Assembly (NCBI RefSeq): GCF_000152745.1
Contig: NZ_CH672428.1
Coordinates: forward strand, 1,505,251 to 1,569,250
From: Oceanicaulis sp. HTCC2633
Lineage (GTDB): Bacteria; Pseudomonadota; Alphaproteobacteria; Caulobacterales; Maricaulaceae
Length of the DNA stretch: 64,000 bases
Direction: 5' to 3'
Position numbers and translations under genes: made by a program. Position 1 is the stretch's first letter, and the number at the start of each line of letters is the position of its first letter. Below are positions 1 to 64,000 of this stretch, piece after piece. The notes under the pieces were generated by a model, which was not told where the DNA came from, ran no database searches, and worked only from the letters and a program-made list of their open reading frames with translations.

Positions 1-1151
1 GCGTCATCCCAGCCGCCAACGCCTCCGCCTCCGTCAAAGTCGGATGCGATACCCACATGATCGATGCCGGCCACCTGAACGGCGTGATCGATATGGTCCG
101 CAAGGGTGGAGATCGTAATGTCGTTCATCGACGCCCGCAGCGCTCTCAAACGCGCCTGATACGCGTCGCGTTCACTGTCGCTCGCCTGGGCGAAAGCCTG
201 TCGGCTGGTGAAGCCCATTTCCTCGGCGAGGGCGCGCTCGGCCTCGGCCAGCTCGGGATCCACCTCGCCGATATACCGACGGAAGGCGACCATCTGGGCG
301 ACGCCCCCATTGTCGCGAATGGCGCGTAATTGCTCGTCATCGAGATTGCGCGGATGATCATAAACGCCGCGCGCGCCCGAATGGCTGGCGAGCACCGGCG
401 CCCGGCTCAACGCAATCGCTTCGAGCATGGTGCGCTTGCCGACATGCGAAACGTCGACCATGACGCCATGGTCGTTCAGCTCACGCACAAGACCCAGTCC
501 CAGCTCGGTCAGCCCCGGATCCTCGGCAGGGTCACCCTGGGCGAGATTGGGGTTGGAGCTGCCGCCGAACTGGTTGTTGCCGAAATGGGTGATGGAGACA
601 TAGCGCACGCCGCGCTCCGCCCACATCGCCACATTGGACAGATCCTCGCCCAGCGGCCAGGAATTCTCCATGCCGATGAGCGCGACAAGGCGACCGGACT
701 CATGGATCGCCTCGACCTCGTCCGCGGTGGTCGCCAGGGCGATCTGATCGGGATAGCCGCGGATCATCCGCATGATGGCCTGGTATTTCTCCTCGGCCTG
801 CCCCGCAGCGTCCTCATACCCGATCGGGCTGATCGTGCCCTGGCCGACATAGACGATGAAGAAGGCGGCATCGAGCCCGCCATCGCGCATCTTCGGAAGG
901 TCGACCTGAGCGCGGGTGAAGCCGCCCGGATCGAGCGCCGCCGTGGCGTAGCCCTGCCCGATGTCCACATGGGTGTCCATGGTCAGAACCCGGTCGTGCA
1001 GCGACCGATCGGTGGCGCCCAGCGCCTCCGCGCCGCGCAGAGCGTCACGGCCCTCCTCAGCAAAAGGGGCGTACCCCGCCTCTTCGGAATAATCCACGCT
1101 CACGCATCCTGTGAGCGCCAGCGCCGCAGCGCCCGCGAGCCAAGCCTTCAT
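1..1151 (-). CDS. Membrane dipeptidase (peptidase M19) lipoprotein, 3' end outside window
   Basis: Zinc-dependent dipeptidase of the M19 (renal dipeptidase) family. I translated the open frame directly: it starts at the ATG complement at 1149-1151 and stays open to the left edge, so the C-terminus is missing. The N-terminus has a lipoprotein signal ending in the lipobox LTGC (Cys16), which places the enzyme on the outer membrane or in the periplasm. The metal-binding pair lies in DTHVD (His61, Asp63). Further family motifs are SHSGARGVYDHPRN in the middle and GIASDFDGGG close to the edge. Known members hydrolyse dipeptides, some of them with a D-residue; the substrate here cannot be told. No neighbour shares its strand closely: the hydrolase gene at 1250 ends 99 bases upstream. 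Confidence 0.9.
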   Translation of the reverse strand, partial: MKAWLAGAAALALTGCVSVDYSEEAGYAPFAEEGRDALRGAEALGATDRSLHDRVLTMDTHVDIGQGYATAALDPGGFTRAQVDLPKMRDGGLDAAFFIVYVGQGTISPIGYEDAAGQAEEKYQAIMRMIRGYPDQIALATTADEVEAIHESGRLVALIGMENSWPLGEDLSNVAMWAERGVRYVSITHFGNNQFGGSSNPNLAQGDPAEDPGLTELGLGLVRELNDHGVMVDVSHVGKRTMLEAIALSRAPVLASHSGARGVYDHPRNLDDEQLRAIRDNGGVAQMVAFRRYIGEVDPELAEAERALAEEMGFTSRQAFAQASDSERDAYQARLRALRASMNDITISTLADHIDHAVQVAGIDHVGIASDFDGGGGVGGWDD

Positions 1152-1249
1152 CGCCCTCTCCCCTGTTCTTATCTAGGACGATGAAGGCTAGTCCCCGAAC
1201 GGGGAGAGGAGCAAGGCCGGGACGCCGCGGCGCATAAAGACATTCGCGA

Positions 1250-2773
1250 TTAGCGGCGTTCGAAGCGCGTTTCCTCATAAGTCAGCGCGATGATCTCGCC
1301 CGCGCCATTGCGCTCGAATTCCAGCGGCAGCAGATCATCCAGCGGATGCTGCTGCAGTCCGAACACGTCTTCACGGGCCGGCGCACCCGTAAAGGCGTAA
1401 TCTCCCCACGCCGCGTGCAGACGCCCCTCCATGATCCGGACCGTCACCGGGGCGTACATCACCGGGTTTTCATAGACGCCCGCATACTCGGACAGCGCCG
1501 CATCATCCGGGGCCCAGCTCCAATCGCCGAAAGCGGCATTGGCGCGATGCGCCTCAACGCTCTCCAGGCGGGCCTCCAGGAGGCGCGCGACGCGCTCTGG
1601 ATATTGCCGCTGGCGCTCGGCCATCCACATGTCGGCGTCCTCGTGGTCAATCACGAACTGGAGGAACTGGATCATGGTGCGGCTGGTCAGCCAGCCGGTC
1701 ATGTTGTCGGAGTTGGAGAACACCCCGATCCCCACGCCCAGATCGGGCGAGAACGCCATCATGGTGCGCGCGCCGGTATAGCCGCCGCCATGGGCGTAGA
1801 GCGTATGCCCTTCAAAGTCGCAGACATTCCAGCCCAGCGCATAGCCGTAACAGGGCAGCTCATAGGCGTTGCGCGCGTCCCGGCTGACCTCGGCGGCGAT
1901 GGCATGGGCCTCGTTGAGGACGGCGGCGGTCAGACCGCTGCCCGAAGGCCCCTCGCCGCGCAAGTTCATCTGCAGCCAGACGATCATGTCATCGGGGGCG
2001 GTGGTGATCCCGCCCGCGGACTGCATCTGGCCATCCGTCTTGGGCTGCACCTCGAACCACCCGTCCTCCGGCCCGGTCCAGATATGGTTCCAGCTTTGCT
2101 CATCCAGGCTGAAATCAGAAGTGCGGGCGCTGGTATGCGCGAGCCCCAGCGGCGTGAAGACGTCCTCGTCCAGCCAGTCCTGCCAGGTCCGCCCGGTCAC
2201 GGTCTCGAGGATCGCGCCATACAGGTTGTAGCCCAGATTGCTGTAGTCAAAGCCGGGTTTGCGGGCCGTCATGACGGCCTCGATCAGCATCGGATAATCA
2301 GCAGGATCCACACGGGTGACGTAGGCCTCGAGCATCGTGATCAGATCGGCCTCGACCGGGACCTGATGACTCAGAAGGTCCCGCAAGGTCCAGGCCGCCG
2401 GATCAATCCCGTCGGGAAAGCGCACATCCGGCCAGTGATCAGACAGCGTGGAGTCAAGGCTGAGCACGCCCTCCGCATCCAGTCGCGCCGCCAGCACACC
2501 CATGTAGGCCTTGGTCTGGGATGCGATATAGACCGGCGTCTGCGCCGTGAGCGGCGCGTCGGTTCCAACCCGCCGGACACCTTCCACATGACGGATCAGG
2601 ACCTCATCGGCGGTCACCGCAACGACCGCGTAACCCGGTCCCAGATCCGGAAACCCGCCCAGGAACGCCTCCATCCGCACCGCCGCGTCCTGCGGGGTTT
2701 GCGCCGCGGTCGAAGCCGTGGCGGCGCACACTCCAGATACGGCTGCACACACGGTCAGAGCCAAGGTTCGCAT
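1250..2773 (-). CDS. Secreted serine hydrolase, beta-lactamase/class C family
   Basis: About 507 residues. It has a Sec-type signal peptide (MRTLALTV to about residue 24, ending STAAQ) and the three motifs of class C beta-lactamase-like hydrolases: SQTK with nucleophile Ser85 and Lys88, YSN at 177-179, and an HGG triad near residue 330. Such proteins include esterases, D-aminopeptidases and PBP4*-like enzymes; the substrate is not readable here. I start at 2773 because GGAG lies 7 bases upstream and the signal peptide begins there. An in-frame ATG at 2800 overlaps the regulator's stop codon by ATGA but has no ribosome site. The AraC-type gene directly upstream probably shares the transcript and may control it. 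Secretion plus an AraC partner suggests a role on peptides or esters outside the cell (inference). Confidence 0.88.
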   Translation of the reverse strand: MRTLALTVCAAVSGVCAATASTAAQTPQDAAVRMEAFLGGFPDLGPGYAVVAVTADEVLIRHVEGVRRVGTDAPLTAQTPVYIASQTKAYMGVLAARLDAEGVLSLDSTLSDHWPDVRFPDGIDPAAWTLRDLLSHQVPVEADLITMLEAYVTRVDPADYPMLIEAVMTARKPGFDYSNLGYNLYGAILETVTGRTWQDWLDEDVFTPLGLAHTSARTSDFSLDEQSWNHIWTGPEDGWFEVQPKTDGQMQSAGGITTAPDDMIVWLQMNLRGEGPSGSGLTAAVLNEAHAIAAEVSRDARNAYELPCYGYALGWNVCDFEGHTLYAHGGGYTGARTMMAFSPDLGVGIGVFSNSDNMTGWLTSRTMIQFLQFVIDHEDADMWMAERQRQYPERVARLLEARLESVEAHRANAAFGDWSWAPDDAALSEYAGVYENPVMYAPVTVRIMEGRLHAAWGDYAFTGAPAREDVFGLQQHPLDDLLPLEFERNGAGEIIALTYEETRFERR

Positions 2774-2796
2774 ATCAGTCTCCAGAACAGTCTTCA

Positions 2797-3660
2797 TCAT
2801 GAGGCTGCACGATAGGCGGGCGCCGCGGTCCGGTCTTGAACGCTTGTAACCTCTTCAGCCGGGCGCCTCTCATCCGTAAAGGCCCTGACCAGTCCGCGCG
2901 GGGTCAGGCCTGTCTCGGCCCTCAGGGTCCGCGCGAAATGCGGTTGATCGGCAAACCCCGCCTCGAAGGCGGCGTGGGCGGGCGACGCCTTATCTTCCAG
3001 CAGCGCCTGCACCGCCCGCCCCATGCGGACGCGACGGCGTTCAACGCTGATCGGAGCGTTGAAATGGCGGCTATAGGCGCGCGACAGGTGCACCCGGTGA
3101 ACGCCGGCCTCATTCGCCAGAACTTGCAGATCAACACCATCCGGATCCGCTCTCACGGCCTCGCGAACCCGGATCAGCCAGCCTGGCGCGGGGCGTTCGG
3201 ACGCCTGTTCCGCGCCAGACATCAGCGCGAGCAGGTCCGTCAACGCATCCTCTGAAAACGCGCCCCGGCTCCGAGCCGCCGACAGCACGGCGCCGATCTG
3301 AGACGCCCAGGGGCTGGGCGCCCATCCCCAGCCCGGCCCGACATCCCGGTCAGGCGCCGAGTTCAGCGCCAGGATCAGGGCGCCCTGGGCGCTGTAACGG
3401 TTCTCATGGCGCACGCCTGCGGCCTTGAAACCGATATGGCTCATGCCCGGCGTTGCCGCGTTAGAGGGCGTATCCTCCGCCAGCGCGCCGGACAGGATGA
3501 TCGAACGCTGGTCCACATCATGGGCGTGTTCGGCCATGTGATGACCCGCCGGATAGAAGCTCAGCACCAGCTCTCCCAGCTCTCCCTGGTGAAGACTGCG
3601 TCGCTTCGGCGTCTTCGCGAAAACGGCAGGGGTCGCGGCAGGGTCAGCGCTCTCGGTCAC
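2797..3660 (-). CDS. AraC-family transcriptional regulator
   Basis: About 287 residues. The C-terminal half is an AraC-type double helix-turn-helix domain: the first helix-turn-helix falls around VHLSRAYSRHFNAP and the second around AAFEAGFADQPHFARTLRAETG, followed by the typical LTPRGLV. The N-terminal half looks like a cupin-type sensor (HMAEHAHD). I choose the GTG at 3660: it has GGAG five bases upstream, and the ATG at 3726 would force translation through a perfect 9-bp hairpin at 3679-3700. Its stop overlaps a possible ATG of the downstream hydrolase, so the two are likely one operon with the regulator first. The ligand is unknown. Confidence 0.85.
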   Translation of the reverse strand: MTESADPAATPAVFAKTPKRRSLHQGELGELVLSFYPAGHHMAEHAHDVDQRSIILSGALAEDTPSNAATPGMSHIGFKAAGVRHENRYSAQGALILALNSAPDRDVGPGWGWAPSPWASQIGAVLSAARSRGAFSEDALTDLLALMSGAEQASERPAPGWLIRVREAVRADPDGVDLQVLANEAGVHRVHLSRAYSRHFNAPISVERRRVRMGRAVQALLEDKASPAHAAFEAGFADQPHFARTLRAETGLTPRGLVRAFTDERRPAEEVTSVQDRTAAPAYRAAS

Positions 3661-3674
3661 ATTCGCTCCATAAC

Positions 3675-3700
3675 AAAAGGCCGGCGAAGGATCGCCGGCC
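3675..3700 (-). terminator. Hairpin with short U tract, probably terminator of the stress gene pair
   Basis: On the minus strand a perfect 9-bp stem GGCCGGCGA/TCGCCGGCC (arms 3679-3687 and 3692-3700, 4-base loop) is followed by TTTT. It lies 54 bases after the stop of the PA2169-like gene and only 14 bases before the GTG of the AraC gene. It reads best as an intrinsic terminator for the upstream pair. Because it also falls in the leader of the AraC gene it could attenuate read-through into it. Confidence 0.6.
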
Positions 3701-3753
3701 CTAGTCACGATGCAAGTGACAGTCATGTCAGATGCAGGGTGTCAGATGTCATC

Positions 3754-4203
3754 TCAGCTTTCGGCTTCAGCCTCGGCCTCGGCCTCGGCATAGGATTCGC
3801 CGCTCTTGGCCGAGCTCAGCGCCTGCTTGAGCAGGTTGCGGCCGACAGAGTCCACATCGTCTTTCTCCAGCTCGGTCTCACAGGCCTGCTGGAGGAACGC
3901 CTCGCCATCATCAATGGCCTTGAGCGCGGTCTTCTCCTCGCTGCCGAAATTCTTGCTCATGCCGGTGAGCATGCGATGCAGCTTACCCAGAGGGCCGCCC
4001 TTCTCCTTGGGCTCTTCACCCTGAAGACGGACATGCGCCTGAAACTCGGCGGTGATGGCGGCGCGCTCGGCGATCTTCTTGAGGAATTTCGCCTTGTGCA
4101 CATAATCGTCATCACACAGGTCCGCAGCCATCTCGTAGCCGCGACGGCTATCGATGAGGATGGGAATGATATTGTTCAATGATTGTGCGGTCTGGTGTCC
4201 CAT
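3754..4203 (-). CDS. PA2169-family four-helix-bundle protein (DUF2383)
   Basis: About 149 residues, all helical in appearance, with the family core NNIIPILIDSRRGY followed by acidic and basic helices, and a low-complexity Ala/Glu tail (AEAEAEAES). Members are ferritin-like bundles of unknown biochemical role that are often induced by stress. The start at 4203 is set by a strong GGAGGT four bases upstream; the in-frame ATG at 4215 sits before that site. It is 41 bases downstream of the YciE/YciF-like gene and no promoter is evident between them, so the two are probably co-transcribed from the EcfG-type promoter at 4823-4847. Confidence 0.85.
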   Translation of the reverse strand: MGHQTAQSLNNIIPILIDSRRGYEMAADLCDDDYVHKAKFLKKIAERAAITAEFQAHVRLQGEEPKEKGGPLGKLHRMLTGMSKNFGSEEKTALKAIDDGEAFLQQACETELEKDDVDSVGRNLLKQALSSAKSGESYAEAEAEAEAES

Positions 4204-4244
4204 CAGGACCTCCATTCACGTATGAGGGATGAGCGTCGCGCGAC

Positions 4245-4733
4245 CTAGGCCGCAGCGGCGTTTACCTGAGTCTCGGCAATGCGCGTGAGCTCGCGATCGC
4301 CGCCATAGGTCTCATCCAGGCAATCCTGCAGAACTTCGACGTCTGATTTCAGCCCCTGACGCTGGGCGAACGCGCGAACCACGCCGTAGCCGGCCAGCGC
4401 GTAATGGGTCATGCGCTGGGTCTGCGCGATGATGGATGCGTCTCGCACATCCTTGTCGCTGATATCGGCTTCAAGCGCGTGAGCGCGGGCTTCGGTGACC
4501 AGACCTTCCATGCCCTTGCAATGCTCGCCCTTCGGGTCGGCGCCGTGATCCTGGATCAGGGTCTTGACCTTCTCCATGCCCTTGCTGATGCCGACGACAT
4601 TGCGCTCCAGCGCCTCCTTGAGGTTGGAGTTGGACGCGGCTTTGGCGAGGTCCTTGGAAACCGAAAGCGCTTGCTTGTCAGCGCTGTAAAGGTCCTGCAG
4701 CTGGTCGATATAAAGATCTTTAAGGCTGTCCAT
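4245..4733 (-). CDS. YciE/YciF ferroxidase-family protein (DUF892)
   Basis: 162 residues. The opening MDSLKDLYIDQLQDLYSADKQ and the later HCKGMEGL are the signature of the YciE/YciF family, rubrerythrin/ferritin-like four-helix bundles that bind a di-iron centre. Acidic and histidine residues that could ligate metal are present. Proteins of this family belong to general-stress regulons in several alphaproteobacteria. The start has GAGGAG nine bases upstream. An EcfG-type promoter lies about 90 bases upstream. It forms a pair with the PA2169-like gene; both are small helical bundles and likely protect against oxidative or desiccation stress (inference). Confidence 0.88.
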   Translation of the reverse strand: MDSLKDLYIDQLQDLYSADKQALSVSKDLAKAASNSNLKEALERNVVGISKGMEKVKTLIQDHGADPKGEHCKGMEGLVTEARAHALEADISDKDVRDASIIAQTQRMTHYALAGYGVVRAFAQRQGLKSDVEVLQDCLDETYGGDRELTRIAETQVNAAAA

Positions 4734-4822
4734 CGGTCATCTCCTCGATTGCGGTTCTGAACAACGAACGGCGACGACGGGGGGACGGTCACGGGGTTCG
4801 ATGTTCGGCGTTGTCCTGACTC

Positions 4823-4847
4823 AACGTCCGCTGGCCGATGGCGTTCC
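4823..4847 (-). promoter_or_regulatory. EcfG-type general-stress promoter
   Basis: On the minus strand the element reads GGAAC (complement of 4843-4847), 16 bases, CGTT (complement of 4823-4826). This is an exact match to the GGAAC-N16/17-CGTT consensus of the alphaproteobacterial general stress sigma factor. It points at the YciE/YciF-like gene, whose ATG is about 90 bases further on. The two downstream genes belong to families typically under that regulon, which supports the call. Confidence 0.8.
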
Positions 4848-4883
4848 AAAGTCTTCTCAGGCTTGGGTCACGACGCGGACAAC

Positions 4884-4911
4884 AAAAAGGGCGGCCCGAG
4901 AGCCGCCCTTT
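4884..4911 (-). terminator. Intrinsic terminator of purA
   Basis: Perfect 10-bp stem AAAGGGCGGC/GCCGCCCTTT (4886-4895 with 4902-4911) and a 6-base loop, followed on the minus strand by further T residues (TTTTTGTT). It starts 24 bases after the purA stop. Confidence 0.85.
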
Positions 4912-4934
4912 GTCCGATCATGCCTGTCCGAGGA

Positions 4935-6224
4935 TCAGCCCTTGAAGGGATCCTGCATCAGGATGGTGTCGTCACGTTCCGGGCTGGTGGACAGGAGCGC
5001 CACCGGCGTTTCGATCAGCTCCTCGATGCGGCGCACATACTTGACCGCTTGCGCGGGCAGATCCGCCCAGGAGCGGGCCCCTGCCGTGGAGCCTGACCAG
5101 CCTTCAAAGGTTTCATAGACCGGCTCGACGCCCGCCTGGGCGCCCGTGCCTGCAGGCAGACGGTCATACATCTCGCCATTGAACTTGTAGCCGATGCAGA
5201 CCTTCAGCTCGTCAAAACCGTCGAGCACATCGAGCTTGGTCAGCGCCACGCCATTGATGCCGTTGATCTTGCACGACTGGCGCACCAGCACGGCGTCAAA
5301 CCAGCCGCAGCGGCGCTGGCGGGAGGTGACGGTGCCGAATTCACGCCCGCGCTCACCGATCTTCTGTCCGATATCATCGGTCAGCTCGGTGGGGAACGGG
5401 CCCTCGCCCACGCGGGTGGTGTAGGCTTTCACAATGCCCAGCACATAACCGACCTTGCCCGGACCGACGCCCGAACCGGCGGCGGCCTGACCCGCGACGG
5501 TGTTGGAGCTGGTCACGAAGGGGTAGGTACCGTGATCCACGTCGAGGAACGCGCCCTGCGCGCCTTCGAACAGGATCTTCTTGTCGTCCGACATCGCCTT
5601 GTCGAGCGTGCGCCAGACCGGATCGGCGAAGGGCAGGATCTTCGGCGCGATCTCGAGCAATTCAGCAACCAGCGCGTCCGGATCGGCTTCTTCCACGCCC
5701 ATGCCGCGACGCAGGGCGTTGTGGTGATGCAGCAGTTCGGTCACCCGGCGACGCAGTTGCTTTTCGTCCGCAAGGTCGATCACGCGGACCGAGCGGCGGC
5801 CCACCTTGTCTTCATAGGCCGGACCGATGCCGCGACGGGTGGTGCCGATCTTCATGCCGTCATCGCGGTTCTCGCGCATGGCGTCGAGTTCGCGGTGGAC
5901 CGGCAGGATCAGGGTCGCGGTTTCCGCCACGCGCACGAGCTTGGGGCTGATGTCCACGCCTTGCTCGCGCACTTTCTCGATCTCTGAGATGAAGGCCCAG
6001 GGATCGACGACCACGCCATTGCCGATCAGGGACAGCTTCTTCTGTACGACGCCGGACGGCATCAGCGACAGCTTGTAGGTCACCCCATCCACGACCAGCG
6101 TGTGACCGGCATTGTGACCGCCCTGAAAGCGCACGACCACGTCGGCGCGATGAGACAGCCAGTCGACAATCTTGCCCTTGCCCTCATCGCCCCACTGGGC
6201 GCCGACAACCACAACATTGGACAT
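4935..6224 (-). CDS. purA: Adenylosuccinate synthetase
   Basis: Couples GTP hydrolysis to joining IMP and aspartate, the first step from IMP to AMP, in the cytosol. The 429 residues are the usual length. The N-terminal GTP loop is GDEGKGK (residues 12-18) and the GGHNAGHT stretch holds the catalytic histidine. The remainder ([24 protein letters not shown]) matches the family throughout. The start has GGAG nine bases upstream. It lies 93 bases downstream of serC on the same strand, with its own terminator after it. Purine and serine synthesis are metabolically linked through one-carbon units, but common regulation is only a guess. Confidence 0.98.
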
Positions 6225-6316
6225 CGCGCATACTCCGTATCGCGGAAAAACCGGGGGTGGCTTACGCGCTTCTCAGCCATGGGGCAAGAAGCGCGCTGGC
6301 AAAGCCCTGTGGACGC

Positions 6317-7483
6317 CTAGTCCGCCGGGTTGGCGAGGGCTTCGTGATAGGCCCAGTCCAACCACGGCCCGAGGGCGACCACATCGTCCGCATCAATGGT
6401 CGGTCCGCACCAGATGCGCAGTCCGGCCGGGGCCTTGGGGTGGGGAATGACGTCAAACGCCGCTTCCTCGCGATCGAGCAAGACGCCCATGCGACGCGAG
6501 ACGGCCCAGCGCTCTTCCTCGGACTTGCCCTCGAGCTCCTTGCCGGAAAACTTCAGCGTCACCGAGGTTTGCGATCGGGTGGCGGGTTCTTTCGCCAGGA
6601 AGTCGATCCAGTCGGTCTTCTCGACCCAGTCCGCCAGCGCATCGAAATTGGCCTGGGTGCGATCGATCAGCGCCGAAACCCCGCCCTCTTTCGCCGCCCA
6701 TTTGAGCGCATCGAGATAATCCTCGGTGCACAGAAGCGAGGGGGTGTTGATGGTGGAGCCTTCATAGATCTTGGCGGTCTCGTCGCCCGCTTCAAACAGT
6801 TGCAGGATGCGCGGCACGGGCCAGCTGGGGCGATACTCGCGCAGGCGCTGACGCGCACGCGGGCTGAGAATGGCGATGCCGTGCTGGGCTTCCCCGCCCA
6901 TGCATTTCTGCCAGCTGAAGGTGGTCACATCGAGCTTGGACCAGGGCAGCTCCATCGCGAACGCGGCTGACGTCGCGTCACAGATGGTCAGGCCCTCGCG
7001 ATCATCCTTGATCCAGTCGCCATCGGTCACGCGCACGCCCGCCGCCGTGGCGTTCCAGGTGAAGACGACATCGTTCTTGAAGTCGACCTTGGAATAGTCC
7101 GGCGCAACGCCGTACGGGGCGTGGTGAATGGTCAGACCTTCGGGCTTAAGCTCGTCGCGCGCATCGATCAGCCAGCGACCGCCAAACTCATCACACGCCA
7201 GCACATCCACGCCGCGCGCGCCCAGCATGGACCACATCGCTCCTTCCATGGCGCCCGTATCGGAGGCCGGGGTGATGATCACCTTGTAGTCGTCGGGAAT
7301 TTCGAGGATCGCCGCCGTGCGCTCGATGGCTTCGGCCAGACGCGCTTTCGGCGTTCCGCCGCGGTGGGTGCGGCCCAGCGGCGCGGCGGCCAATGCAGAG
7401 AGTTCCCAACCCGGACGCTTCTTGGTGGGCCCGCAGGAGAAACGGGCGTCATTGGGGCGGTTGGTGGGTTTGAGAACCGTCAT
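6317..7483 (-). CDS. serC: Phosphoserine aminotransferase, alphaproteobacterial/archaeal subtype
   Basis: PLP enzyme that converts 3-phosphohydroxypyruvate and glutamate to phosphoserine and 2-oxoglutarate, the second step of serine synthesis. 388 residues. The PLP lysine lies in TFSWQKCMGGE; other markers are SCGPTKKRPGW at the N-terminus and GRTHRG. The sequence fits the subtype common in alphaproteobacteria and Methanosarcina rather than the E. coli type. The first-step gene serA is in this window too, but 44 kb away. The leader carries two stacked hairpins directly before the GAGG ribosome site (7498-7532), suggesting control at the RNA level. Confidence 0.96.
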   Translation of the reverse strand: MTVLKPTNRPNDARFSCGPTKKRPGWELSALAAAPLGRTHRGGTPKARLAEAIERTAAILEIPDDYKVIITPASDTGAMEGAMWSMLGARGVDVLACDEFGGRWLIDARDELKPEGLTIHHAPYGVAPDYSKVDFKNDVVFTWNATAAGVRVTDGDWIKDDREGLTICDATSAAFAMELPWSKLDVTTFSWQKCMGGEAQHGIAILSPRARQRLREYRPSWPVPRILQLFEAGDETAKIYEGSTINTPSLLCTEDYLDALKWAAKEGGVSALIDRTQANFDALADWVEKTDWIDFLAKEPATRSQTSVTLKFSGKELEGKSEEERWAVSRRMGVLLDREEAAFDVIPHPKAPAGLRIWCGPTIDADDVVALGPWLDWAYHEALANPAD

Positions 7484-7497
7484 GACACGATGACCTC

Positions 7498-7532
7498 AGC
7501 TTTATGACAAGAAAGCTCACGGGTAGGCCGTG
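7498..7532 (-). promoter_or_regulatory. Two-hairpin leader of serC (candidate serC-motif RNA)
   Basis: Read on the minus strand: hairpin 1 is CACGG/CCGTG with a 5-base loop (7518-7532). Hairpin 2 follows with no gap: AGCTTT/AAAGCT with an 8-base loop (7498-7517). The GAGG ribosome site (7494-7497) begins right at the foot of hairpin 2, ten bases before the serC ATG. A conserved RNA called the serC motif, made of two hairpins before serC, has been described in alphaproteobacteria. That this is the same element is my inference from layout, not from an alignment. Confidence 0.5.
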
Positions 7533-7610
7533 CTGCATGTGCGGTCAATTGCGCAAAGGTTGGAAAATCCTCCCTTGACCCTCAAACCTCCGGAGCGTAG
7601 CGCAAAAGCC

Positions 7611-8744
7611 ATGACCGATTATCGCGCCCTGTTCGACCTGCCTCCCGACACCGCCTATTTCAACGCCGCCCAGGTCGGACCCTTGCCGATCAAGGCCGCA
7701 GAGGCCGGTCACGCCGCCTATCGCGACAAGCTGCGCCCCTGGGGCCACACCACCACGCAGACCTTTTTCGATCTGCCAGAGAGCGTGCGTGCGCAAGCGG
7801 CGAAGCTGTTCGGTGCGAAACCCGACGACATTGCGATTGTGCCCGCCGCCTCATACGGGCTGGCGACGGCGGCGCGCAATCTGTCGCTGAAGCCGGGCGA
7901 TGAAATCGTCATCCTGGACGGGCAATTCCCCTCCAATGTCTACACCTGGCGGGCGCTGGCCAAAGAGACCGGCGCGCAAATCAGGACCGTCAAGCGTGAG
8001 ACCGAACAGACCTGGACCAACGCCTTGCTCGACGCGATTGGCGTACGCACGGCTTTGGTCGCCTGCGGGGCATTGCACTGGATTGATGGCGGACGTGTGG
8101 ATCTTGAAGCCGTCTCGAAGGCCGCCAGGGCGCAGGGCGCCGCTCTTGTGCTCGACCTGACCCAGTCGCTCGGCGTCATGCCCTTTGACGTCAAGACCAT
8201 CGACCCCGATTTCGTGGTCGCCGCCGCCTATAAATGGATGCTCGGCCCCTACGCCACCGGCTATCTCTATGCGGCGCCCCGCCATCAGGACGGGGTTCCG
8301 CTGGAAGAGAACTGGATCAACCGCAGCGACTCCCAGGATTTCTCGCGTCTGATCGATTATCGCGACACCTACGACGTTGGCGCGCGCCGCTTTGACATGG
8401 GTGAACGCTCCAATCACCAGCTGCTGCCCGCCGCGCTGGAAAGCCTCAACCTTCTCAACGGTATCGGGGTTGATGAAATCGCGCGGCAATGCGCCGCGAC
8501 CAGCACGCTCATCAAGGAGGCGGTCGCCCCATTGGGCCTGTGCGCCGACATTCCCGAACAGGCGCCGCATTATCTGTCGCTCAGCCTGCCAGACGGGGCG
8601 CCCGCTGATCTGGCCGCGCCCTTGCGCGAGCATGACGTCCACGCCTCCCAGCGCGGGCCGCGCCTGCGGATCAGCGCCCATATTTACAATACGGCCGATG
8701 ACGTGGACCGTCTCGTGACGGCGTTGAAGGCCATACTGGGATGA
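7611..8744 (+). CDS. Class V aminotransferase, cysteine desulfurase-like fold
   Basis: About 377 residues of a PLP-dependent class V aminotransferase. The Schiff-base lysine is in AAYKWMLGPY, preceded by a typical VLDLTQSLG cofactor aspartate. Members include cysteine desulfurases, kynureninases and isopenicillin N epimerase-like enzymes; no Cys-containing desulfurase loop is obvious, so the reaction is open. I start at ATG 7611 (MTDYRALFDLPPD). An earlier start at 7530 would add 27 residues unlike the family, although the ribosome site at 7611 is weak. Its stop overlaps the start of the DMT exporter by ATGA, so the two are translationally coupled, suggesting the exporter handles a substrate or product of this enzyme (inference). 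Confidence 0.82.
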   Translation: MTDYRALFDLPPDTAYFNAAQVGPLPIKAAEAGHAAYRDKLRPWGHTTTQTFFDLPESVRAQAAKLFGAKPDDIAIVPAASYGLATAARNLSLKPGDEIVILDGQFPSNVYTWRALAKETGAQIRTVKRETEQTWTNALLDAIGVRTALVACGALHWIDGGRVDLEAVSKAARAQGAALVLDLTQSLGVMPFDVKTIDPDFVVAAAYKWMLGPYATGYLYAAPRHQDGVPLEENWINRSDSQDFSRLIDYRDTYDVGARRFDMGERSNHQLLPAALESLNLLNGIGVDEIARQCAATSTLIKEAVAPLGLCADIPEQAPHYLSLSLPDGAPADLAAPLREHDVHASQRGPRLRISAHIYNTADDVDRLVTALKAILG

Positions 8745-9640
8745 CGCCGGACTCTCCAGGACCGAAGGGCTGGGGCGCGCTCGGCCTGCTGGCGCTCGTC
8801 TGGGGCAGCGCGTTCGCCTTCATCGCGGTCGCGGTCGACACCCTGCCGCCCTCCATCATCGTGCTGGGGCGATTGAGCCTCGCCGCGGTCATCCTGACCG
8901 GCTGGGCCTTTTATCGTCGTCGCCGCTTCCCGCCCCTCAAGGATGTGCGTTGGCTGTGGTTCCTCGCCCTTGGGTTTCTGGGGAACGCCCTGCCCTTCAC
9001 CCTGATCGCCATCGGGCAGAAGACGGTACCGTCGGGGATCGCCGGCATCCTGATGGGTATGATGCCGCTGACGGTGATCGCGGCCGCGCATTTCATCCTG
9101 CCCAATGAACGACTGAGCCTGAGGAAAGCCTCGGGCTTTCTCATCGGCTTTTCCGGCATTGTGATCCTGATGGGGCCGGCGGCGCTCAAGGGCATGCTGG
9201 AGGCGGACTTTCTGGCCCAGCTCCTGATCTTCATCGCCACGCTGAGCTATGCCGCCAACGCGGTGACCTATCAGGCCTCGCCTGAAACCCCGCCCAGCGT
9301 GATCGCAGCCGGCTCGATGATCTGCGCGGCGCTGTTGAGCCTGCCGGTGGCGCTTTACGACATCGTGGCGGGCCCGGCCATCACGCCCAGCCTGCCGTCC
9401 ATCATGGCGGTGCTGGCCCTGGGCCTTTTGCCCACCGCCCTCGCCACCATTGTCTATATGGGCGTGGCGCGGAAAGTCGGCGCGTCCTTCATCGCCCTGA
9501 TCAACTACATGGTGCCCGTGGTCGCCACGGTGATCGGCCTCGCTCGCGGGGAGCCCATGACGCTGACCACGATGATCGCGCTCGGCGTCATCCTGCTCGG
9601 CGTTTATGTCGCCCGCCGCAAGCCCAGGGTCGCGCCCTAG
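8741..9640 (+). CDS. EamA/DMT-family permease
   Basis: 299 residues, about ten hydrophobic segments in two EamA repeats, ending in the basic tail ARRKPR. The first repeat begins LLALVWGSAFAFIAVAVDTLPP, whose WG(S/T)xF core is a family hallmark. DMT permeases usually export amino acids or small metabolites across the inner membrane. It overlaps the aminotransferase stop by four bases (ATGA) and meets thiD tail to tail, sharing CTAG at 9637-9640. The substrate is not readable from sequence. Confidence 0.9.
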   Translation: MTPDSPGPKGWGALGLLALVWGSAFAFIAVAVDTLPPSIIVLGRLSLAAVILTGWAFYRRRRFPPLKDVRWLWFLALGFLGNALPFTLIAIGQKTVPSGIAGILMGMMPLTVIAAAHFILPNERLSLRKASGFLIGFSGIVILMGPAALKGMLEADFLAQLLIFIATLSYAANAVTYQASPETPPSVIAAGSMICAALLSLPVALYDIVAGPAITPSLPSIMAVLALGLLPTALATIVYMGVARKVGASFIALINYMVPVVATVIGLARGEPMTLTTMIALGVILLGVYVARRKPRVAP

Positions 9641-10518
9641 TCCAGATCGCCCCGGACCGGCGCCTGCGCGAACTCGGACGCATTGACCGTCCAGCCATGC
9701 TGGACCGGGCCATTGCCCTTGCCGAATTTGGGCGCGCGGCGGATCGCTTCGTACAGGTAATCGCCCGCCATCTCGACCGCGCGATCCAGCCCCAGACCTT
9801 GCGCCATCAGGGCGGCAATGCCGCTGGCCAGGGTACAGCCTGTGCCATGGGTATGACGCGTATGGATGCGCGGGCGGGTGAACAGGCGCACGCCATTGCG
9901 GGTCGCCAGAAGGTCAATGATCTGAGAGCCTTCCAGATGCCCGCCTTTGATCAGCACGGCCTTGGCGCCCATCTCCAGGAGTTCGTCTGCGGCGGCGCGC
10001 TGGTCATCGAGATCCTCGATGGTTCCGCCTGCCAGAACCGCCGCTTCGGGCGCGTTGGGCGTGATCAGGCTGGCGCGGGGCAGCAGCTCGGTGCGGATCG
10101 CCTCGGCCGTGTCCTCGCTGATCAGCTTGTCGCCAGAGCCAGCGACCATCACCGGGTCCACGATCAGCGGCAGGCCGGCGGTTTTCGCCTCATCCAGCGC
10201 TTTGACCACCGTCTCAATGGTGCTGACGCTGGCCAGCATCCCGGTCTTGATGGCGTCGGCTCCGATATCAGAGAGCACCGCCTCGATCTGGGCCGCAATG
10301 ATCTCATCCGGGATCGGGTGCACGCCGGTCACGCCCTGGGTGTTCTGAACCGTCACCGCGGTGATCGCAGTCGAGGCGTATCCGCCCAGCGCCGTCACCG
10401 TCTTGATATCGGCCTGAATGCCCGCGCCGCCCGAGCTGTCCGACCCGGCGATGATCAGCACCCGGCCCTTGGGATCTTCGAACTGGGTCTCGTCGAGCGT
10501 CTCGCTGGCGTCGGTCAT
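9637..10518 (-). CDS. thiD: Hydroxymethylpyrimidine/phosphomethylpyrimidine kinase
   Basis: Ribokinase-like enzyme that phosphorylates HMP and then HMP-phosphate for thiamine synthesis. 293 residues. Visible motifs are IAGSDSSGGAGIQADIK at the N-terminus, KTGMLAS, and the anion-hole and catalytic loop HGTGCTLASG. The N-terminal tail of about 18 residues (MTDASETLDETQFEDPKG) is longer than usual. GGAG lies seven bases before the ATG. No other thiamine genes and no TPP riboswitch are visible next to it. Confidence 0.95.
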   Translation of the reverse strand: MTDASETLDETQFEDPKGRVLIIAGSDSSGGAGIQADIKTVTALGGYASTAITAVTVQNTQGVTGVHPIPDEIIAAQIEAVLSDIGADAIKTGMLASVSTIETVVKALDEAKTAGLPLIVDPVMVAGSGDKLISEDTAEAIRTELLPRASLITPNAPEAAVLAGGTIEDLDDQRAAADELLEMGAKAVLIKGGHLEGSQIIDLLATRNGVRLFTRPRIHTRHTHGTGCTLASGIAALMAQGLGLDRAVEMAGDYLYEAIRRAPKFGKGNGPVQHGWTVNASEFAQAPVRGDLD

Positions 10519-10903
10519 GGTCGTGCTCCGTCTTGTGACGGGCTTGAGCTAGTCGGTGACGGTGAAAGGTGCAAGCGCCACGGCTGTGCCCGATCAGACA
10601 CACTGGAACTCAAACGCCACTATTTGCCCGGGCATCACTGGCCCCTCGCGCCGGAATGGAGTAAGCACGCTCATCCTGACAGAGCCTCTGTCCAGAAGGA
10701 GTTCTCGGACCCGTGCCACGATCCTGATAGCCGCGGCGGCCTGGTGAAACCCGGGCGGTGAGCGTCGCAGCAACCGCGGACCTGAGCGCGAATCGCGTTT
10801 GGCCCAATCGCTAAATCCCTCGCCTCTTCCGCAGCTAACAAAGGTCGCGCCTCGCCCGCCGCCGGTTACCGGCCAGGGATGAGTGCACGCATGCAGGACC
10901 GAG
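10519..10903. other. Intergenic region between divergent thiD and ABC exporter genes
   Basis: 385 bases with no convincing gene. A 65-codon frame on the minus strand (10610-10807) has no recognisable protein features. Promoters for the two divergent genes must lie here, but I cannot assign -35/-10 elements with confidence. A small hairpin GACAGA/TCTGTC is present near 10680. Confidence 0.6.
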
Positions 10904-12700
10904 ATGACCGATTTCGAAGACTTCGAGGACCAGGACGCTCAAAGCGAGCGGGTCCTCTCCAATTTCGCCGTACTGAGTTTTGTCGCCCGCCAATGGCGCC
11001 GGCGCCCCTGGCTGTTCAGCCTGGTGGTGAGCTTTTCCGCGCTCGCCACTTTGGCGGACGTTTTCATTCCCGTGGCCGCGGGTCGACTGATCGACACGAT
11101 CAGCGGGGCGAACGCCGACCCGACCGGCCAGAGTCACTGGACCGCGCTCGCCGTGTTCGTGGGCCTCGCCATTCTGGTGAACGCCGCGCGGCAGATTATG
11201 GTCCGCTGCGAGATTCCGTTCTCGAGCGCCAACATGGCGGACATGACCTCTGAAGCCTTCGCCAAGGTGCAACGCTTCAGCGCGGACTGGCATGCCAACG
11301 CCTTCGCCGGCGCCGTCGTGCGCAAGATCACGCGCGGCATGTGGGCCTATGACACGATCACCGCCACGTTGTGGTTCTCCATGATCCCGTCCATCGGCGT
11401 GATGGTCGCGCTCGGCGTCTACATGCTCATCCACTGGCCGGTGGTGGGGATCTACGCGCTCGCAGTGACCTTCACCTTCATCGTGCTGACCGTGCTGGTG
11501 TCGACCTATTACATCCGGCCCCAGAACGTGATCTCGAACGCCCGGGACTCAGAGCTGGGCGGCGCGATCGCGGACGTCATCTCCGGCGTCGCCACGGTGA
11601 AAAGCTTTGGCGCGGAAGCGCGCGAGGACAGCCGCTTCCACGCGCTGGCCTGGGGCTGGCGGGCGCAGGCGAAAAAGACCTGGTACCGGTTCACCAATGC
11701 CTGGCTGATCCAGATGACCGCCGTGATCCTGCTGCAGGCGGGGCTGGCGGGCCTGTTGCTGCAGCTGTGGACGCAAGGCGGCGCGACGGCGGGCGATGTG
11801 GTGTTCGGCATCACCGCCTTCCTGATGATGGCGGGCTATATGCGGCGTTTCGGCGAGGAAGTGCAGAACGTCCAGCGCGGTCTCGACGAGATCCAGGACC
11901 TGGCCACCTTCGCAATAACCGACGCCCAGATCGCGGATCTGCCCGGCGCGCCCGACTTCACCCCGGTCGAGGGCGAGATCGTCTTCAGGGATGTGCGCTT
12001 CACCTATGCCGGTCAGGATACGCCGCTCTATGACGGCTTCAGCCTGACCATTCCCCAGGGTGAGAAAGTGGCGCTGGTCGGTCCCACCGGGTCGGGCAAG
12101 TCCACCTTCGTCAAGCTCGTCCAGCGTCTCTATGACGTCGAAGACGGCGCCATCGTCATAGACGGACAGGATGTGCGCACAGTCACCCAGTCGAGCCTGC
12201 GGCGCTCCATCGCGCTCGTGCCTCAGGACCCGGCGCTGTTTCACCGCTCGATTGCGGAGAACATCGCCTATGCCCGGCCTGAGGCGACCCTTGAGGAGAT
12301 CGAGGATGCGGCCCGCCGCGCCCGCGCCCATGACTTCATCATGAGCTTGCCCAAGGGCTATGACACGCTGGTGGGCGAGCGCGGGGTGAAGCTGTCGGGC
12401 GGCGAACGCCAGCGGATCGCCATTGCGCGGGCCGTGCTGGCGGACGCCCCGATCCTGATCTTTGACGAGGCGACCAGCGCGCTCGACAACGAGACCGAAC
12501 GCGATGTCCAGCTGGCGATGGAGGATGTGACGCGCGGCAAGACCGCCATCGTCATCGCCCACCGCCTGTCCACCATCCGCGACGCGGACCGCATCCTGGT
12601 CTTCGACAAGGGTCGGGTCGTGGAACAGGGCACGCATGATGAACTGGCGAGCCAGGGCGAAGGCGTCTATGCGCGCCTCGCCGCGCTGGCGGAAGGCTGA
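10904..12700 (+). CDS. ABC transporter, fused permease and ATPase (exporter type)
   Basis: About 598 residues: an N-terminal six-helix exporter membrane domain (about residues 20-310) and a C-terminal ATPase. The ATPase shows Walker A GPTGSGKST, signature LSGGERQ, Walker B ILIFDEATSALD and the switch histidine in AIVIAHRLST. Members of this group work as homo- or heterodimers and export lipids, peptides or drugs. The start at 10904 has AGGA five bases upstream; an ATG at 10883 would add seven residues. No partner half-transporter lies nearby, so a homodimer is likely. The substrate is unknown. Confidence 0.93.
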   Translation: MTDFEDFEDQDAQSERVLSNFAVLSFVARQWRRRPWLFSLVVSFSALATLADVFIPVAAGRLIDTISGANADPTGQSHWTALAVFVGLAILVNAARQIMVRCEIPFSSANMADMTSEAFAKVQRFSADWHANAFAGAVVRKITRGMWAYDTITATLWFSMIPSIGVMVALGVYMLIHWPVVGIYALAVTFTFIVLTVLVSTYYIRPQNVISNARDSELGGAIADVISGVATVKSFGAEAREDSRFHALAWGWRAQAKKTWYRFTNAWLIQMTAVILLQAGLAGLLLQLWTQGGATAGDVVFGITAFLMMAGYMRRFGEEVQNVQRGLDEIQDLATFAITDAQIADLPGAPDFTPVEGEIVFRDVRFTYAGQDTPLYDGFSLTIPQGEKVALVGPTGSGKSTFVKLVQRLYDVEDGAIVIDGQDVRTVTQSSLRRSIALVPQDPALFHRSIAENIAYARPEATLEEIEDAARRARAHDFIMSLPKGYDTLVGERGVKLSGGERQRIAIARAVLADAPILIFDEATSALDNETERDVQLAMEDVTRGKTAIVIAHRLSTIRDADRILVFDKGRVVEQGTHDELASQGEGVYARLAALAEG

Positions 12701-12867
12701 GCGGTTCAATCAAGGCCATTTCGGGGCTGATGCAGGTTTTTCGTATCTTTTCGGTGCGAGGCCTGCTATCAGCCGCCGCTCAGTCGCGCCGGGGATCTCC
12801 GCGCGACAAGGTTTTCGGGACTGCCTCAAGCAAGGGATTGTGAGGCGACGTCCTTTGCGAGGTACAT

Positions 12868-14925
<2,058 letters not shown>

Positions 14926-14954
14926 TCTGACCAAGAGGTCATGAGACGGACAGG

Positions 14955-14986
14955 ACAAGCCTGCCGCCCTGCGGCAGGCTTGTTTT
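14955..14986 (+). terminator. Strong intrinsic terminator of the DEAD-box helicase gene
   Basis: Perfect 12-bp stem ACAAGCCTGCCG/CGGCAGGCTTGT (14955-14966 with 14972-14983) with a 5-base loop and a TTTT tail. The tail runs straight into the ATG of the ankyrin gene at 14987. Confidence 0.9.
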
Positions 14987-15616
14987 ATGTCCAGACTTAT
15001 CGATTGCCTCGACACGCAGGACCCGAACGGGCTCAGCCGGTTGCTGGCCCAGCAGCCGCATCTGACCAATGCGCCTGTGATCGAGGGCGATCACGCCCCG
15101 CATCCGATCCATGCGATCTGTGATCGCGTGTTTGACGGCCGACTGAGTGAAGGCCAGGGTCTGGCGTTCGCGAACGCCCTGATTTCGGCGGGCGCCGATC
15201 TTGATGCTGTGCACCCGGGCAATGGCGATACGCTGTTGATCAGCGCCATCAGCCTGTCCTGTCCCGCCATTGCGCACCGGCTACTGGACAAGGGCGCCAA
15301 TCCGGACCCGCGCGGCGTCTTCGGCGCCACGGCCCTGCACTGGGCCGCCATCATGGGCCTGCCCGACCTCGTCAAACGCCTGATTGATCACGGCGTCTAC
15401 ATTTTCCTGCGCGACACCCAGTATCACGGCACGCCGCTCGGATGGGCCGTACAGGGGCGGCTCGATCCGCCACCCGGCGCGCGGGGCGGGCAAGTCGCCT
15501 GCGCCACCCTGCTGGTTGCGGCGGGTCTGCAGCCGGAGGCGGAGTGGCGGACGAGTGAACAGATCCAGTCTGACGCCGCTTTGCGGGCCGCTCTGGACGG
15601 ACGTCAGTCAGCGTAG
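14987..15616 (+). CDS. Ankyrin-repeat protein
   Basis: 209 residues with at least three ankyrin-like repeats, the clearest being GADLDAVHPGNGDTLLISAI, DPRGVFGATALHWAAIMGLPD and the following helix pair. It has no signal peptide and no catalytic domain, so it is probably a cytosolic protein-binding module. The ATG directly follows the U tract of the helicase terminator, so the transcript must start inside or beyond that terminator or depend on read-through. No upstream in-frame ATG, GTG or TTG exists before the stop at 14942. It converges on folP with a 13-base overlap of coding ends. The partner is unknown. Confidence 0.75.
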   Translation: MSRLIDCLDTQDPNGLSRLLAQQPHLTNAPVIEGDHAPHPIHAICDRVFDGRLSEGQGLAFANALISAGADLDAVHPGNGDTLLISAISLSCPAIAHRLLDKGANPDPRGVFGATALHWAAIMGLPDLVKRLIDHGVYIFLRDTQYHGTPLGWAVQGRLDPPPGARGGQVACATLLVAAGLQPEAEWRTSEQIQSDAALRAALDGRQSA

Positions 15617-16443
15617 CGAGCAATCTCCGCCTGAACCTTGAGCGCCTGCGCCGTCTCGCGCACATCATGCACGCGCACGATGGCGCAGCCTGCCCGGGCC
15701 GCCTGCAAGGCAACAGTCAGGGACCCGCCCAGCCGATCCAGGGCGTCCGTCGCCGTCTCGTCAATCGCGTTGATGAAGCGTTTGCGCGACGCGCCGAACA
15801 GCACCGGCAGGCCCAGCGAGACGAAATGCTCGAGCGAGGCGATGAGTTTGAGATTGTGCTCGAGCGTCTTGCCGAAGCCGATGCCCGGATCGAGCACGAT
15901 CAGGCTGCTGTCAAACCCGGTCGACAACAACACGCCGGCTCGCTGGCCCAGATAGCGGGCCACATCATTGACCACATCATCATAGTGCGGATCAGCCTGC
16001 ATGGTGCGCGGTTCGCCCTGCATGTGCATCAGACAGACCGGCACGCCCAGCTCCATGGCGGTTTCCGGCGCGCCTTCAGCGCGCAGCGCATTGACGTCAT
16101 TCCAAAGGCCCGCGCCAGCATGCACGGCGGCGCGGGCGACGCCCGGCTTCATGGTGTCGATGGAGATCGCTGCGTCGAGGCGTTCGGCCCGAATGGCCTC
16201 AATCACGGGAATGACCCGATCAAGTTCTTCCGCTTCAGAGACCGGTTCCGCGCCGGGCCGCGTGCTCTCTCCGCCAATGTCGAGACAATCCGCACCCTCA
16301 TCCAGCAGACGTAAGGCGTGATCGCGCGCGGCCTGCGTGCTGGCATGCCGCCCGCCATCGGAAAAGCTGTCCGGCGTCACATTGACGATGCCCATCAGCT
16401 GCGGGCGACCGTCCGCATGGGGGCGGAGCGGAAAGGCTAGCAT
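15604..16443 (-). CDS. folP: Dihydropteroate synthase
   Basis: Condenses p-aminobenzoate with the pterin pyrophosphate to make dihydropteroate in folate synthesis; target of sulfonamides. 279 residues. The signature segments are MGIVNVTPDSFSDGG at residues 17-31, GGESTRPGA, and the C-terminal SRKRF and VRVHDV. Its ATG overlaps the stop of the upstream LysR gene by seven bases. In many alphaproteobacteria folP sits between ftsH and glmM; here ftsH is 3.5 kb away on the same strand with unrelated genes between, and glmM is far off. Confidence 0.96.
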   Translation of the reverse strand: MLAFPLRPHADGRPQLMGIVNVTPDSFSDGGRHASTQAARDHALRLLDEGADCLDIGGESTRPGAEPVSEAEELDRVIPVIEAIRAERLDAAISIDTMKPGVARAAVHAGAGLWNDVNALRAEGAPETAMELGVPVCLMHMQGEPRTMQADPHYDDVVNDVARYLGQRAGVLLSTGFDSSLIVLDPGIGFGKTLEHNLKLIASLEHFVSLGLPVLFGASRKRFINAIDETATDALDRLGGSLTVALQAARAGCAIVRVHDVRETAQALKVQAEIARYAD

Positions 16444-17369
16444 GGCCGGCTGTCTTCCTGGCCGAAACGGGAGGGCTCGCCATTGCGGAAATGGTCCCGG
16501 TCGGCGCGCAGGGCTTCAGCGATATGGTCCAGCACCGTGGCCTGGGCGCGCGACCGGCGCACCGCGCCATGAGCCACCAGCCAGAGATCCAACATGACCT
16601 CGAAATCAGGCAGGATCCGCACCAGCCCTGGACGGGCGCGCGCCAGTCGGTGAGAGGTCACCCCCAGACCCAGCCCGTTGCGCAGGCCTTCCAGATGCGC
16701 GCTGGGATGCGCGGCGACCATCACATCCCGGCGCGGGCGCAATTCATCGCCGATGGGCGTGCGCGGCCACTGGAAGGCAATCGGCGTGGCCCAGCCGACC
16801 GCCACGTGATCCGCCACATCCTCGAGGGTTTGCGGCGCGCCATGCTTTTTCAGATAGCACTCGGAGGCATACATGCCGCTACCCACTTCCGCGGCGCGAC
16901 GCGCCAGCAGGGAGTGTTGCGGGCCGGGCTGGCCCCAGCGCACGGCGATATCGGCTTCCCCACCCGCCAGATTGGCCGGCTCGAACCCGATCTTGAGCTC
17001 GACCGACAGGTCCGGATGCGCTTCCAGCAGGGGCGTCAGGGCGCCCGGCAGCCAGTCTGCGCCGATGCCGTCACTGGCGGCGACGGTGACCCGGCCCTCG
17101 ATCCGCTCATGTCCGGATCGCGCAGCGCGCTCGATGGCGGCGGCTTCGTCCTGCATGTTGCGGGCGTGATCAATGACCGACCGCCCCAGACCAGTGGGAG
17201 TGAGGATGTCCCCGCGACGTTCGAACAGCGCGCCGCCCAGATGGGTTTCCAGCGCGCGCATGCGGCGGCTGACCGTGGGCTGGCTCAGCCCCATGACCCG
17301 GCCGGCGGCGGCGTGGCTGCCCGCTTCGAAGACGGCGAGCGCCAAGTGATAGTCTGACCAGTTATCCAT
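16437..17369 (-). CDS. LysR-family transcriptional regulator
   Basis: 310 residues. The N-terminal winged helix-turn-helix is clear (AGRVMGLSQPTVSRRMRALE, residues about 23-42), followed by the LysR substrate-binding domain (RVTVAASDGIGADWLPGAL). The regulated gene is not obvious: folP lies downstream with a 7-base overlap, and the small TPR gene is divergent across a 193-base gap. That gap contains the inverted repeat ATATGC-N9-GCATAT (17411-17431) and a T-N11-A element, as expected for LysR operators. The inducer is unknown. Confidence 0.9.
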   Translation of the reverse strand: MDNWSDYHLALAVFEAGSHAAAGRVMGLSQPTVSRRMRALETHLGGALFERRGDILTPTGLGRSVIDHARNMQDEAAAIERAARSGHERIEGRVTVAASDGIGADWLPGALTPLLEAHPDLSVELKIGFEPANLAGGEADIAVRWGQPGPQHSLLARRAAEVGSGMYASECYLKKHGAPQTLEDVADHVAVGWATPIAFQWPRTPIGDELRPRRDVMVAAHPSAHLEGLRNGLGLGVTSHRLARARPGLVRILPDFEVMLDLWLVAHGAVRRSRAQATVLDHIAEALRADRDHFRNGEPSRFGQEDSRPC

Positions 17370-17410
17370 TCAAGTGTGAATATCAAATATGCGGATTCAG
17401 TCAATTGAAC

Positions 17411-17431
17411 ATATGCTGCAGCGCGGCATAT
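17411..17431. promoter_or_regulatory. Inverted repeat in the LysR/TPR divergent region
   Basis: ATATGC (17411-17416), nine bases, GCATAT (17426-17431). It lies between the LysR gene and the divergent small TPR gene, close to a possible promoter (TTGAAC at about 17405). It is a candidate operator for the LysR protein, from position only. Confidence 0.3.
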
Positions 17432-17562
17432 TCGCAATACAACCCGGAGCCGTTTCGGTCTTCCCTGGTCGACCCCAGCGGCTCCAACCTCGTGATGAGT
17501 CGCCTTTTCAAACCGCGAAACCGGGACTCCCAATCGCTGAAAAGGCTTTATTGGAGGCTGAT

Positions 17563-17928
17563 ATGTCCGTGTTTGCCACCGCAGTGCTCGCGCTGCAACT
17601 GACCGGCGCTCCGGTCCAGGAATTCACTCCGGTCCGCGTGGCCGATTCCGATATCCGCGGGTCCGTCCGCGCCCTGAACCAGGGCGAATGGGACACCGCA
17701 TTGCACTTCACCCGTGCAGCCCTTGAAGGTGGCTCGCGCACCAGCGTCCGCGCCGCCGCACACGCCAATGCCTGCATCGCGCTTTACCAGCTGGGCCAGA
17801 CGGCTCAGGCGACCGAAGCGTGCCAGACCGCACTGGCGCTCGCGCCGGACAATACGGTCCTGGCGTCGAACCTCTCTGCTGTCCAGACCCGCATGGCGGG
17901 TGCGCCGTCCGCCGGCGCCGGCAACTAG
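17563..17928 (+). CDS. Small secreted TPR-like protein
   Basis: About 121 residues. The N-terminus MSVFATAVLALQLTGAPVQE looks like a signal peptide, followed by two tetratricopeptide-like helix pairs (LNQGEWDTALHFTRAALEGG and ALYQLGQTAQATEACQTALALAPDN) and a short Ala/Gly tail. It is probably a periplasmic scaffold. The start is fixed by GGAGG six bases upstream of ATG 17563; an open frame continues upstream to 17389 but carries no protein-like sequence. It is divergent from the LysR regulator, which may control it. Confidence 0.75.
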   Translation: MSVFATAVLALQLTGAPVQEFTPVRVADSDIRGSVRALNQGEWDTALHFTRAALEGGSRTSVRAAAHANACIALYQLGQTAQATEACQTALALAPDNTVLASNLSAVQTRMAGAPSAGAGN

Positions 17929-17954
17929 CCGATCACGCAGATGCGTTTTGTACT

Positions 17955-17988
17955 GTCATGGCAGGGCCGCTATCGGCTTTGCCATGAC
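17955..17988 (+). promoter_or_regulatory. Hairpin enclosing the start codon of the AraC-type gene
   Basis: GTCATGGCA (17955-17963) is perfectly complementary to TGCCATGAC (17980-17988). Between them GG/TT can form wobble pairs and GCCG/CGGC pair, closing on a CTAT tetraloop. This gives about 15 paired positions. The ATG of the downstream regulator (17984-17986) lies in the 3' arm. No U tract follows, so a terminator is unlikely; a translational block or a DNA operator are both possible. Confidence 0.55.
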
Positions 17989-18769
17989 GGTGCACTGGAT
18001 CTCCCGGCTTGGCCCCTATAGCGAAGCGCGCTCTGGCTCAGGGCGATCGCGGCGCCTGTGGCGACATGAGGCCGGGTTCGGGATCCGCCCCCTTCCCCAT
18101 CGGGTGCTGCCGGAAACCCGTCTCAGCCTGGTCACCGAACGCCATTTCGCTCCGAATGGCGACCTGCTGGATGAACGGCATTGGGTCTTCGGCCCCATCC
18201 TGACGCCCCGTCTTTACACGCCCGCGGCCGGCACGGTGCTGGAAGGCGTCTTCCTCGCGCCGGAAGAGGCGTTGTGCTGTCTCGGCGTCCGTCCTGACGA
18301 GCTGACCGACGCCATCCTCCCCCAGACCGACTTCCCGGCCCTGACCCTGTGTCCGGAGCCCGCTGGACGGTCACAGGATGTGTTGGCCATCCGGGCGGCC
18401 GCTCTGGTCCGCAGAACCCGCGGGCAGATCCGCGCCTCGGCCCTCGCCCGGCGCGCCGGGGTCAGCGAGCGCCATCTCCACCGCGTCATGACCGGACGCC
18501 TCGGCATCGGCCCGAAGGCGCTCGCCAGCCAGATCCGCGCCCTGAGCGCCGTCGAGCTCGCCGACCGTCATGACTCGCCGGACTGGGCGGGCATCGCCTA
18601 TGCGGCAGGCTATAGCGATCAGGCGCATCTCGGCCGCGCCATCAAGGCGCTGTCCGGACTCTCACCTGCCGCGCTGCATGCGGAACGGTCCGTAGAGTCC
18701 GAAATATTCAAGACCGCAGCCCCCGTCCAAGACCAGTCTCAGGCCATCTGTCCCCTTGCCGGAGCTTGA
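17984..18769 (+). CDS. AraC-type regulator (DNA-binding domain at C-terminus)
   Basis: About 261 residues. The C-terminal part carries an AraC-type double helix-turn-helix: ASALARRAGVSERHLHRVM and GIAYAAGYSDQAHLGRAIKALSGLSPAAL. The N-terminal part (FGPILTPRLYTP) resembles the AraC-like sensor half without a clear cupin. The ATG at 17984 begins the plausible protein (MTVHWISRLGPY). The longer open frame to 17714 overlaps the TPR gene in another frame and is Arg/Pro-rich, so I reject it. The start codon is buried in a hairpin and lacks a good ribosome site. Four bases after its stop begins a secreted protein gene, a likely co-transcribed target. Confidence 0.8.
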   Translation: MTVHWISRLGPYSEARSGSGRSRRLWRHEAGFGIRPLPHRVLPETRLSLVTERHFAPNGDLLDERHWVFGPILTPRLYTPAAGTVLEGVFLAPEEALCCLGVRPDELTDAILPQTDFPALTLCPEPAGRSQDVLAIRAAALVRRTRGQIRASALARRAGVSERHLHRVMTGRLGIGPKALASQIRALSAVELADRHDSPDWAGIAYAAGYSDQAHLGRAIKALSGLSPAALHAERSVESEIFKTAAPVQDQSQAICPLAGA

Positions 18770-18773
18770 GACC

Positions 18774-19883
18774 ATGAGACTGATGATGACCGCCGCCCTG
18801 TGTGCGGTAATGAGTGCGCCTGCCTTTGCCCAGCAAACCCTTGAGTTTGAAGGGATGAATTGGCGGGTCGATGCTGTGGAGCTTGCCGAGACCACCGAAT
18901 TTCTGGGCCGCGACGCCCTGCATTTCCGCGATGGCGTGATCTGGATCGATGGCTCGCAGCTTGCCACCGGCGAGATCCGCTTCGAGATGGCGATCAGTGG
19001 TTCGCCCGGTCATACCGGCGTGCTGTGGCGCGGTCAGGGGGTGGGCGATTGGGAGAAGTTCTACTTCCGTCACCATCTCAACAACCTGCCCGATTCCGTG
19101 CAGTACACCCCCGCCCATGACGGCGTGACCGCCTGGCAGGTCTTCTCCGATCCCGACGCCATCAGCCAGGTCAATCACGGCCTGAACCGCTGGATGGAGG
19201 TTCGCGTGGTGGTGGCCGAGGATCAGGCCGACATCTTCATGGACGGCCAACTGATCCACCATGTGCCGGACCTGCAGCGCGAGGAGCGCTCGGGTTGGGT
19301 CGGCTTCTGGCAGCTGGCGCCCAGTGGCGCAGCGTCGGGCTATGTGCGCAATGTCGAGATTACTCCGCAATCCAATCCGCAGATCATCGGTCGTTCGGAA
19401 CGCCCGATGGCCGAACCGGTCGCCCATCGGGCCGAGACCTGGCGCGTGTCCGATCCGTTCAGCGAAGATCGCCTTGGCGACACCCCGTTTGAGACCCTGC
19501 GCGCCAGCCGGTCGCGCTGGACCGCGCTCCCCGTCGCCTATAACGACATCGCCAATCTCGCGAGCGTCACGCGCCATTCCCAGGGCGACACGGTACTGGC
19601 GGAAGCCACGCTGATCGCGGATGGCGACCGCACGGCGCTGGTCAGGTTCGGCTATTCGGACCGGGTGCAGGTCTTCCTCAATGGCGAGCGCCTGTTCGTT
19701 GGAAACAATGACTGGCGCAGCCGCGATTACCGATATCTGGGCACCATCACCCGCCATGTGGCCGTGCCGCTGAGCCTCCGCGATGGCGAGAACACCCTGA
19801 CCTTCGCCGTCTCGGAGACCTTTGGCGGCTGGGGCGTCACCGCCGCGCTTGAAGACGCGGACGGCGTGCGCATCGCACGCTGA
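18774..19883 (+). CDS. Secreted two-domain beta-sandwich protein of unknown function
   Basis: About 369 residues with a clear signal peptide (MRLMMTAALCAVMSAPAFAQ). The first half resembles a concanavalin/laminin-like fold with an aromatic-rich core (TGVLWRGQG, WEKFYFRHHL, WMEVRVVVAEDQADIFMDGQ), and the second half looks like another jelly-roll (VQVFLNGERLFVGNNDW). Similar layouts are seen in sugar-binding or glycosidase-associated proteins. No catalytic motif is recognisable. It starts four bases after the AraC-type gene, with GGAG nine bases upstream, and is followed by a strong terminator, so it appears to be the last gene of that short unit. Confidence 0.7.
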   Translation: MRLMMTAALCAVMSAPAFAQQTLEFEGMNWRVDAVELAETTEFLGRDALHFRDGVIWIDGSQLATGEIRFEMAISGSPGHTGVLWRGQGVGDWEKFYFRHHLNNLPDSVQYTPAHDGVTAWQVFSDPDAISQVNHGLNRWMEVRVVVAEDQADIFMDGQLIHHVPDLQREERSGWVGFWQLAPSGAASGYVRNVEITPQSNPQIIGRSERPMAEPVAHRAETWRVSDPFSEDRLGDTPFETLRASRSRWTALPVAYNDIANLASVTRHSQGDTVLAEATLIADGDRTALVRFGYSDRVQVFLNGERLFVGNNDWRSRDYRYLGTITRHVAVPLSLRDGENTLTFAVSETFGGWGVTAALEDADGVRIAR

Positions 19884-19903
19884 AGACCTGTCTGCAGACA
19901 CTC

Positions 19904-19940
19904 AAAGCCCCGCGTCATCACTGACGCGGGGCTTTTTCTG
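19904..19940 (+). terminator. Intrinsic terminator after the secreted protein gene
   Basis: Perfect 14-bp stem AAAGCCCCGCGTCA/TGACGCGGGGCTTT (19904-19917 with 19922-19935), 4-base loop, then TTCTG. It lies between two convergent genes and may also stop ftsH transcripts, though the minus-strand tail has fewer T residues. Confidence 0.88.
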
Positions 19941-19957
19941 TAGCCATTGAGCGCGGA

Positions 19958-21889
19958 TCAGGCGCCGCCGGGTTTGGGCTCGAGCCCGCCCGGGTTTGAC
20001 GCTTCATCCTCGTCATCATCGATGACCGGAAGCGCGCCGGACGGCGGGGTTCCGTCATCGGTCTTGGGCGGCACGTCCGTGTCGCGATGGGGCGGATTGC
20101 CCTTGAGAAGCTCGACGATTTCCTGGCCGGAGAGAGTTTCGTATTCCAGGAGACCTTCGGACAGCTTGACCCAGTCATCCTTCTTCTCGGTCAGGATGCG
20201 GCGCGCCTCGTTCAGGCCGCCTTCCACCAGCGCCTTGACCTCTTTCTCGATCTTGGCGGCGGTTTCCGCCGAGATGGAGGAGGACTGCACCAGTTGCTGG
20301 CCGAGGAAGACCTCGCCCTGATCCTCGCCGTAATCGACCGGGCCGATCTCTTCGGAGAAGCCCCATTGGGTGACCATGGCGCGGGCCAGACGGGTCGCCT
20401 GCTTGATGTCGCTGGCGGCGCCGGAGGTGACATTCTCCTTGCCGAATTTCAGCTCTTCAGCGACACGGCCGCCCATCATGATGGCGAGACGGGACGTCAT
20501 CTCCTGATGGGTCATCGACATCTTGTCGGTTTCCGGCAGCTGCATGACCATGCCCAGCGCGCGACCGCGCGGGATGATTGTCGCCTTGTGCACCGGGTCG
20601 GCCGCCGGCACGTTCAGCGCCACGATGGCGTGGCCGGATTCGTGATAGGCGGTCAGCGTGCGCTCTTTCTCGGTCATCACCATGGTGCGCCGCTCGGGGC
20701 CCATCATGACCTTGTCCTTGGAATCCTCGAACTCGGCCATGGACACCATGCGCTTGTTGCGACGGGCAGCCAGAAGCGCCGCTTCGTTCACAAGGTTGGC
20801 GAGATCGGCGCCGGAGAAGCCCGGCGTGCCGCGCGCGATGACCTTGGGATCCACATCGTCGGCCAGCGGCACGTCGCGCATATGCACCTTGAGGATCTTC
20901 TCACGGCCCGTGATGTCCGGGTTCGGCACGACGACCTGACGGTCAAAACGGCCCGGGCGCAGCAGAGCGGGGTCCAGAACGTCGGGACGGTTGGTGGCGG
21001 CGATCAGGATGATGCCTTCATTGGCTTCAAACCCGTCCATCTCCACCAGCAGCTGGTTGAGGGTCTGTTCGCGCTCGTCATTGCCGCCGCCAAGGCCCGC
21101 GCCGCGGGATCGGCCCACCGCATCGATCTCGTCGATGAAGATGATGCAGGGCGCGTTTTTCTTGGCCTGTTCGAACATGTCGCGCACGCGCGATGCGCCG
21201 ACGCCGACGAACATCTCGACAAAGTCAGAGCCGGAAATGGTGAAGAAGGGCACGCCCGCCTCGCCCGCAACAGCGCGCGCAGTCAGGGTCTTACCCGTGC
21301 CCGGAGGGCCCACCAGCAGGGCGCCCTTGGGGATCTTGCCGCCCAGGCGCTGGAACTTGGAGGGGTCTTTCAGGAACTCGACGATCTCCTGAAGCTCTTC
21401 CTTGGCCTCGTCGATGCCGGCCACATCGTCAAAGGTGACCCGGCCCGTCTTCTCGGTCAGCAGCTTCGCCTTGGACTTGCCGAAGCCCATGGCGCCGCGA
21501 CCGCCGCCCTGCATCTGACGCATGAAGAAGATCCACACGCCGATCAGCAGCAGCATCGGGAACCAGTTGATGAGGATGCCCAGCGGACTGATGCCGCCTT
21601 CAGCCGGCGGCTGCGCAGTGATGTCCACATCCGCCGCGCGCAGAGCCGGGGTTACGTTCTCATCCTCGGGCACCGTGGTGCGGAAGGTGGCGCCGCCCGT
21701 GGTCTGGCCGGTGACCGTGTCGCCCTGGATGGTGACCGAGCTGACCTGACCGCTCTCGACCTGGTTCATGAACTGGGAGTAGTTGATCTCGTTCGAGGGC
21801 GCGGACTGGCTGGGACCCTGAAGCATGTTGAACAGGGCCAGCAGCAGCACCAGCAAGATCGCCCAAACCAGGATATTGCGCATATTCAT
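19958..21889 (-). CDS. ftsH: ATP-dependent zinc metalloprotease FtsH
   Basis: Membrane-anchored AAA+ protease that degrades misfolded or regulatory membrane and cytosolic proteins. 643 residues. It has two N-terminal transmembrane segments (about residues 5-20 and 105-122) flanking a periplasmic domain, the AAA module with GPPGTGKT and [18 protein letters not shown] arginines, and the zinc-binding HESGH. The C-terminal tail is acidic and Pro/Gly-rich. It is 83 bases downstream of tilS on the same strand, the usual tilS-ftsH order. Confidence 0.98.
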
Positions 21890-21972
21890 CCGTTTGTGTC
21901 CTTGTCCGCGCCGCCTTCGACCGGGCGCGCATCTGAGGCTGTCGTCATTTCGTCATGCCTGATATTGGGGCG

Positions 21973-23256
21973 TCAGGCCGGTTTCGCCAGTGCCGCGCGG
22001 ATATGCGCCGCAGATTTATCCCCATCAAACCACGCCGGAGCCTCACACGGAAGCAGCCAGCGCCTGAGTCTCGGCATGCAAAGCAGCGACCAATAGTCCG
22101 CCTCATCGGGCTTAAACCCTAGTAAAGCCAGAATATCATCGCCCTGCTGGGAAACGAGAACCGTCAGGGACCGCCGCAGACTGGGCGGAATGTCAGACAG
22201 CTGTGTCCCGTCCGGCGCCGCCCGGTCACCCAGCGCCTCAATCCGGCACGCCTCTGGGGCCTGAATTTCAAACCGCCCGTCAAACAGGGCCGTATCGCCC
22301 GCCTCGAGCTCCAGGCGCAACGCCTCAGCGCCGCCATCGGCGCGCCCCAGCACAGCGCCCGGATCCCGTCCCATGAGCCCCTCGGCAGTCAGCAGCACGC
22401 CCGCTTGCGTATGGGCCTCGCCCTGCTCCAGCGCATCAAGACAGGCTTCAACGCCCTCAGGCGTGGGCAGGCGCGCCTCGCCGGACACCGCCATCATCAC
22501 CGCTTCAAGCGCCCTCAACGCCATCGGACGAGCCGCCAGGGCGAACTTGTCCCGATCCAGCACGGCGCCGCCCCAGGGCGTGATTTCAACCGCCCGCTCG
22601 GTCAGGCGCCAGGCCGCTCCCCGCAACAGGCGCTCCGCATCCAGACTCTGATCAGACAGGCTCAGAAGGCTCTGCTCCGCTGGCCCGCCGGGCGGGTAGG
22701 CCTCCTGGCGCAAGCGGATACGTTCAAACTGCGCATCGTCATTGGACGGGTCGTCCACCCAGCGCGCCTTGATGCGCCGGAGATAGGTCCGCAGCTCATC
22801 ACGCCTCATTTCCAGAAGGGGGCGTGCGACGGTCAGATTGCGTCCTTCCGGCCAGATCGGAGAGGCGTCCAGCGCCGTCATCCCGGTCAGCGTCCGCCAT
22901 CCCCCCTTGCGGTTCGCGCGCATGCGCAGGGTCTCGATCCGGTCGTCCAGCGTATGGCCAAGGCACAGGAGTGACACGCCCAGGCCTTCACACGCCCCCG
23001 CCAGCAAGGCATGACGCGCCTGACGCGCGGCCGCCTGGTTCTTGCGGGGTGAGGACCAGCGCAGAATGTGCGGCTCAGCGCCTAGATCACGGGCGTAATC
23101 GGCGTTATCCGCCGCTTCTTCGGCGCTTTCGGGCCGCAGACTATGATCCACGATCAGGGCGTGCAGCGCGACATCCGGAAAACAGGCCTTCAAGGCGTGC
23201 AGGAGGGCGGTGGAATCTCCGCCGCCGGAATAGCCGAGCGCGAGCGTGTCAGTCAC
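21973..23256 (-). CDS. tilS: tRNA(Ile)-lysidine synthase
   Basis: Modifies C34 of the CAU-anticodon isoleucine tRNA to lysidine, which changes both charging and decoding. 427 residues. The ATP-pyrophosphatase P-loop is SGGGDS (residues 10-15), followed by VDHSLRPES and LGHTLDDRIET. The C-terminal part, less conserved, includes the substrate-binding domain. It starts nine bases after cpoB and precedes ftsH, the common alphaproteobacterial arrangement at the end of the Tol-Pal block. Confidence 0.95.
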   Translation of the reverse strand: MTDTLALGYSGGGDSTALLHALKACFPDVALHALIVDHSLRPESAEEAADNADYARDLGAEPHILRWSSPRKNQAAARQARHALLAGACEGLGVSLLCLGHTLDDRIETLRMRANRKGGWRTLTGMTALDASPIWPEGRNLTVARPLLEMRRDELRTYLRRIKARWVDDPSNDDAQFERIRLRQEAYPPGGPAEQSLLSLSDQSLDAERLLRGAAWRLTERAVEITPWGGAVLDRDKFALAARPMALRALEAVMMAVSGEARLPTPEGVEACLDALEQGEAHTQAGVLLTAEGLMGRDPGAVLGRADGGAEALRLELEAGDTALFDGRFEIQAPEACRIEALGDRAAPDGTQLSDIPPSLRRSLTVLVSQQGDDILALLGFKPDEADYWSLLCMPRLRRWLLPCEAPAWFDGDKSAAHIRAALAKPA

Positions 23257-23264
23257 CTCGCCCC

Positions 23265-24233
23265 CTAGCGGCAGCCTATCCTTGAGACTTCACGCTGGGC
23301 CTTGCGGCGCGCATCATCACCCGCACGCGGGAATTCGGACGGGAAGGTCGCCAGCACCTGACAGGCGCGGCTGGTCTCCCCTAGCGCGGCGAGCGAGGCG
23401 CCCAGACGGACCAGAGCGTCCGGTGCGCGCGGCCCCTGACGGTCTTCCTGCAAGGAGGCGATGTAGGAATCGGCCGCATCCTGGAAATCGCCGTTGATGA
23501 AGTGGGTTTCGCCCAGCCAGTACCAGGCCTGCCCCACCTTCTGATCATCGGGATAGGTCTCGGTGAAATCGCGCAGCAGTTCACGCGCGCCGCCGAAATC
23601 GCCGTCCAGCAGACGGGCATTGGCGGTTTCAAACAGCGTATCCGCGTCCATCACCGGCTCGGGCGGCGCGGCGAGCGAACTGACATCCGCATTGAGCTGC
23701 GTTTGGGCGCCGCTTTGGGACCGGGTGTCGCGTGACGGGGCGCGTTGGGATGTCTGGTTTTGAGCGGGCGCACCCAATGGCTGCACGGTCGAGGCCCGCG
23801 CCTGGGCGAACGGATCGCTGTCATCGATCTCGTCCGAGGTGAGAAGATCGGAGGGGCCGCCCAGAGAGAGCGGATCGCCGCCCGCCGCCCTGTCCGCGTC
23901 GCCCGAACCATACACCGCCCCGCCTGACAGCAGCCGGTCCACATTCACGCCCATCTGCTCCAGTTCCTGGCGCAGACGGCGGTTCTCGAAATTCAGACGC
24001 TCGATTTCACCCGTCTGGACGCGCTGCTGACGCTCAAGGTCATCCACGCGCATCATCAGGGTCTCCGCCACCGGATCGCCTTGCAACGCCCGGCTCTCGA
24101 TCTCGGCCAGTCGCGCCTCCACCGCATCCAGGCGTGCGGCGAGCTCCCGACGCGATTGCGCCTCGGCGGGCGTCGCCATCAAGGCGACCAGCAGTCCGAG
24201 AGCGGACAGAGAGATCAATACGGTACGTGTCAT
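23265..24233 (-). CDS. cpoB: Cell division coordinator CpoB (YbgF) of the Tol-Pal system
   Basis: 322 residues. A signal peptide (MTRTVLISLSALGLLVALMATPAEAQ) is followed by a coiled-coil trimerisation region (RRELAARLDAVEARLAEIESR) and, after a low-complexity linker, C-terminal TPR repeats (LFETANARLLDGDFGGARELL and following). CpoB links peptidoglycan synthesis with Tol-Pal during division in the periplasm. It closes the Tol-Pal cluster, but one unrecognised gene and a hairpin separate it from pal. Confidence 0.92.
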   Translation of the reverse strand: MTRTVLISLSALGLLVALMATPAEAQSRRELAARLDAVEARLAEIESRALQGDPVAETLMMRVDDLERQQRVQTGEIERLNFENRRLRQELEQMGVNVDRLLSGGAVYGSGDADRAAGGDPLSLGGPSDLLTSDEIDDSDPFAQARASTVQPLGAPAQNQTSQRAPSRDTRSQSGAQTQLNADVSSLAAPPEPVMDADTLFETANARLLDGDFGGARELLRDFTETYPDDQKVGQAWYWLGETHFINGDFQDAADSYIASLQEDRQGPRAPDALVRLGASLAALGETSRACQVLATFPSEFPRAGDDARRKAQREVSRIGCR

Positions 24234-24310
24234 GGCGCACGGGTCCTGTTCAGCGGCTCAGGGCGTATAAGCGCTAGTGTCGTCGAGCAAACGGCGAAAT
24301 CAAGGCGAAG

Positions 24311-25063
24311 TCAGGAATAGTCGAGCAGCCGCACATTGTCAGGCCTTACAACCCAGTCGCCACTGGCTGTTTCCTCCATCGGAAACACATAGCCATACCC
24401 ATCCGCACGGCTCAGCACGCACCGGATATGATCATGAGCCGGCGTGCAGGACGCCTGACCCCCTGATCCGGGCTCGGCGATCTGCGCCGAGAAGGAGGCC
24501 AGATCCGCGCGGCTGTCGACGCCATAGATCCATGGGTCCTGCGTCCCCGCCAGAGCGTTCGCCAGAAACGCGGCCGCCTCACCTTCACGGTAGGGCAGGT
24601 CCACGGTGATGAGCCGGACCTCATCATCCACAACCATCCAGCCTGCGCCGTCCATGTTCTGCAGCGCGAAGGAATAGCCAGACCCGTCAGCCAGACGCAG
24701 CGTGCACTGCAACTGGACATGGCTTGGCGCACAGAAGGCCTCCCCGCCTGAACCCGGTTCGGCGACCTGCGCAGAGACCCCGGCAAGATCGGCGCGACTG
24801 TCCTCGCCCGTGAGCCAGTAGGGTTGGGCCCCCTCGAATGTCCGAGCCAGGAAATCCGCAGCTCCACCCGCTTCATAGGGCAATGCCAGCGGCGGCTCCC
24901 CCATCGGCTCCTGGTGCGGTTCGGCGCCCGGCTCTTCTCCGGTCTGGACGGTCTCGCTGTCAGGCGCGCCATACGAAGGCTCCACCACCATGGACAAGCC
25001 ATACAGGGCGCCGACAGACGCAATCGGGGCTATGATGAGCCCCATCAGCATACGGATGATCAT
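24311..25063 (-). CDS. Membrane-anchored protein with two tandem copies of an unknown domain
   Basis: 250 residues, function not recognised. An N-terminal hydrophobic segment (about residues 5-28) gives a membrane anchor or uncleaved signal, followed by an acidic linker. Then come two copies of one domain of about 95 residues (about 62-156 and 157-250). Each begins LPY, contains the shared strings DSRADLA and AEPGSGG, and holds a matching cysteine pair: C-APSHVQLQ-C in copy 1 and C-TPAHDHIR-C in copy 2. The eight-residue spacing suggests a disulfide in each copy. It lies between pal and cpoB, so it may act in envelope constriction (inference). A hairpin after pal suggests partly separate expression. 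Confidence 0.75.
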   Translation of the reverse strand: MIIRMLMGLIIAPIASVGALYGLSMVVEPSYGAPDSETVQTGEEPGAEPHQEPMGEPPLALPYEAGGAADFLARTFEGAQPYWLTGEDSRADLAGVSAQVAEPGSGGEAFCAPSHVQLQCTLRLADGSGYSFALQNMDGAGWMVVDDEVRLITVDLPYREGEAAAFLANALAGTQDPWIYGVDSRADLASFSAQIAEPGSGGQASCTPAHDHIRCVLSRADGYGYVFPMEETASGDWVVRPDNVRLLDYS

Positions 25064-25083
25064 TTCACTGCCCCCTCAAGCAG

Positions 25084-25116
25084 AAACGCCCGCAAGGATG
25101 AACCTTGCGGGCGTTT
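25084..25116 (-). terminator. Hairpin after pal
   Basis: Perfect 14-bp stem AAACGCCCGCAAGG/CCTTGCGGGCGTTT (25084-25097 with 25103-25116), 5-base loop. It lies 26 bases after the pal stop and 21 before the next gene. The T run is only the three T of the stem itself, so termination may be partial, giving graded expression of downstream cpoB and tilS. Confidence 0.7.
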
Positions 25117-25141
25117 CGATCAATCCTTTTCAGGGCTGCTC

Positions 25142-25654
25142 CTAGGAGACAGCGCCCGACTGGATGACGGTCATGGCGTTCCGGTTGGTCGCCCAGCACT
25201 GCTCGGTGGACTGATTGCAGACCGGACGCTCCTTACCGTAGGACACGGTCGAGATGCGCGACGGGTCCACGCCCTGGCTGACCAGGAAGTCGCGAGCGGC
25301 ATTGGCGCGGCGCGCGCCCAGAGCCAGGTTGTACTCGCGGGTGCCGCGCTCATCGCAGTTGCCGGCGATCAGGATGCGGGCGCCCGGATAAGACGACAGC
25401 CAGGCGGCCTGACGGCGCAGGGTGGCGCGAGCTTCATTGGACAGCGTGTGCTGGTCCAGAGCGAAGAAGACGCGGTCGCCCGCATTCACTTCGAAGTCTT
25501 CCACCGAACCCGGGGTCGGACCTGCAGGTTCCGGCGCCGGTTCATAGACCGGGGTCGGCTCCGGCTCGGGCATCGGCGCCGGCTCGGGCTGGGAAGCGCA
25601 GGCGGCCAGCGAAGCGCTGAGCGCGAGAGCGGCAAGAATAGACAGGCGTTTCAT
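25142..25654 (-). CDS. pal: Peptidoglycan-associated lipoprotein Pal
   Basis: 170 residues. Lipoprotein signal with lipobox LAAC (Cys19), a Pro/Glu-rich linker, and an OmpA-like domain that binds peptidoglycan (FALDQHTLSNEARATL, GNCDERGTREYNLALGARRA). It anchors the outer membrane to the wall and is pulled by TolB and TolQRA at the division site. It follows tolB after 135 bases, a longer gap than elsewhere in the cluster, containing a 7-bp hairpin (25675-25696) just before the ribosome site. Confidence 0.97.
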   Translation of the reverse strand: MKRLSILAALALSASLAACASQPEPAPMPEPEPTPVYEPAPEPAGPTPGSVEDFEVNAGDRVFFALDQHTLSNEARATLRRQAAWLSSYPGARILIAGNCDERGTREYNLALGARRANAARDFLVSQGVDPSRISTVSYGKERPVCNQSTEQCWATNRNAMTVIQSGAVS

Positions 25655-25674
25655 AGTATGGTCGTCCTCTCCAA

Positions 25675-25696
25675 GCCTATGAATCTCAACATAGGC
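25675..25696 (-). promoter_or_regulatory. Hairpin in the pal leader
   Basis: GCCTATG (25675-25681) and CATAGGC (25690-25696) form a 7-bp stem with an 8-base loop in the tolB-pal gap, about ten bases before the ribosome site of pal. It may protect the 5' end or pause transcripts; function unknown. Confidence 0.4.
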
Positions 25697-25789
25697 AAAT
25701 CGGTGTGGATGCTATCAGAATGGGCGCGCTTCACACCCCCAAAAAACCCCAAAACGCGCACCTCGGTTATGACATTAGCCGAGCTGAGC

Positions 25790-27136
25790 TCAGTCGATCA
25801 AGGGCGACCAGGCCGGGTCGCTTGCTTCGCCCTGCGTCGGCAATCGACGCAGATTGAACCCCGCCAGATCGATGCTCCAGATCGAATACGTCGTCCCTTC
25901 GCGCGTTCTGTCGCCGCGTGTGAACAACAACACGCGACCATTGGGCGACCAGGCGGGCGTATCCACGAAATAACCTTCGTAGAGGATACGTTCCTCGCCC
26001 GAGCCGTCCGCAGCCACAACGCCCAGCATGAACTGGCCGCTGCGCTGTTTCGTGAAGGCGATCAGGTCGCCACGCGGACTCCAGACGGGAGTGGTGTAGC
26101 GGCCTTCGCCGAACGTGATCCGCTGCGGGTCGGTCCCGTCGGCGTTCATCACGTACAATTGAGACTGTCCGCCCCGGGACGAGGAGAACACCACCTGCTC
26201 GCCATCGGGCGCGTAGGAGGGCTCCACATCATCGGCGGGATGGGTGGTGAGCTGGCGCAGGGTGCGCGAGCGCAAGTCGAACTTGAACAGGTCGTGACCG
26301 CTATGGCGCTCGGCGGAAACCACCAGCTCGCGCCCGTTGGGATGGAAACGGGCTGACAGGGACTGGCCTTCGCTGGCGAGCGAGGGGCCGGAGTCAAACA
26401 GGGCTTCCTGGCGGCCGGTCTCAAGATCATAGAGATAGCTGGTGGCGCGACCGTCGCGGAAGGACACATAGGTGATCTGCTGGGCGCTCGGCGAATAGTT
26501 CGGCAGCAGCGCCATATAGGAGCGGTCGGTCAGGAAGGACGGGTTCGCGCCGTCCTGGTCCATCACCGCCAGACGACGGATCGGCTCGCCATTGGGACCA
26601 TCGCCTTCGGACACATAAACGATGCGGGTGTCGAAATATCCGCTCTCTCCGGTCAGACGCTCATAGACGGCGTCCGACACCTTGTGCGCGATGCGGCGCC
26701 AGTTGTCCGGCGAGGTGACGAATTGCAGGCCCTGCAATTGCTGCTCGGTATTGGCGTCCCACAGGCGGAAGGCGACGAGCATGCGGTCATTCTCGTCAAT
26801 CGTCACTTCGCCCACCAGCAGGGCGGAGGCGTTGATCACCCGCCAGTCGCCAAAGCGCGGGCGCAGATTGATGTCGGTGATGTCCTCGATGAAGGCGTCC
26901 GGGTCCACGGGGGCGAACAGGCCGGAAGTCTGCAGGTTGTTGCTGATCACCCGGGAGATGTCCGCGCCGATTTCAGCTTCGCGATTGTCCGCGCCCAGAA
27001 AGTCCGGAATGGCGATCGGGGTCGGATCGAGCGTGCCCTCGGTCACGTCCACGACGAGCGGCGTTTGCGCAAAAGCCGATCCGGCCATCACGATCAGGGC
27101 GAGGATCGGTGCGAAGAGGTAGCGCAGGACGGTCAT
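25790..27136 (-). CDS. tolB: Tol-Pal system beta-propeller protein TolB
   Basis: About 448 residues. A signal peptide (MTVLRYLFAPILALIVMAGSAFAQ) is followed by an N-terminal domain (residues about 30-160) and a six-bladed beta-propeller with repeated VVFSSSRGGQSQLYVMNADG-type blades. TolB is periplasmic, binds Pal and is relocated by TolA. The start at 27136 has GGGAG seven bases upstream; an in-frame TTG at 27142 is less likely. It follows tolA by 29 bases. Confidence 0.97.
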   Translation of the reverse strand: MTVLRYLFAPILALIVMAGSAFAQTPLVVDVTEGTLDPTPIAIPDFLGADNREAEIGADISRVISNNLQTSGLFAPVDPDAFIEDITDINLRPRFGDWRVINASALLVGEVTIDENDRMLVAFRLWDANTEQQLQGLQFVTSPDNWRRIAHKVSDAVYERLTGESGYFDTRIVYVSEGDGPNGEPIRRLAVMDQDGANPSFLTDRSYMALLPNYSPSAQQITYVSFRDGRATSYLYDLETGRQEALFDSGPSLASEGQSLSARFHPNGRELVVSAERHSGHDLFKFDLRSRTLRQLTTHPADDVEPSYAPDGEQVVFSSSRGGQSQLYVMNADGTDPQRITFGEGRYTTPVWSPRGDLIAFTKQRSGQFMLGVVAADGSGEERILYEGYFVDTPAWSPNGRVLLFTRGDRTREGTTYSIWSIDLAGFNLRRLPTQGEASDPAWSPLID

Positions 27137-27165
27137 GGGCAAGCTCCCGGGGTTCGAACGGCAGA

Positions 27166-27993
27166 TCAGCGATTACGTTGAGTGTCGACATTCACCCGAA
27201 GCACGCGCCACTGGGCGTAATGCTCGGGAGGCAGAGGATAGGGTTGGCATTCGATCGCGCCGCGCAAGGCCCGTTCACCCGCCACTCTCAGGAAGGAATT
27301 GGGCGAATTCATGATGCGCGCTTCGTCGATCAGACGCGGCGGAACCGACAGGCGGCCATTGCGCTCCAAGCGGATTTCCAGCGAGACGCGCAGATCCATA
27401 TTGGCCGGCGCGTCCGCGTTCGAGCGGATGCAGCGGTTCATGTGGGACGCCGCCATGGCCTGCAGGCTCGCCGTCATGTCAGTGCCTGCTCCAACACGAT
27501 TGCGTTGTTCGCCCGTCTCGGCCTGACCTTGCGGGGCGGCATTATCCCGCGAGCGGTCCACGAGCTGGGAGAGCGCATTGAGGTCCAGCGATTCCTGACG
27601 CGGTTCAGGCTCACGCGGGCGCGGGGTCGGAACGGGTTCCGGTTCCGGCTCGGGCTCAGGCTCCGGTTCGGGCGGCGTCGGCTCGGGTTCGGGCTCCGGC
27701 TCATCCTGCGGCGCAGGCGGAATGACTTCCGGCTGGGCTTCGGGCTGCACCGGTTCAGGCTCTGGCTCCGGAGCAGGCTGCGGGGCAGGCGTCTCGATCA
27801 CCTCTTCAGGTTCGGGTTCCGGCTCCGGGCGCGCGACGCGAACATTTGTCTCCCGCGCCAGCGTCACCAGCTCAACGGGCACTACGGTCAGCTCTTCGGT
27901 CAAACGCCGCGTATGCGGAAACGCGATCAGCGCGCTCGCAATCAGCCCTGCATGGATGAACAGGGAGAGGATGAACCCCAGGGCCTGACGCAT
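27166..27993 (-). CDS. tolA: TolA-like energy transducer
   Basis: 275 residues. A single N-terminal transmembrane helix ([21 protein letters not shown], residues about 5-25) anchors it in the inner membrane. A long Pro/Glu-rich spacer (about 55-135, repeats of PEPE) spans the periplasm, and a C-terminal TolA/TonB-like domain ([20 protein letters not shown]) ends the protein. It transmits proton-motive force from TolQR to TolB-Pal. The spacer is Pro/Glu-rich rather than the Ala/Lys helix of enteric TolA, which is usual in alphaproteobacteria. It follows tolR by 11 bases. Confidence 0.92.
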
Positions 27994-28004
27994 GGCCCGG
28001 CCCC

Positions 28005-28436
28005 CTATTCGCGGATCGGGTCGGTGACGAGGCCGATATTGGTGTAGCCAGAGGCCGACACCCGGGTCATCACCCGCATGACCTCGCCATAGGGCGCGCC
28101 GTCATCGGCGCGGATATAGATCCGCGCTTCGGAACCGGCGCCGGTAATGGCGGCGAGCCGCGGGGCGAGTTCGTCAAACTCCACCACCGTCTCCATCAGA
28201 TAGAGCGTGCCATCCGACTGGATCGTCAGGGTCAGCGGCTCTTCGGATGTCGTCATGGCGCGCGCCTCAGTGTCGGGCAGATCAACCTCCACCCCCACCG
28301 TCAACAGCGGCGCGGACACCATGAACACGATGAGCAGCACCAGCATCACGTCCACAAAGGGTGTGACGTTGATCTCAGCCTTGGGCTTGAAGCGGCGACG
28401 CCCATTGCCGCCGCCGGTGTCGAGACCGCCAGCCAT
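28005..28436 (-). CDS. tolR: ExbD/TolR-family proton channel subunit
   Basis: 143 residues with one transmembrane helix near the N-terminus ([25 protein letters not shown]). The aspartate in FVDVMLVLL is the proton-carrying residue of TolR/ExbD. A periplasmic domain follows. It works with TolQ to drive TolA. It lies three bases after tolQ. The stop precedes tolA by 11 bases. Confidence 0.96.
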
Positions 28437-28439
28437 GGA

Positions 28440-29093
28440 CTAGTTCCCCCGGCTCGCAAGCGCCGCCAGATCATCCACCAGGCCTTCGAGGCGGGCGGCG
28501 TACTTGGCGAGATTGGACGACAGGGCATTGAAGAAGATCACGGCCGGGATGGCGGCCAGAAGGCCCAGCGCGGTGGCGAACAGGGCTTCGGAAATGCCCG
28601 GCGCCACGACGGCCAGGGAGGTGTTCTCTGAGGCGGCGATGGAGCGGAAGGCGTTCATGATGCCCCAGACCGTGCCGAACAGACCGATGAAGGGGGCGGA
28701 CGAACCGATGATGGACAGAACGCCAAGGCCGGCTTCCATCTTGTTCAGCTCGCGATTGGCTTCGGCGCCGCCGCTCTTGGCGACGGCATAGCCGTCCCAG
28801 TCGCGCATGGCGGCGGCGAGCACGCGGCCGAAGGGCTCCTTGGCGGGTTTGGCGTATTTGGTCACCAGCTGATCAAGCGAGCCGCCGGACCAGAAATCGT
28901 TCTCGAAGCGCGAGGCGCCCGCATGGGCCTTGTTCAGCTGCATCCATTTCTCGATGGCGATGGCCCAGGACCAGATGGACATCAACGCCAGGATCGCCAT
29001 CACCGCCTTTACGACAATGTCGGCGCGCATGAACAAATGCATGATGGTCAGTTCAGTGGCCGGACCCGTCAGCTCAACTGCAACGCTTTCCAT
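28440..29093 (-). CDS. tolQ: MotA/TolQ/ExbB-family proton channel subunit
   Basis: 217 residues with three transmembrane helices: one near the N-terminus (AVMAILALMSIWSWAIAI) and two in the second half (LSIIGSSAPFIGLFGTVWGIM and ISEALFATALGLLAAIPAV). The threonines and small residues typical of the TolQ channel are present. Length is at the short end for TolQ. GGAG lies five bases before the ATG. It is the first gene of the tol unit; 168 bases with a 10-bp hairpin separate it from ybgC. Confidence 0.96.
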   Translation of the reverse strand: MESVAVELTGPATELTIMHLFMRADIVVKAVMAILALMSIWSWAIAIEKWMQLNKAHAGASRFENDFWSGGSLDQLVTKYAKPAKEPFGRVLAAAMRDWDGYAVAKSGGAEANRELNKMEAGLGVLSIIGSSAPFIGLFGTVWGIMNAFRSIAASENTSLAVVAPGISEALFATALGLLAAIPAVIFFNALSSNLAKYAARLEGLVDDLAALASRGN

Positions 29094-29113
29094 GGAAACT
29101 CCGCTAGACCCTC

Positions 29114-29138
29114 ACGCATCCGCGCCCGGCGGATGCGT
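29114..29138. repeat. Perfect 10-bp inverted repeat between ybgC and tolQ
   Basis: ACGCATCCGC (29114-29123) pairs with GCGGATGCGT (29129-29138) across a 5-base loop. There is no T tract on either strand. It could separate expression of ybgC and tolQ as a stability or processing hairpin. Confidence 0.5.
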
Positions 29139-29261
29139 CATTATGAAACGCCCTCGGGCAGCAGGTGTAACCGCACGCACGCGCCACGCCAAGCCGAACT
29201 CGGCCAGACAGGCGCATCGATATGAGAAAACACCGCGATTGGGGCGAATTGAGGGAGAATT

Positions 29262-29705
29262 CTAGTCGGTTACGTAGCGTTGCACCTGATCGAGCATGGT
29301 CTTGGGCAAGCGCCGGGGCCGTCCTTCAATGTCGATGCAGGCCGCTTCCACATCAGCGGTCACCAGCACTTCGGCGGCGCAGATGACCCGCTGGCGGATG
29401 ACCAGCCTTGCCCCCTTGGCGGCCACGAAACGCGTCTCGATGGTCAGGGCGTCATCGATTCGCGCGGGCTTGAGATAGTCGAGATTGATCTTGCGCACGG
29501 CGAAGCCCAGCGGCGGATCCAGTTTCAGAATCTCGGCGTGGGACACGCCCGCACAGCGCAGCGCATCGGTGCGGCCGCGCTCGAGGAATTTGAGATAATT
29601 GGCGTAATAGACGACGCCTGTGAAATCGGTGTCCTCGTAATAGACCCGGACAGAGAGCTGGTGCGTCTTGTCATCGAGCCAGACGCCGGCATGGGGTTCG
29701 GCCAT
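29262..29705 (-). CDS. ybgC: YbgC-type acyl-CoA thioesterase
   Basis: 147 residues, a single hot-dog fold. The active-site aspartate lies in YYEDTDFTGVVYYANYLKF (residues about 22-40), the 4-hydroxybenzoyl-CoA thioesterase-type motif. YbgC hydrolyses short or medium acyl-CoA or acyl-ACP and is linked to phospholipid metabolism; it is conserved at the head of tol-pal clusters. Its ATG shares one base with the ruvB stop (TAATG), so it is coupled to ruvCAB. Confidence 0.95.
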   Translation of the reverse strand: MAEPHAGVWLDDKTHQLSVRVYYEDTDFTGVVYYANYLKFLERGRTDALRCAGVSHAEILKLDPPLGFAVRKINLDYLKPARIDDALTIETRFVAAKGARLVIRQRVICAAEVLVTADVEAACIDIEGRPRRLPKTMLDQVQRYVTD

Positions 29706-30742
29706 TACGCGCCCTCCCCGAACAGATCGTCAGACAAATGCCGCGGCATCGTGAAGCCCAGATGCTCATAGGCCCGCTTGGCGGCCACACGCCCGCGCGG
29801 CGTGCGCATGATGAAGCCCTGCTGGATCAGGAAGGGCTCGACCACATCCTCAAGCGCATCGCGCGCTTCGGCGCAGGCCGCCGCCAGCGTCTCGACGCCC
29901 GCCGGTCCGCCGCCAAAACCCTCGATCAGAACCCGAAGATAGCGTCGGTCGAGGCTATCGAGTCCCACCGCATCCACCTCAAGCCGTCTCAGCGCCGCAT
30001 CTGCGGCCTTGGCGTTGATCACCGGCACGCCGTCTTCCTCGGCGAAGTCGCGCACCCGGCGAAGCAAGCGCCCGGCGACGCGCGGCGTGCCGCGGGCGCG
30101 CTTGGCGATCTCGGTCGCGCCATCCTCGCTCATGGGCGCGCCCAGCTTGTTGGCGGCGCGGGCGACAATGCCCGAGAGCTCTTCGGTGGAATAAAACTCA
30201 AGCCTTACCGGCACGCCGAAGCGATCCCGCAGCGGCGTCGCCAGAAGGCCCGCCCGCGTCGTCGCGCCCACGAGCGTGAAGGGCGGCAAGTCGATGCGCA
30301 CGGTGCGCGCGCTCGGCCCTTCGCCGATCACTAGATCAAGGCAGAAATCCTCCATCGCGGGATAGAGGATCTCCTCGACCGCTGGCAGCAGCCGGTGGAT
30401 CTCGTCAATGAACAGGACGTCGCGTTCTTCAAGATTGGTCAGGATCGCCGCGAGATCGCCCGCCTTGGCGATGACCGGGCCCGAGGTGGCGCGGAAGTTC
30501 ACGCCCAATTCCTTGGCCACGATCTGGGCGAGTGTGGTCTTGCCAAGGCCAGGCGGGCCGGACAGGAGGACGTGATCGAGCGCCTCGCCGCGTCGCGCGG
30601 CGGCCTGGGTGAACACCTTGAGATTGGCGATGGCGGCGGGTTGGCCGACAAACTCGTCAAACGAGAGCGGGCGCAAGGCCTTGTCCCGGCCATCGCCGGG
30701 ATTGGCTTCAGCAGAAATGATGCGGTCTTCGGCGTCGCTCAC
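29705..30742 (-). CDS. ruvB: Holliday junction branch migration ATPase RuvB
   Basis: 345 residues. AAA+ motor with Walker [10 protein letters not shown], Walker B FIDEIHRL, the RuvB-specific [18 protein letters not shown], and the C-terminal winged helix ([15 protein letters not shown]). It moves Holliday junctions with RuvA for recombination repair. Its ATG overlaps the ruvA stop by four bases (ATGA). Confidence 0.98.
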
Positions 30743-31389
30743 CGCGCCAGCTCCTTGAGGGCTGATTTGATCACGAGCCCTTCGGTCGCATCCTCACCGA
30801 GCTGACGCAAGGCTTCGGCGGCGGCCTTGCGCGCATCGCTCTCGCTGTAGCCCAGATTGACCAGCGCCGAGACGGCGGATTCACGCATGACATTGTCTTT
30901 CGGCGCCGGGGCGGCGGTAGGCGTCTCGGCGCCCGCCGGGGCCAGAGCCGCCGCCAGCTCCGCAACGCCCGCGCCCAGCGAGCGCCCGAGCGGCGGGGCC
31001 TTGTCCTTCAATTCGGTGGCGATGCGTTGGGCGAGCTTCTTGCCCACGCCCTTGGCGCGTTCAAACGGCAGAGGATCGCCCAGAATGGCGGAGCTTTCGA
31101 TCTCGCCGACTTCAATGGCGTCGAGCATGGCGAGCGCATGTTTCGCGCCGACGCCCTGAACCGATTGCAGGCGGACGAACCAGGCGCGCTCGGAATCACT
31201 CAGGAATCCAAAGAGCTTGAACTGGTCCTCGCGCACATGGGTCTCGATATGCAGCGCAACCGGCTTTCCCGGTTCGAGCCGCCCCAGCGTGCGCGACCCA
31301 GCGCTCACCAGATAGCCGACGCCATTGACGTCGATGACCGCTTCTTCCTCGCCCACACAATCGACGACGCCCTTGAGCTTTCCGATCAC
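30739..31389 (-). CDS. ruvA: Holliday junction DNA helicase subunit RuvA
   Basis: 216 residues: N-terminal OB-fold ([28 protein letters not shown]), helix-hairpin-helix motifs ([17 protein letters not shown] and [12 protein letters not shown]) and a C-terminal three-helix domain that contacts RuvB, after an Ala/Pro-rich linker. Its ATG overlaps the ruvC stop by four bases and its stop overlaps ruvB in the same way, a tightly coupled ruvCAB set. Confidence 0.98.
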
Positions 31390-31883
31390 GACGCCATTCC
31401 TTTCACGCTATTCCTGTGATGCGCATGACAGACCGCGACAGCCAGCGCGTCCGCGGCGTCCGCATCCGCTTTTGATCCGGGCAGCAGGATGGCGATCATC
31501 GCCGCCACCTGCGCCTTCTCCGCCGAGCCGGTGCCCACGACCGCCTTTTTCACGAGCTTGGGGGCGTATTCACCCACAACCAGTCCCGCGCGCGCCGGCG
31601 CCAGCATAGCCGCAGCGCGGGCCTGGCCCAGCTTGAGCGCGCTGACGGCGCTGGCGTGCACGAACTGGTCTTCCACCGCCGCTTCATGGGGCTGATGCGC
31701 GATCACAAGCTCTTCAATGGCGTTGTAGATGACCGTCAGACGCTCGGCCATGGGCGCTTTGGAGGGCGCCTTGATGACGCCATAACTGACCAGGGACAGG
31801 CGCGAACCGGTCTGGTCGATCACCCCCCAACCCGTGGCGTTCAGGCCCGGGTCGATGCCCAATATGCGAATCGCGCTGCTCAT
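31386..31883 (-). CDS. ruvC: Crossover junction endodeoxyribonuclease RuvC
   Basis: About 165 residues. The RNase H-like nuclease motif starts RILGIDPGLNATGWGVID (catalytic Asp near residue 11), with VEDQFV and DAADALAVAVCHAH holding the other acidic residues. It cuts Holliday junctions. I start at the ATG 31883 because the family begins at this point; the open frame to 31967 adds 28 residues with no similarity. It is first in the ruvCAB-ybgC unit. Confidence 0.97.
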   Translation of the reverse strand: MSSAIRILGIDPGLNATGWGVIDQTGSRLSLVSYGVIKAPSKAPMAERLTVIYNAIEELVIAHQPHEAAVEDQFVHASAVSALKLGQARAAAMLAPARAGLVVGEYAPKLVKKAVVGTGSAEKAQVAAMIAILLPGSKADADAADALAVAVCHAHHRNSVKGMAS

Positions 31884-32009
31884 CACGCGCCAGCATAGAG
31901 CACTCGGAACAAAACGCGACCAAACTCTGCACGCCCACCCGTTCAGACCGCATTCAGCTTCTCTCAATCCATAATTGGTGTAAGGTCATTGTCTTTGGGG
32001 GAGACGGAC

Positions 32010-32630
32010 ATGAGCAAGAAGCGCACGCTCTCACGGCGGTCCTTCCTGACCCAGGTCGCCGGCGGCGCCACGGCGATCGGGGCAGCTGGACTGACAGGCT
32101 GCACGACGACCGGCGCAGGCTATACGGGCCTGACCGATCAGGATCAGGGACCCTATGCGGACGCCATCGGTTATGGTCGCGGGGGCGCGTATGGCGGCGG
32201 GCGAAACTGCACCGATGCGGATCAGGGCCCTTATGCCGATCCCGCCAATCAGGGCCGGAGCTGCCAGGGTCAGTCTGGCTATACCGATAACGACCAAGGG
32301 CCTTACGCAGACCCGCCCGGCCAGGGTCGCGGGAGCGGCTATCAGAACAGCTACACGGATAATGACCAGGGTCCTTATGCGGACCCGCCCGGAAAGGGCC
32401 GCGGAAGCGGATACCAGAACGGCGTCACCGATAACGATCAGGGCCCTTACGCCGATCCGCCGGGTCAGGGCCGCGGCGGCTACCAGGGCGGCTATACAGA
32501 CAATGATCAGGGGCCGTATGCGGACCCGCCCGGCCAGGGGCGAGGCGGCTATCAGGGCGGCGGACGGCAATGCACCGATGCGGACTCCGGTCCTTATGCT
32601 GATCCGTCAGGTCAGGGACGCCGCTGCTAG
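32010..32630 (+). CDS. Tat-exported repeat lipoprotein
   Basis: 206 residues. The N-terminus has a twin-arginine signal (SRRSFLTQVAGG, Arg9-Arg10) that ends in the lipobox LTGC (Cys31), so it is exported folded and lipid-anchored. The rest is seven units of 19-26 residues with consensus TDNDQGPYADPPGQGRG followed by a Gly/Tyr/Gln-rich spacer. The DxDxG arrangement recalls calcium-binding repeats, but I recognise no described family. Cysteines occur only in repeats 2 and 7. The ATG at 32010 has GGAG six bases upstream; the TTG at 31989 is inside the leader. The oxygenase gene starts five bases after the stop, suggesting one transcript and perhaps an enzyme-substrate pair. Confidence 0.85.
   Translation: MSKKRTLSRRSFLTQVAGGATAIGAAGLTGCTTTGAGYTGLTDQDQGPYADAIGYGRGGAYGGGRNCTDADQGPYADPANQGRSCQGQSGYTDNDQGPYADPPGQGRGSGYQNSYTDNDQGPYADPPGKGRGSGYQNGVTDNDQGPYADPPGQGRGGYQGGYTDNDQGPYADPPGQGRGGYQGGGRQCTDADSGPYADPSGQGRRC
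32130..32627 (+). repeat. Seven in-frame coding repeats of about 70-78 bases
   Basis: The DNA encodes seven units of the motif D-x-D-x-G-P-Y-A-D-P. The central four are nearly identical in protein and differ mostly at third codon positions. That pattern means selection on the peptide rather than a recent DNA duplication. Unit lengths in residues are about 26, 24, 24, 24, 23, 26 and 19. Confidence 0.85.
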
Positions 32631-32635
32631 ACAAC

Positions 32636-33820
32636 ATGAGCTCCGAACCTGCTTCAATGTCCGGCGCGCTTGTCGACCTCATCGCGCCGCATGAGACGAC
32701 CGCATTTTTCGAAACCGTCTTTGAGCAGACCCATCTGCATGCCCCGGGGACTGACCGGAACCGCTTCGCCTCTCTGATCAGTCTTGATGCGATTGACCGC
32801 ATCCTCGCCGAGGACCTGTTGCGTGAGGGCGATCTGTCCATGGCGCGCGCCGAGCCGCGCCTGCCCGATCGCGCCTGGCTGCGCGAGGACGGTCTGGTGG
32901 ATCGCGGCGAGGTCGCGAGGCTCTATCAGCAGGGCGCGACCTTGATCCTGCCCCAGCTGCAGGCGCGACACCGCCCCCTGGCCGATCTCTGCCGTCAGCT
33001 GGAAGCGGAGTTCTCCTGCCCGGTCCAGACCAATATCTATCTCACCCCGCCGAACGCGCAGGGCTTTCAGACCCATTACGACAATCACGATGTGCTGGTG
33101 CTGCAGGTCGAGGGATCCAAGCGCTGGCGGCTCTATGACGCTCCTGTGGGCGTACCCTATCGCGGCGAACGCTTCACGCCGGGCCGCTTCGCCCAGACCG
33201 AACCGCGCGCAGAGCTGGTGCTGAACCCCGGCGATGTCCTCTACGTGCCGCGCGGGCTGATGCATGACGCAGTCAATGAGGGCTCTGACGAAGCCTCGCT
33301 GCACATCACCACGGGCCTTCTGGCCAAGACCTGGGCGGACTTTCTGCTGGAAGCCGTATCCGAAGCCGCCCTGCGCACGCCGCAACTTCGCCGCGCTCTC
33401 CCGCCGGGCTATGCCCGCGGCGCGGTCAGCCCGGGTGTCTTCGCCAAGACCTTCGCCGAAGCACTGGAGGCGGTGGGCCAGAACGCGGATATCGGGGCCG
33501 TGCTGGGCCTGTTCACCGATGCCGCCCTCACCTCGCGTCCCGCCGATACGCGCGGCGCGCTGACCTTGGGCCCCATCACCGCGGACACGAGACTGAAGCG
33601 CCGGGCGCTGATTGCACTCGATCTCGTGGATGACGGGGATCATGTGGCGCTGGTGGCGCCGGGCGGCGCGCTGAGCTTTGACGCCGCCGCGGAAGCGGGC
33701 CTCGAGCGGCTGCTTAAGGGCGATGCAATAAGCCTGGCGGACTTCAGCGCCCTGGATGACGCCAAGGCGCGTGACGTGATGGAACGCCTGATCGCCTATG
33801 GCGCAGCGGAGCGGGCCTGA
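32636..33820 (+). CDS. JmjC/cupin-4 family 2-oxoglutarate oxygenase (ribosomal-oxygenase type)
   Basis: 394 residues of the YcfD/NO66/MINA53 type. The iron triad is visible: His147 and Asp149 in QTHYDNHD, and His210 in VPRGLMHDAVN. Lys162 in EGSKRW fits the 2-oxoglutarate anchor. A dimerisation and winged-helix region follows, as in E. coli YcfD (RoxA), which hydroxylates an arginine of ribosomal protein L16. This one could do the same. It is, however, only five bases downstream of the repeat lipoprotein, has almost no ribosome site of its own and so is probably coupled to it. The lipoprotein repeats are therefore a candidate substrate. Confidence 0.88.
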   Translation: MSSEPASMSGALVDLIAPHETTAFFETVFEQTHLHAPGTDRNRFASLISLDAIDRILAEDLLREGDLSMARAEPRLPDRAWLREDGLVDRGEVARLYQQGATLILPQLQARHRPLADLCRQLEAEFSCPVQTNIYLTPPNAQGFQTHYDNHDVLVLQVEGSKRWRLYDAPVGVPYRGERFTPGRFAQTEPRAELVLNPGDVLYVPRGLMHDAVNEGSDEASLHITTGLLAKTWADFLLEAVSEAALRTPQLRRALPPGYARGAVSPGVFAKTFAEALEAVGQNADIGAVLGLFTDAALTSRPADTRGALTLGPITADTRLKRRALIALDLVDDGDHVALVAPGGALSFDAAAEAGLERLLKGDAISLADFSALDDAKARDVMERLIAYGAAERA

Positions 33821-33842
33821 GCCCGCCCCGCCTCAAGCACCG

Positions 33843-34100
33843 CTAGCGATTGTCCGGCTGGGCGCGCACCAGTTCCAGCCCCCGCCGCGTAATGCGATAG
33901 GGACCGCCCTGTGAGGACGCCACCGCGCGCTTGGACTTGAGCTTGCGGAACAGGCGCGGGGTGACGCCGGGCATGGCCCAGCCTTCACGCGTGATCAGCT
34001 CCACATCAAGGATGCGGCCGGATGAGGTTTTGACGGCCTGCAAACGGCCGCCCTTGGCCAGCGCGTGCAATACGCGCTGTTCGTCTTTTGAAATATCCAT
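33843..34100 (-). CDS. yjhX: YjhX-family protein (UPF0386), putative toxin
   Basis: 85 residues, the usual size. The opening MDISKDEQRVLHALAKGGRL, the middle REGWAMPGVT and the ending YRITRRGLELVRAQPDNR match YjhX of E. coli, proposed as the toxin of the YjhX-YjhQ pair. I chose ATG 34100; the longer open frame to 34202 adds unrelated residues. No YjhQ-like GNAT acetyltransferase lies next to it, so it is either an orphan or not a toxin here. It is convergent with the oxygenase gene. Confidence 0.82.
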   Translation of the reverse strand: MDISKDEQRVLHALAKGGRLQAVKTSSGRILDVELITREGWAMPGVTPRLFRKLKSKRAVASSQGGPYRITRRGLELVRAQPDNR

Positions 34101-34296
34101 GGGTCTGTCGGTCCCGAGGGTCCGCAGCCGGGCTGCAGACACAAGAAATCGGCGCTCACTGGTCACAGCGAGCGGGCTCTTTGAGGCCGCCTCACCCCGC
34201 AAATTGCGAGGAGAGGCCCTACCGGGTCTCGGACAGAGTGTTACTCATAAGCGACCCGGATAGCACAAAAGCCCCGGGCCGCCTATGGTCAAAGGG

Positions 34297-36285
34297 TCAC
34301 ACCCGGGCGAGCGCCTGCTCGACCACGGCGTCGGCGGTGATGCCGAAATGCTCGAAAAGGGCTTCCGCCGGCGCCGAGGCGCCGAAGCCCTCCATCCCGA
34401 CAAAGCCGCCCTCAAGACCAATCAGACCATCCCAGCCCCAGCGAATGGCCGCCTCGACCGCCACAACCGGCAGGTCCGGGTTCACGACTGATTTGCGATA
34501 GGCTGCATCCTGCTTGAGGAAGGTTTCAAGCGACGGCGCGGAGACGACGCGGGCGTTCACGCCCCTGGCCTTGAGCTTGTCCTGCGCTTCCAGCGCCAGG
34601 CCCAGCTCGGTGCCGGTGCCGATGAGGGTGATCTGCGCCTCGCCTTCGGCTTCGCGGATCACATAGGCACCCTTGGCTGAGAGGTTCTCAGAGCCATCAT
34701 CCTGACGCGCATGCGGCGCTTTCTGTCGCGACAGCACCAGAACGGTCGGACCGTCCGTCCGCTCGAGCGCGCATTTCCAGGCTTCCGCCGCCTCGACCGC
34801 ATCGCCGGGACGGTAGACCGCCACATTCGGCATGGAGCGCAGGGCGATGAGATGCTCGACCGGCTGGTGAGTCGGACCGTCTTCGCCCAGGCCGATGGAA
34901 TCGTGGGTGAAGACATAGATCACCGGCTGATTCATCAGCGCAGAGAGACGGATCGCGCCGCGGCAATAATCGGAGAACACCAGGAAGGTGCCCGAGTACG
35001 GACGCAGGCCGCCATGCAGCGCCAGGCCGTTCATGGCGGCCGCCATGCCGAATTCACGCACGCCATAATGGACGTAGGAACCGGAGAAATCGTCCGGCGT
35101 GATCGAGGCCATGCCCGGCGCGCGGGTATTGTTGGACCCGGTCAGGTCCGCCGAACCGCCAATGAGGCCCGGGAAGGCTTCCCAGAAGGCTTCAATCGCC
35201 TTGCCAGACGAGGCGCGGGTCGCGAGCGCCGGCTTGTCGGCGAGGGTTTTCTTGATGTGGGCGTCAAGCGCGTCGAGCGCGGCTTTCGGCGGCTGGCCGG
35301 AGATCTGCGCTTTGAACGCCTCGGCCTTGTCAGACGCCGCGAGACGGGCTTCCCAGGCCTCGCGGGTCTGGCCGCCGAGCTCGGCGGCGAAGCGCCAGCC
35401 CTCATAGATATCATCGGGGATCACGAAGGGCTCATGGCTCCAGCCGAGCGCTTCGCGCGCGCCCTTGATCTCCTCGGCGCCCAGCGGCGCGCCATGGCTG
35501 CCGGCCGTGCCGGCTTTCGTCGGCGCGCCGAAGCCGATGGTGGTCTTGCAGGCGATCAGCACCGGCTTGTCAGACATCTTGGCGTCGTTGAGCGCCTTGT
35601 CGACGGCGGCGGCGTCATGGCCGTCCACTTCCATCGTGGTCCAGCCCGCGCTCTCAAAACGCTGGCGATGATTTACCGTGTCAGACAGCGCCGTGTCGCC
35701 ATCGATCTGGATCGAGTTGTCGTCCCACAGCACCACCAGCTTGTTGAGCTTGAGATGGCCGGCGATGGAGATGGCTTCCTGGCTGACGCCTTCCTGAAGG
35801 TCGCCATCCGACGCGATCACCCAGGTGCGGTGGTCCACCAGATCATCGCCGTAATGGGCGTTCATGATCCGCTCGCCCAGCGCCATGCCGACCGCGGTCG
35901 AGAGCCCCTGACCCAGCGGACCGGTGGTGGTCTCGATGCCCGGCGCATGGCCGAACTCGGGGTGGCCAGCAGTTTTTGAGCCCAGCTGACGGAAGTTCTT
36001 GAGCTCGTCCAGGCTCAGCGCGTCAACGCCGATCAGGTGCAGGATCGAGTAGAGCAGCATGGAGCCATGGCCCGCAGACAGCACGAAGCGGTCGCGATCT
36101 GCCCACTCAGTGTCCTTGGGATCAAACTTGATATGACGCGTCCACAGGACAGTCGCGGCGTCCGCCATGCCCATGGGCATGCCGGGGTGACCGGAATTGG
36201 CGGCCTCGACCGCGTCCATGGACAGGGCGCGGACAGCATTGGCGAGGGGCTGGATCCGGGCCGGATCAAGAGCGGGCTGGGTCAT
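34297..36285 (-). CDS. tkt: Transketolase
   Basis: Thiamine-diphosphate enzyme of the pentose phosphate pathway and, in autotrophs, the Calvin cycle. 662 residues. Motifs include GHGSMLLYS, the cofactor motif [13 protein letters not shown], and in the pyrimidine domain [21 protein letters not shown]. It is 71 bases downstream of pgi on the same strand; the two supply and drain sugar phosphates and may share a transcript. Confidence 0.98.
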
Positions 36286-36356
36286 GTCGCAAGCCTTTTA
36301 AGAGCGCGGGTGCGAGGGGGCGTATCCGGAATGTGTTTACACAGCCCTGATGAAGA

Positions 36357-37889
36357 TCAATCAAGGCCCAATCTGTGCGTCAGTTCGCGTGCAGGCGCAT
36401 CAAACCCGGCCATGTCGCCGGAAAGGATGGAGCGGGCAAGGCTTTTGCCCAGCTCGACGCCCCATTGGTCAAACGGGTTGAGGCCATAGAACAGCGCTTC
36501 GACGAACACCTTATGCTCATGCAGCGCCAGGAGCGCGCCCAGCGTCTCAGGGCTCAGCGTCTCCATCACGAAGGTGGCGCTGGCCCGGCCGCCGACAATA
36601 CGGGTGTGCGCGGCAAGCTCGCCCTCGCCTGTGCGGCCATGGGTCAGGGCCGCGCCCTGAGCGGCGAGATTGGCGTTGAGCGCGCGCACGCGCTCATCCT
36701 CGCGACCATGATCGGCGATGGCGATGAAATCGACGGGGGCTTCATCCAGCCCCTGATGCAGCCATTGGAAGACCGAGTGCTGCAGATCCGACCCGCGCCC
36801 GCCCCAGACCAGCGGACCGCAATGGCTTTCGCCCAGAGGACCGCCCTCGTTGTTCACCGACTTGCCGAGGCTCTCCATTTCCAGCTGCTGCAGATAGCTC
36901 GCCAGCCGCTCGAGCCGGGAAGAATAGGCCGCCACGCAGCGCGACGGCAGGCCGCGCCCCGCGCGGTTGAAGACATCGACCAGGGCCTTGGCGACCGGCA
37001 TGTTGCGCGCAAGCGGCGTGGTCGTGACATGCTCGTCCATCGCCCGCGCGCCCGCGAGCAGGCGGTCAAACACATCCGCGCCCAGCCCGGCTTCCAAGGC
37101 CAGCCCGGCGGCGGACCAGAGCGAATAGCGCCCGCCCACCCCGTCGGGGAAGGGGAAGATGCGCGCATCCTCAAGACCAAATTCACGCGCCTTGTCCGGG
37201 CAAGCGGTGGCGGCGGCGAAGCGCGGCGCGACGCCCGCCTCACCCAGTCGCTCGACGATCCAGCGGCGCGCGGCGCGCGCATTCATCAGCGTTTCCTGGG
37301 TCGTGAAGGATTTGGAGATCACCAGGATCAGGGTGGTCTCGGCGTCAGCGCCTTCCAGCGCGTCATCAAGATCAGCCGGGTCGAGATTGGAGACGAACCG
37401 GGTCTCGATCCCCTCGCGGCGATAGGCCTTGAGCGCGTCATAGACAAAGCGCGGGCCCAGATCAGACCCGCCAATGCCGATATTGACGATCCGCCGGACC
37501 GGATGACCGTTAAGCACACCCGGACGCCCGACAAGGTCCGCAAAGGCGCGGGTTTTCTTGCGCGTCTCGACCAGCGCAGCGCCAGCCAGCGCATCGCCCA
37601 ACAGAGCCGGATTTCGACACGCGGGATGCAGCGCCGGGCGTTGCTCGGTCCCATTGACGATCTCGCCCGCAAACAGCTGCGCGATCTTCTCGCTGACCTT
37701 CAAACGCTCAGCTTGGTCCAGCAGAACGCGCCAGCCGGACAGATCGATTTTCTGCCGGCGCAGGTCGAGATACAGCCCCGCCGCTTCAAACTGCAGGGCG
37801 TCATCGCGCACATCGTCGTCAAGAAGGTCCGCCATCTGGACGTCCGATTGCGTCCGCGCGATCGCCTTCACCCCCGTTTCAGGCGTCAT
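36357..37889 (-). CDS. pgi: Glucose-6-phosphate isomerase
   Basis: Interconverts glucose-6-phosphate and fructose-6-phosphate. About 510 residues. Signature stretches are IGIGGSDLGPRF, SKSFTTQETL and GGPLGESHCGPLVWGGRGSD with the catalytic glutamate. Two ATGs, at 37895 and 37889, sit two codons apart; the GAGG run fits the second better, but both are possible. It overlaps the end of the ArsR-methyltransferase gene by about 11 bases, so translation is likely coupled. Confidence 0.97.
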   Translation of the reverse strand: MTPETGVKAIARTQSDVQMADLLDDDVRDDALQFEAAGLYLDLRRQKIDLSGWRVLLDQAERLKVSEKIAQLFAGEIVNGTEQRPALHPACRNPALLGDALAGAALVETRKKTRAFADLVGRPGVLNGHPVRRIVNIGIGGSDLGPRFVYDALKAYRREGIETRFVSNLDPADLDDALEGADAETTLILVISKSFTTQETLMNARAARRWIVERLGEAGVAPRFAAATACPDKAREFGLEDARIFPFPDGVGGRYSLWSAAGLALEAGLGADVFDRLLAGARAMDEHVTTTPLARNMPVAKALVDVFNRAGRGLPSRCVAAYSSRLERLASYLQQLEMESLGKSVNNEGGPLGESHCGPLVWGGRGSDLQHSVFQWLHQGLDEAPVDFIAIADHGREDERVRALNANLAAQGAALTHGRTGEGELAAHTRIVGGRASATFVMETLSPETLGALLALHEHKVFVEALFYGLNPFDQWGVELGKSLARSILSGDMAGFDAPARELTHRLGLD

Positions 37890-38844
37890 CCCCATCCCCC
37901 TCGACCGGGCGTTCCGCCGCCCAGATCAGAACCGTAAGCCCGCCTTCAATGCCCTCTGGTTGAAGTGTGCGCAACGATTTCAGGGTGAGTCCGCTGGTTT
38001 GCAGCCAGGCGGTGACCTGAGCCGGCGGGAAGCCGAGCCAGCGATGGTGGTGCTCCAGGCGCAGGCTTTCATGATGATGCTCGGCGAAATCGACCACCAG
38101 CAACAGGCCGCCCGGCGCCAGAACGCGCGCGCATTCGGACAGCGCCGCTTGCGGGTCCGGCAAATAGTGCAGGACCTGATGCAGCGTGACGAGATCGGCG
38201 GCGCCGGCGTCCAGCGGCAGGGCGGACGCATCCGCCTGACGAACGAAGCGCGAGGACAGGCCCGCCTCGGTCAGCTTGGCGCGCGCCACATGGAGCATTT
38301 CACGGCTGAGGTCGACGCCCATGCCTTCGTCAGCCTGATCGATGAACAATTCCAGCATGCGGCCCGTACCCGTGCCCACATCCACATGCTGCTTGAAGGG
38401 GCGCCCCTGGGCCAGCTCGACCATGGCTTCTTCCACCGCAGCCTCGGAAAAGTGCAGCGAGCGAATGGTCGACCATTCCTGGGCGGCGGCCTCGAAATAC
38501 TTGGCCGCCTCTTCGGCGCGCAGACGCTTGAGCTCCTGCAGGCGCTGCCGATCGCGATGCACCTGGGGCTCATTGGCTTCCGTGAATTCCTCGACAAGCG
38601 CCGCGAGACGACTGACGGGTCCGGTGCGCATCAGGCGATAGAACACCCAGCCGCCTTCCGGAAAGCGCTCGCACAGGCCTGCATCGGCCAGGAGTTTGAG
38701 GTGACGGGAAATCCGCGGCTGGCTCTGCCCCAGCACCTGCATGATTTCACTGACCGTCAGCTCGCCCTGGGCCAAGAGCGACACGATCCGCAGGCGCGTC
38801 GGCTCCGCCAGAGCCTTGAGCTTCGCCAACAGATCAGATTGCAT
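37879..38844 (-). CDS. ArsR-type regulator fused to a SAM methyltransferase domain
   Basis: About 321 residues. Residues about 1-85 form an ArsR winged helix (LAEPTRLRIVSLLAQGELTVSEIMQVLGQSQPRISRHLKLL). Residues about 140-320 form a class I methyltransferase with motif I HVDVGTGTGRMLELF and GMGVDLSREML. In other alphaproteobacteria such fusions often lie near methionine-cycle genes and may sense SAM or SAH. None of those genes is next to it here: pgi is downstream and a photolyase-like gene upstream. The start at 38844 has GGAG five bases upstream. The inverted repeat at 38907-38926 is a candidate operator. Confidence 0.87.
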   Translation of the reverse strand: MQSDLLAKLKALAEPTRLRIVSLLAQGELTVSEIMQVLGQSQPRISRHLKLLADAGLCERFPEGGWVFYRLMRTGPVSRLAALVEEFTEANEPQVHRDRQRLQELKRLRAEEAAKYFEAAAQEWSTIRSLHFSEAAVEEAMVELAQGRPFKQHVDVGTGTGRMLELFIDQADEGMGVDLSREMLHVARAKLTEAGLSSRFVRQADASALPLDAGAADLVTLHQVLHYLPDPQAALSECARVLAPGGLLLVVDFAEHHHESLRLEHHHRWLGFPPAQVTAWLQTSGLTLKSLRTLQPEGIEGGLTVLIWAAERPVEGDGDDA

Positions 38845-38906
38845 CGTGTCTCCCGCCCGGCGCCCGTCGCGCCTGATACCTATCCCCCACCGATTAGCGG
38901 GAGAAT

Positions 38907-38926
38907 GGGAAAAAGTCATCTTTCCC
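38907..38926. promoter_or_regulatory. Inverted repeat upstream of the ArsR-methyltransferase gene
   Basis: GGGAAA (38907-38912), eight bases, TTTCCC (38921-38926), about 62 bases before the ATG and inside the 100-base gap. ArsR proteins bind such short dyads near their own promoters, so autoregulation is plausible, from position only. Confidence 0.4.
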
Positions 38927-38944
38927 GCGCGGCTTGACGTGATT

Positions 38945-40189
38945 TCAGTTCAGGCCGAGCCGTGTGAAGACGTCTGGTATGGCGGTTTTGAATTTAAAGA
39001 AACCCTTCGTGGCGAACGGGTGAAACGCCTGGTCCCAGTCTCGAGTCAGGCTGACGACGCGCAGACCTGAGGCCTCAATCCTTTCCTGCGCCTTCAGGCG
39101 TTCATCCCGGACGCCCCCCTGGCAGGGCCGTTGAGTGATCAGCTGACGCACATTGGACGACCGCGCCGCCTCGATCTGATCGGCGACCGAGTCGGCCGCC
39201 ACGGCCTTGACCCCGAAGCGTCCGGCCGCCCGCTGCGCCCCGTCCTCGAGCGCCGCCTTGCTGAAACGCCGCGCAACTGCGCCAAGCCCGGCCTCGCCGC
39301 GCGAAGCGGGCGAAGAGGGGTAGATGACGCATCGGATATCCACATCCTCAACGCCCCAGCTTTCCGCATGCAGATCCTCGTCATGCAGCCACAGGGCGGA
39401 AGGCAGGGAGGGGTCGGGTCGCTCTCCGGGCAGGATCGCGCCCGGGCTCGGAATCGGATGGACGGACGGCAAGGCGGGCGCCTCGGGGGCCAGAGAGGCC
39501 GGATCGGGCGCAAACCTGCCCTTGGTGTATTTTTCAATATTGGAGGCGCGGGCGAGATAGGTCTTGCCCACCGTCTGCAATCCCCCAACCCAGCGCCAGC
39601 TCAGCGTATTGGAGGCTGCATCACCATCGATCAGATGACGCAGGAAATGGTCCGCGCCCAGCACCCAGGGCAGGTCCAGCGTGAAGATCCAGATCGAGGC
39701 GAACCACATCCGCGCATGATTGTGCAGATAGCCGGTCTGCATCAGCTCGGTCGCCCACGCATCAAAGCCCTCAAGCCCCGTTCGTCCCTCGATCGCCGCT
39801 TCATAGCGCTGGGCCAAGGCCTGGTCCTCGGACACGGCCGTGAAGGCTTGCTCACGCTCAGCCTTGTAGTCGGCCCAGACTGCGGAACGCAGCTCCAGCC
39901 ATCCCTTCCAGTAGGTGCGCCAGCAGACTTCCTGAATGAACTTTTCGGCGGCCTGAAGGCCATGGGCGGACAAGGCCGCTTGCGCCAGCTCCGCTTCCTG
40001 AACGAGCCTGTGGCGCACATGGGCGCTGAGACAGGAAATGTTCGAGCGATCCTGCGGGCCCAAGTCGAAATTGCGCTCGCTGGCATAGGCCCGCCCCATG
40101 GCGGGGGTGAACGCCTTGAGACGGCTCAGCCCCGCCTTGCGGTCGGGGGCTGGCGGGAGGGCTGCGGGAAACAGGTCAGGCTGGCTCAT
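38945..40189 (-). CDS. Photolyase/cryptochrome-like flavoprotein with domain order apparently reversed
   Basis: 414 residues. The N-terminal part (about 20-255) is the helical FAD-binding domain of photolyases: FIQEVCWRTYWKGW, MQTGYLHNHARMWFAS, LIDGDAASNTLSWRWVGGLQTVGKTY. The C-terminal part (about 275-410) looks like an alpha/beta Rossmann domain, with SALWLHDEDLH resembling the opening of the usual N-terminal photolyase domain. In ordinary photolyases the alpha/beta domain comes first. The protein ends with an FKF-rich tail. It could repair UV lesions or sense blue light; the usual antenna cannot be predicted. It is 100 bases upstream of the ArsR gene, same strand. Confidence 0.75.
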   Translation of the reverse strand: MSQPDLFPAALPPAPDRKAGLSRLKAFTPAMGRAYASERNFDLGPQDRSNISCLSAHVRHRLVQEAELAQAALSAHGLQAAEKFIQEVCWRTYWKGWLELRSAVWADYKAEREQAFTAVSEDQALAQRYEAAIEGRTGLEGFDAWATELMQTGYLHNHARMWFASIWIFTLDLPWVLGADHFLRHLIDGDAASNTLSWRWVGGLQTVGKTYLARASNIEKYTKGRFAPDPASLAPEAPALPSVHPIPSPGAILPGERPDPSLPSALWLHDEDLHAESWGVEDVDIRCVIYPSSPASRGEAGLGAVARRFSKAALEDGAQRAAGRFGVKAVAADSVADQIEAARSSNVRQLITQRPCQGGVRDERLKAQERIEASGLRVVSLTRDWDQAFHPFATKGFFKFKTAIPDVFTRLGLN

Positions 40190-40216
40190 CGGGGCGGAAC
40201 TAGGCCGCGGAACAGG

Positions 40217-41014
40217 TCAGGAAAGCGCGCCTGATGAAAGATTGTCGAGCAAGTGAGCCCGACGGGTCGTCGTGAACAGGGCGGAAACCACCCCCGGGCT
40301 CGCCAAGGCGGCCTGCAAGCCGACGGGCGGGGACACCCGGCCTCTTCCGGAAGCTCCGCCGCGCAGGCGCTTGGCGAGCGGATACAGATCGGCCGGCGTT
40401 CTGGGCGGACGCAGCGCCGGCGGCGCATCCCCCGCGGTTTCAATGGCGATGATCCGAACGCCCAGATCCGAGGCGCGTTGAAGCGTAGCGCGCTCACGGG
40501 CGTCAAGAAAGGGGTGAACCGGCGCCATCAGAACATCGAACCACCCCGCATCCAGCGCCCAGTCCAGCGCCTCGCCGCGGCCCGTGGCGCCCAGCCAGCG
40601 ATAGGCGCCCGCGCGCTTGAGGGCCTGAAGTCTCGCCAGCAGATCCGAATGCAGCTCTTGAGGCGCAGCTCCGTGAAGGATCAACAGGTCCACGCCCTCC
40701 CGTCCCAGACGACCAAGGGAGGCGCACAGACTGTCTTCCACACCCTCCGGGGAGAGATCGCGACGACGCCCCCAGAGCCCATGACTGGACAGCCCGACCT
40801 TGGTGGAGATGGCGAGCGTCTCGCCGTCAAAGGCCCTCAAGGCGCGCCCCAGCCGATGTTCGCACTCGCCCGCCCCATAGGACGGCGCCGTATCGAAATA
40901 GCGGATGCCGCGGTCAAAAGCCTCTGCAACCAGGGCCTGTGTCCGGGCGCGTGAGACAAGGCGCGTGCCATGAGCGCCTGACACGCCGAATCCGAGGGAG
41001 GAAAGCTCAACCAT
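40217..41014 (-). CDS. Aldo/keto reductase
   Basis: 265 residues of the aldo/keto reductase TIM-barrel family. The catalytic set is visible: aspartate and tyrosine in FDTAPSYGAGE, lysine in ISTKVGL and histidine in LLILHGA. The NADP-binding C-terminal end is short compared with the usual 300 or more residues. The substrate is unknown. It lies 27 bases upstream of the photolyase-like gene on the same strand and may be co-transcribed. Confidence 0.88.
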   Translation of the reverse strand: MVELSSLGFGVSGAHGTRLVSRARTQALVAEAFDRGIRYFDTAPSYGAGECEHRLGRALRAFDGETLAISTKVGLSSHGLWGRRRDLSPEGVEDSLCASLGRLGREGVDLLILHGAAPQELHSDLLARLQALKRAGAYRWLGATGRGEALDWALDAGWFDVLMAPVHPFLDARERATLQRASDLGVRIIAIETAGDAPPALRPPRTPADLYPLAKRLRGGASGRGRVSPPVGLQAALASPGVVSALFTTTRRAHLLDNLSSGALS

Positions 41015-41170
41015 TCCCTTACGCTAAGCCCGTTTCACGCGGTTCGCTACGCTTCGCTGCCGCATCAGGGCCCGGCAGCAATACTTGACAAGAACACAGT
41101 TAAGGCCAGCTAATCATGTTGCGCGAAAAATAAAAATGCGCACCCGAAATGCGCTCTGGGGAGGAGCTAA

Positions 41171-42991
41171 ATGTTTAAACAAATCATGGGGGCCTCTGTG
41201 GCCACCCTGTGCTTCGCGACTGCACCATCGCTGGCGCAGAACTGGGATTTCACCGCCGGCAAGTCTTACGTGTTCGGCGACAGCCTGTCAGACACCGGCA
41301 ATGTATTCCTCGCCGCCGGCGCGGGCGCTCCGCCTGTCTATTTCAATGGGCGGTTCTCGAATGGCCCCGTCTGGCATGAATATCTGACAGGAGACACGCT
41401 GGCCCTCTCGCCCTTTCTGACCGGCATCATTGGCGACGCCTCGAACGGCATCAACTTCGCCCATGGCGGGGCCCGCACCTATGGCTTCGCCAGCAGCCCG
41501 GGCGGCCCGATCCTGCCCGGTTCCATAGAACAGGCCCAGTTCTACGCCGCAGGCGTGGCCAATGGCAGCATCGCCGCGCCGACGAGCTCGGACATCTTCT
41601 CGATCTGGATCGGGGGCAACAACTTCCTGTCCGCGCTCAGCGGAGCGCCGCTCGACATCAATCAGGGCGTCGCCGACATCCAGCAGACCCTGACCACCCT
41701 CGCGAGCGCCGGGGCCCGACGCTTCGTACTCTTCGGCGTGCCGCCCATCGGAACCTCCGTTGAAGCGCCTGCGCCGTTCGATGCGCAATTCGACCAGGCC
41801 GCCGCCCAGTTCAATCTGGGACTGCGCAGCGTGGACGCCGCCATCAGCGCACAGTTCGGCGCCGATGTGCTCTACATCAATGTGGAGGATCTGCTGCTTG
41901 ACCTGTACGCCGACCCCGCCGCCTACGGGTTCAGCGAAGTTCGGACCGATTGCGTCAGCCAGGGATTGCTTCTGGACGCCTGCCCGGCCGACTGGAGCGA
42001 TTATGACGGCATCCATCCCACGACCCAGTCCCACGCCGTTCTGGCCGCCTTTGTGGTGGCGAGCGGGATGAACGACGATTATGCCGGCCAGAGCGCCGGC
42101 GGGTTGTCCGAGCACGCCTATCAGGTCAGCCGGCATCTGATCGTGGATGCGATGGATGAGGCCGGACGCGCCCGCCAACAGACCGGTCCCTATCTGACCG
42201 GCGGCTGGCTGGACGGCTCGGTGGATGCAGAGGCCGGACGCGCCGGCGTCGACTATGACGGGTGGTCCGTGTCGGGCGGCTTCAACGCCAATCTGGACAA
42301 GGGCTTCTTTGCAGGCGGACGCGTCAGCTTCGCAGACACGACCAGCAGTGTGGATTCCGCGCTCGCAGCGTCCGGCGAGGCTGAAACCTTCGCCATCGCC
42401 GTTCATGGCGGCTGGTCCACCGGCGCCTTCTATGTGCTCGGCGGCGCCGGTCTGGGCCGCACCGACATGGACACGATGCGCGCCACGGGATTCGCGCCCC
42501 GCAACTCCGTCACGGGCTCCTGGGTCATTGACCACAGCTTCACCGCCCTCGAGGCCGGATTCGACTTCACGCCGGCAGAAAGCTTCATCCTGACCCCCTA
42601 TCTGCGGGGCGTCTTCACCGATTACGAGCTGGGCACGAATATCGAGCAGGGCGTCCTGCTTGCGGGTCGCTATCAGGAGACCGATTTCAGCAGCACCCTG
42701 TATGAAGCCGGGCTCCGCGCTGAATGGCAGGTCAGCAACGCCGGCCAGCTGACAGCCGGCCTCGCCTATGAAAGCGAGGACGACGCCGAGCGAACACTTG
42801 GCGTGCTGCTCAACGACGTGGACCTGTCCACCGCACAGGCGGGTGGAAATGAGGATGGCGTGCTGCGCGCTCAGCTGGGGTATGTGGCGGAAATCCGCGA
42901 CCGGTTGAGCATCGCCCTGACCGCAGCGGGCCGGACCGGAGACGGAACGGAAAGTCTTCAGGCTCGCCTGCAGGTTCGACTGGGCTTCTAG
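41171..42991 (+). CDS. GDSL-type esterase autotransporter
   Basis: 606 residues. A signal peptide (MFKQIMGASVATLCFATAPSLAQ) leads into an SGNH/GDSL hydrolase passenger (about residues 30-305). The passenger shows block I FGDSLSDTGN (Ser38), block III GGNNFL and block V DGIHPTTQSHA with the Asp-His pair. The last 270 residues or so are an autotransporter beta-barrel ending in the characteristic C-terminal phenylalanine (VRLGF). This is the EstA/ApeE type: a lipase or esterase displayed on the outer membrane. The ATG has GGAGG about seven bases upstream. A bidirectional terminator follows. Confidence 0.92.
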   Translation: MFKQIMGASVATLCFATAPSLAQNWDFTAGKSYVFGDSLSDTGNVFLAAGAGAPPVYFNGRFSNGPVWHEYLTGDTLALSPFLTGIIGDASNGINFAHGGARTYGFASSPGGPILPGSIEQAQFYAAGVANGSIAAPTSSDIFSIWIGGNNFLSALSGAPLDINQGVADIQQTLTTLASAGARRFVLFGVPPIGTSVEAPAPFDAQFDQAAAQFNLGLRSVDAAISAQFGADVLYINVEDLLLDLYADPAAYGFSEVRTDCVSQGLLLDACPADWSDYDGIHPTTQSHAVLAAFVVASGMNDDYAGQSAGGLSEHAYQVSRHLIVDAMDEAGRARQQTGPYLTGGWLDGSVDAEAGRAGVDYDGWSVSGGFNANLDKGFFAGGRVSFADTTSSVDSALAASGEAETFAIAVHGGWSTGAFYVLGGAGLGRTDMDTMRATGFAPRNSVTGSWVIDHSFTALEAGFDFTPAESFILTPYLRGVFTDYELGTNIEQGVLLAGRYQETDFSSTLYEAGLRAEWQVSNAGQLTAGLAYESEDDAERTLGVLLNDVDLSTAQAGGNEDGVLRAQLGYVAEIRDRLSIALTAAGRTGDGTESLQARLQVRLGF

Positions 42992-42997
42992 ACGCGA

Positions 42998-43035
42998 GGT
43001 TGAGCCCGGCCGTCCTCAAGTCGCCGGGCTCAACC
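42998..43035. terminator. Bidirectional terminator between the autotransporter and cmk
   Basis: Stem GGTTGAGCCCGGC/GCCGGGCTCAACC (42998-43010 with 43023-43035), 13 bp perfect, 12-base loop. TTTTCC follows within five bases on the plus strand. The cmk stop codon lies inside the right arm. Termination is likely for the plus-strand gene and weaker for the minus strand. Confidence 0.7.
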
Positions 43036-43674
43036 CAGCTTTTCCTCCACCAGACGAATGGCTTCGCGGACAGCCTCGTCCACCGACATCTCGGAGGTGT
43101 CGAGTTCGATGGCGTCATCCGCCTTGAGCATGGGGGCATAGGCCCGGCTGGCGTCCCGCGCATCGCGCTGGCGCAATTGACCCAGCACCTGCTCGAAGCT
43201 GATATCCTCACCCCGATTGACGAGCTCGGCCCGACGTCGCCAGGCGCGGGATTCCTCATCCGCGGTGACGAACAGTTTCACATCCGCATCGGGGCAGATC
43301 ACCGTACCGATATCGCGGCCATCCAGCACGGCTCCGCCAGGCTGATTGGCGAATATGCGCTGCACATCCAGAAGCGCAGCGCGCACCCGCGGATGGGCCG
43401 AAACGACGCTGGCGGCGACGCCGGCGCCCGCCGTGCGGATCTTGCCCTCATCAATGGCGTTCACATCCAGCGTGCGTGCAACCTCTTCCGCCGCATCGGC
43501 GTCTTCCGGCGGCAGGCCCTTCTCGATCATGGCGACGGCCACGGCGCGATAGAGCGCGCCGGTGTCGAGATGCGGCACGCCGAACCGCGCCCCCAGCGCG
43601 CGCGCAATGGTCCCCTTGCCAGAGGCAAGGGGACCATCCACGGCGATGATGACAGAGCGCGGTGAGCCGACCAT
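43030..43674 (-). CDS. cmk: Cytidylate kinase
   Basis: Phosphorylates CMP and dCMP. 214 residues. Walker A is GPLASGKGT (residues about 14-22); FGVPHLDTGALYRAVA and DGRDIGTVICPDADVK are family motifs. Its start shares a base with the YebC gene stop (TGATG), so the two are coupled. In many bacteria cmk neighbours aroA and rpsA; here it follows the YebC gene instead. Confidence 0.96.
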   Translation of the reverse strand: MVGSPRSVIIAVDGPLASGKGTIARALGARFGVPHLDTGALYRAVAVAMIEKGLPPEDADAAEEVARTLDVNAIDEGKIRTAGAGVAASVVSAHPRVRAALLDVQRIFANQPGGAVLDGRDIGTVICPDADVKLFVTADEESRAWRRRAELVNRGEDISFEQVLGQLRQRDARDASRAYAPMLKADDAIELDTSEMSVDEAVREAIRLVEEKLG

Positions 43675-44444
43675 CAGTCGAGCGCAGCCATGTCTTCGTC
43701 GGAGATGTCGAAATTGGCGAAGACGGTGCTCACATCATCGAGGTCTTCGAGCGCTTCCATGAGCTTCATCACGGTCGCCACCTTGTCGCCGGTCACCTCG
43801 ATCAGGTTCTGCGGCTTCCAGATGATGTTGGCGGATTTGGCTTCGCCGAACTTCTCCTGCAGGGCGGAGCTGACTTCGGCGAGGTCTTCACGCGCGCAGT
43901 AGATGACGTGTTCCGGCGCAGGCTCGCCATCGTCATCCACGAGGTCTTCCTGCACCACGTCTTCTGCGCCCGCCTCGATGGCGGCTTCGAAGATGGCTTC
44001 TTCATCGGCGACCGAGGCCGGGAAGCGGATCTCGCCCAGCTGGTCGAACATGAAGCTGACCGAGCCGGTCTCGCCCATGTTACCGCCATTCTTGGAGAAG
44101 GCGGCGCGAATGTCGCTGGCGGCGCGGTTCTTGTTGTCGGTGGAGGCTTCCACGATCAGGCCGATGCCCGCCGGGCCGAAACCCTCATAGCGGATCTCGA
44201 AGTATTCTTCGGCGTCGCCGCCCGCCGCCTTGTTGATGGCGCGTTCGATATTGTCCTTGGGCATGGACTGACCCTTGGCGTTCTGAACGGCAAGGCGCAG
44301 ACGCGGGTTCATGTCCGGATCCGGGCCGCCCATTTTCACGGCGACCATGATTTCCTTGGACAAACGCGAGAACAGTTTGGCGCGAGCCTTATCCTGGCGA
44401 CCTTTGCGGTGCTGGATATTGGCCCATTTTGAGTGGCCGGCCAT
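43674..44444 (-). CDS. yebC: YebC/PmpR-family protein (TACO1-like)
   Basis: 256 residues. The hallmark start [18 protein letters not shown] and [19 protein letters not shown] are typical. Members act as DNA-binding regulators or, as shown recently for relatives, assist translation of difficult proline-rich sequences. TolA and many proteins of this genome are proline-rich, so a translation role would fit (inference). In other alphaproteobacteria yebC lies upstream of ruvC; here ruvC is 12 kb away. Confidence 0.95.
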
Positions 44445-44635
44445 GGTCGAAACCTCCGGGTGGGCGAATGGCGCGACGGCTTTTGCTAAGCCGCATGAAT
44501 TCTTGGAGCGGGCCTTCTACCCTATTGAGGGCGCTTCGGCCAAGACCTTGAGCGCTCAGCGCCTGCACTGGTCTTCAGCGGCGGGGCATGGCATTGAACC
44601 GGGGTATCCGCTTTGATGTTCCCTAAAGGCGCCCC

Positions 44636-45412
44636 ATGACCGTTATCGCCGTTATTCCCGCCCGTTACGGCTCCACGCGTTTTCCCGGCAAACCCCTTCA
44701 CGAAATTGCTGGCGTGCCCATGGTCGAACGCGTGCGCCGTCTGGCCGCAGCCGCGCCCTCCATCGACCGCGTGATCGTCGCAACCGATGACGCACGCATC
44801 CTGGCGGCGGTTGAAGGCTTTGGCGGCGAAGCCGTGATGACGCCGGAAAGTTGTCGCAACGGCACGGAACGCGCCTTTGAAGCGGTCAAGGACTTCGCCA
44901 AACCAGACGATGTGATCGTCAATCTGCAGGGTGATGCGCCCCTGACGCCGCCCTGGGTGGTGGACGCCGCCGCCGCCGCCATGAAGGCGGACCCGGCGTT
45001 GAAACTGGCGACGCCCGCCGTGGCGCTGAGCGAGGATGCGCTGGACAAGCTGAGCGAGGCCAAGCGGCGCGGAGAAGTGGGCGGCACCACCGTCGTTTTC
45101 GACAAGGCCATGAACGCGCTGTACTTTTCAAAGGCCATCATCCCGTTCAAGCGCGAGAATACGGGCCTGCCGATCTACAAGCATATCGGACTTTACGCCT
45201 ATCGCTTCGACACCCTGTCCGAGCTGGTCAAACTGGACCCCAGCCCGCTGGAGCTGACCGAAAGCCTTGAGCAATTGCGCGCGCTTGAAAACGGCATTCC
45301 GATCCGGGTCGTGCTGACCGAGTATCGCGGCCGCACGCCCTATTCGGTGGACTCCCCGCGCGACGCCGAAGTCGCCGCCGACATCATCGCCCGTGAAGGA
45401 GAGATCCTGTAA
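44636..45412 (+). CDS. kdsB: 3-deoxy-manno-octulosonate cytidylyltransferase
   Basis: Activates KDO as CMP-KDO for lipopolysaccharide inner core. 258 residues. Motifs: IPARYGSTRFPGKPL at the N-terminus, CRNGTERAFEA, NLQGDAPL, and the C-terminal DSPRDAEV. AAGG precedes the ATG. It is followed, with a TAATG overlap, by a histidine-phosphatase gene and then an O-antigen ligase gene, so the three form a lipopolysaccharide unit. Confidence 0.94.
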   Translation: MTVIAVIPARYGSTRFPGKPLHEIAGVPMVERVRRLAAAAPSIDRVIVATDDARILAAVEGFGGEAVMTPESCRNGTERAFEAVKDFAKPDDVIVNLQGDAPLTPPWVVDAAAAAMKADPALKLATPAVALSEDALDKLSEAKRRGEVGGTTVVFDKAMNALYFSKAIIPFKRENTGLPIYKHIGLYAYRFDTLSELVKLDPSPLELTESLEQLRALENGIPIRVVLTEYRGRTPYSVDSPRDAEVAADIIAREGEIL

Positions 45413-46056
45413 TGCTTCTGATACTGGCCCGTCATGGCAACACCTTCGGCCCTGAAGACACTCCGGTCTGGGTCGGGGCGAACGAGGATCTGCCGCTGGT
45501 CGAAAAAGGCCTCGAGCAATCGCGCGCCATGGGCGAAGCCTTGCGGTCGCTCAACCAGCTGCCTGATCGCATCCTGGCCGGCCCTCTCAAGCGCACGCGT
45601 CATGGCGCCCGCCTGGTCGGGGAGGTTTGCGGTTTCACGGGCGAGGTGGAGATTGATGAGCGCCTCAAGGAGATCGATTACGGGGTCTGGGGCGGCAAGA
45701 CCGACGCCGAGATCACCGAGAGCTGGGGCGAAAGCGCGATCGCGGACTGGCGCGACCGGTCCATTCCGCCAACCGGGGCCGGCTGGAGCCCCACGGTCGA
45801 GACCCTGAAGTCCAATGCCCGGAGCGTGCTCGACTCCGTCTCCCGGGACCGCAGCGAGGACACGGTTGTATTCATCCTCACCTCCAATGGCGTTTTGCGT
45901 TATTTTCATGAGCTTCTGGCTGGCCAGGACGCGCCGACAGAAGACGCCAAGGTGAAAACCGGCCATATGGTCGCCGTGCGCATCACTGCCGACAGTCGCG
46001 AGCTGCTGGGATGGAATCTCTCTCCGGACGCCTTCGTCGAGGCTCTGCGTTCGTGA
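45412..46056 (+). CDS. Histidine phosphatase-superfamily protein lacking the second histidine
   Basis: 214 residues. The N-terminal phosphate-binding motif is ARHGNTF with the catalytic histidine near residue 8 and an arginine pair in GPLKRTRHGARL. In the usual fold a second histidine comes in a late VxHGG motif; here the matching string is LTSNGVLRYFH, with asparagine in its place. It may have lowered or altered phosphatase activity, or belong to a subfamily with this feature. It sits between kdsB and the O-antigen ligase, overlapping both (TAATG and GTGA), so a role in lipopolysaccharide precursor metabolism is likely. Confidence 0.85.
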   Translation: MLLILARHGNTFGPEDTPVWVGANEDLPLVEKGLEQSRAMGEALRSLNQLPDRILAGPLKRTRHGARLVGEVCGFTGEVEIDERLKEIDYGVWGGKTDAEITESWGESAIADWRDRSIPPTGAGWSPTVETLKSNARSVLDSVSRDRSEDTVVFILTSNGVLRYFHELLAGQDAPTEDAKVKTGHMVAVRITADSRELLGWNLSPDAFVEALRS

Positions 46057-47258
46057 ACTGGAGCTGGCGTCTCTCGTCCGTCACCCTGGCGACCCTCCTG
46101 ACGCTGAGCGCCCTCTTCATCGCGGCAGGCGGACTGGGACTGGCGACCTCGATCGGCCTGGCCGGTCTGATCTTCACGCCTGTGGTTTTCGTCTCCGGCT
46201 GGCGCGCCTTCAAAAGCGCGCCCACCCTGGTGTTTCTGGGCGTCCTGAGCATCGGGTGGATCTGCCTGTCCCATCTCTGGTCGCCTTATGACAAGCCCGA
46301 TCAGGTCTACAAGCTGGCGTTGCTGACCCCATTGTTCGTGCTCGCGGCCTATATGGCCTGTCGCCTGACCGAAGAAGAGGCGGACCGCCAGCGCCGCGTC
46401 CTTGTCGCCGGCGCCTTGCTCGTTGGCGGTTACTTTCTGGTCGAAGCCCTGAGCGGCGGACTGATTGGCGGCTGGATCGAACTGAATCTCGAAGAATCCA
46501 CGTATCCGGCTGAAGCTGTGCGCAATGCGAAGGTGACCCTGTCACGTGGCGCGACCGCCTTCATGATGCTGGCCGGCCCCGTGGCTCTGGCGTTGTGGCG
46601 ACGCCCCGACGCCGCTCAGCGCGGCCTGGCGATGGCGCTGATGGTGATGGCGGGCTTCGCCTCGGCGAGCTTTGATGTGGAAGCCAACATCCTGGCCCTT
46701 CTCTTCGGCCTGATCGTTGCCGGCGCCACATTGTGGAGCGGGCCCGTGGCGCCGCAACTGATGGTGCTGGGCGCCGGCGTCTGGGTGCTGGGAGCGCCCC
46801 TTTTCATGGGACTTGGCCTGGCCCTGCTGCCCGATCCCGTCGAAGACTCCCTCCCGCTGTCCTGGGCCTGGCGCCTGGAAATCTGGCAAGCCGTTCTCGA
46901 GCAGATTCGTCAGGCCCCCCTGATCGGGCATGGTCTGGACAGCATGCGGGCCATGAGCGATCCGACCCCGTATCGCGACATCACCATCGATCGGTTGCCT
47001 CTGCATGCCCACAATGCCGGGCTCCACATCTGGATGGATGCCGGCGCGGTCGGCGCGATCCTGTGCGCAGCCACGCTGTTTGCGCTGGTGGGCGCCCTCG
47101 GACGGGCCCGATTGACCCGCGACCAGCTGGCGGGCCTCGCCTATGTGGGCGGAATCTGGCTGGTCAGCGTCATGCTGGGGTATGGCGTCTATCAGGAATG
47201 GCATCACGCCGCCCTGGCGCTGGGCGTGTTCTCGGCGTTCCTGAACAGGACAGACTGA
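46053..47258 (+). CDS. O-antigen ligase/polymerase-like membrane protein
   Basis: About 401 residues with 10-12 hydrophobic segments, basic loops and the late conserved stretch PLIGHGLDSMR followed by LPLHAHNAGLHIWMDAG, typical of the Wzy/WaaL family. These proteins join or polymerise O-antigen at the periplasmic side of the inner membrane. I start at GTG 46053, which overlaps the upstream stop by GTGA; an in-frame ATG at 46011 would overlap the phosphatase gene by 46 bases. Ligase or polymerase cannot be told from sequence. Confidence 0.82.
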   Translation: MNWSWRLSSVTLATLLTLSALFIAAGGLGLATSIGLAGLIFTPVVFVSGWRAFKSAPTLVFLGVLSIGWICLSHLWSPYDKPDQVYKLALLTPLFVLAAYMACRLTEEEADRQRRVLVAGALLVGGYFLVEALSGGLIGGWIELNLEESTYPAEAVRNAKVTLSRGATAFMMLAGPVALALWRRPDAAQRGLAMALMVMAGFASASFDVEANILALLFGLIVAGATLWSGPVAPQLMVLGAGVWVLGAPLFMGLGLALLPDPVEDSLPLSWAWRLEIWQAVLEQIRQAPLIGHGLDSMRAMSDPTPYRDITIDRLPLHAHNAGLHIWMDAGAVGAILCAATLFALVGALGRARLTRDQLAGLAYVGGIWLVSVMLGYGVYQEWHHAALALGVFSAFLNRTD

Positions 47259-47349
47259 CCGCGCAGCGACGCCCGTCCCACGGCGCCATTCTTGCTCGTA
47301 TGCTCCCAACCGCCTTCAAGAGCGGATTGCGCGTATCGAGGAGAACACC

Positions 47350-48756
47350 ATGTCGTCCCGGATTGAGGCACAGGCGCCGTCTTTCGCCGCCGCGCGAACC
47401 GCACGCAAGATCAATCCGCTTCAGGTGTTCGTCCTGTCTGACATGAGCGCGATCAGCCTGTCCGGCATCCTGCTTCAGGGGCTGCACGCCCTGACGGCTC
47501 ACCCTCAGGCCTCGGGGGAACTCGCCGTCTTCTTCGTCTCGGGCGTGCTTCTGATGGGCTGGTTCAATGCGCAGGGGCATTACCGCACCCGCCAGCCGGT
47601 AATGGGCGCGGCCGGCGCCGTGCTCAAGGCCTGCGCCCTTGCCTGCATCGCTCAGATCGCTGGCCTCGCCGCTTACGGCGCGCTCGACCAGGCCTGGCCT
47701 TTGGCGGTCAGCTGGATGTCTGTCCTCTGTCTTGTCCTGGCCTTGCGGGTCGGGGTGCGCGCGCTGTTCACGGCCACGGGCGGCTGGCTGGAACCGGTCA
47801 CGGTCCTGGCGCCTCAGGCGCTGACCCTGTCTCCGGACAGCGTTCTGTCACATCATCAGGGGCATGGGTTGCGCGCTGAGCGCAGCCTGGGCCTGGAGCC
47901 GTTCGGGCAGCTGAGCGAAGCCGCGCTGCATGAACAGGTCGAAGCCCTGTCGCGCCGCCCGGTCTTCCTGGCTCCCGACGCAGACACCCAGGCGATCGCC
48001 GCACGACTGGCGCGCCTTCTGACCGCACACGGCGCCCGTTTCTATTATCGTCCGGCCATGGGAGTCCTTTCTAACGAGGCGCTCGACACCGTCGCCTTCC
48101 CGCCCGAAGACGGCCTGATCCTGTCCCTGCACGATTCGCTGGACCGCCCCTTCGCCCAAGCGCTCAAACGCGGCTTTGACATTGCAGCCTCGCTGGGCGC
48201 CCTGATCTTCCTGAGCCCGCTCCTGGCTTGCCTCCTCTTCGCCATCCGTCGGGATGGCGGCCCGGCCTTCTTCAGCCAGAAACGATTGGGTGCGCAGGGC
48301 AAGGTCTTTGGCTGCCTGAAATTCCGCACCATGGTGGTGGACGCCGAGGCGAAGCTGGAAGCGATCCTGGCGAGCGACCCCGAACGTGAGGCGCAATGGC
48401 GCGCCTATCAGAAGCTGGATGATGATCCGCGCATCACGGCGGTCGGCAAGTTCCTGCGCATGAGCAGCCTGGATGAGCTGCCGCAACTGATCAATGTGCT
48501 CAAGGGCGATATGAGCCTTGTGGGACCGCGGCCCATGACGCTGGACCAGCAGGAGCCCTATGGCGAGGCGCTTCTGGAGTATCAGCGGGTGCGGCCGGGG
48601 CTGACCGGGCTGTGGCAGGTCAATGGCCGCAACGAGACCACTTTCGACGAGCGCGCCCGGCTGGACCGGTATTACGTGCACAACTGGTCGCTCTGGCGCG
48701 ACGCCGTCATCCTCGTGCGCACCGTGCGGGAAGTCCTGTTCAGTTCGGGACGCTAG
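47350..48756 (+). CDS. Undecaprenyl-phosphate sugar-phosphate transferase (WbaP/PssY type)
   Basis: 468 residues. The N-terminal part (about 25-155) has four hydrophobic helices and a linker domain. The C-terminal part (about 275-468) is the bacterial sugar transferase domain with [40 protein letters not shown] and [13 protein letters not shown]. It loads the first sugar of an exopolysaccharide or O-antigen on the lipid carrier. GAGGAG lies before the ATG. It is 91 bases after the ligase gene. It converges on a methyltransferase gene, sharing CTAG at 48753-48756. Confidence 0.92.
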
Positions 48757-49589
48757 AGCGCCGGCTTCTCAACAATGATGCGGTCCTGAAACTCGCCTCT
48801 CCGGACCGTATCCGACCAGTGCCCCGCCTCGACCGGCGCGGCCATCCTGAGCCCCGCCTCCCTGAGCCAGCGCTCAAAGACGGCGCGCTCATAGCCGATC
48901 GCGCGTTCAGGCTCCCTGGGGTCGGCCACCCATGCGCCTTCGCGATAGGGGGAAAGGGGCAGAACGGCGTCCGTCAGGACCATGCCCGGCTCGATCAGAA
49001 ACCCTGTCAGGCACAAGCGCCCGCCCGGTTTGAGCACGCGGCCCGCTTCGCGCAGATAGGCCGCAGCATCCTCGGGCAGCAAATGGCTGAACAGGGAGAT
49101 GGCTAGCGCCGCATCAATGCTCTCCGCCTCGGCGGGAAATTGATAGCCGACCGCCTTCAAGCCCGCACCGCCATACTCGCGGCTCTGCACGTCGGCGCGG
49201 ACGAAGTTGAAGCGCGCCTCGCCCCGGGTATGCCGGCGGGCGAAACCCAGCGCCCGCTCGGACAGGTCAAATCCGGTATAGACGCCATTGACGTCCAGAT
49301 AGGTGGCCAGCGGAAACGCCAGACGTCCCGCGCCGCATCCCATATCCAGAACATGCGCGTCCGGCTTCAGGTTCGTGGAGATCCGGAACCAGTCAAAATA
49401 CTGTTGTCCGATGAGATGGAAATCCCCGCCGCCGACATTGTGCCAGATCCGCCAGGGCCGGGGCGCGCCCGGGGATTTCAGACGAGCGGGCAGGTCCTTG
49501 ACGTCGCTGGCCAGGTTCCAGACGCCGTTCACCACAGGACGGGGCAGGACCCTGTGCGCCCAGGATTTGAAGGCGGTCGCCGGGCGCAT
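48753..49589 (-). CDS. SAM-dependent methyltransferase (class I)
   Basis: 278 residues. SAM motif I is AHVLDMGCGAGRLAFPLA (about residues 78-95), motif II VYTGFDLSERAL, and a later SLFSHLLPED loop. The N-terminal 70 residues (WRIWHNVGGGDFHLIGQQYFDWFR) are typical of methyltransferases found in glycan clusters. The target is unknown but a sugar residue is plausible since polysaccharide genes adjoin. Confidence 0.85.
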   Translation of the reverse strand: MRPATAFKSWAHRVLPRPVVNGVWNLASDVKDLPARLKSPGAPRPWRIWHNVGGGDFHLIGQQYFDWFRISTNLKPDAHVLDMGCGAGRLAFPLATYLDVNGVYTGFDLSERALGFARRHTRGEARFNFVRADVQSREYGGAGLKAVGYQFPAEAESIDAALAISLFSHLLPEDAAAYLREAGRVLKPGGRLCLTGFLIEPGMVLTDAVLPLSPYREGAWVADPREPERAIGYERAVFERWLREAGLRMAAPVEAGHWSDTVRRGEFQDRIIVEKPAL

Positions 49590-49688
49590 GCAGTCTTCCT
49601 CATTCCCAAAGCGGTTTTATGGTGCTGTTATGATTGAGGAGTAAGTCGTGTTCAAGATGAACACGCCGCACGCGAACCGGAGGCCCCC

Positions 49689-50339
49689 ATGCAGATCTTT
49701 CTCGACACCGCCGAAATCAGCGAGATTGAAGCACGCGCCGCCCGGATTGACGGCGTGACCACCAACCCTTCCCTGATCGCCAAATCCGGCGCCGGCGTGA
49801 TGGAGCGCATCAAGGAGATCACCAAGGCGGTCTCTGGCCCGGTCAGCGCGGAAGTGGTCGCCACCGATCGCGACGGCATGCTCGAGGAAGGCCGCAAGCT
49901 GCGCGCGATCGCCGACAATGTGGTGGTCAAGCTGCCTCTGACCGCAGCCGGGCTCGACGCTTGCCGCATCTTCCACGAGGAGGGCATCGCCACGAATGTC
50001 ACCTTGTGCTTTTCGCTCAATCAGGCGCTGATGGCGGCCAAGGCGGGCGCCACCTACATCTCGCCTTTCGTGGGCCGAATCGATGACGCCGGCGGGGACG
50101 GGGTCAACCTGCTTGAGGATATTCGCGCCGTCTATGACCAGTACGGTTTCGAGACCTCGATCCTCGCCGCTTCTCTGCGCAGCCTGCATCATGTGGAAGG
50201 CGCGGCGCTGGCGGGCAGCGACGCCGCCACCCTGCCCGTGAAGATCTTCGATCAGCTGATCTCTCATCCCCAGACCGATCTGGGGCTGGACGCCTTCTTG
50301 GCGGACTGGAAGGCCACAGGCCGCGACGGACTCGTCTAG
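49689..50339 (+). CDS. fsa: Transaldolase/fructose-6-phosphate aldolase (TalC type)
   Basis: 216 residues, a short class I aldolase barrel. The Schiff-base lysine is Lys81 in VVVKLPLT, and TNPSLIAKSG, ISPFVGRIDD and SILAASLRS match the family. It could act as a transaldolase or as a fructose-6-phosphate aldolase; sequence alone does not settle it. It stands with polysaccharide genes, and tkt and pgi are elsewhere in the window. GGAGG lies before the ATG. Confidence 0.92.
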   Translation: MQIFLDTAEISEIEARAARIDGVTTNPSLIAKSGAGVMERIKEITKAVSGPVSAEVVATDRDGMLEEGRKLRAIADNVVVKLPLTAAGLDACRIFHEEGIATNVTLCFSLNQALMAAKAGATYISPFVGRIDDAGGDGVNLLEDIRAVYDQYGFETSILAASLRSLHHVEGAALAGSDAATLPVKIFDQLISHPQTDLGLDAFLADWKATGRDGLV

Positions 50340-50349
50340 GTCCGGGACC

Positions 50350-51654
50350 GTGCTCCTGCATCTGTCGGCGGCCCTTGAGCGGATCGAGGCGCTCAATGCC
50401 TATGTGCATGGGCAGCAGCTGCGCCAGTTCCAGCATGACATCCTGACGACGGGCGCCTTTCATCTGGTTTCGCCCTTCACGGGAGACCGGCTGGAATGCG
50501 TCGAATCCCGGCTGATCGCCTTCATCAACGATCCCTATCATTTCTAGCTTCCGCTCTACGCCTATCGCTTCGAAGACCGGTCTGACATCTGGGTGATGAG
50601 TTTCCAGATCGGGCTCGGATTCCCGTTGTGCGCGCTCTTCATCGAGGAGGTCGGCGGCCTCTATGTGCATCGGGCGCCTGCGGCTCCGAACAGCTACAAG
50701 GTGCTCAAGCGCCTCTGGCGTGAGTTCGAGACGCTGAACGCAATCCCGTCTGAAGAGGCCGGGCTGGCACAGCCGCTGGCCATGATCGGACACCCGAACT
50801 TCGCTCATTACATGTGGAATGAACTGCCCGCCCTGAACGCGGCGCTACGGGACAGGCCGGTCGAGACGCGTTCGCTTTTTGCCCCGCTGGGTCCGCTTGA
50901 AGGCCTGCCCCGGCCAGTCGCCTTCAAGCCGCTGAAACAGAGCGGCCCGCCCTATTTCACGCCCGTAGGGGGCGAGTTCCTCGACCAGCGGACCCAATCG
51001 TCCTTGTCCCGGCAGATGCCAACTCGAACCGTCCTTCGCTCGGACAAGGCTTCTCCCGTGATCTGGGTGGCGCATCGCGAGGATGGGCGGAGCTGCGAGA
51101 ACTTTCTCGACATGCTCGCCGCCTTTGACCGACAGGCGCGCGAGCTTTGCCAACCGCGCTATATTTTCGACAGCTTTTCCGCGCCCGACGATCTTGCCGC
51201 CCCCTGGTACGACCCGGTCCGTGATGCGTTCGAGTCCCGCCGGCGCCAGTCCGAAACCCTGTTCCAGGCCATGTCCGGAGCTGTGAGCACGCCGGAGGCC
51301 GTGCTGGCGACCACGGCCGGCCTGACGGTGATGCAAGCCATGGCGCTGGCGCGAGAGGCGGACTACTACATCTCGCCCATCGGCTCGATCCAGCACAAGG
51401 TCGCCTGGCTGCAGCCGATTCCGGGACTGGTGCATGGTCCCAGCACCGCCATGAACCGCCACGTCGCCCACTGGCATGGCCAGAAGTCCGAGGTGGCGCT
51501 GGCGCCGACCACCCTGCCTTCGGAGTTGATCCGGGATACGCGCGCCTCAGCCCATCATCCCAGCGCAGAGCGCAATATGGACTACAGGATCACGGACCCC
51601 GAAGCCGCCGCCGCATTTGCGCTGGCGCATTTACGCGACGTGCTCAGCCTTTGA
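50350..51654 (+). pseudogene. Glycan-related gene interrupted by an in-frame amber codon
   Basis: One reading frame runs from GTG 50350 to 51654 (434 codons) except for a single TAG at 50545-50547. The 65 codons before it and the 368 after are in the same frame and both look protein-coding. The 15 codons from the TAG to the next ATG (50593) read LPLYAYRFEDRSDIWV, as part of the same protein. The later part has HPNFAHYMWNELPAL and HREDGRSCENFLDML, weakly like GT61-type glycosyltransferases. Either the gene is inactivated by one point mutation, or the 353-residue part is made alone, or the base is a sequencing error. It begins 10 bases after the aldolase gene, perhaps co-transcribed. Confidence 0.65.
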
Positions 51655-52867
51655 TGAGACGCGCCCGGATGGTTCCGTCAATGGCGCGGACCCGGTCCAG
51701 GAAATCCTCCGGCAGTTCGCCTTCGAGATCGGCCACCGCATACCCCAGATCCCCCTTGGTCTGCAGGAACTGCGCCGCGACGTTCGCGCCCGCCTGTTCG
51801 GCGGCGTCATTGAGACGGCGCAGGAAACCCGGACGGTTGCGGTGCGGCGCGAGGATGCGCGTGCGGCCCGGCTGAATGGGGCCCGGCTCCACTTCGGGGA
51901 AGTTCACGGCGAAGGTGGTCGAGCCCTCATGGAGATAGCGCGCCAGCTTGCCGGCGGCGTCCAGACCAATGGCCTGCTGCGCTTCCAGCGTCGATCCGCC
52001 GATATGCGGGGTCAGGATGACATTGGCGCACCGGGTGAGCGGGCTCTCGAACTTTTCGTCCTTGCTCTTGGGTTCGACCGGGAAGACATCCACGGCCGCA
52101 CCCGCGAGATGACCCGAGTTCAGGGCGTCCGCAAGCGCGTCCACATCCACAAGGTCGCCGCGCGCCTGGTTGATCAGGAAGGCGCCATGCTTCATCAGCG
52201 CGATCTGGTCCTTGCCGATCATGTTCTTGGTGCGCGGCGTGGAGGGCACGTGCAACGTGACCACATCGCACTCGGTCAGGATGTCATCGAGCGTGTCCAT
52301 GGGTCGAGCATTGCCATGGGCGAGCTTGGGCGCGATGTCATAGTAATAGACATGCATGCCCAGCGCCGAGGCGATGACTGACAGCTGGGCGCCGATATTG
52401 CCGTAGCCGATGATGCCGAGCTTCTTCTTGCGCACCTCATTTGCGCCGTCGGCGGTCTTCAGCCATTCCCCGCGCTGGATGGCGAACATCTTCTCGGGGA
52501 TGCGGCGCATCAGCATGATGACGGACGCCATGGTCAGCTCGGCCACCGAGCGCGTATTGGCGAAAGGCGCGTTGAACACCGGCACGCCGCGCTCGGCGGC
52601 GGCGACGAGATCGACCTGATTGGTGCCGATGCAGAAACAGCCCACCGCCTGAAGCTCCTTCGCCGCGTCCAGGAGCGCCGCATCCACATGGGTGCGCGAC
52701 CGGATGCCCAAAACGCTGGCTGACGCGATCTCGCTCTCAAGCTGAGCCCGGTCCGGCGAGCCGGACAGTCGTTTCACGGTCACAGGACCAGCGGTCTGAA
52801 GCGCGTTATCGGCGTCCGGGTGGACGTTTTCCAGAAGAAGAGCGGTGTATTCAGGGGTCTGAGCCAT
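51644..52867 (-). CDS. serA: D-3-phosphoglycerate dehydrogenase with ACT domain
   Basis: First step of serine synthesis. About 407 residues, the 400-residue type with one C-terminal ACT domain. The NAD site is LGIIGYGNIGAQLSVIASALG; catalytic Arg, Glu and His lie in RSVAEL, VFPVEP and LTPHIGGST. The ACT-like end (AAEQAGANVAAQFLQTKGDLGYAVADLE) may bind serine for feedback. I start at ATG 52867 (MAQTPEYT). It overlaps the end of the upstream convergent glycan gene by 11 bases. serC is 44 kb away. Confidence 0.95.
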   Translation of the reverse strand: MAQTPEYTALLLENVHPDADNALQTAGPVTVKRLSGSPDRAQLESEIASASVLGIRSRTHVDAALLDAAKELQAVGCFCIGTNQVDLVAAAERGVPVFNAPFANTRSVAELTMASVIMLMRRIPEKMFAIQRGEWLKTADGANEVRKKKLGIIGYGNIGAQLSVIASALGMHVYYYDIAPKLAHGNARPMDTLDDILTECDVVTLHVPSTPRTKNMIGKDQIALMKHGAFLINQARGDLVDVDALADALNSGHLAGAAVDVFPVEPKSKDEKFESPLTRCANVILTPHIGGSTLEAQQAIGLDAAGKLARYLHEGSTTFAVNFPEVEPGPIQPGRTRILAPHRNRPGFLRRLNDAAEQAGANVAAQFLQTKGDLGYAVADLEGELPEDFLDRVRAIDGTIRARLIKG

Positions 52868-52945
52868 GACGGGCGTCCCTCGGCTATGCTGCATTGCGTC
52901 ACTGTGCCTGATTGCCTCGACAATTCAATGCCGCGTTCGGGCATA

Positions 52946-52959
52946 TCCTGAATTCAGGA
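52946..52959. promoter_or_regulatory. Perfect 14-bp palindrome between serA and frmA
   Basis: TCCTGAATTCAGGA lies in the 179-base divergent gap, 79 bases from serA and 88 bases from the frmA start. A dyad of this kind is a likely repressor or activator site for one of these genes; the protein is unknown. Confidence 0.45.
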
Positions 52960-53046
52960 CGCGCCTCGCCTTGCCGCAGGGGAGATCCGCGCGTATCTGG
53001 ACGCCATACGCTGTCCAACCGACCGCCATCTTTTGAGGAGGCCTTC

Positions 53047-54159
<1,113 letters not shown>

Positions 54160-54617
54160 TCTGACGCTCTACATCGACGCCGACGCCTGTCCGGTAAAGG
54201 ATGAGGCGATCAAGGTGGCCGAGCGCCATCGCACCGAGATCAAGCTTGTGTGCGATGGCGGTCTGCGCCGCCCGCAGAGCCAATGGGCCGAGCTGGTGAT
54301 CGTGCCCGAGGGCGCGGACGCAGCGGACAACTGGATCGCCGAGCGCATCGGGCCGGGCGATATCTGCATCACCGGCGACATCCCCCTCGCCGACCGTTGC
54401 CTGAAAGCCGGCGCCAAGGTGATCGACCACCGCGGGACCGAGTTTGACGCTCACTCCATCGGTTCGAAACTGGCCATGCGCGACCTGATGACCGATCTTC
54501 GCAGCGCCGGAACCATGGAAGGCGGGGGCGGCAAGCCTTTCGGACCCCGGGACCGGTCGAACTTTCTCAACGGGCTCGAACGCCTGTTCCAGGATCTCAA
54601 ACGAGGACGATAAGCCC

Positions 54618-55454
54618 ATGGAACTCAAATCCGAGAACCGCAGCTTTGGCGGCCGCCAGCAGGTCTGGACCCATCAGTCAAAAGAGACCGGCACGGAGAT
54701 GACGTTCGGGCTCTATCTACCGCCCGCCGCCGAGGACGGCCCGGTCCCGGTCGTGCTCTATCTGTCAGGCCTGACCTGCACCCACGCCAACGTCACCGAC
54801 AAGGGCGGCTTCCAGCGCGTCTGCGCCGAGCTGGGCCTCGCCTTTCTCGCGCCCGACACCTCTCCGCGCGGTCTGGATCTGCCGGGCGAGCACGACAGCT
54901 ATGATTTCGGCTCCGGCGCGGGCTTCTATGTGGACGCCACGCAAGAACCCTGGTCAAAACACTATCGCATGGAAAGCTATGTCACCGGCGAGCTTCTGAA
55001 AGTCGCTGCGGAAGCTGCACCCTGTCTTGATCTTGAAGACATCGCCATCACCGGCCATTCCATGGGCGGGCATGGTGCGCTGACCCTGGGCCTGAAACGC
55101 CCGGACCTCTTCAAGGCGATCAGCGCGTTTGCGCCGATCAGCTCGCCCATCCATTGCCCCTGGGGCCAGAAAGCGCTCGGCGGTTATCTCGGTGATGACC
55201 AGAGCGCCTGGCGCAAATATGACGCCTGCGCCCTGATCGAGGACGGCGCGCGATGCGAAAGCGGTATTCTGGTGGATCAGGGGCTGAGCGATCAGTTCCT
55301 CTCCGAACAGCTCAAGCCTGAATTGCTGGAAGAGGCGTGTCGCAAGGCGGGCCAGCCGCTGACGCTTCACCGTCAGGACGGCTATGACCACAGCTACTTC
55401 TTCATCGCCACCTTCATGGAAGACCATTTGCGGTGGCTGAGCGAGCGACTCTGA
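54618..55454 (+). CDS. fghA: S-formylglutathione hydrolase
   Basis: Releases formate from S-formylglutathione, completing formaldehyde detoxification begun by FrmA. 278 residues. Alpha/beta-hydrolase with nucleophile Ser148 in GHSMGGHG, oxyanion region LSGLTCTHANV and catalytic His in GYDHSYFF. It starts four bases after yaiI. It converges with ymdB with no spacer at all: its TGA is directly followed by the TCA of the other stop. Confidence 0.96.
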   Translation: MELKSENRSFGGRQQVWTHQSKETGTEMTFGLYLPPAAEDGPVPVVLYLSGLTCTHANVTDKGGFQRVCAELGLAFLAPDTSPRGLDLPGEHDSYDFGSGAGFYVDATQEPWSKHYRMESYVTGELLKVAAEAAPCLDLEDIAITGHSMGGHGALTLGLKRPDLFKAISAFAPISSPIHCPWGQKALGGYLGDDQSAWRKYDACALIEDGARCESGILVDQGLSDQFLSEQLKPELLEEACRKAGQPLTLHRQDGYDHSYFFIATFMEDHLRWLSERL

Positions 55455-56273
55455 TCAGACCTCGGGGATAATCTCTGCGAGCTGACCGCCCACGCGGATC
55501 GGCTCGCAGCGCACAGCCAGCCCCGTCGCGTCATCGGTCTCCACATAGAGCCCGCACACCGTCGCCTCGCCCGAAGCGGGCGTGAAGCGGCCTGAGCGCA
55601 TATGGGTGACGAAGCGATTGATCGGCTCGTCCTTCACCATGCCGATGACGGAATCATAATCCCCGCACATGCCCGCATCGGTCTGATAGGCCGTGCCCTT
55701 GGGCAGGATGCGATGGTCAGCGGTGGGAACATGGGTGTGCGTGCCGACGACCAGGCTGGCGCGACCATCGCAATAATTGCCCAGCGCCACCTTCTCGCTG
55801 GTCGCCTCGCCATGCATGTCCACGATGATGGCGTCCGCGACTGCGCCGAGCGGGCAGGATTCGATCTCGTGATTGACCGAGGCGAACGGGTCTTCCAGCG
55901 GCTGCATGAACAGGCGCAGCATCACATTCATCACCAGAACCCGACGACCATCGGGCAGGTCATATAGCCCCGCTCCGCGCCCCGGCGCCGTGCCCTCGCG
56001 ATAATTCACCGGACGCAGCAGACGCGGTTCGCGCTCGATATGCGACAGGGTTTCAGACTGGTCCCAGGCATGATTGCCGAGCGTCAGCACATCCGCGCCC
56101 GCATCATACATCTCGTTGGCGGTCTTCTCGGTGATGCCGAAGCCGCCCGCCGCGTTCTCTGCGTTCACGACAACGAAGTCGAGCTGCAGTCGCTTGCGCA
56201 GATCCGGCAGCGCATCGCACAGCCCGTCCCGGCCCGACTTGCCGACCACATCGCCAAAAAACGCAATACGCAT
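55455..56273 (-). CDS. ymdB: YmdB-family calcineurin-like phosphoesterase
   Basis: 272 residues. Two-metal site motifs are FGDVVGKSGRDG (residues about 6-17), VNAENAAGGFG, LGNHAWDQ and HGEATSEK, typical of the YmdB family, shown in Bacillus to hydrolyse cyclic nucleotides and affect gene expression. In other alphaproteobacteria it often lies beside fau and yebC; here it is a few kilobases from fau. Its target here is unknown. Confidence 0.93.
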   Translation of the reverse strand: MRIAFFGDVVGKSGRDGLCDALPDLRKRLQLDFVVVNAENAAGGFGITEKTANEMYDAGADVLTLGNHAWDQSETLSHIEREPRLLRPVNYREGTAPGRGAGLYDLPDGRRVLVMNVMLRLFMQPLEDPFASVNHEIESCPLGAVADAIIVDMHGEATSEKVALGNYCDGRASLVVGTHTHVPTADHRILPKGTAYQTDAGMCGDYDSVIGMVKDEPINRFVTHMRSGRFTPASGEATVCGLYVETDDATGLAVRCEPIRVGGQLAEIIPEV

Positions 56274-56349
56274 GAGCTCGCCTTCACTTCGCTAGGGGAG
56301 CGGATATAGGCGAAACGGTCCGCTTAGGCTAGCGAGCCCCTGTTCAGGC

Positions 56350-57126
56350 TCAGCCCACAAATGACTTCTCGACCACATACTGGGCCGGGCGGGCGTTGGA
56401 GCCTTCCTTCAGGCCTGCCTGCTCGCAGCGTTGCTTGCAGGATTCCAGCATGTCCATGGAGCCGCAGATCATCACCCGGTCGGTTTCGGGGTTGAGCGGG
56501 GGAATGCCCAGCTCTTCATAGATGACGCCGTCATCCATCAACTGGGTGATGCGGCCCTTGCGCTCGAACTCCTCGCGGGTGACGGACGGGTAATAGACCA
56601 GCTTGTCGCCCACGAACTCGCCCACCAGCGGATCCTCGCGCACGGTCTCGACCAACTCCTTGCCATAGGTCAGCTCGGCGACCTCGCGGCAGGTATGGGT
56701 CAGGATCACCTGATCAAAGCGCTCATAGGTCTCCGGATCGCGGATGACCGAGGCGAAGGGCGCAATGCCGGTGCCGGTGGACAGAAGATAAAGCCGCTTG
56801 CCCGGCTCCAGAGCATCGAGCACGAGCGTGCCGACCGACTTCTTGCCCATCAGGATCGTGTCCCCGGGCTCGATATGCTGGAGCTGGCTCGTCAGCGGGC
56901 CATCAGGCACCTTGATCGAGTAGAAGTCGAGCTCCTCGTCCCAGCTCGGACTGGCGATGGAATAGGCGCGCAGCAGCGGCTTGCCGTCGACCATCAGGCC
57001 GATCATGACGAACTCGCCCGAGCGGAAGCGGAAGCTCTGCGGGCGGGTCACCCGGAATGAAAACAGACGGTCGGTGTAATGCCGCACCGCAATGACGGTC
57101 TCTTCCGTAAACGCGCCCATCGCCAT
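56350..57126 (-). CDS. fpr: Ferredoxin/flavodoxin-NADP reductase
   Basis: About 258 residues. FAD-binding motif RAYSIASPSWDEEL, NADP region STGTGIAPFAS and the short bacterial C-terminus ending VEKSFVG, which fits the subclass I type. It reduces ferredoxin or flavodoxin for Fe-S repair and redox defence. I start at ATG 57126 with GCGAG close before it; ATG 57120 is also possible. The open frame to 57210 is unlike the family. Confidence 0.95.
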   Translation of the reverse strand: MAMGAFTEETVIAVRHYTDRLFSFRVTRPQSFRFRSGEFVMIGLMVDGKPLLRAYSIASPSWDEELDFYSIKVPDGPLTSQLQHIEPGDTILMGKKSVGTLVLDALEPGKRLYLLSTGTGIAPFASVIRDPETYERFDQVILTHTCREVAELTYGKELVETVREDPLVGEFVGDKLVYYPSVTREEFERKGRITQLMDDGVIYEELGIPPLNPETDRVMICGSMDMLESCKQRCEQAGLKEGSNARPAQYVVEKSFVG

Positions 57127-57227
57127 CTCGCTTTCTGAAGTTGATAAGTGAGGGCGTTCTAGGCCGCGGCTGGCTTCTTGCCAATGGTTCGCACTGCGGC
57201 GCGCGGTCACGCCTTCAAAAGCACGGA

Positions 57228-58016
57228 TCAGTCGCCGAAGCCCGGATCGCGAACCTTGTCTGACACCGGCAGCTGGCCGAAGACCGAATGCACGCCGGAG
57301 ACATAATGGGGCTGGTTGTTATTGACCTGGCCGGGCAGGGCGAAGGAGCCCAGATTGACGGTGGAGCCGCCTGCGTAACCCAGCGTTTCGATGGGTCCGA
57401 AGGCGCTCTCGATCTTGGCGATTTCCTCGGCGCTGGCAAAGGCGGCGTAGCCATTGGGGTCGGTTTGCGCGGCTGGATCGCAGCCGGCGGCTGCACGGGT
57501 GTGTTCAGACCCGCCCGCACACAGAAGGCCGCGCAAGGCACCTGCGGTGCGTTCACTGACCTGAAGGCCCGCATCCGGCGCCCAGCCTGCTTCGCCACCC
57601 TCGGCGGTCAGGACCTGCGTCGGACCAGCAGGCGCAGCGGCGGCAGGTTCTGAAGCGCTCGCGGCCGGGGCAGAAGGCGCGGGCTGCGCCTCGATGACGG
57701 GGTTCACCGGAGCTGTCTCGATGCGCTCCTGCGGAGCCGGATCGGCGACTGGCGGCGTCTCGATCACTGTCTCCTCGGCCGGTTCAACAGTCGGCTCGAC
57801 CTCCACAGGCGTGAACAGGGTGACGTTCAGCGTGCGATTGGTGAGCGGAGCAGCATTGGGCTGGCTGTGCATCAACCACAGCGCCGCCGCACCCAGACCC
57901 ATATGCAGGACGAGCGCCGCCCCGCCCGACGACCATTTCAGGCTTGTCGGGCTGAACCGGGACGAGAGCGCGTCCAGAGTCAGCGCCCAGCGTTGAGAAG
58001 GTGCGATCGCGTGCAT
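57228..58016 (-). CDS. Membrane-anchored TonB-like protein of unknown function
   Basis: About 262 residues. One N-terminal membrane helix (GAALVLHMGLGAAALWLMH, about residues 30-48) is followed by a Pro/Ala/Glu-rich spacer (about 60-135), the layout of TonB or TolA. The C-terminal 130 residues are not a TonB domain that I recognise: they hold a Cys pair (LLCAGG and AAGCDP) and a region ending in GFGD. A role in envelope energy transduction is a guess. The start at 58016 follows a poor ribosome site; a TTG at 58028 is the alternative. Confidence 0.65.
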   Translation of the reverse strand: MHAIAPSQRWALTLDALSSRFSPTSLKWSSGGAALVLHMGLGAAALWLMHSQPNAAPLTNRTLNVTLFTPVEVEPTVEPAEETVIETPPVADPAPQERIETAPVNPVIEAQPAPSAPAASASEPAAAAPAGPTQVLTAEGGEAGWAPDAGLQVSERTAGALRGLLCAGGSEHTRAAAGCDPAAQTDPNGYAAFASAEEIAKIESAFGPIETLGYAGGSTVNLGSFALPGQVNNNQPHYVSGVHSVFGQLPVSDKVRDPGFGD

Positions 58017-58150
58017 GATATCCGTCAAAGAGCCTGGCGCGCAGTCAGCCAGCCCCCGGGTCAGGGGTCAACGACATGACGCTCAGCTTGCCGTTTTGTA
58101 ATCGGATCAGGCGCTGATCTCGTAGGCTTTGCAACCTGAAAACAGCGATC

Positions 58151-59182
58151 TTACTGTGGCGGCTTCGGAGTTGCCCTGGATTGCATCGCGTCGTGCAGTG
58201 GCCGCACATCCAAGCCTCGTGTCAGCAGTTTTAGAGGATTCCAGGTCATCGCTCGGGCAATACTTAACGCACTTGCGCGCCGTTGCGATTGAACGGCGCG
58301 TCGTTTCGCCATGAGTGTCGGCCAAGCCGCCAGTGAGTCTCTGATCGCCCGGCCAAACAGGGTAAACTGACCGAAACGTGCAGCAGACAGCCAGAGCAGA
58401 ACCGTTACGCCCGCATGCACCGGCGTCAATAGCACCAACAAAGGCCAAGGTGTATTCTTCAGAAAGGTCCAGAGCCTGTTGCGGACACCGTGATAACTGG
58501 CGAAGGCGCTTCGCCGCCCTGAAGAAGCATAGCCGACATGGCGAACCCGAGCCTTGTTCAATTGAATGCAACGCTCACCCAGCAATCTGGCGCGGTAGGC
58601 CAGATCAACATCCTCCACATAACAGAAATAGTCTTCGTCAAATCCGCTCAGCGCTTTGAATAAATCGCGGCGGATCAAAAGCGCGGCACCACAAGGACCG
58701 AAGACTTCTCCATCTGGGGGCGGATCAATGTGCGCGCCATATCCAGAGCGATAGGGAAGACCTGTCATGTGATAGACATCACCCGCGCCATCCAGCACGC
58801 CGGGTGCGCCGTCAGCGAGTTGAGTGCAGCCGAACAGCCGGACGCCAGGATACCTGGTAATGGCGGCCTGTAGCTGAGCGATCAAATCTGGCTCAGGATA
58901 AGCGTCGGGATTAAGTAAAAAGAGCCATTGCGCTTCGGTGCGGCGCGCCAGAAAATTATTTCCAGCTGCGAACCCGAGATTGGCTTCGCTTTCGACAAGC
59001 TCAGCCGCCGCCCCAACCATCCCTGCGTTGATGCGCGCCTCGCTCGGCGAGCCATTCTCCAGAACATGAATGGAGCAAGGCCGAACGGTTTGACGCTCCA
59101 GGCCGGCAATAACGCCTGGCAGCGTGCCCTGACTCTGAAACGCCACGATCAAGACTGCAATGTCAGCAACTGGGTCTGTCAC
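58151..59182 (-). CDS. Glycosyltransferase family 2
   Basis: 343 residues. GT-A fold: DIAVLIVAFQSQGTLPGVIAGL at the N-terminus, metal motif NPDAYPEPD, and the acceptor region FDEDYFCYVEDVDLAYRARLLG, which fits rhamnosyl- or N-acetylhexosaminyl-transferases of the WcaA/RfbF type. A hydrophobic stretch near residue 245 may be a membrane anchor. Base composition is lower in GC than in neighbouring genes. No other glycan gene adjoins, but related ones lie at 48-51 kb and 62-64 kb. Confidence 0.9.
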   Translation of the reverse strand: MTDPVADIAVLIVAFQSQGTLPGVIAGLERQTVRPCSIHVLENGSPSEARINAGMVGAAAELVESEANLGFAAGNNFLARRTEAQWLFLLNPDAYPEPDLIAQLQAAITRYPGVRLFGCTQLADGAPGVLDGAGDVYHMTGLPYRSGYGAHIDPPPDGEVFGPCGAALLIRRDLFKALSGFDEDYFCYVEDVDLAYRARLLGERCIQLNKARVRHVGYASSGRRSAFASYHGVRNRLWTFLKNTPWPLLVLLTPVHAGVTVLLWLSAARFGQFTLFGRAIRDSLAAWPTLMAKRRAVQSQRRASALSIARAMTWNPLKLLTRGLDVRPLHDAMQSRATPKPPQ

Positions 59183-59329
59183 ACGTCCACCCGCACTCTG
59201 CCAAAGCCTATCAACAATTCAGGCTCATCAAATCAATGCACGCGAGCAATCGCTGGCAAGGCCCGAACCCACGCGCTTGATGCGGCCAAGTTCGTAAAGC
59301 CAGCCGCGACACTCGCAAGAGCCTTCATA

Positions 59330-59905
59330 TCATGGGGCAATCTGATAAGCCCCCTGCTCGGTCACCACCCAGTCCATGCGCACATCATGGCTCTCGGCCG
59401 GGACCTTGTTCAGGCGCTGCGCCTCATAGGCCAGCCCCACCACCGTCAGCGGGCCCTGAGCCTTCAGCGCCTCCAGCGTGCGATCATAGAACCCGCCGCC
59501 ATAGCCGAGCCGGCGTCCCTTGAGATCAAAACCGACCAGCGGGACGAGCACCAGGCTGGGCGTCAGCTCAGGATGGGTTGCGGCCGGCTCGCGCGTGCCG
59601 AACGCGCCCGGCTCCAGGAGCTGGTCCAGCGTCCAGCTGCGGAAAATCAAAGGCTGGTCCTTCGCGACGACGCACGGCAAGGCGATGCGCGCCTGTTCCA
59701 GCGCAAAGGTCTCAAGAAGCGGGAGAGGATCGATCTCGTCACCGATGGCGGCATAGCCCGCCACCACCTGGCGCACTTTCGGCCAGAGCCGGTCCGGAAA
59801 CTGCTCCGCAAGCCTGCGTCCCGCTTGCGGATCTGCGGCGTGGGCGGCGGCGCGGGCGGCGCAGGCGGCGCGCCTGGCGTTGGATTTGCGCCAGGCGGTC
59901 AGCAT
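59330..59905 (-). CDS. fau: 5-formyltetrahydrofolate cyclo-ligase
   Basis: Converts 5-formyl-THF to 5,10-methenyl-THF with ATP. About 191 residues. The C-terminal LKGRRLGYGGGFYDRTL is the family signature, and LVPLVGFD precedes it. The start at ATG 59905 (MLTAWRKSNARR) fits the family; the frame to 59959 enters the 6S RNA region. It stands directly downstream of 6S RNA and zapA, the conserved alphaproteobacterial order. Confidence 0.95.
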   Translation of the reverse strand: MLTAWRKSNARRAACAARAAAHAADPQAGRRLAEQFPDRLWPKVRQVVAGYAAIGDEIDPLPLLETFALEQARIALPCVVAKDQPLIFRSWTLDQLLEPGAFGTREPAATHPELTPSLVLVPLVGFDLKGRRLGYGGGFYDRTLEALKAQGPLTVVGLAYEAQRLNKVPAESHDVRMDWVVTEQGAYQIAP

Positions 59906-59940
59906 GACGGCTGAAGGGTAAGGGTGGCGGCGCCAATTCC

Positions 59941-60095
59941 GCCGGTGGTCGTTTTCCAACCCTGATGACCCGGTAAACCAGGTGGGCGCCGCTTAGATAG
60001 GACCACGGTCCAGTCCAGAGGCAGCTCCCTCTCAGAGATGTAAGGTCCTCGGGATGTTAAGACCTGCCGAACGGTCCAGCTACCGCCGTGAAGGA
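59941..60095 (-). ncRNA. ssrS: 6S RNA, RNA polymerase regulator
   Basis: The 214 bases between the zapA stop and fau start hold no gene. On the minus strand they contain the alphaproteobacterial 6S signature GCGGCGCCCACCTG (59979-59992) followed by a small stem ACCTGG-TTTA-CCGGGT (59968-59983). A closing stem can form between CGGCGGT near 60085 and ACCACCG near 59945 with one mismatch. Known 6S genes in this class lie exactly between zapA and fau. Ends are estimated within about 10-20 bases. 6S RNA binds sigma-70 RNA polymerase in stationary phase. Confidence 0.78.
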
Positions 60096-60119
60096 AGATG
60101 GGGTCGCGATGCCCCGCGC

Positions 60120-60524
60120 TCAAGCGCTTTCTCCATCTGAAGGATCAGCTGACGCAGTCATCGCGCTCGTCGCCGCCTCGATCCCGATCATGGTTTCGAG
60201 CTTTTCAGCCGCCCCTATCAGGGCTTCCGCCGCCCGCGCCCGGTCCGATCGGCGTCGGGCGTCAGCCTGGGACACCTTGCCCTTCAGATCGAGCACCGTG
60301 TCTTCCAGCTCATCGACCTTGCCGCGCGCCTCGCGCATTTCATCGGTGACGATCAGCGCCGCCATCAGCAGGAGGCGCACATCCCCGATCTGGCCCACCT
60401 TTTCGGCCAGGTCGCGCACATGGGTGTCAAGATGGCCCGCCAGCTCGCGCAGATAGGCTTGCTGACCCTCTTCACAGCCAATGGTGAAAGCGCGTCCATT
60501 CAGGGAAATGGTGACCTTGCTCAC
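60120..60524 (-). CDS. zapA: Cell division protein ZapA
   Basis: 134 residues. The N-terminal globular part (MSKVTISLNGRAFTIGCEEGQQAYLRELA) and the C-terminal coiled coil (MREARGKVDELEDTVLDLKGKVSQA) are typical. ZapA bundles FtsZ at the division site. Its ATG overlaps the stop of the upstream coiled-coil gene by four bases. 6S RNA and fau follow. Confidence 0.93.
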   Translation of the reverse strand: MSKVTISLNGRAFTIGCEEGQQAYLRELAGHLDTHVRDLAEKVGQIGDVRLLLMAALIVTDEMREARGKVDELEDTVLDLKGKVSQADARRRSDRARAAEALIGAAEKLETMIGIEAATSAMTASADPSDGESA

Positions 60525-60835
60525 GCCTGCTCCCCGGACTCGTCGGTATGCGCTAGAAGCGCCTGAAGGTCGGCCATGGCGTCATCAAGCGCCTGAGTCG
60601 CCTCTTCCGCCGCGCCCTGAAGTTCGTCCTCTCGGGCGCGGGCTTCATCCAAAGCTGCGGCCAGACGCGCTCGGTCATTATAAAGCGCGTGCGCCGCCTC
60701 CACATCGCCGGCGGCTGCGCTCAAGCGCAATTGATAATCCTCCAGGCGAGCGCCCACGCGCGACACCGCCCTTTCCAAGCGGGCGACGGCGTCGGCCAAC
60801 GGGGCGTCGGCGGAGGTGGGTTCAGAGGCGCTCAT
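60521..60835 (-). CDS. Small coiled-coil protein, DUF4164-like
   Basis: About 104 residues, nearly all helical and Ala/Glu/Arg-rich (VARLERAVSRVGARLEDYQLRL and DEARAREDELQGAAEEATQALDDAMADL), so a long coiled coil. Such small proteins often precede zapA in alphaproteobacteria. The ATG at 60835 (MSASEPTS) has only a short AAAGGG run before it; a TTG at 60862 is the alternative. Overlap with zapA by four bases suggests a shared role at the division ring (inference). Confidence 0.75.
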   Translation of the reverse strand: MSASEPTSADAPLADAVARLERAVSRVGARLEDYQLRLSAAAGDVEAAHALYNDRARLAAALDEARAREDELQGAAEEATQALDDAMADLQALLAHTDESGEQA

Positions 60836-60949
60836 GCCCTTAAAATCCGCCTTTAACGGCAAAAGTTCAAGCTGTGCGATAAGCGTTTATGCAACTAGTA
60901 TCAGCTAGAATAATCAGCCATAACCCGAAAGCGGAACATGGTGGCGAAT

Positions 60950-62305
60950 ATGACCAGTAACTCTAAACGCTATTTTGGAACGGACGGCATTCGCGGGCGC
61001 ACCAATACAGCCCCTATGACCGCTGAAACTGCTCTGCATTTGGGAATGGCGGCAGCCCGCTTTTTTCGACGGTCGGATGATCGACGCCATACGGTCGTGA
61101 TCGGCAAGGACACCCGACTCTCTGGCTATATGCTGGAAAACGCACTGACCGCCGGGTTCACGAGTGCGGGCATGGACGTCAACCTGTTTGGCCCGCTGCC
61201 CACTCCCGCGGTTGCTACGCTCACGCGTTCGCTCAGAGCCGACCTGGGCGTCATGATTACGGCGTCGCACAATCTATACGAGGACAACGGGATCAAGCTG
61301 TTTGGTCCCGACGGCTTCAAGTTGAACGATCAAGCCGAGCTTGAGATCGAGGCCCTTATGGACAGCGATCACACCGAGGCCTTGGCGCAACCCAATGAAA
61401 TTGGCCGCGCCAAGCGCGTTGATGACGCTCAAGCTCGATATGTCGAGATCGTAAAGGCGACTTTCCCTCGCCACATGCGCCTGAGCGGTCTCAGAATTGT
61501 GGTCGATTGCGCAAATGGCGCCGCCTACAAGGTTGCGCCCACCGTTCTATGGGAACTGGGTGCAGACGTAATCCCAATACATAACAAGCCCAACGGCCAA
61601 AACATCAATGAAGACTGCGGCGCCGTCTCGCCAGTCGGCCTCTCAGAAGAAGTTCTAAGGTACCGTGCCGATTTGGGCATTGCGCTCGATGGTGATGCCG
61701 ATCGCGTAATCCTGTGCGATGAAACCGGCAAGATCATCGATGGCGACCAGTTGATTGGCGCCATTGCCTTGGCCTGGAAAAAAGCCGGAAAGCTTTCAAA
61801 CAACCGTATCGTCACGACCGTGATGAGCAATATGGGCCTTGAGCAAGAGCTTGCAAAACACGACATTCAGATGGAGCGCACCAAAGTCGGCGACCGCTAC
61901 GTCGTCGAGGCCATGCGTGCGGGCGCATCAAACCTTGGCGGGGAACAATCTGGTCACATCGTAATTTCAGATTTCGCCACAACGGGTGATGCGTTAATTG
62001 CCGCCTTGCAGGTTCTCGCATTGCTCGTCGAGGAAAGAAGGTCCGCCAGCGAAGTCCTGAATGTCTTCAAACGCGCACCGCAAATACTCAAAAATGTGCG
62101 CTACTCAAACGGCGCTTGCCCCTTGAACCACCCCGATGTGATGGTGGCTATCGCTGAGGCCGAAGCCCAACTCAAGGACAAGGGACGCCTGCTCGTTCGA
62201 GCGTCAGGCACAGAGCCGGTCATTCGAGTTATGGCCGAAGGTGACACCCGCCTACTCAATGGGGCGGTAGACCAAATCTGCAAAGCCATTCGGAATACCG
62301 CCTAG
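60950..62305 (+). CDS. glmM: Phosphoglucosamine mutase
   Basis: Converts glucosamine-6-phosphate to glucosamine-1-phosphate for UDP-GlcNAc. About 451 residues. Motifs: [11 protein letters not shown], the phosphoserine loop VMITASHN, the metal loop ALDGDADRV, sugar-binding GGEQSGHI and phosphate-binding [14 protein letters not shown] 60938 is an alternative four codons earlier. Its DNA is lower in GC than the housekeeping genes to its left, and it is not joined to ftsH/folP as often in alphaproteobacteria, so a second, glycan-related copy is possible. Confidence 0.93.
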
Positions 62306-62308
62306 AGC

Positions 62309-62362
62309 TTTGCCCTGTTTGGACTCGCATGCCTTCGCCCCCACCCATGTGAACAGGGCAAA
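62309..62362. repeat. Perfect 11-bp inverted repeat after glmM
   Basis: TTTGCCCTGTT (62309-62319) and AACAGGGCAAA (62352-62362) face each other across 32 bases, beginning just after the glmM stop. There is no T tract, so an ordinary terminator is unlikely. The 207-base gap between glmM and the next gene holds no credible gene. Confidence 0.6.
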
Positions 62363-62512
62363 ATTCGCCAGTTTATGTATTAGAGGCCGCAGGCTTCGCA
62401 CCAAACGGAGCTCAGCGCCCTACCGTGGCGCCGCCCTCGGGGTTAAGCTTTCTGGGCTCACACTTTCAAAACTGCCTGGGCCAGACATCGACAAGGCGAT
62501 GAGACCTCTACC

Positions 62513-63265
62513 ATGAAATCAACCCTAACCTTCGCTGTCGCGATCCCAATTGGCTCATGGCATCCATTTCTACCTGAAGCCTTTGCAAGCCTCGCGGCTC
62601 AACCTTTTTCTCTCAGTATCGCGTTGCTGGATGCCTCAGCAGATCCTCGCGTCGCACAGGCCGCCGATGCAAGCGGTCTGACATTCGCGTATCGCAGACA
62701 TGGACCGGATCAAGGACAATCGGATGCGATAAGAGAAGGGTGGAGCAACACAGAAGGTGAGGTTTTGTTTTGGCTCAATGCCGATGATCGGCTGACTAAA
62801 AACGCCTTGGAGATAGTTGCAAAGACCTTTGATGAGAATCCGAGCCTGCATGCAGTCTACGGACTATCAGAATTTATAAACGAAGAAGGCCAGACTACAG
62901 GCGATCACGACCAGGTCGCCCCAATAACCGATATGATTTTTCGCTCAAACATCATATCTCAACCGTCCTGCTTTGTGAAAAGGCATGCGATTAACTCTGT
63001 TGGAGGGGTCAATCCATCGCTGCACTACGTTATGGATTGGGATCTATGGGTCAGGCTTTATGCAGCCGGTATGCACTTTCACTTTATCCCCGAAACGCTA
63101 TCTATAGTATACATGGGATCCAGCACCAAAACCGATAAAATTCAAACAAGAAGGCTAAAAGAAGTCTTCAACCTTGTAAGGCAGAATAGTAACAACTTTG
63201 ACGCCTTCAAGTCGACTCTAGCTCTAACTTTGCATACACTTTCATTTCGGGCAGGCCGCAAATGA
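62513..63265 (+). CDS. Glycosyltransferase family 2
   Basis: 250 residues. GT-A type with FAVAIPIGSWHPFLPEAFASL, a metal motif in LNADDRLTKNALE and a DWDLWVRLYAAG acceptor loop. It is clearly AT-richer than the rest of the window. It overlaps the following glycosyltransferase by four bases (ATGA), so the two are coupled. The ribosome site is weak. It belongs to a surface-glycan cluster whose rest lies beyond the right edge. Confidence 0.88.
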   Translation: MKSTLTFAVAIPIGSWHPFLPEAFASLAAQPFSLSIALLDASADPRVAQAADASGLTFAYRRHGPDQGQSDAIREGWSNTEGEVLFWLNADDRLTKNALEIVAKTFDENPSLHAVYGLSEFINEEGQTTGDHDQVAPITDMIFRSNIISQPSCFVKRHAINSVGGVNPSLHYVMDWDLWVRLYAAGMHFHFIPETLSIVYMGSSTKTDKIQTRRLKEVFNLVRQNSNNFDAFKSTLALTLHTLSFRAGRK

Positions 63266-64000
63266 CTCAATCCACTCCACCCAGAATATCTCTGGTAACA
63301 CCCAACTACAATGGCGAAAAGTTTTTAGACACCACGGTCAAATCTGTAATAGAACAGAATTATCAAAATCTGGATTATGTACTTGTTGACGGCCTAAGCA
63401 CAGATCGATCCGCAAGCATAATGGAATTATATCGCAATAATGTATCCAAGATCATCATTGAAGCCGACGACGGACATGCCGATGCCTTGAATAAAGGCTT
63501 TGCCCATACGGATGGGAATATTATGGGCTGGATCAATTCAGATGACGTCCTATTACCCGGCAGCCTGGCCATAGTGGCGCGCATTTTTGAGCTCTATCCG
63601 GAAGTCGAGTGGATTACAGGCCTGCCAAGCACCTGCGATGAATCAGGCAATCTGACTTATGTTGGTCCCTTAAAACCTTGGTCCCAAGCGCGTTTTCTTT
63701 GCGGAGACCATTTGTGGATACAGCAAGAATCCACGTTTTGGAGACGATCGCTCTGGGAGCGAGCCGGGGGACTGGATACGCACTGGAAGGTCGCAAACGA
63801 CTTTGACCTTTGGGCGCGCTTCTTCAGGCACGCCTCATTACACTCAGTAGACACCCTTCTTGGATGCTTCAGAGTTCGGACAGGGCAACGCTCCATCCAA
63901 CACAGAGCCCTATATATGCGGGAAGTCGACCAGATACTCACACGCGAGCTCAATGAGCTAGCCCCGGTAAAGCGCAAGGCCTATGAAAACCTGCTCCCGA
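63262..64000 (+). CDS. Glycosyltransferase family 2, 3' end outside window
   Basis: At least 246 residues; the frame runs off the right edge. I read it directly from the ATG at 63262. The N-terminus RISLVTPNYNGEKFLDTTVKS, metal motif INSDDVLLPG and VANDFDLWARFFRH acceptor region identify a family 2 enzyme. It starts inside the stop of the previous gene (ATGA). The DNA is AT-rich: I count 23 G/C in the 60 bases from 63301. Confidence 0.88.
   Translation, partial: MTQSTPPRISLVTPNYNGEKFLDTTVKSVIEQNYQNLDYVLVDGLSTDRSASIMELYRNNVSKIIIEADDGHADALNKGFAHTDGNIMGWINSDDVLLPGSLAIVARIFELYPEVEWITGLPSTCDESGNLTYVGPLKPWSQARFLCGDHLWIQQESTFWRRSLWERAGGLDTHWKVANDFDLWARFFRHASLHSVDTLLGCFRVRTGQRSIQHRALYMREVDQILTRELNELAPVKRKAYENLLP

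Follow-up and report, generated by a model that had tools for sequence, protein, structure and literature searches.

Is an oxygenase encoded a few bases downstream of a repeat-containing lipoprotein dedicated to modifying that lipoprotein, or are the two genes neighbors without a functional connection? The question arises from two adjacent genes, here called A and B, in the window, i.e., the whole stretch of 64,000 nucleotides from Oceanicaulis sp. HTCC2633 that was analyzed (Table 1). A sequence-only reading had described a Tat-type lipoprotein of seven units, followed 5 bases on by a JmjC oxygenase with no clear ribosome site of its own, and had regarded the two as a possible substrate and enzyme. 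The arrangement was confirmed: the genes are separated by ACAAC, and no Shine-Dalgarno-like stretch is visible in the sequence 5′ of gene B. Judging from sequence comparisons, A and B probably form a dedicated pair, in which cytosolic B would hydroxylate the units of A before Tat export, likely at C3 of an Asp residue.

Table 1. Positions of the features of genes A and B in the window
Feature	Position	Strand	Basis
Shine-Dalgarno-like GGGGGAG, 5′ of gene A	31997..32003	+	sequence
Gene A (ATG to stop): Tat-type lipoprotein, 206 aa, proposed substrate	32010..32630	+	sequence; homologs beside B elsewhere
Twin-arginine motif SRRSFL, gene A	32031..32048	+	sequence; known consensus
Lipobox LTGC, gene A	32091..32102	+	sequence
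Repeat unit 1, TDQDQGPYADAIGYGR	32133..32180	+	sequence
Repeat unit 2, TDADQGPYADPANQGR, Cys-flanked	32211..32258	+	sequence
Repeat unit 3, TDNDQGPYADPPGQGR	32283..32330	+	sequence
Repeat unit 4, TDNDQGPYADPPGKGR	32355..32402	+	sequence
Repeat unit 5, TDNDQGPYADPPGQGR	32427..32474	+	sequence
Repeat unit 6, TDNDQGPYADPPGQGR	32496..32543	+	sequence
Repeat unit 7, TDADSGPYADPSGQGR, Cys-flanked	32574..32621	+	sequence
Gene B (ATG to stop): JmjC_2 2-oxoglutarate oxygenase, NO66/MINA-type architecture, 394 aa, proposed modifying enzyme	32636..33820	+	profile, sequence, and structure searches
JmjC_2 domain of B, aa 116-235	32981..33340	+	profile match
Fe(II) ligands H147-x-D149	33074..33082	+	identical in 119/119 ortholog rows, near-copies included
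Third Fe(II) ligand H210	33263..33265	+	identical in 119/119 ortholog rows
C-terminal winged-helix-like domain of B, aa 320-394	33593..33817	+	DSSP, predicted model

The N terminus of the gene A product, MSKKRTLSRRSFL...AAGLTGC, combines an RR motif with a lipobox, whose cysteine (C31) is invariant across 12 aligned rows that were picked as lipoproteins. The Tat call is based on the RR motif, read against the known consensus, and the protein scores under the cut-offs of the NCBIfam Tat models; in one relative (L129), the Tat signal model TIGR01409 scores above its cut-off. Gene A is single-copy in its genome (search at E ≤ 10), and its seven 16-residue units follow the pattern TDxDxGPYADxxxxGR. 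No Pfam or NCBIfam model matched the repeat region at cut-off in the repeat proteins scanned, and the predicted model of the lipoprotein (pLDDT 46, pTM 0.40) offers no usable fold. Tandem Repeats Finder gave the array a score of 277 with 74% matches, which shows divergence of the copies at the DNA level. When every pair among the seven units was compared, the uncorrected proportions were 0.70 for pS and 0.14 for pN (pN/pS 0.20), which indicates that the unit is kept by purifying selection on the protein.

Gene B encodes a complete JmjC_2 oxygenase. B scored 101.6 bits with the family profile PF08007, whose cut-off is 22, and 57/57 aligned B members also matched. H147, D149, and H210, which from family knowledge we take to be the Fe(II) ligands, and the 2-oxoglutarate (2OG)-binding K162 are identical in 119/119 ortholog rows (approximately 110 distinct sequences). 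A phmmer search placed NO66 (E 2e-26) and MINA (3e-25) first, followed by YxbC (4e-11), the YcfD of R. marinus (4csw; 9e-8), and that of E. coli (8e-5). In structure comparison, a predicted model of B built from 57 sequences (pLDDT 93.9) matched NO66 over its full length (Z 32.4 over 384 residues, rmsd 4.4), then MINA (Z 29.9), YcfD (19 to 20), YxbC (19.6), and FIH (∼13). On this predicted model, B has the full-length NO66/MINA-like ROX architecture, presumably composed of JmjC, dimerisation, and winged-helix domains. Its genome of 3.17 Mb contains one distant paralog (31% identity), and IMG/VR contains two distant relatives (32% and 25%), beside which repeats were not seen. In some Rhodobacterales (L226, L175, and L185), B itself contains an insertion bearing TDxD-like units.

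The distribution of the two genes was analyzed in three overlapping samples. Among 99 relatives, the window's genome included, 34 have some B homolog and 27 have an ortholog at an identity of at least 42%. In 26 of these 27, an A-type repeat protein is encoded beside B, upstream and on the same strand, in some cases as two in tandem; in the exception (G016), the B match starts at base 6 of a contig. A repeat-protein profile matched the same 26 genomes, i.e., the B-ortholog set minus G016, and 0/72 others (Fisher p 5e-23, which overstates independence because the genomes are related). The genomes lacking both A and B include three of the same genus that are 99 to 100% complete (G006, G008, and G010). 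Inside the genus, B occurs patchily, and the repeat protein with it. For the class, 385 genomes were covered, and B was found at E ≤ 1e-98 in 12, the next best match being 7e-53. Profile A6, with the best few candidates scored per genome, detected A in 11 of the 12 and in 0/373 others; the twelfth (G298) contains a degenerate A, found via a leader profile whose search covered 19 genomes, all outside the 373.

The third sample was a scan of GTDB species genomes with 29 B proteins, from which the best 80 of 581 relatives were analyzed; it overlaps the other two, and the closest named loci among these 80 belong to Oceanicaulis, Maricaulis, and Woodsholea. Under a strict rule fixed beforehand (at least three units), a repeat protein was found in 62/80 loci, with the nearest one at most 300 bases from B in 58 of the 62 and at most 702 bases away in all. 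Strict motif scans missed proteins with few or degenerate units, namely, those of L028 and L029 among the relatives and those of 15 loci of the scan. A relaxed rule, partly circular because it searches for the motif itself, raised the count to 71/80 (adding L122, L125, L132, L143, L171, L172, L173, L180, and L184), and leader- or profile-guided reading raised it to 77 of the 79 testable loci (adding L120, L175, L182, L183, L185, and L186; L152 is cut near a contig end). The other two loci, L144 and L158, have no repeat protein beside B and have 8 and 4 profile matches, respectively, elsewhere in the genome. Gene order varies: A lies downstream of B in L070, L073, L126, L138, L169, and L180 and is divergent from it in L167, L170, L171, L173, L175 to L177, L179, L181, L182, L184, and L185. 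The pair occurs in Maricaulaceae, Caulobacteraceae, Sphingomonadales, Rhodobacterales, Rhodospirillales, gammaproteobacterial MAGs, Myxococcota, and an Acidobacteria MAG whose repeat protein has just three TDSD units (MAG labels may err). No repeats were found at 22 paralogous JmjC_2 loci (21 distinct), for which flanks of approximately 1.5 kb were covered, versus up to 4 kb for B. Adjacency in relatives had been set beforehand as a test of the proposed pairing, and it holds in 26/27 ortholog loci and in 77/79 testable loci of the best 80. Chance neighborhood, the alternative raised by the sequence-only reading, is ruled out by this adjacency combined with the co-occurrence (26/27 versus 0/72 genomes).

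The same reading had considered that B might be a YcfD-type hydroxylase of ribosomal protein L16, which the data contradict. In a quick, unrooted tree of 7 YcfD, 25 B, and 10 paralog rows, the seven YcfD rows form one separate group (SH-aLRT 100), apart from the B and paralog rows. A RoxA query detected a YcfD-type gene (E 8e-52 to 2e-87) away from B in 6 of 12 genomes searched; for the remainder, five genomes and the window's genome gave weak matches to B-type genes only, and one genome gave none. Together, the search scores (NO66 2e-26 versus YcfD 9e-8 and 8e-5), the tree, and the six genomes with both genes rule out B as a YcfD ortholog. In the same tree, 24 of the 25 B rows group at an SH-aLRT of only 80 and the Acidobacteria row (L184) stands outside, so that a single origin is probable for the repeat-linked enzymes rather than firmly established. 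A second tree of 80 rows, in which RoxA was set as the outgroup and its outside place therefore proves nothing, placed the repeat-linked enzymes together in a 57-row group (SH-aLRT 86), with 20 paralogs outside it (SH-aLRT 97). Nine rows of the larger group had been labeled as lacking repeats by the strict scan, and all nine come from genomes with a repeat protein, which lies beside B in six (L072, which is the gene of L183, L120, L175, L182, L185, and L186) and elsewhere in the genome in three (L071, L144, and L158). Counting these later finds, every one of the 57 rows is from a genome that encodes a repeat protein.

Which residue of the unit would be modified? The sequence-only reading had listed Arg, His, Asn, or Asp. 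Histidyl hydroxylation is ruled out, as the repeat regions contain hardly any His (∼0.5%); Asp is now the first choice, and Arg is retained as a rival. In a set of 773 units from 119 distinct proteins, the core reads T/S-D-x-D, a pattern that the search itself fixes in part. Among 478 long units, counted by anchoring on the middle Gly and the GxG(R/Q/K) tail, the first, second, and third Asp are present in 456, 459, and 462, respectively, and T/S is present in 463. Short forms such as TDSDPNDPVGNGR, TDNDSTDRSGQGR, and SDSDSSDQSGR differ in the length from the DxD to the third Asp.

The rival that survives best retains the pairing of B with A and places the hydroxyl group on the conserved Arg that closes each unit, as YcfD does on L16. 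Arg ends 476/478 of the anchored long units, a figure to which the anchor contributes by requiring R, Q, or K, and the ROX relative YcfD acts on Arg (PMC5862935). Set against this, the proteins of L172, L180, L184, G298, G422:C15, and G485 have none or one [GA]R yet keep (S/T)DxD units, e.g., GSDYDPNDPIGGGSDTDPVDPIGEGTDYD, of which only one or two are left in L180 and G298. One protein departs from both patterns: that of L120 has TDASDQSGG and PDASDQSGG units, with neither the DxD nor the final Arg. Because most units without the final Arg keep (S/T)DxD, we infer that the modification is placed on Asp; this argument counts against Arg only on the assumption that every B enzyme has the same target. 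The YcfD rows are also separate in the tree, and RoxA has Leu and Ile at the positions of N133 and Y135, which are conserved in 119/119 ortholog rows (and in 23/23 paralog rows). We therefore regard an Arg target as unlikely, but as the most credible of the alternatives.

According to PMC9994133, Tyr328 and Ser421 of NO66 hold the substrate His, and Asn in simulations reaches the Tyr only, which makes a short acidic side chain conceivable in the pocket of B. When B is aligned with NO66, Y135 and G227 are separated by 93 positions in the NO66 frame, the same distance as between Tyr328 and Ser421; the Tyr is kept, whereas Gly227 replaces Ser421 of NO66 and Ser257 of MINA (PMC9994133). G227 is present in 119/119 ortholog rows, but Gly is also found there in 18/23 paralog rows and in RoxA; it is thus no mark of Asp specificity, which weakens the pocket argument.

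Repeat proteins are also encoded far from B, both among the relatives (G036, G020, G038, G047, G022, and G049) and in the class sample (G245, G327, G101, and G334). One dispersed member, that of L252, has a PG_binding_1 domain at its C terminus (67.6 bits), which suggests a location at the cell wall for this member.

Outside the window's clade, the repeat proteins share a further element. A TLTDxDI-like leader precedes the Tat motif of a repeat protein in 23/23 tree rows outside the clade and in 0/34 inside it (one L064 regex match is in another frame and outside the repeat protein, and the sequence covered does not include the start of the L136 repeat protein). The leader-bearing rows belong to Rhodobacterales, Myxococcota, some other Alphaproteobacteria, and Acidobacteria; gene A of the window has no such leader, and its clade has short starts, such as KKxxLSRRSFL. 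A 43-column profile of the N-terminal leader, searched in 19 genomes, gave 31 matches at E ≤ 1e-5, of which 8 were its own seeds. All 31 proteins have DxD-type units, a partly independent check on the motif scans. The proteins of G298 and G485 were found by the leader profile and missed by the repeat profiles, and that of G422:C15 is a weak repeat-profile match (E 7e-5); matches in G489 (E ∼1e-4) span the Tat stretch only. Since the n-region of a Tat signal needs no TLTDxDI-type motif, recognition of the leader by the enzyme is a natural reading.

A candidate site for such recognition is the C terminus of B. DSSP assigned strands to residues 320 to 322, 329 to 332, 336 to 341, and 344 to 349 of the predicted model and helices to residues 350 to 360, 367 to 370, and 375 to 387. 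Four predicted strands followed by three helices is the order found in RRE domains, which are defined by strands preceding helices (PMC12710340). The RRE family PF05402 matched 0/57 B members.

Gene pairs encoding a Tat substrate and its chaperone are known, and B could by analogy be a Tat-proofreading or holding chaperone for A, with its oxygenase activity unused on A. The leader, conserved ahead of the Tat motif outside the window's clade, could then be the chaperone site. A pure chaperone, however, would have no need of the Fe and 2OG ligands that are identical in 119/119 ortholog rows, and the dispersed substrates share the unit; we consider this explanation improbable. Least probable of all is that B is a ribosomal oxygenase and A a neighbor without a substrate role, since co-occurrence and adjacency persist while gene order changes and B is patchy in the genus together with the repeat protein, even if the best sequence and structure matches of B are the human ribosomal oxygenases NO66 and MINA.

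The dedicated pair that we favor would operate as follows. A and B would be translated together, and B, as a cytosolic Fe(II)/2OG oxygenase, would use O2, 2OG, and Fe(II) on the unit cores of pre-A and, in some genomes, on further repeat proteins encoded elsewhere. The winged-helix domain of B is probably the part that binds the substrate near its N terminus, in the way an RRE grips a RiPP leader. Most likely, an Asp of the (S/T)-D-x-D core would be C3-hydroxylated in each unit, yielding a protein with many 3-hydroxyaspartates, which would then be exported by Tat to the cell envelope and lipidated. At the cell surface, the 3-hydroxyaspartates could plausibly serve metal binding or stability. 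A bolder version, in which JmjC oxygenases with an RRE-like winged helix constitute a widespread system that writes 3-hydroxyaspartate on every (S/T)DxD unit of surface repeat proteins exported by Tat to produce, in dependence on O2 and 2OG, metal-binding envelope proteins, as a bacterial counterpart of EGF-domain aspartyl hydroxylation, is put forward tentatively, and we rate it somewhat below an even chance.

A pair that travels together across many bacteria points to an undescribed modification of cell-surface proteins before export. To our knowledge, the substrate has been established for few bacterial JmjC_2 enzymes; in the present case, a candidate substrate, made of repeats, is encoded beside the enzyme. 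If the proposal is correct, envelope proteins would carry an additional posttranslational modification in many Alphaproteobacteria as well as in some other bacteria, and an O2-dependent mark would be placed on the cell surface. It would also suggest why unfolded-looking repeat proteins use Tat, namely, to allow time for cytosolic modification, and a multisite, perhaps leader-guided hydroxylase could serve as a tool. The human ribosomal oxygenases are the closest structural matches of B, and the proposal is also relevant to their bacterial relatives.

No description of an oxygenase/repeat-protein pair of this kind was found in open-licence PMC papers, in agreement with the sequence-only reading, which had recognized no such system. 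The known systems resemble parts of the pair. NO66 (RIOX1) and MINA53 (RIOX2) match the predicted model of B over its full length, with the HxD...H, Lys, and N-x-Y residues kept; their substrate residue is His, in contrast to the His-poor repeats, a difference that presupposes A as the substrate. YcfD/RoxA, the L16 arginyl hydroxylase, shares the superfamily and fold (Z ∼19 to 20) but forms its own tree group, RoxA lacks the N-x-Y, and half of the genomes searched hold a YcfD gene besides B. The His-Xaa-Ser repeat system, in which HxsA is accompanied by radical SAM maturases (model names from NCBIfam), likewise joins a repeat protein to dedicated maturases, but its chemistry is that of radical SAM enzymes and its motif is another; the HxsA model scored 34.6 bits against L252, below its cut-off of 121.65, over a stretch that includes the peptidoglycan-binding domain. 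FIH is a JmjC oxygenase that hydroxylates ankyrin repeats, Asp residues included (PMC9994133; compare PMC3569879), and thus acts on repeated motifs as B is proposed to do; unlike B, it is eukaryotic, has no dedicated gene pair, and is a distant match to the predicted model.

The nearest precedents are the JmjC hydroxylases of RiPP pathways and the RRE-fused JmjC proteins. BipG/BpmG, from the cluster of the RiPP biphenomycin, is a bacterial JmjC hydroxylase whose target is a ribosomal precursor encoded in that cluster (PMC12707348 and PMC12257519), a parallel to the role proposed for B. It hydroxylates ornithine as part of a pathway of many enzymes that yields a small antibiotic, whereas the present locus combines one enzyme with a Tat-type multirepeat protein. 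The proteins flagged by RRE-Finder include PF08007 members fused to an RRE-like domain, whose bacterial homologs are described from RiPP-like genomic contexts (PMC12710340); these share with the predicted model of B the combination of PF08007 and a domain of strands followed by helices. The section describing them names no substrate, repeat, or Tat export, and B differs in having no PF05402 match. For A, a cut by signal peptidase is expected instead of the RiPP-type release of a small product. By analogy with these systems, the pair would work in the manner of RiPP-type hydroxylation or of FIH on repeats.

The genome encodes a distant paralog of the JmjC_2 oxygenase B behind a radical SAM/SPASM protein and a protein with an M1-peptidase match. 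The radical SAM/SPASM protein is near XyeB by profile match (TIGR04496, 345 bits, below the cut-off of 450), and the M1-peptidase match is weak (19.1 bits, under the cut-off). Judged from its predicted genes, this locus is a second, RiPP-like JmjC cluster of the genome. In the window, the convergent neighbour of the pair formed by B and the repeat lipoprotein A is a YjhX_toxin family protein by profile match, and Tandem Repeats Finder reports an array separate from that of gene A.

Features and their coordinates
Feature	Position	Strand	Details
Cluster with distant B paralog	G000:C1:478516-482493 = L106:2517-6494; also L002		
Repeat protein L252	L252:943-1626 (G245:C63)		leader, Tat motif, five units, terminal PG_binding_1 domain
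YjhX_toxin family protein	window 33843-34202	-	PF09857, 121 bits
Tandem array	window 14695-14883		45- and 30-base periods
Dispersed repeat protein with acyltransferase neighbour	L096:4230-5890, L099:4111-5834, L100:3987-5648		

Because a PG_binding_1 domain (67.6 bits, profile match) ends the L252 repeat protein, its sequence suggests anchoring in the cell wall. One dispersed repeat protein, encoded far from B, is adjoined in three same-genus genomes by an HGSNAT/DUF418-type membrane acyltransferase gene (family assignment checked for L099 only); no such gene adjoins another copy, L097.

TDxD-like units also occur in a stretch inserted within the B enzymes of Rhodobacterales loci L226 (B on the minus strand), L175, and L185, which possibly modify their own units. 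In gammaproteobacterial records L132, L133, L136, L141, L143, and L156, the repeat regions consist almost entirely of Ser and Asp (e.g., SDSDSSDQSGR) and resemble Ser-Asp adhesin repeats, although they are situated beside B.
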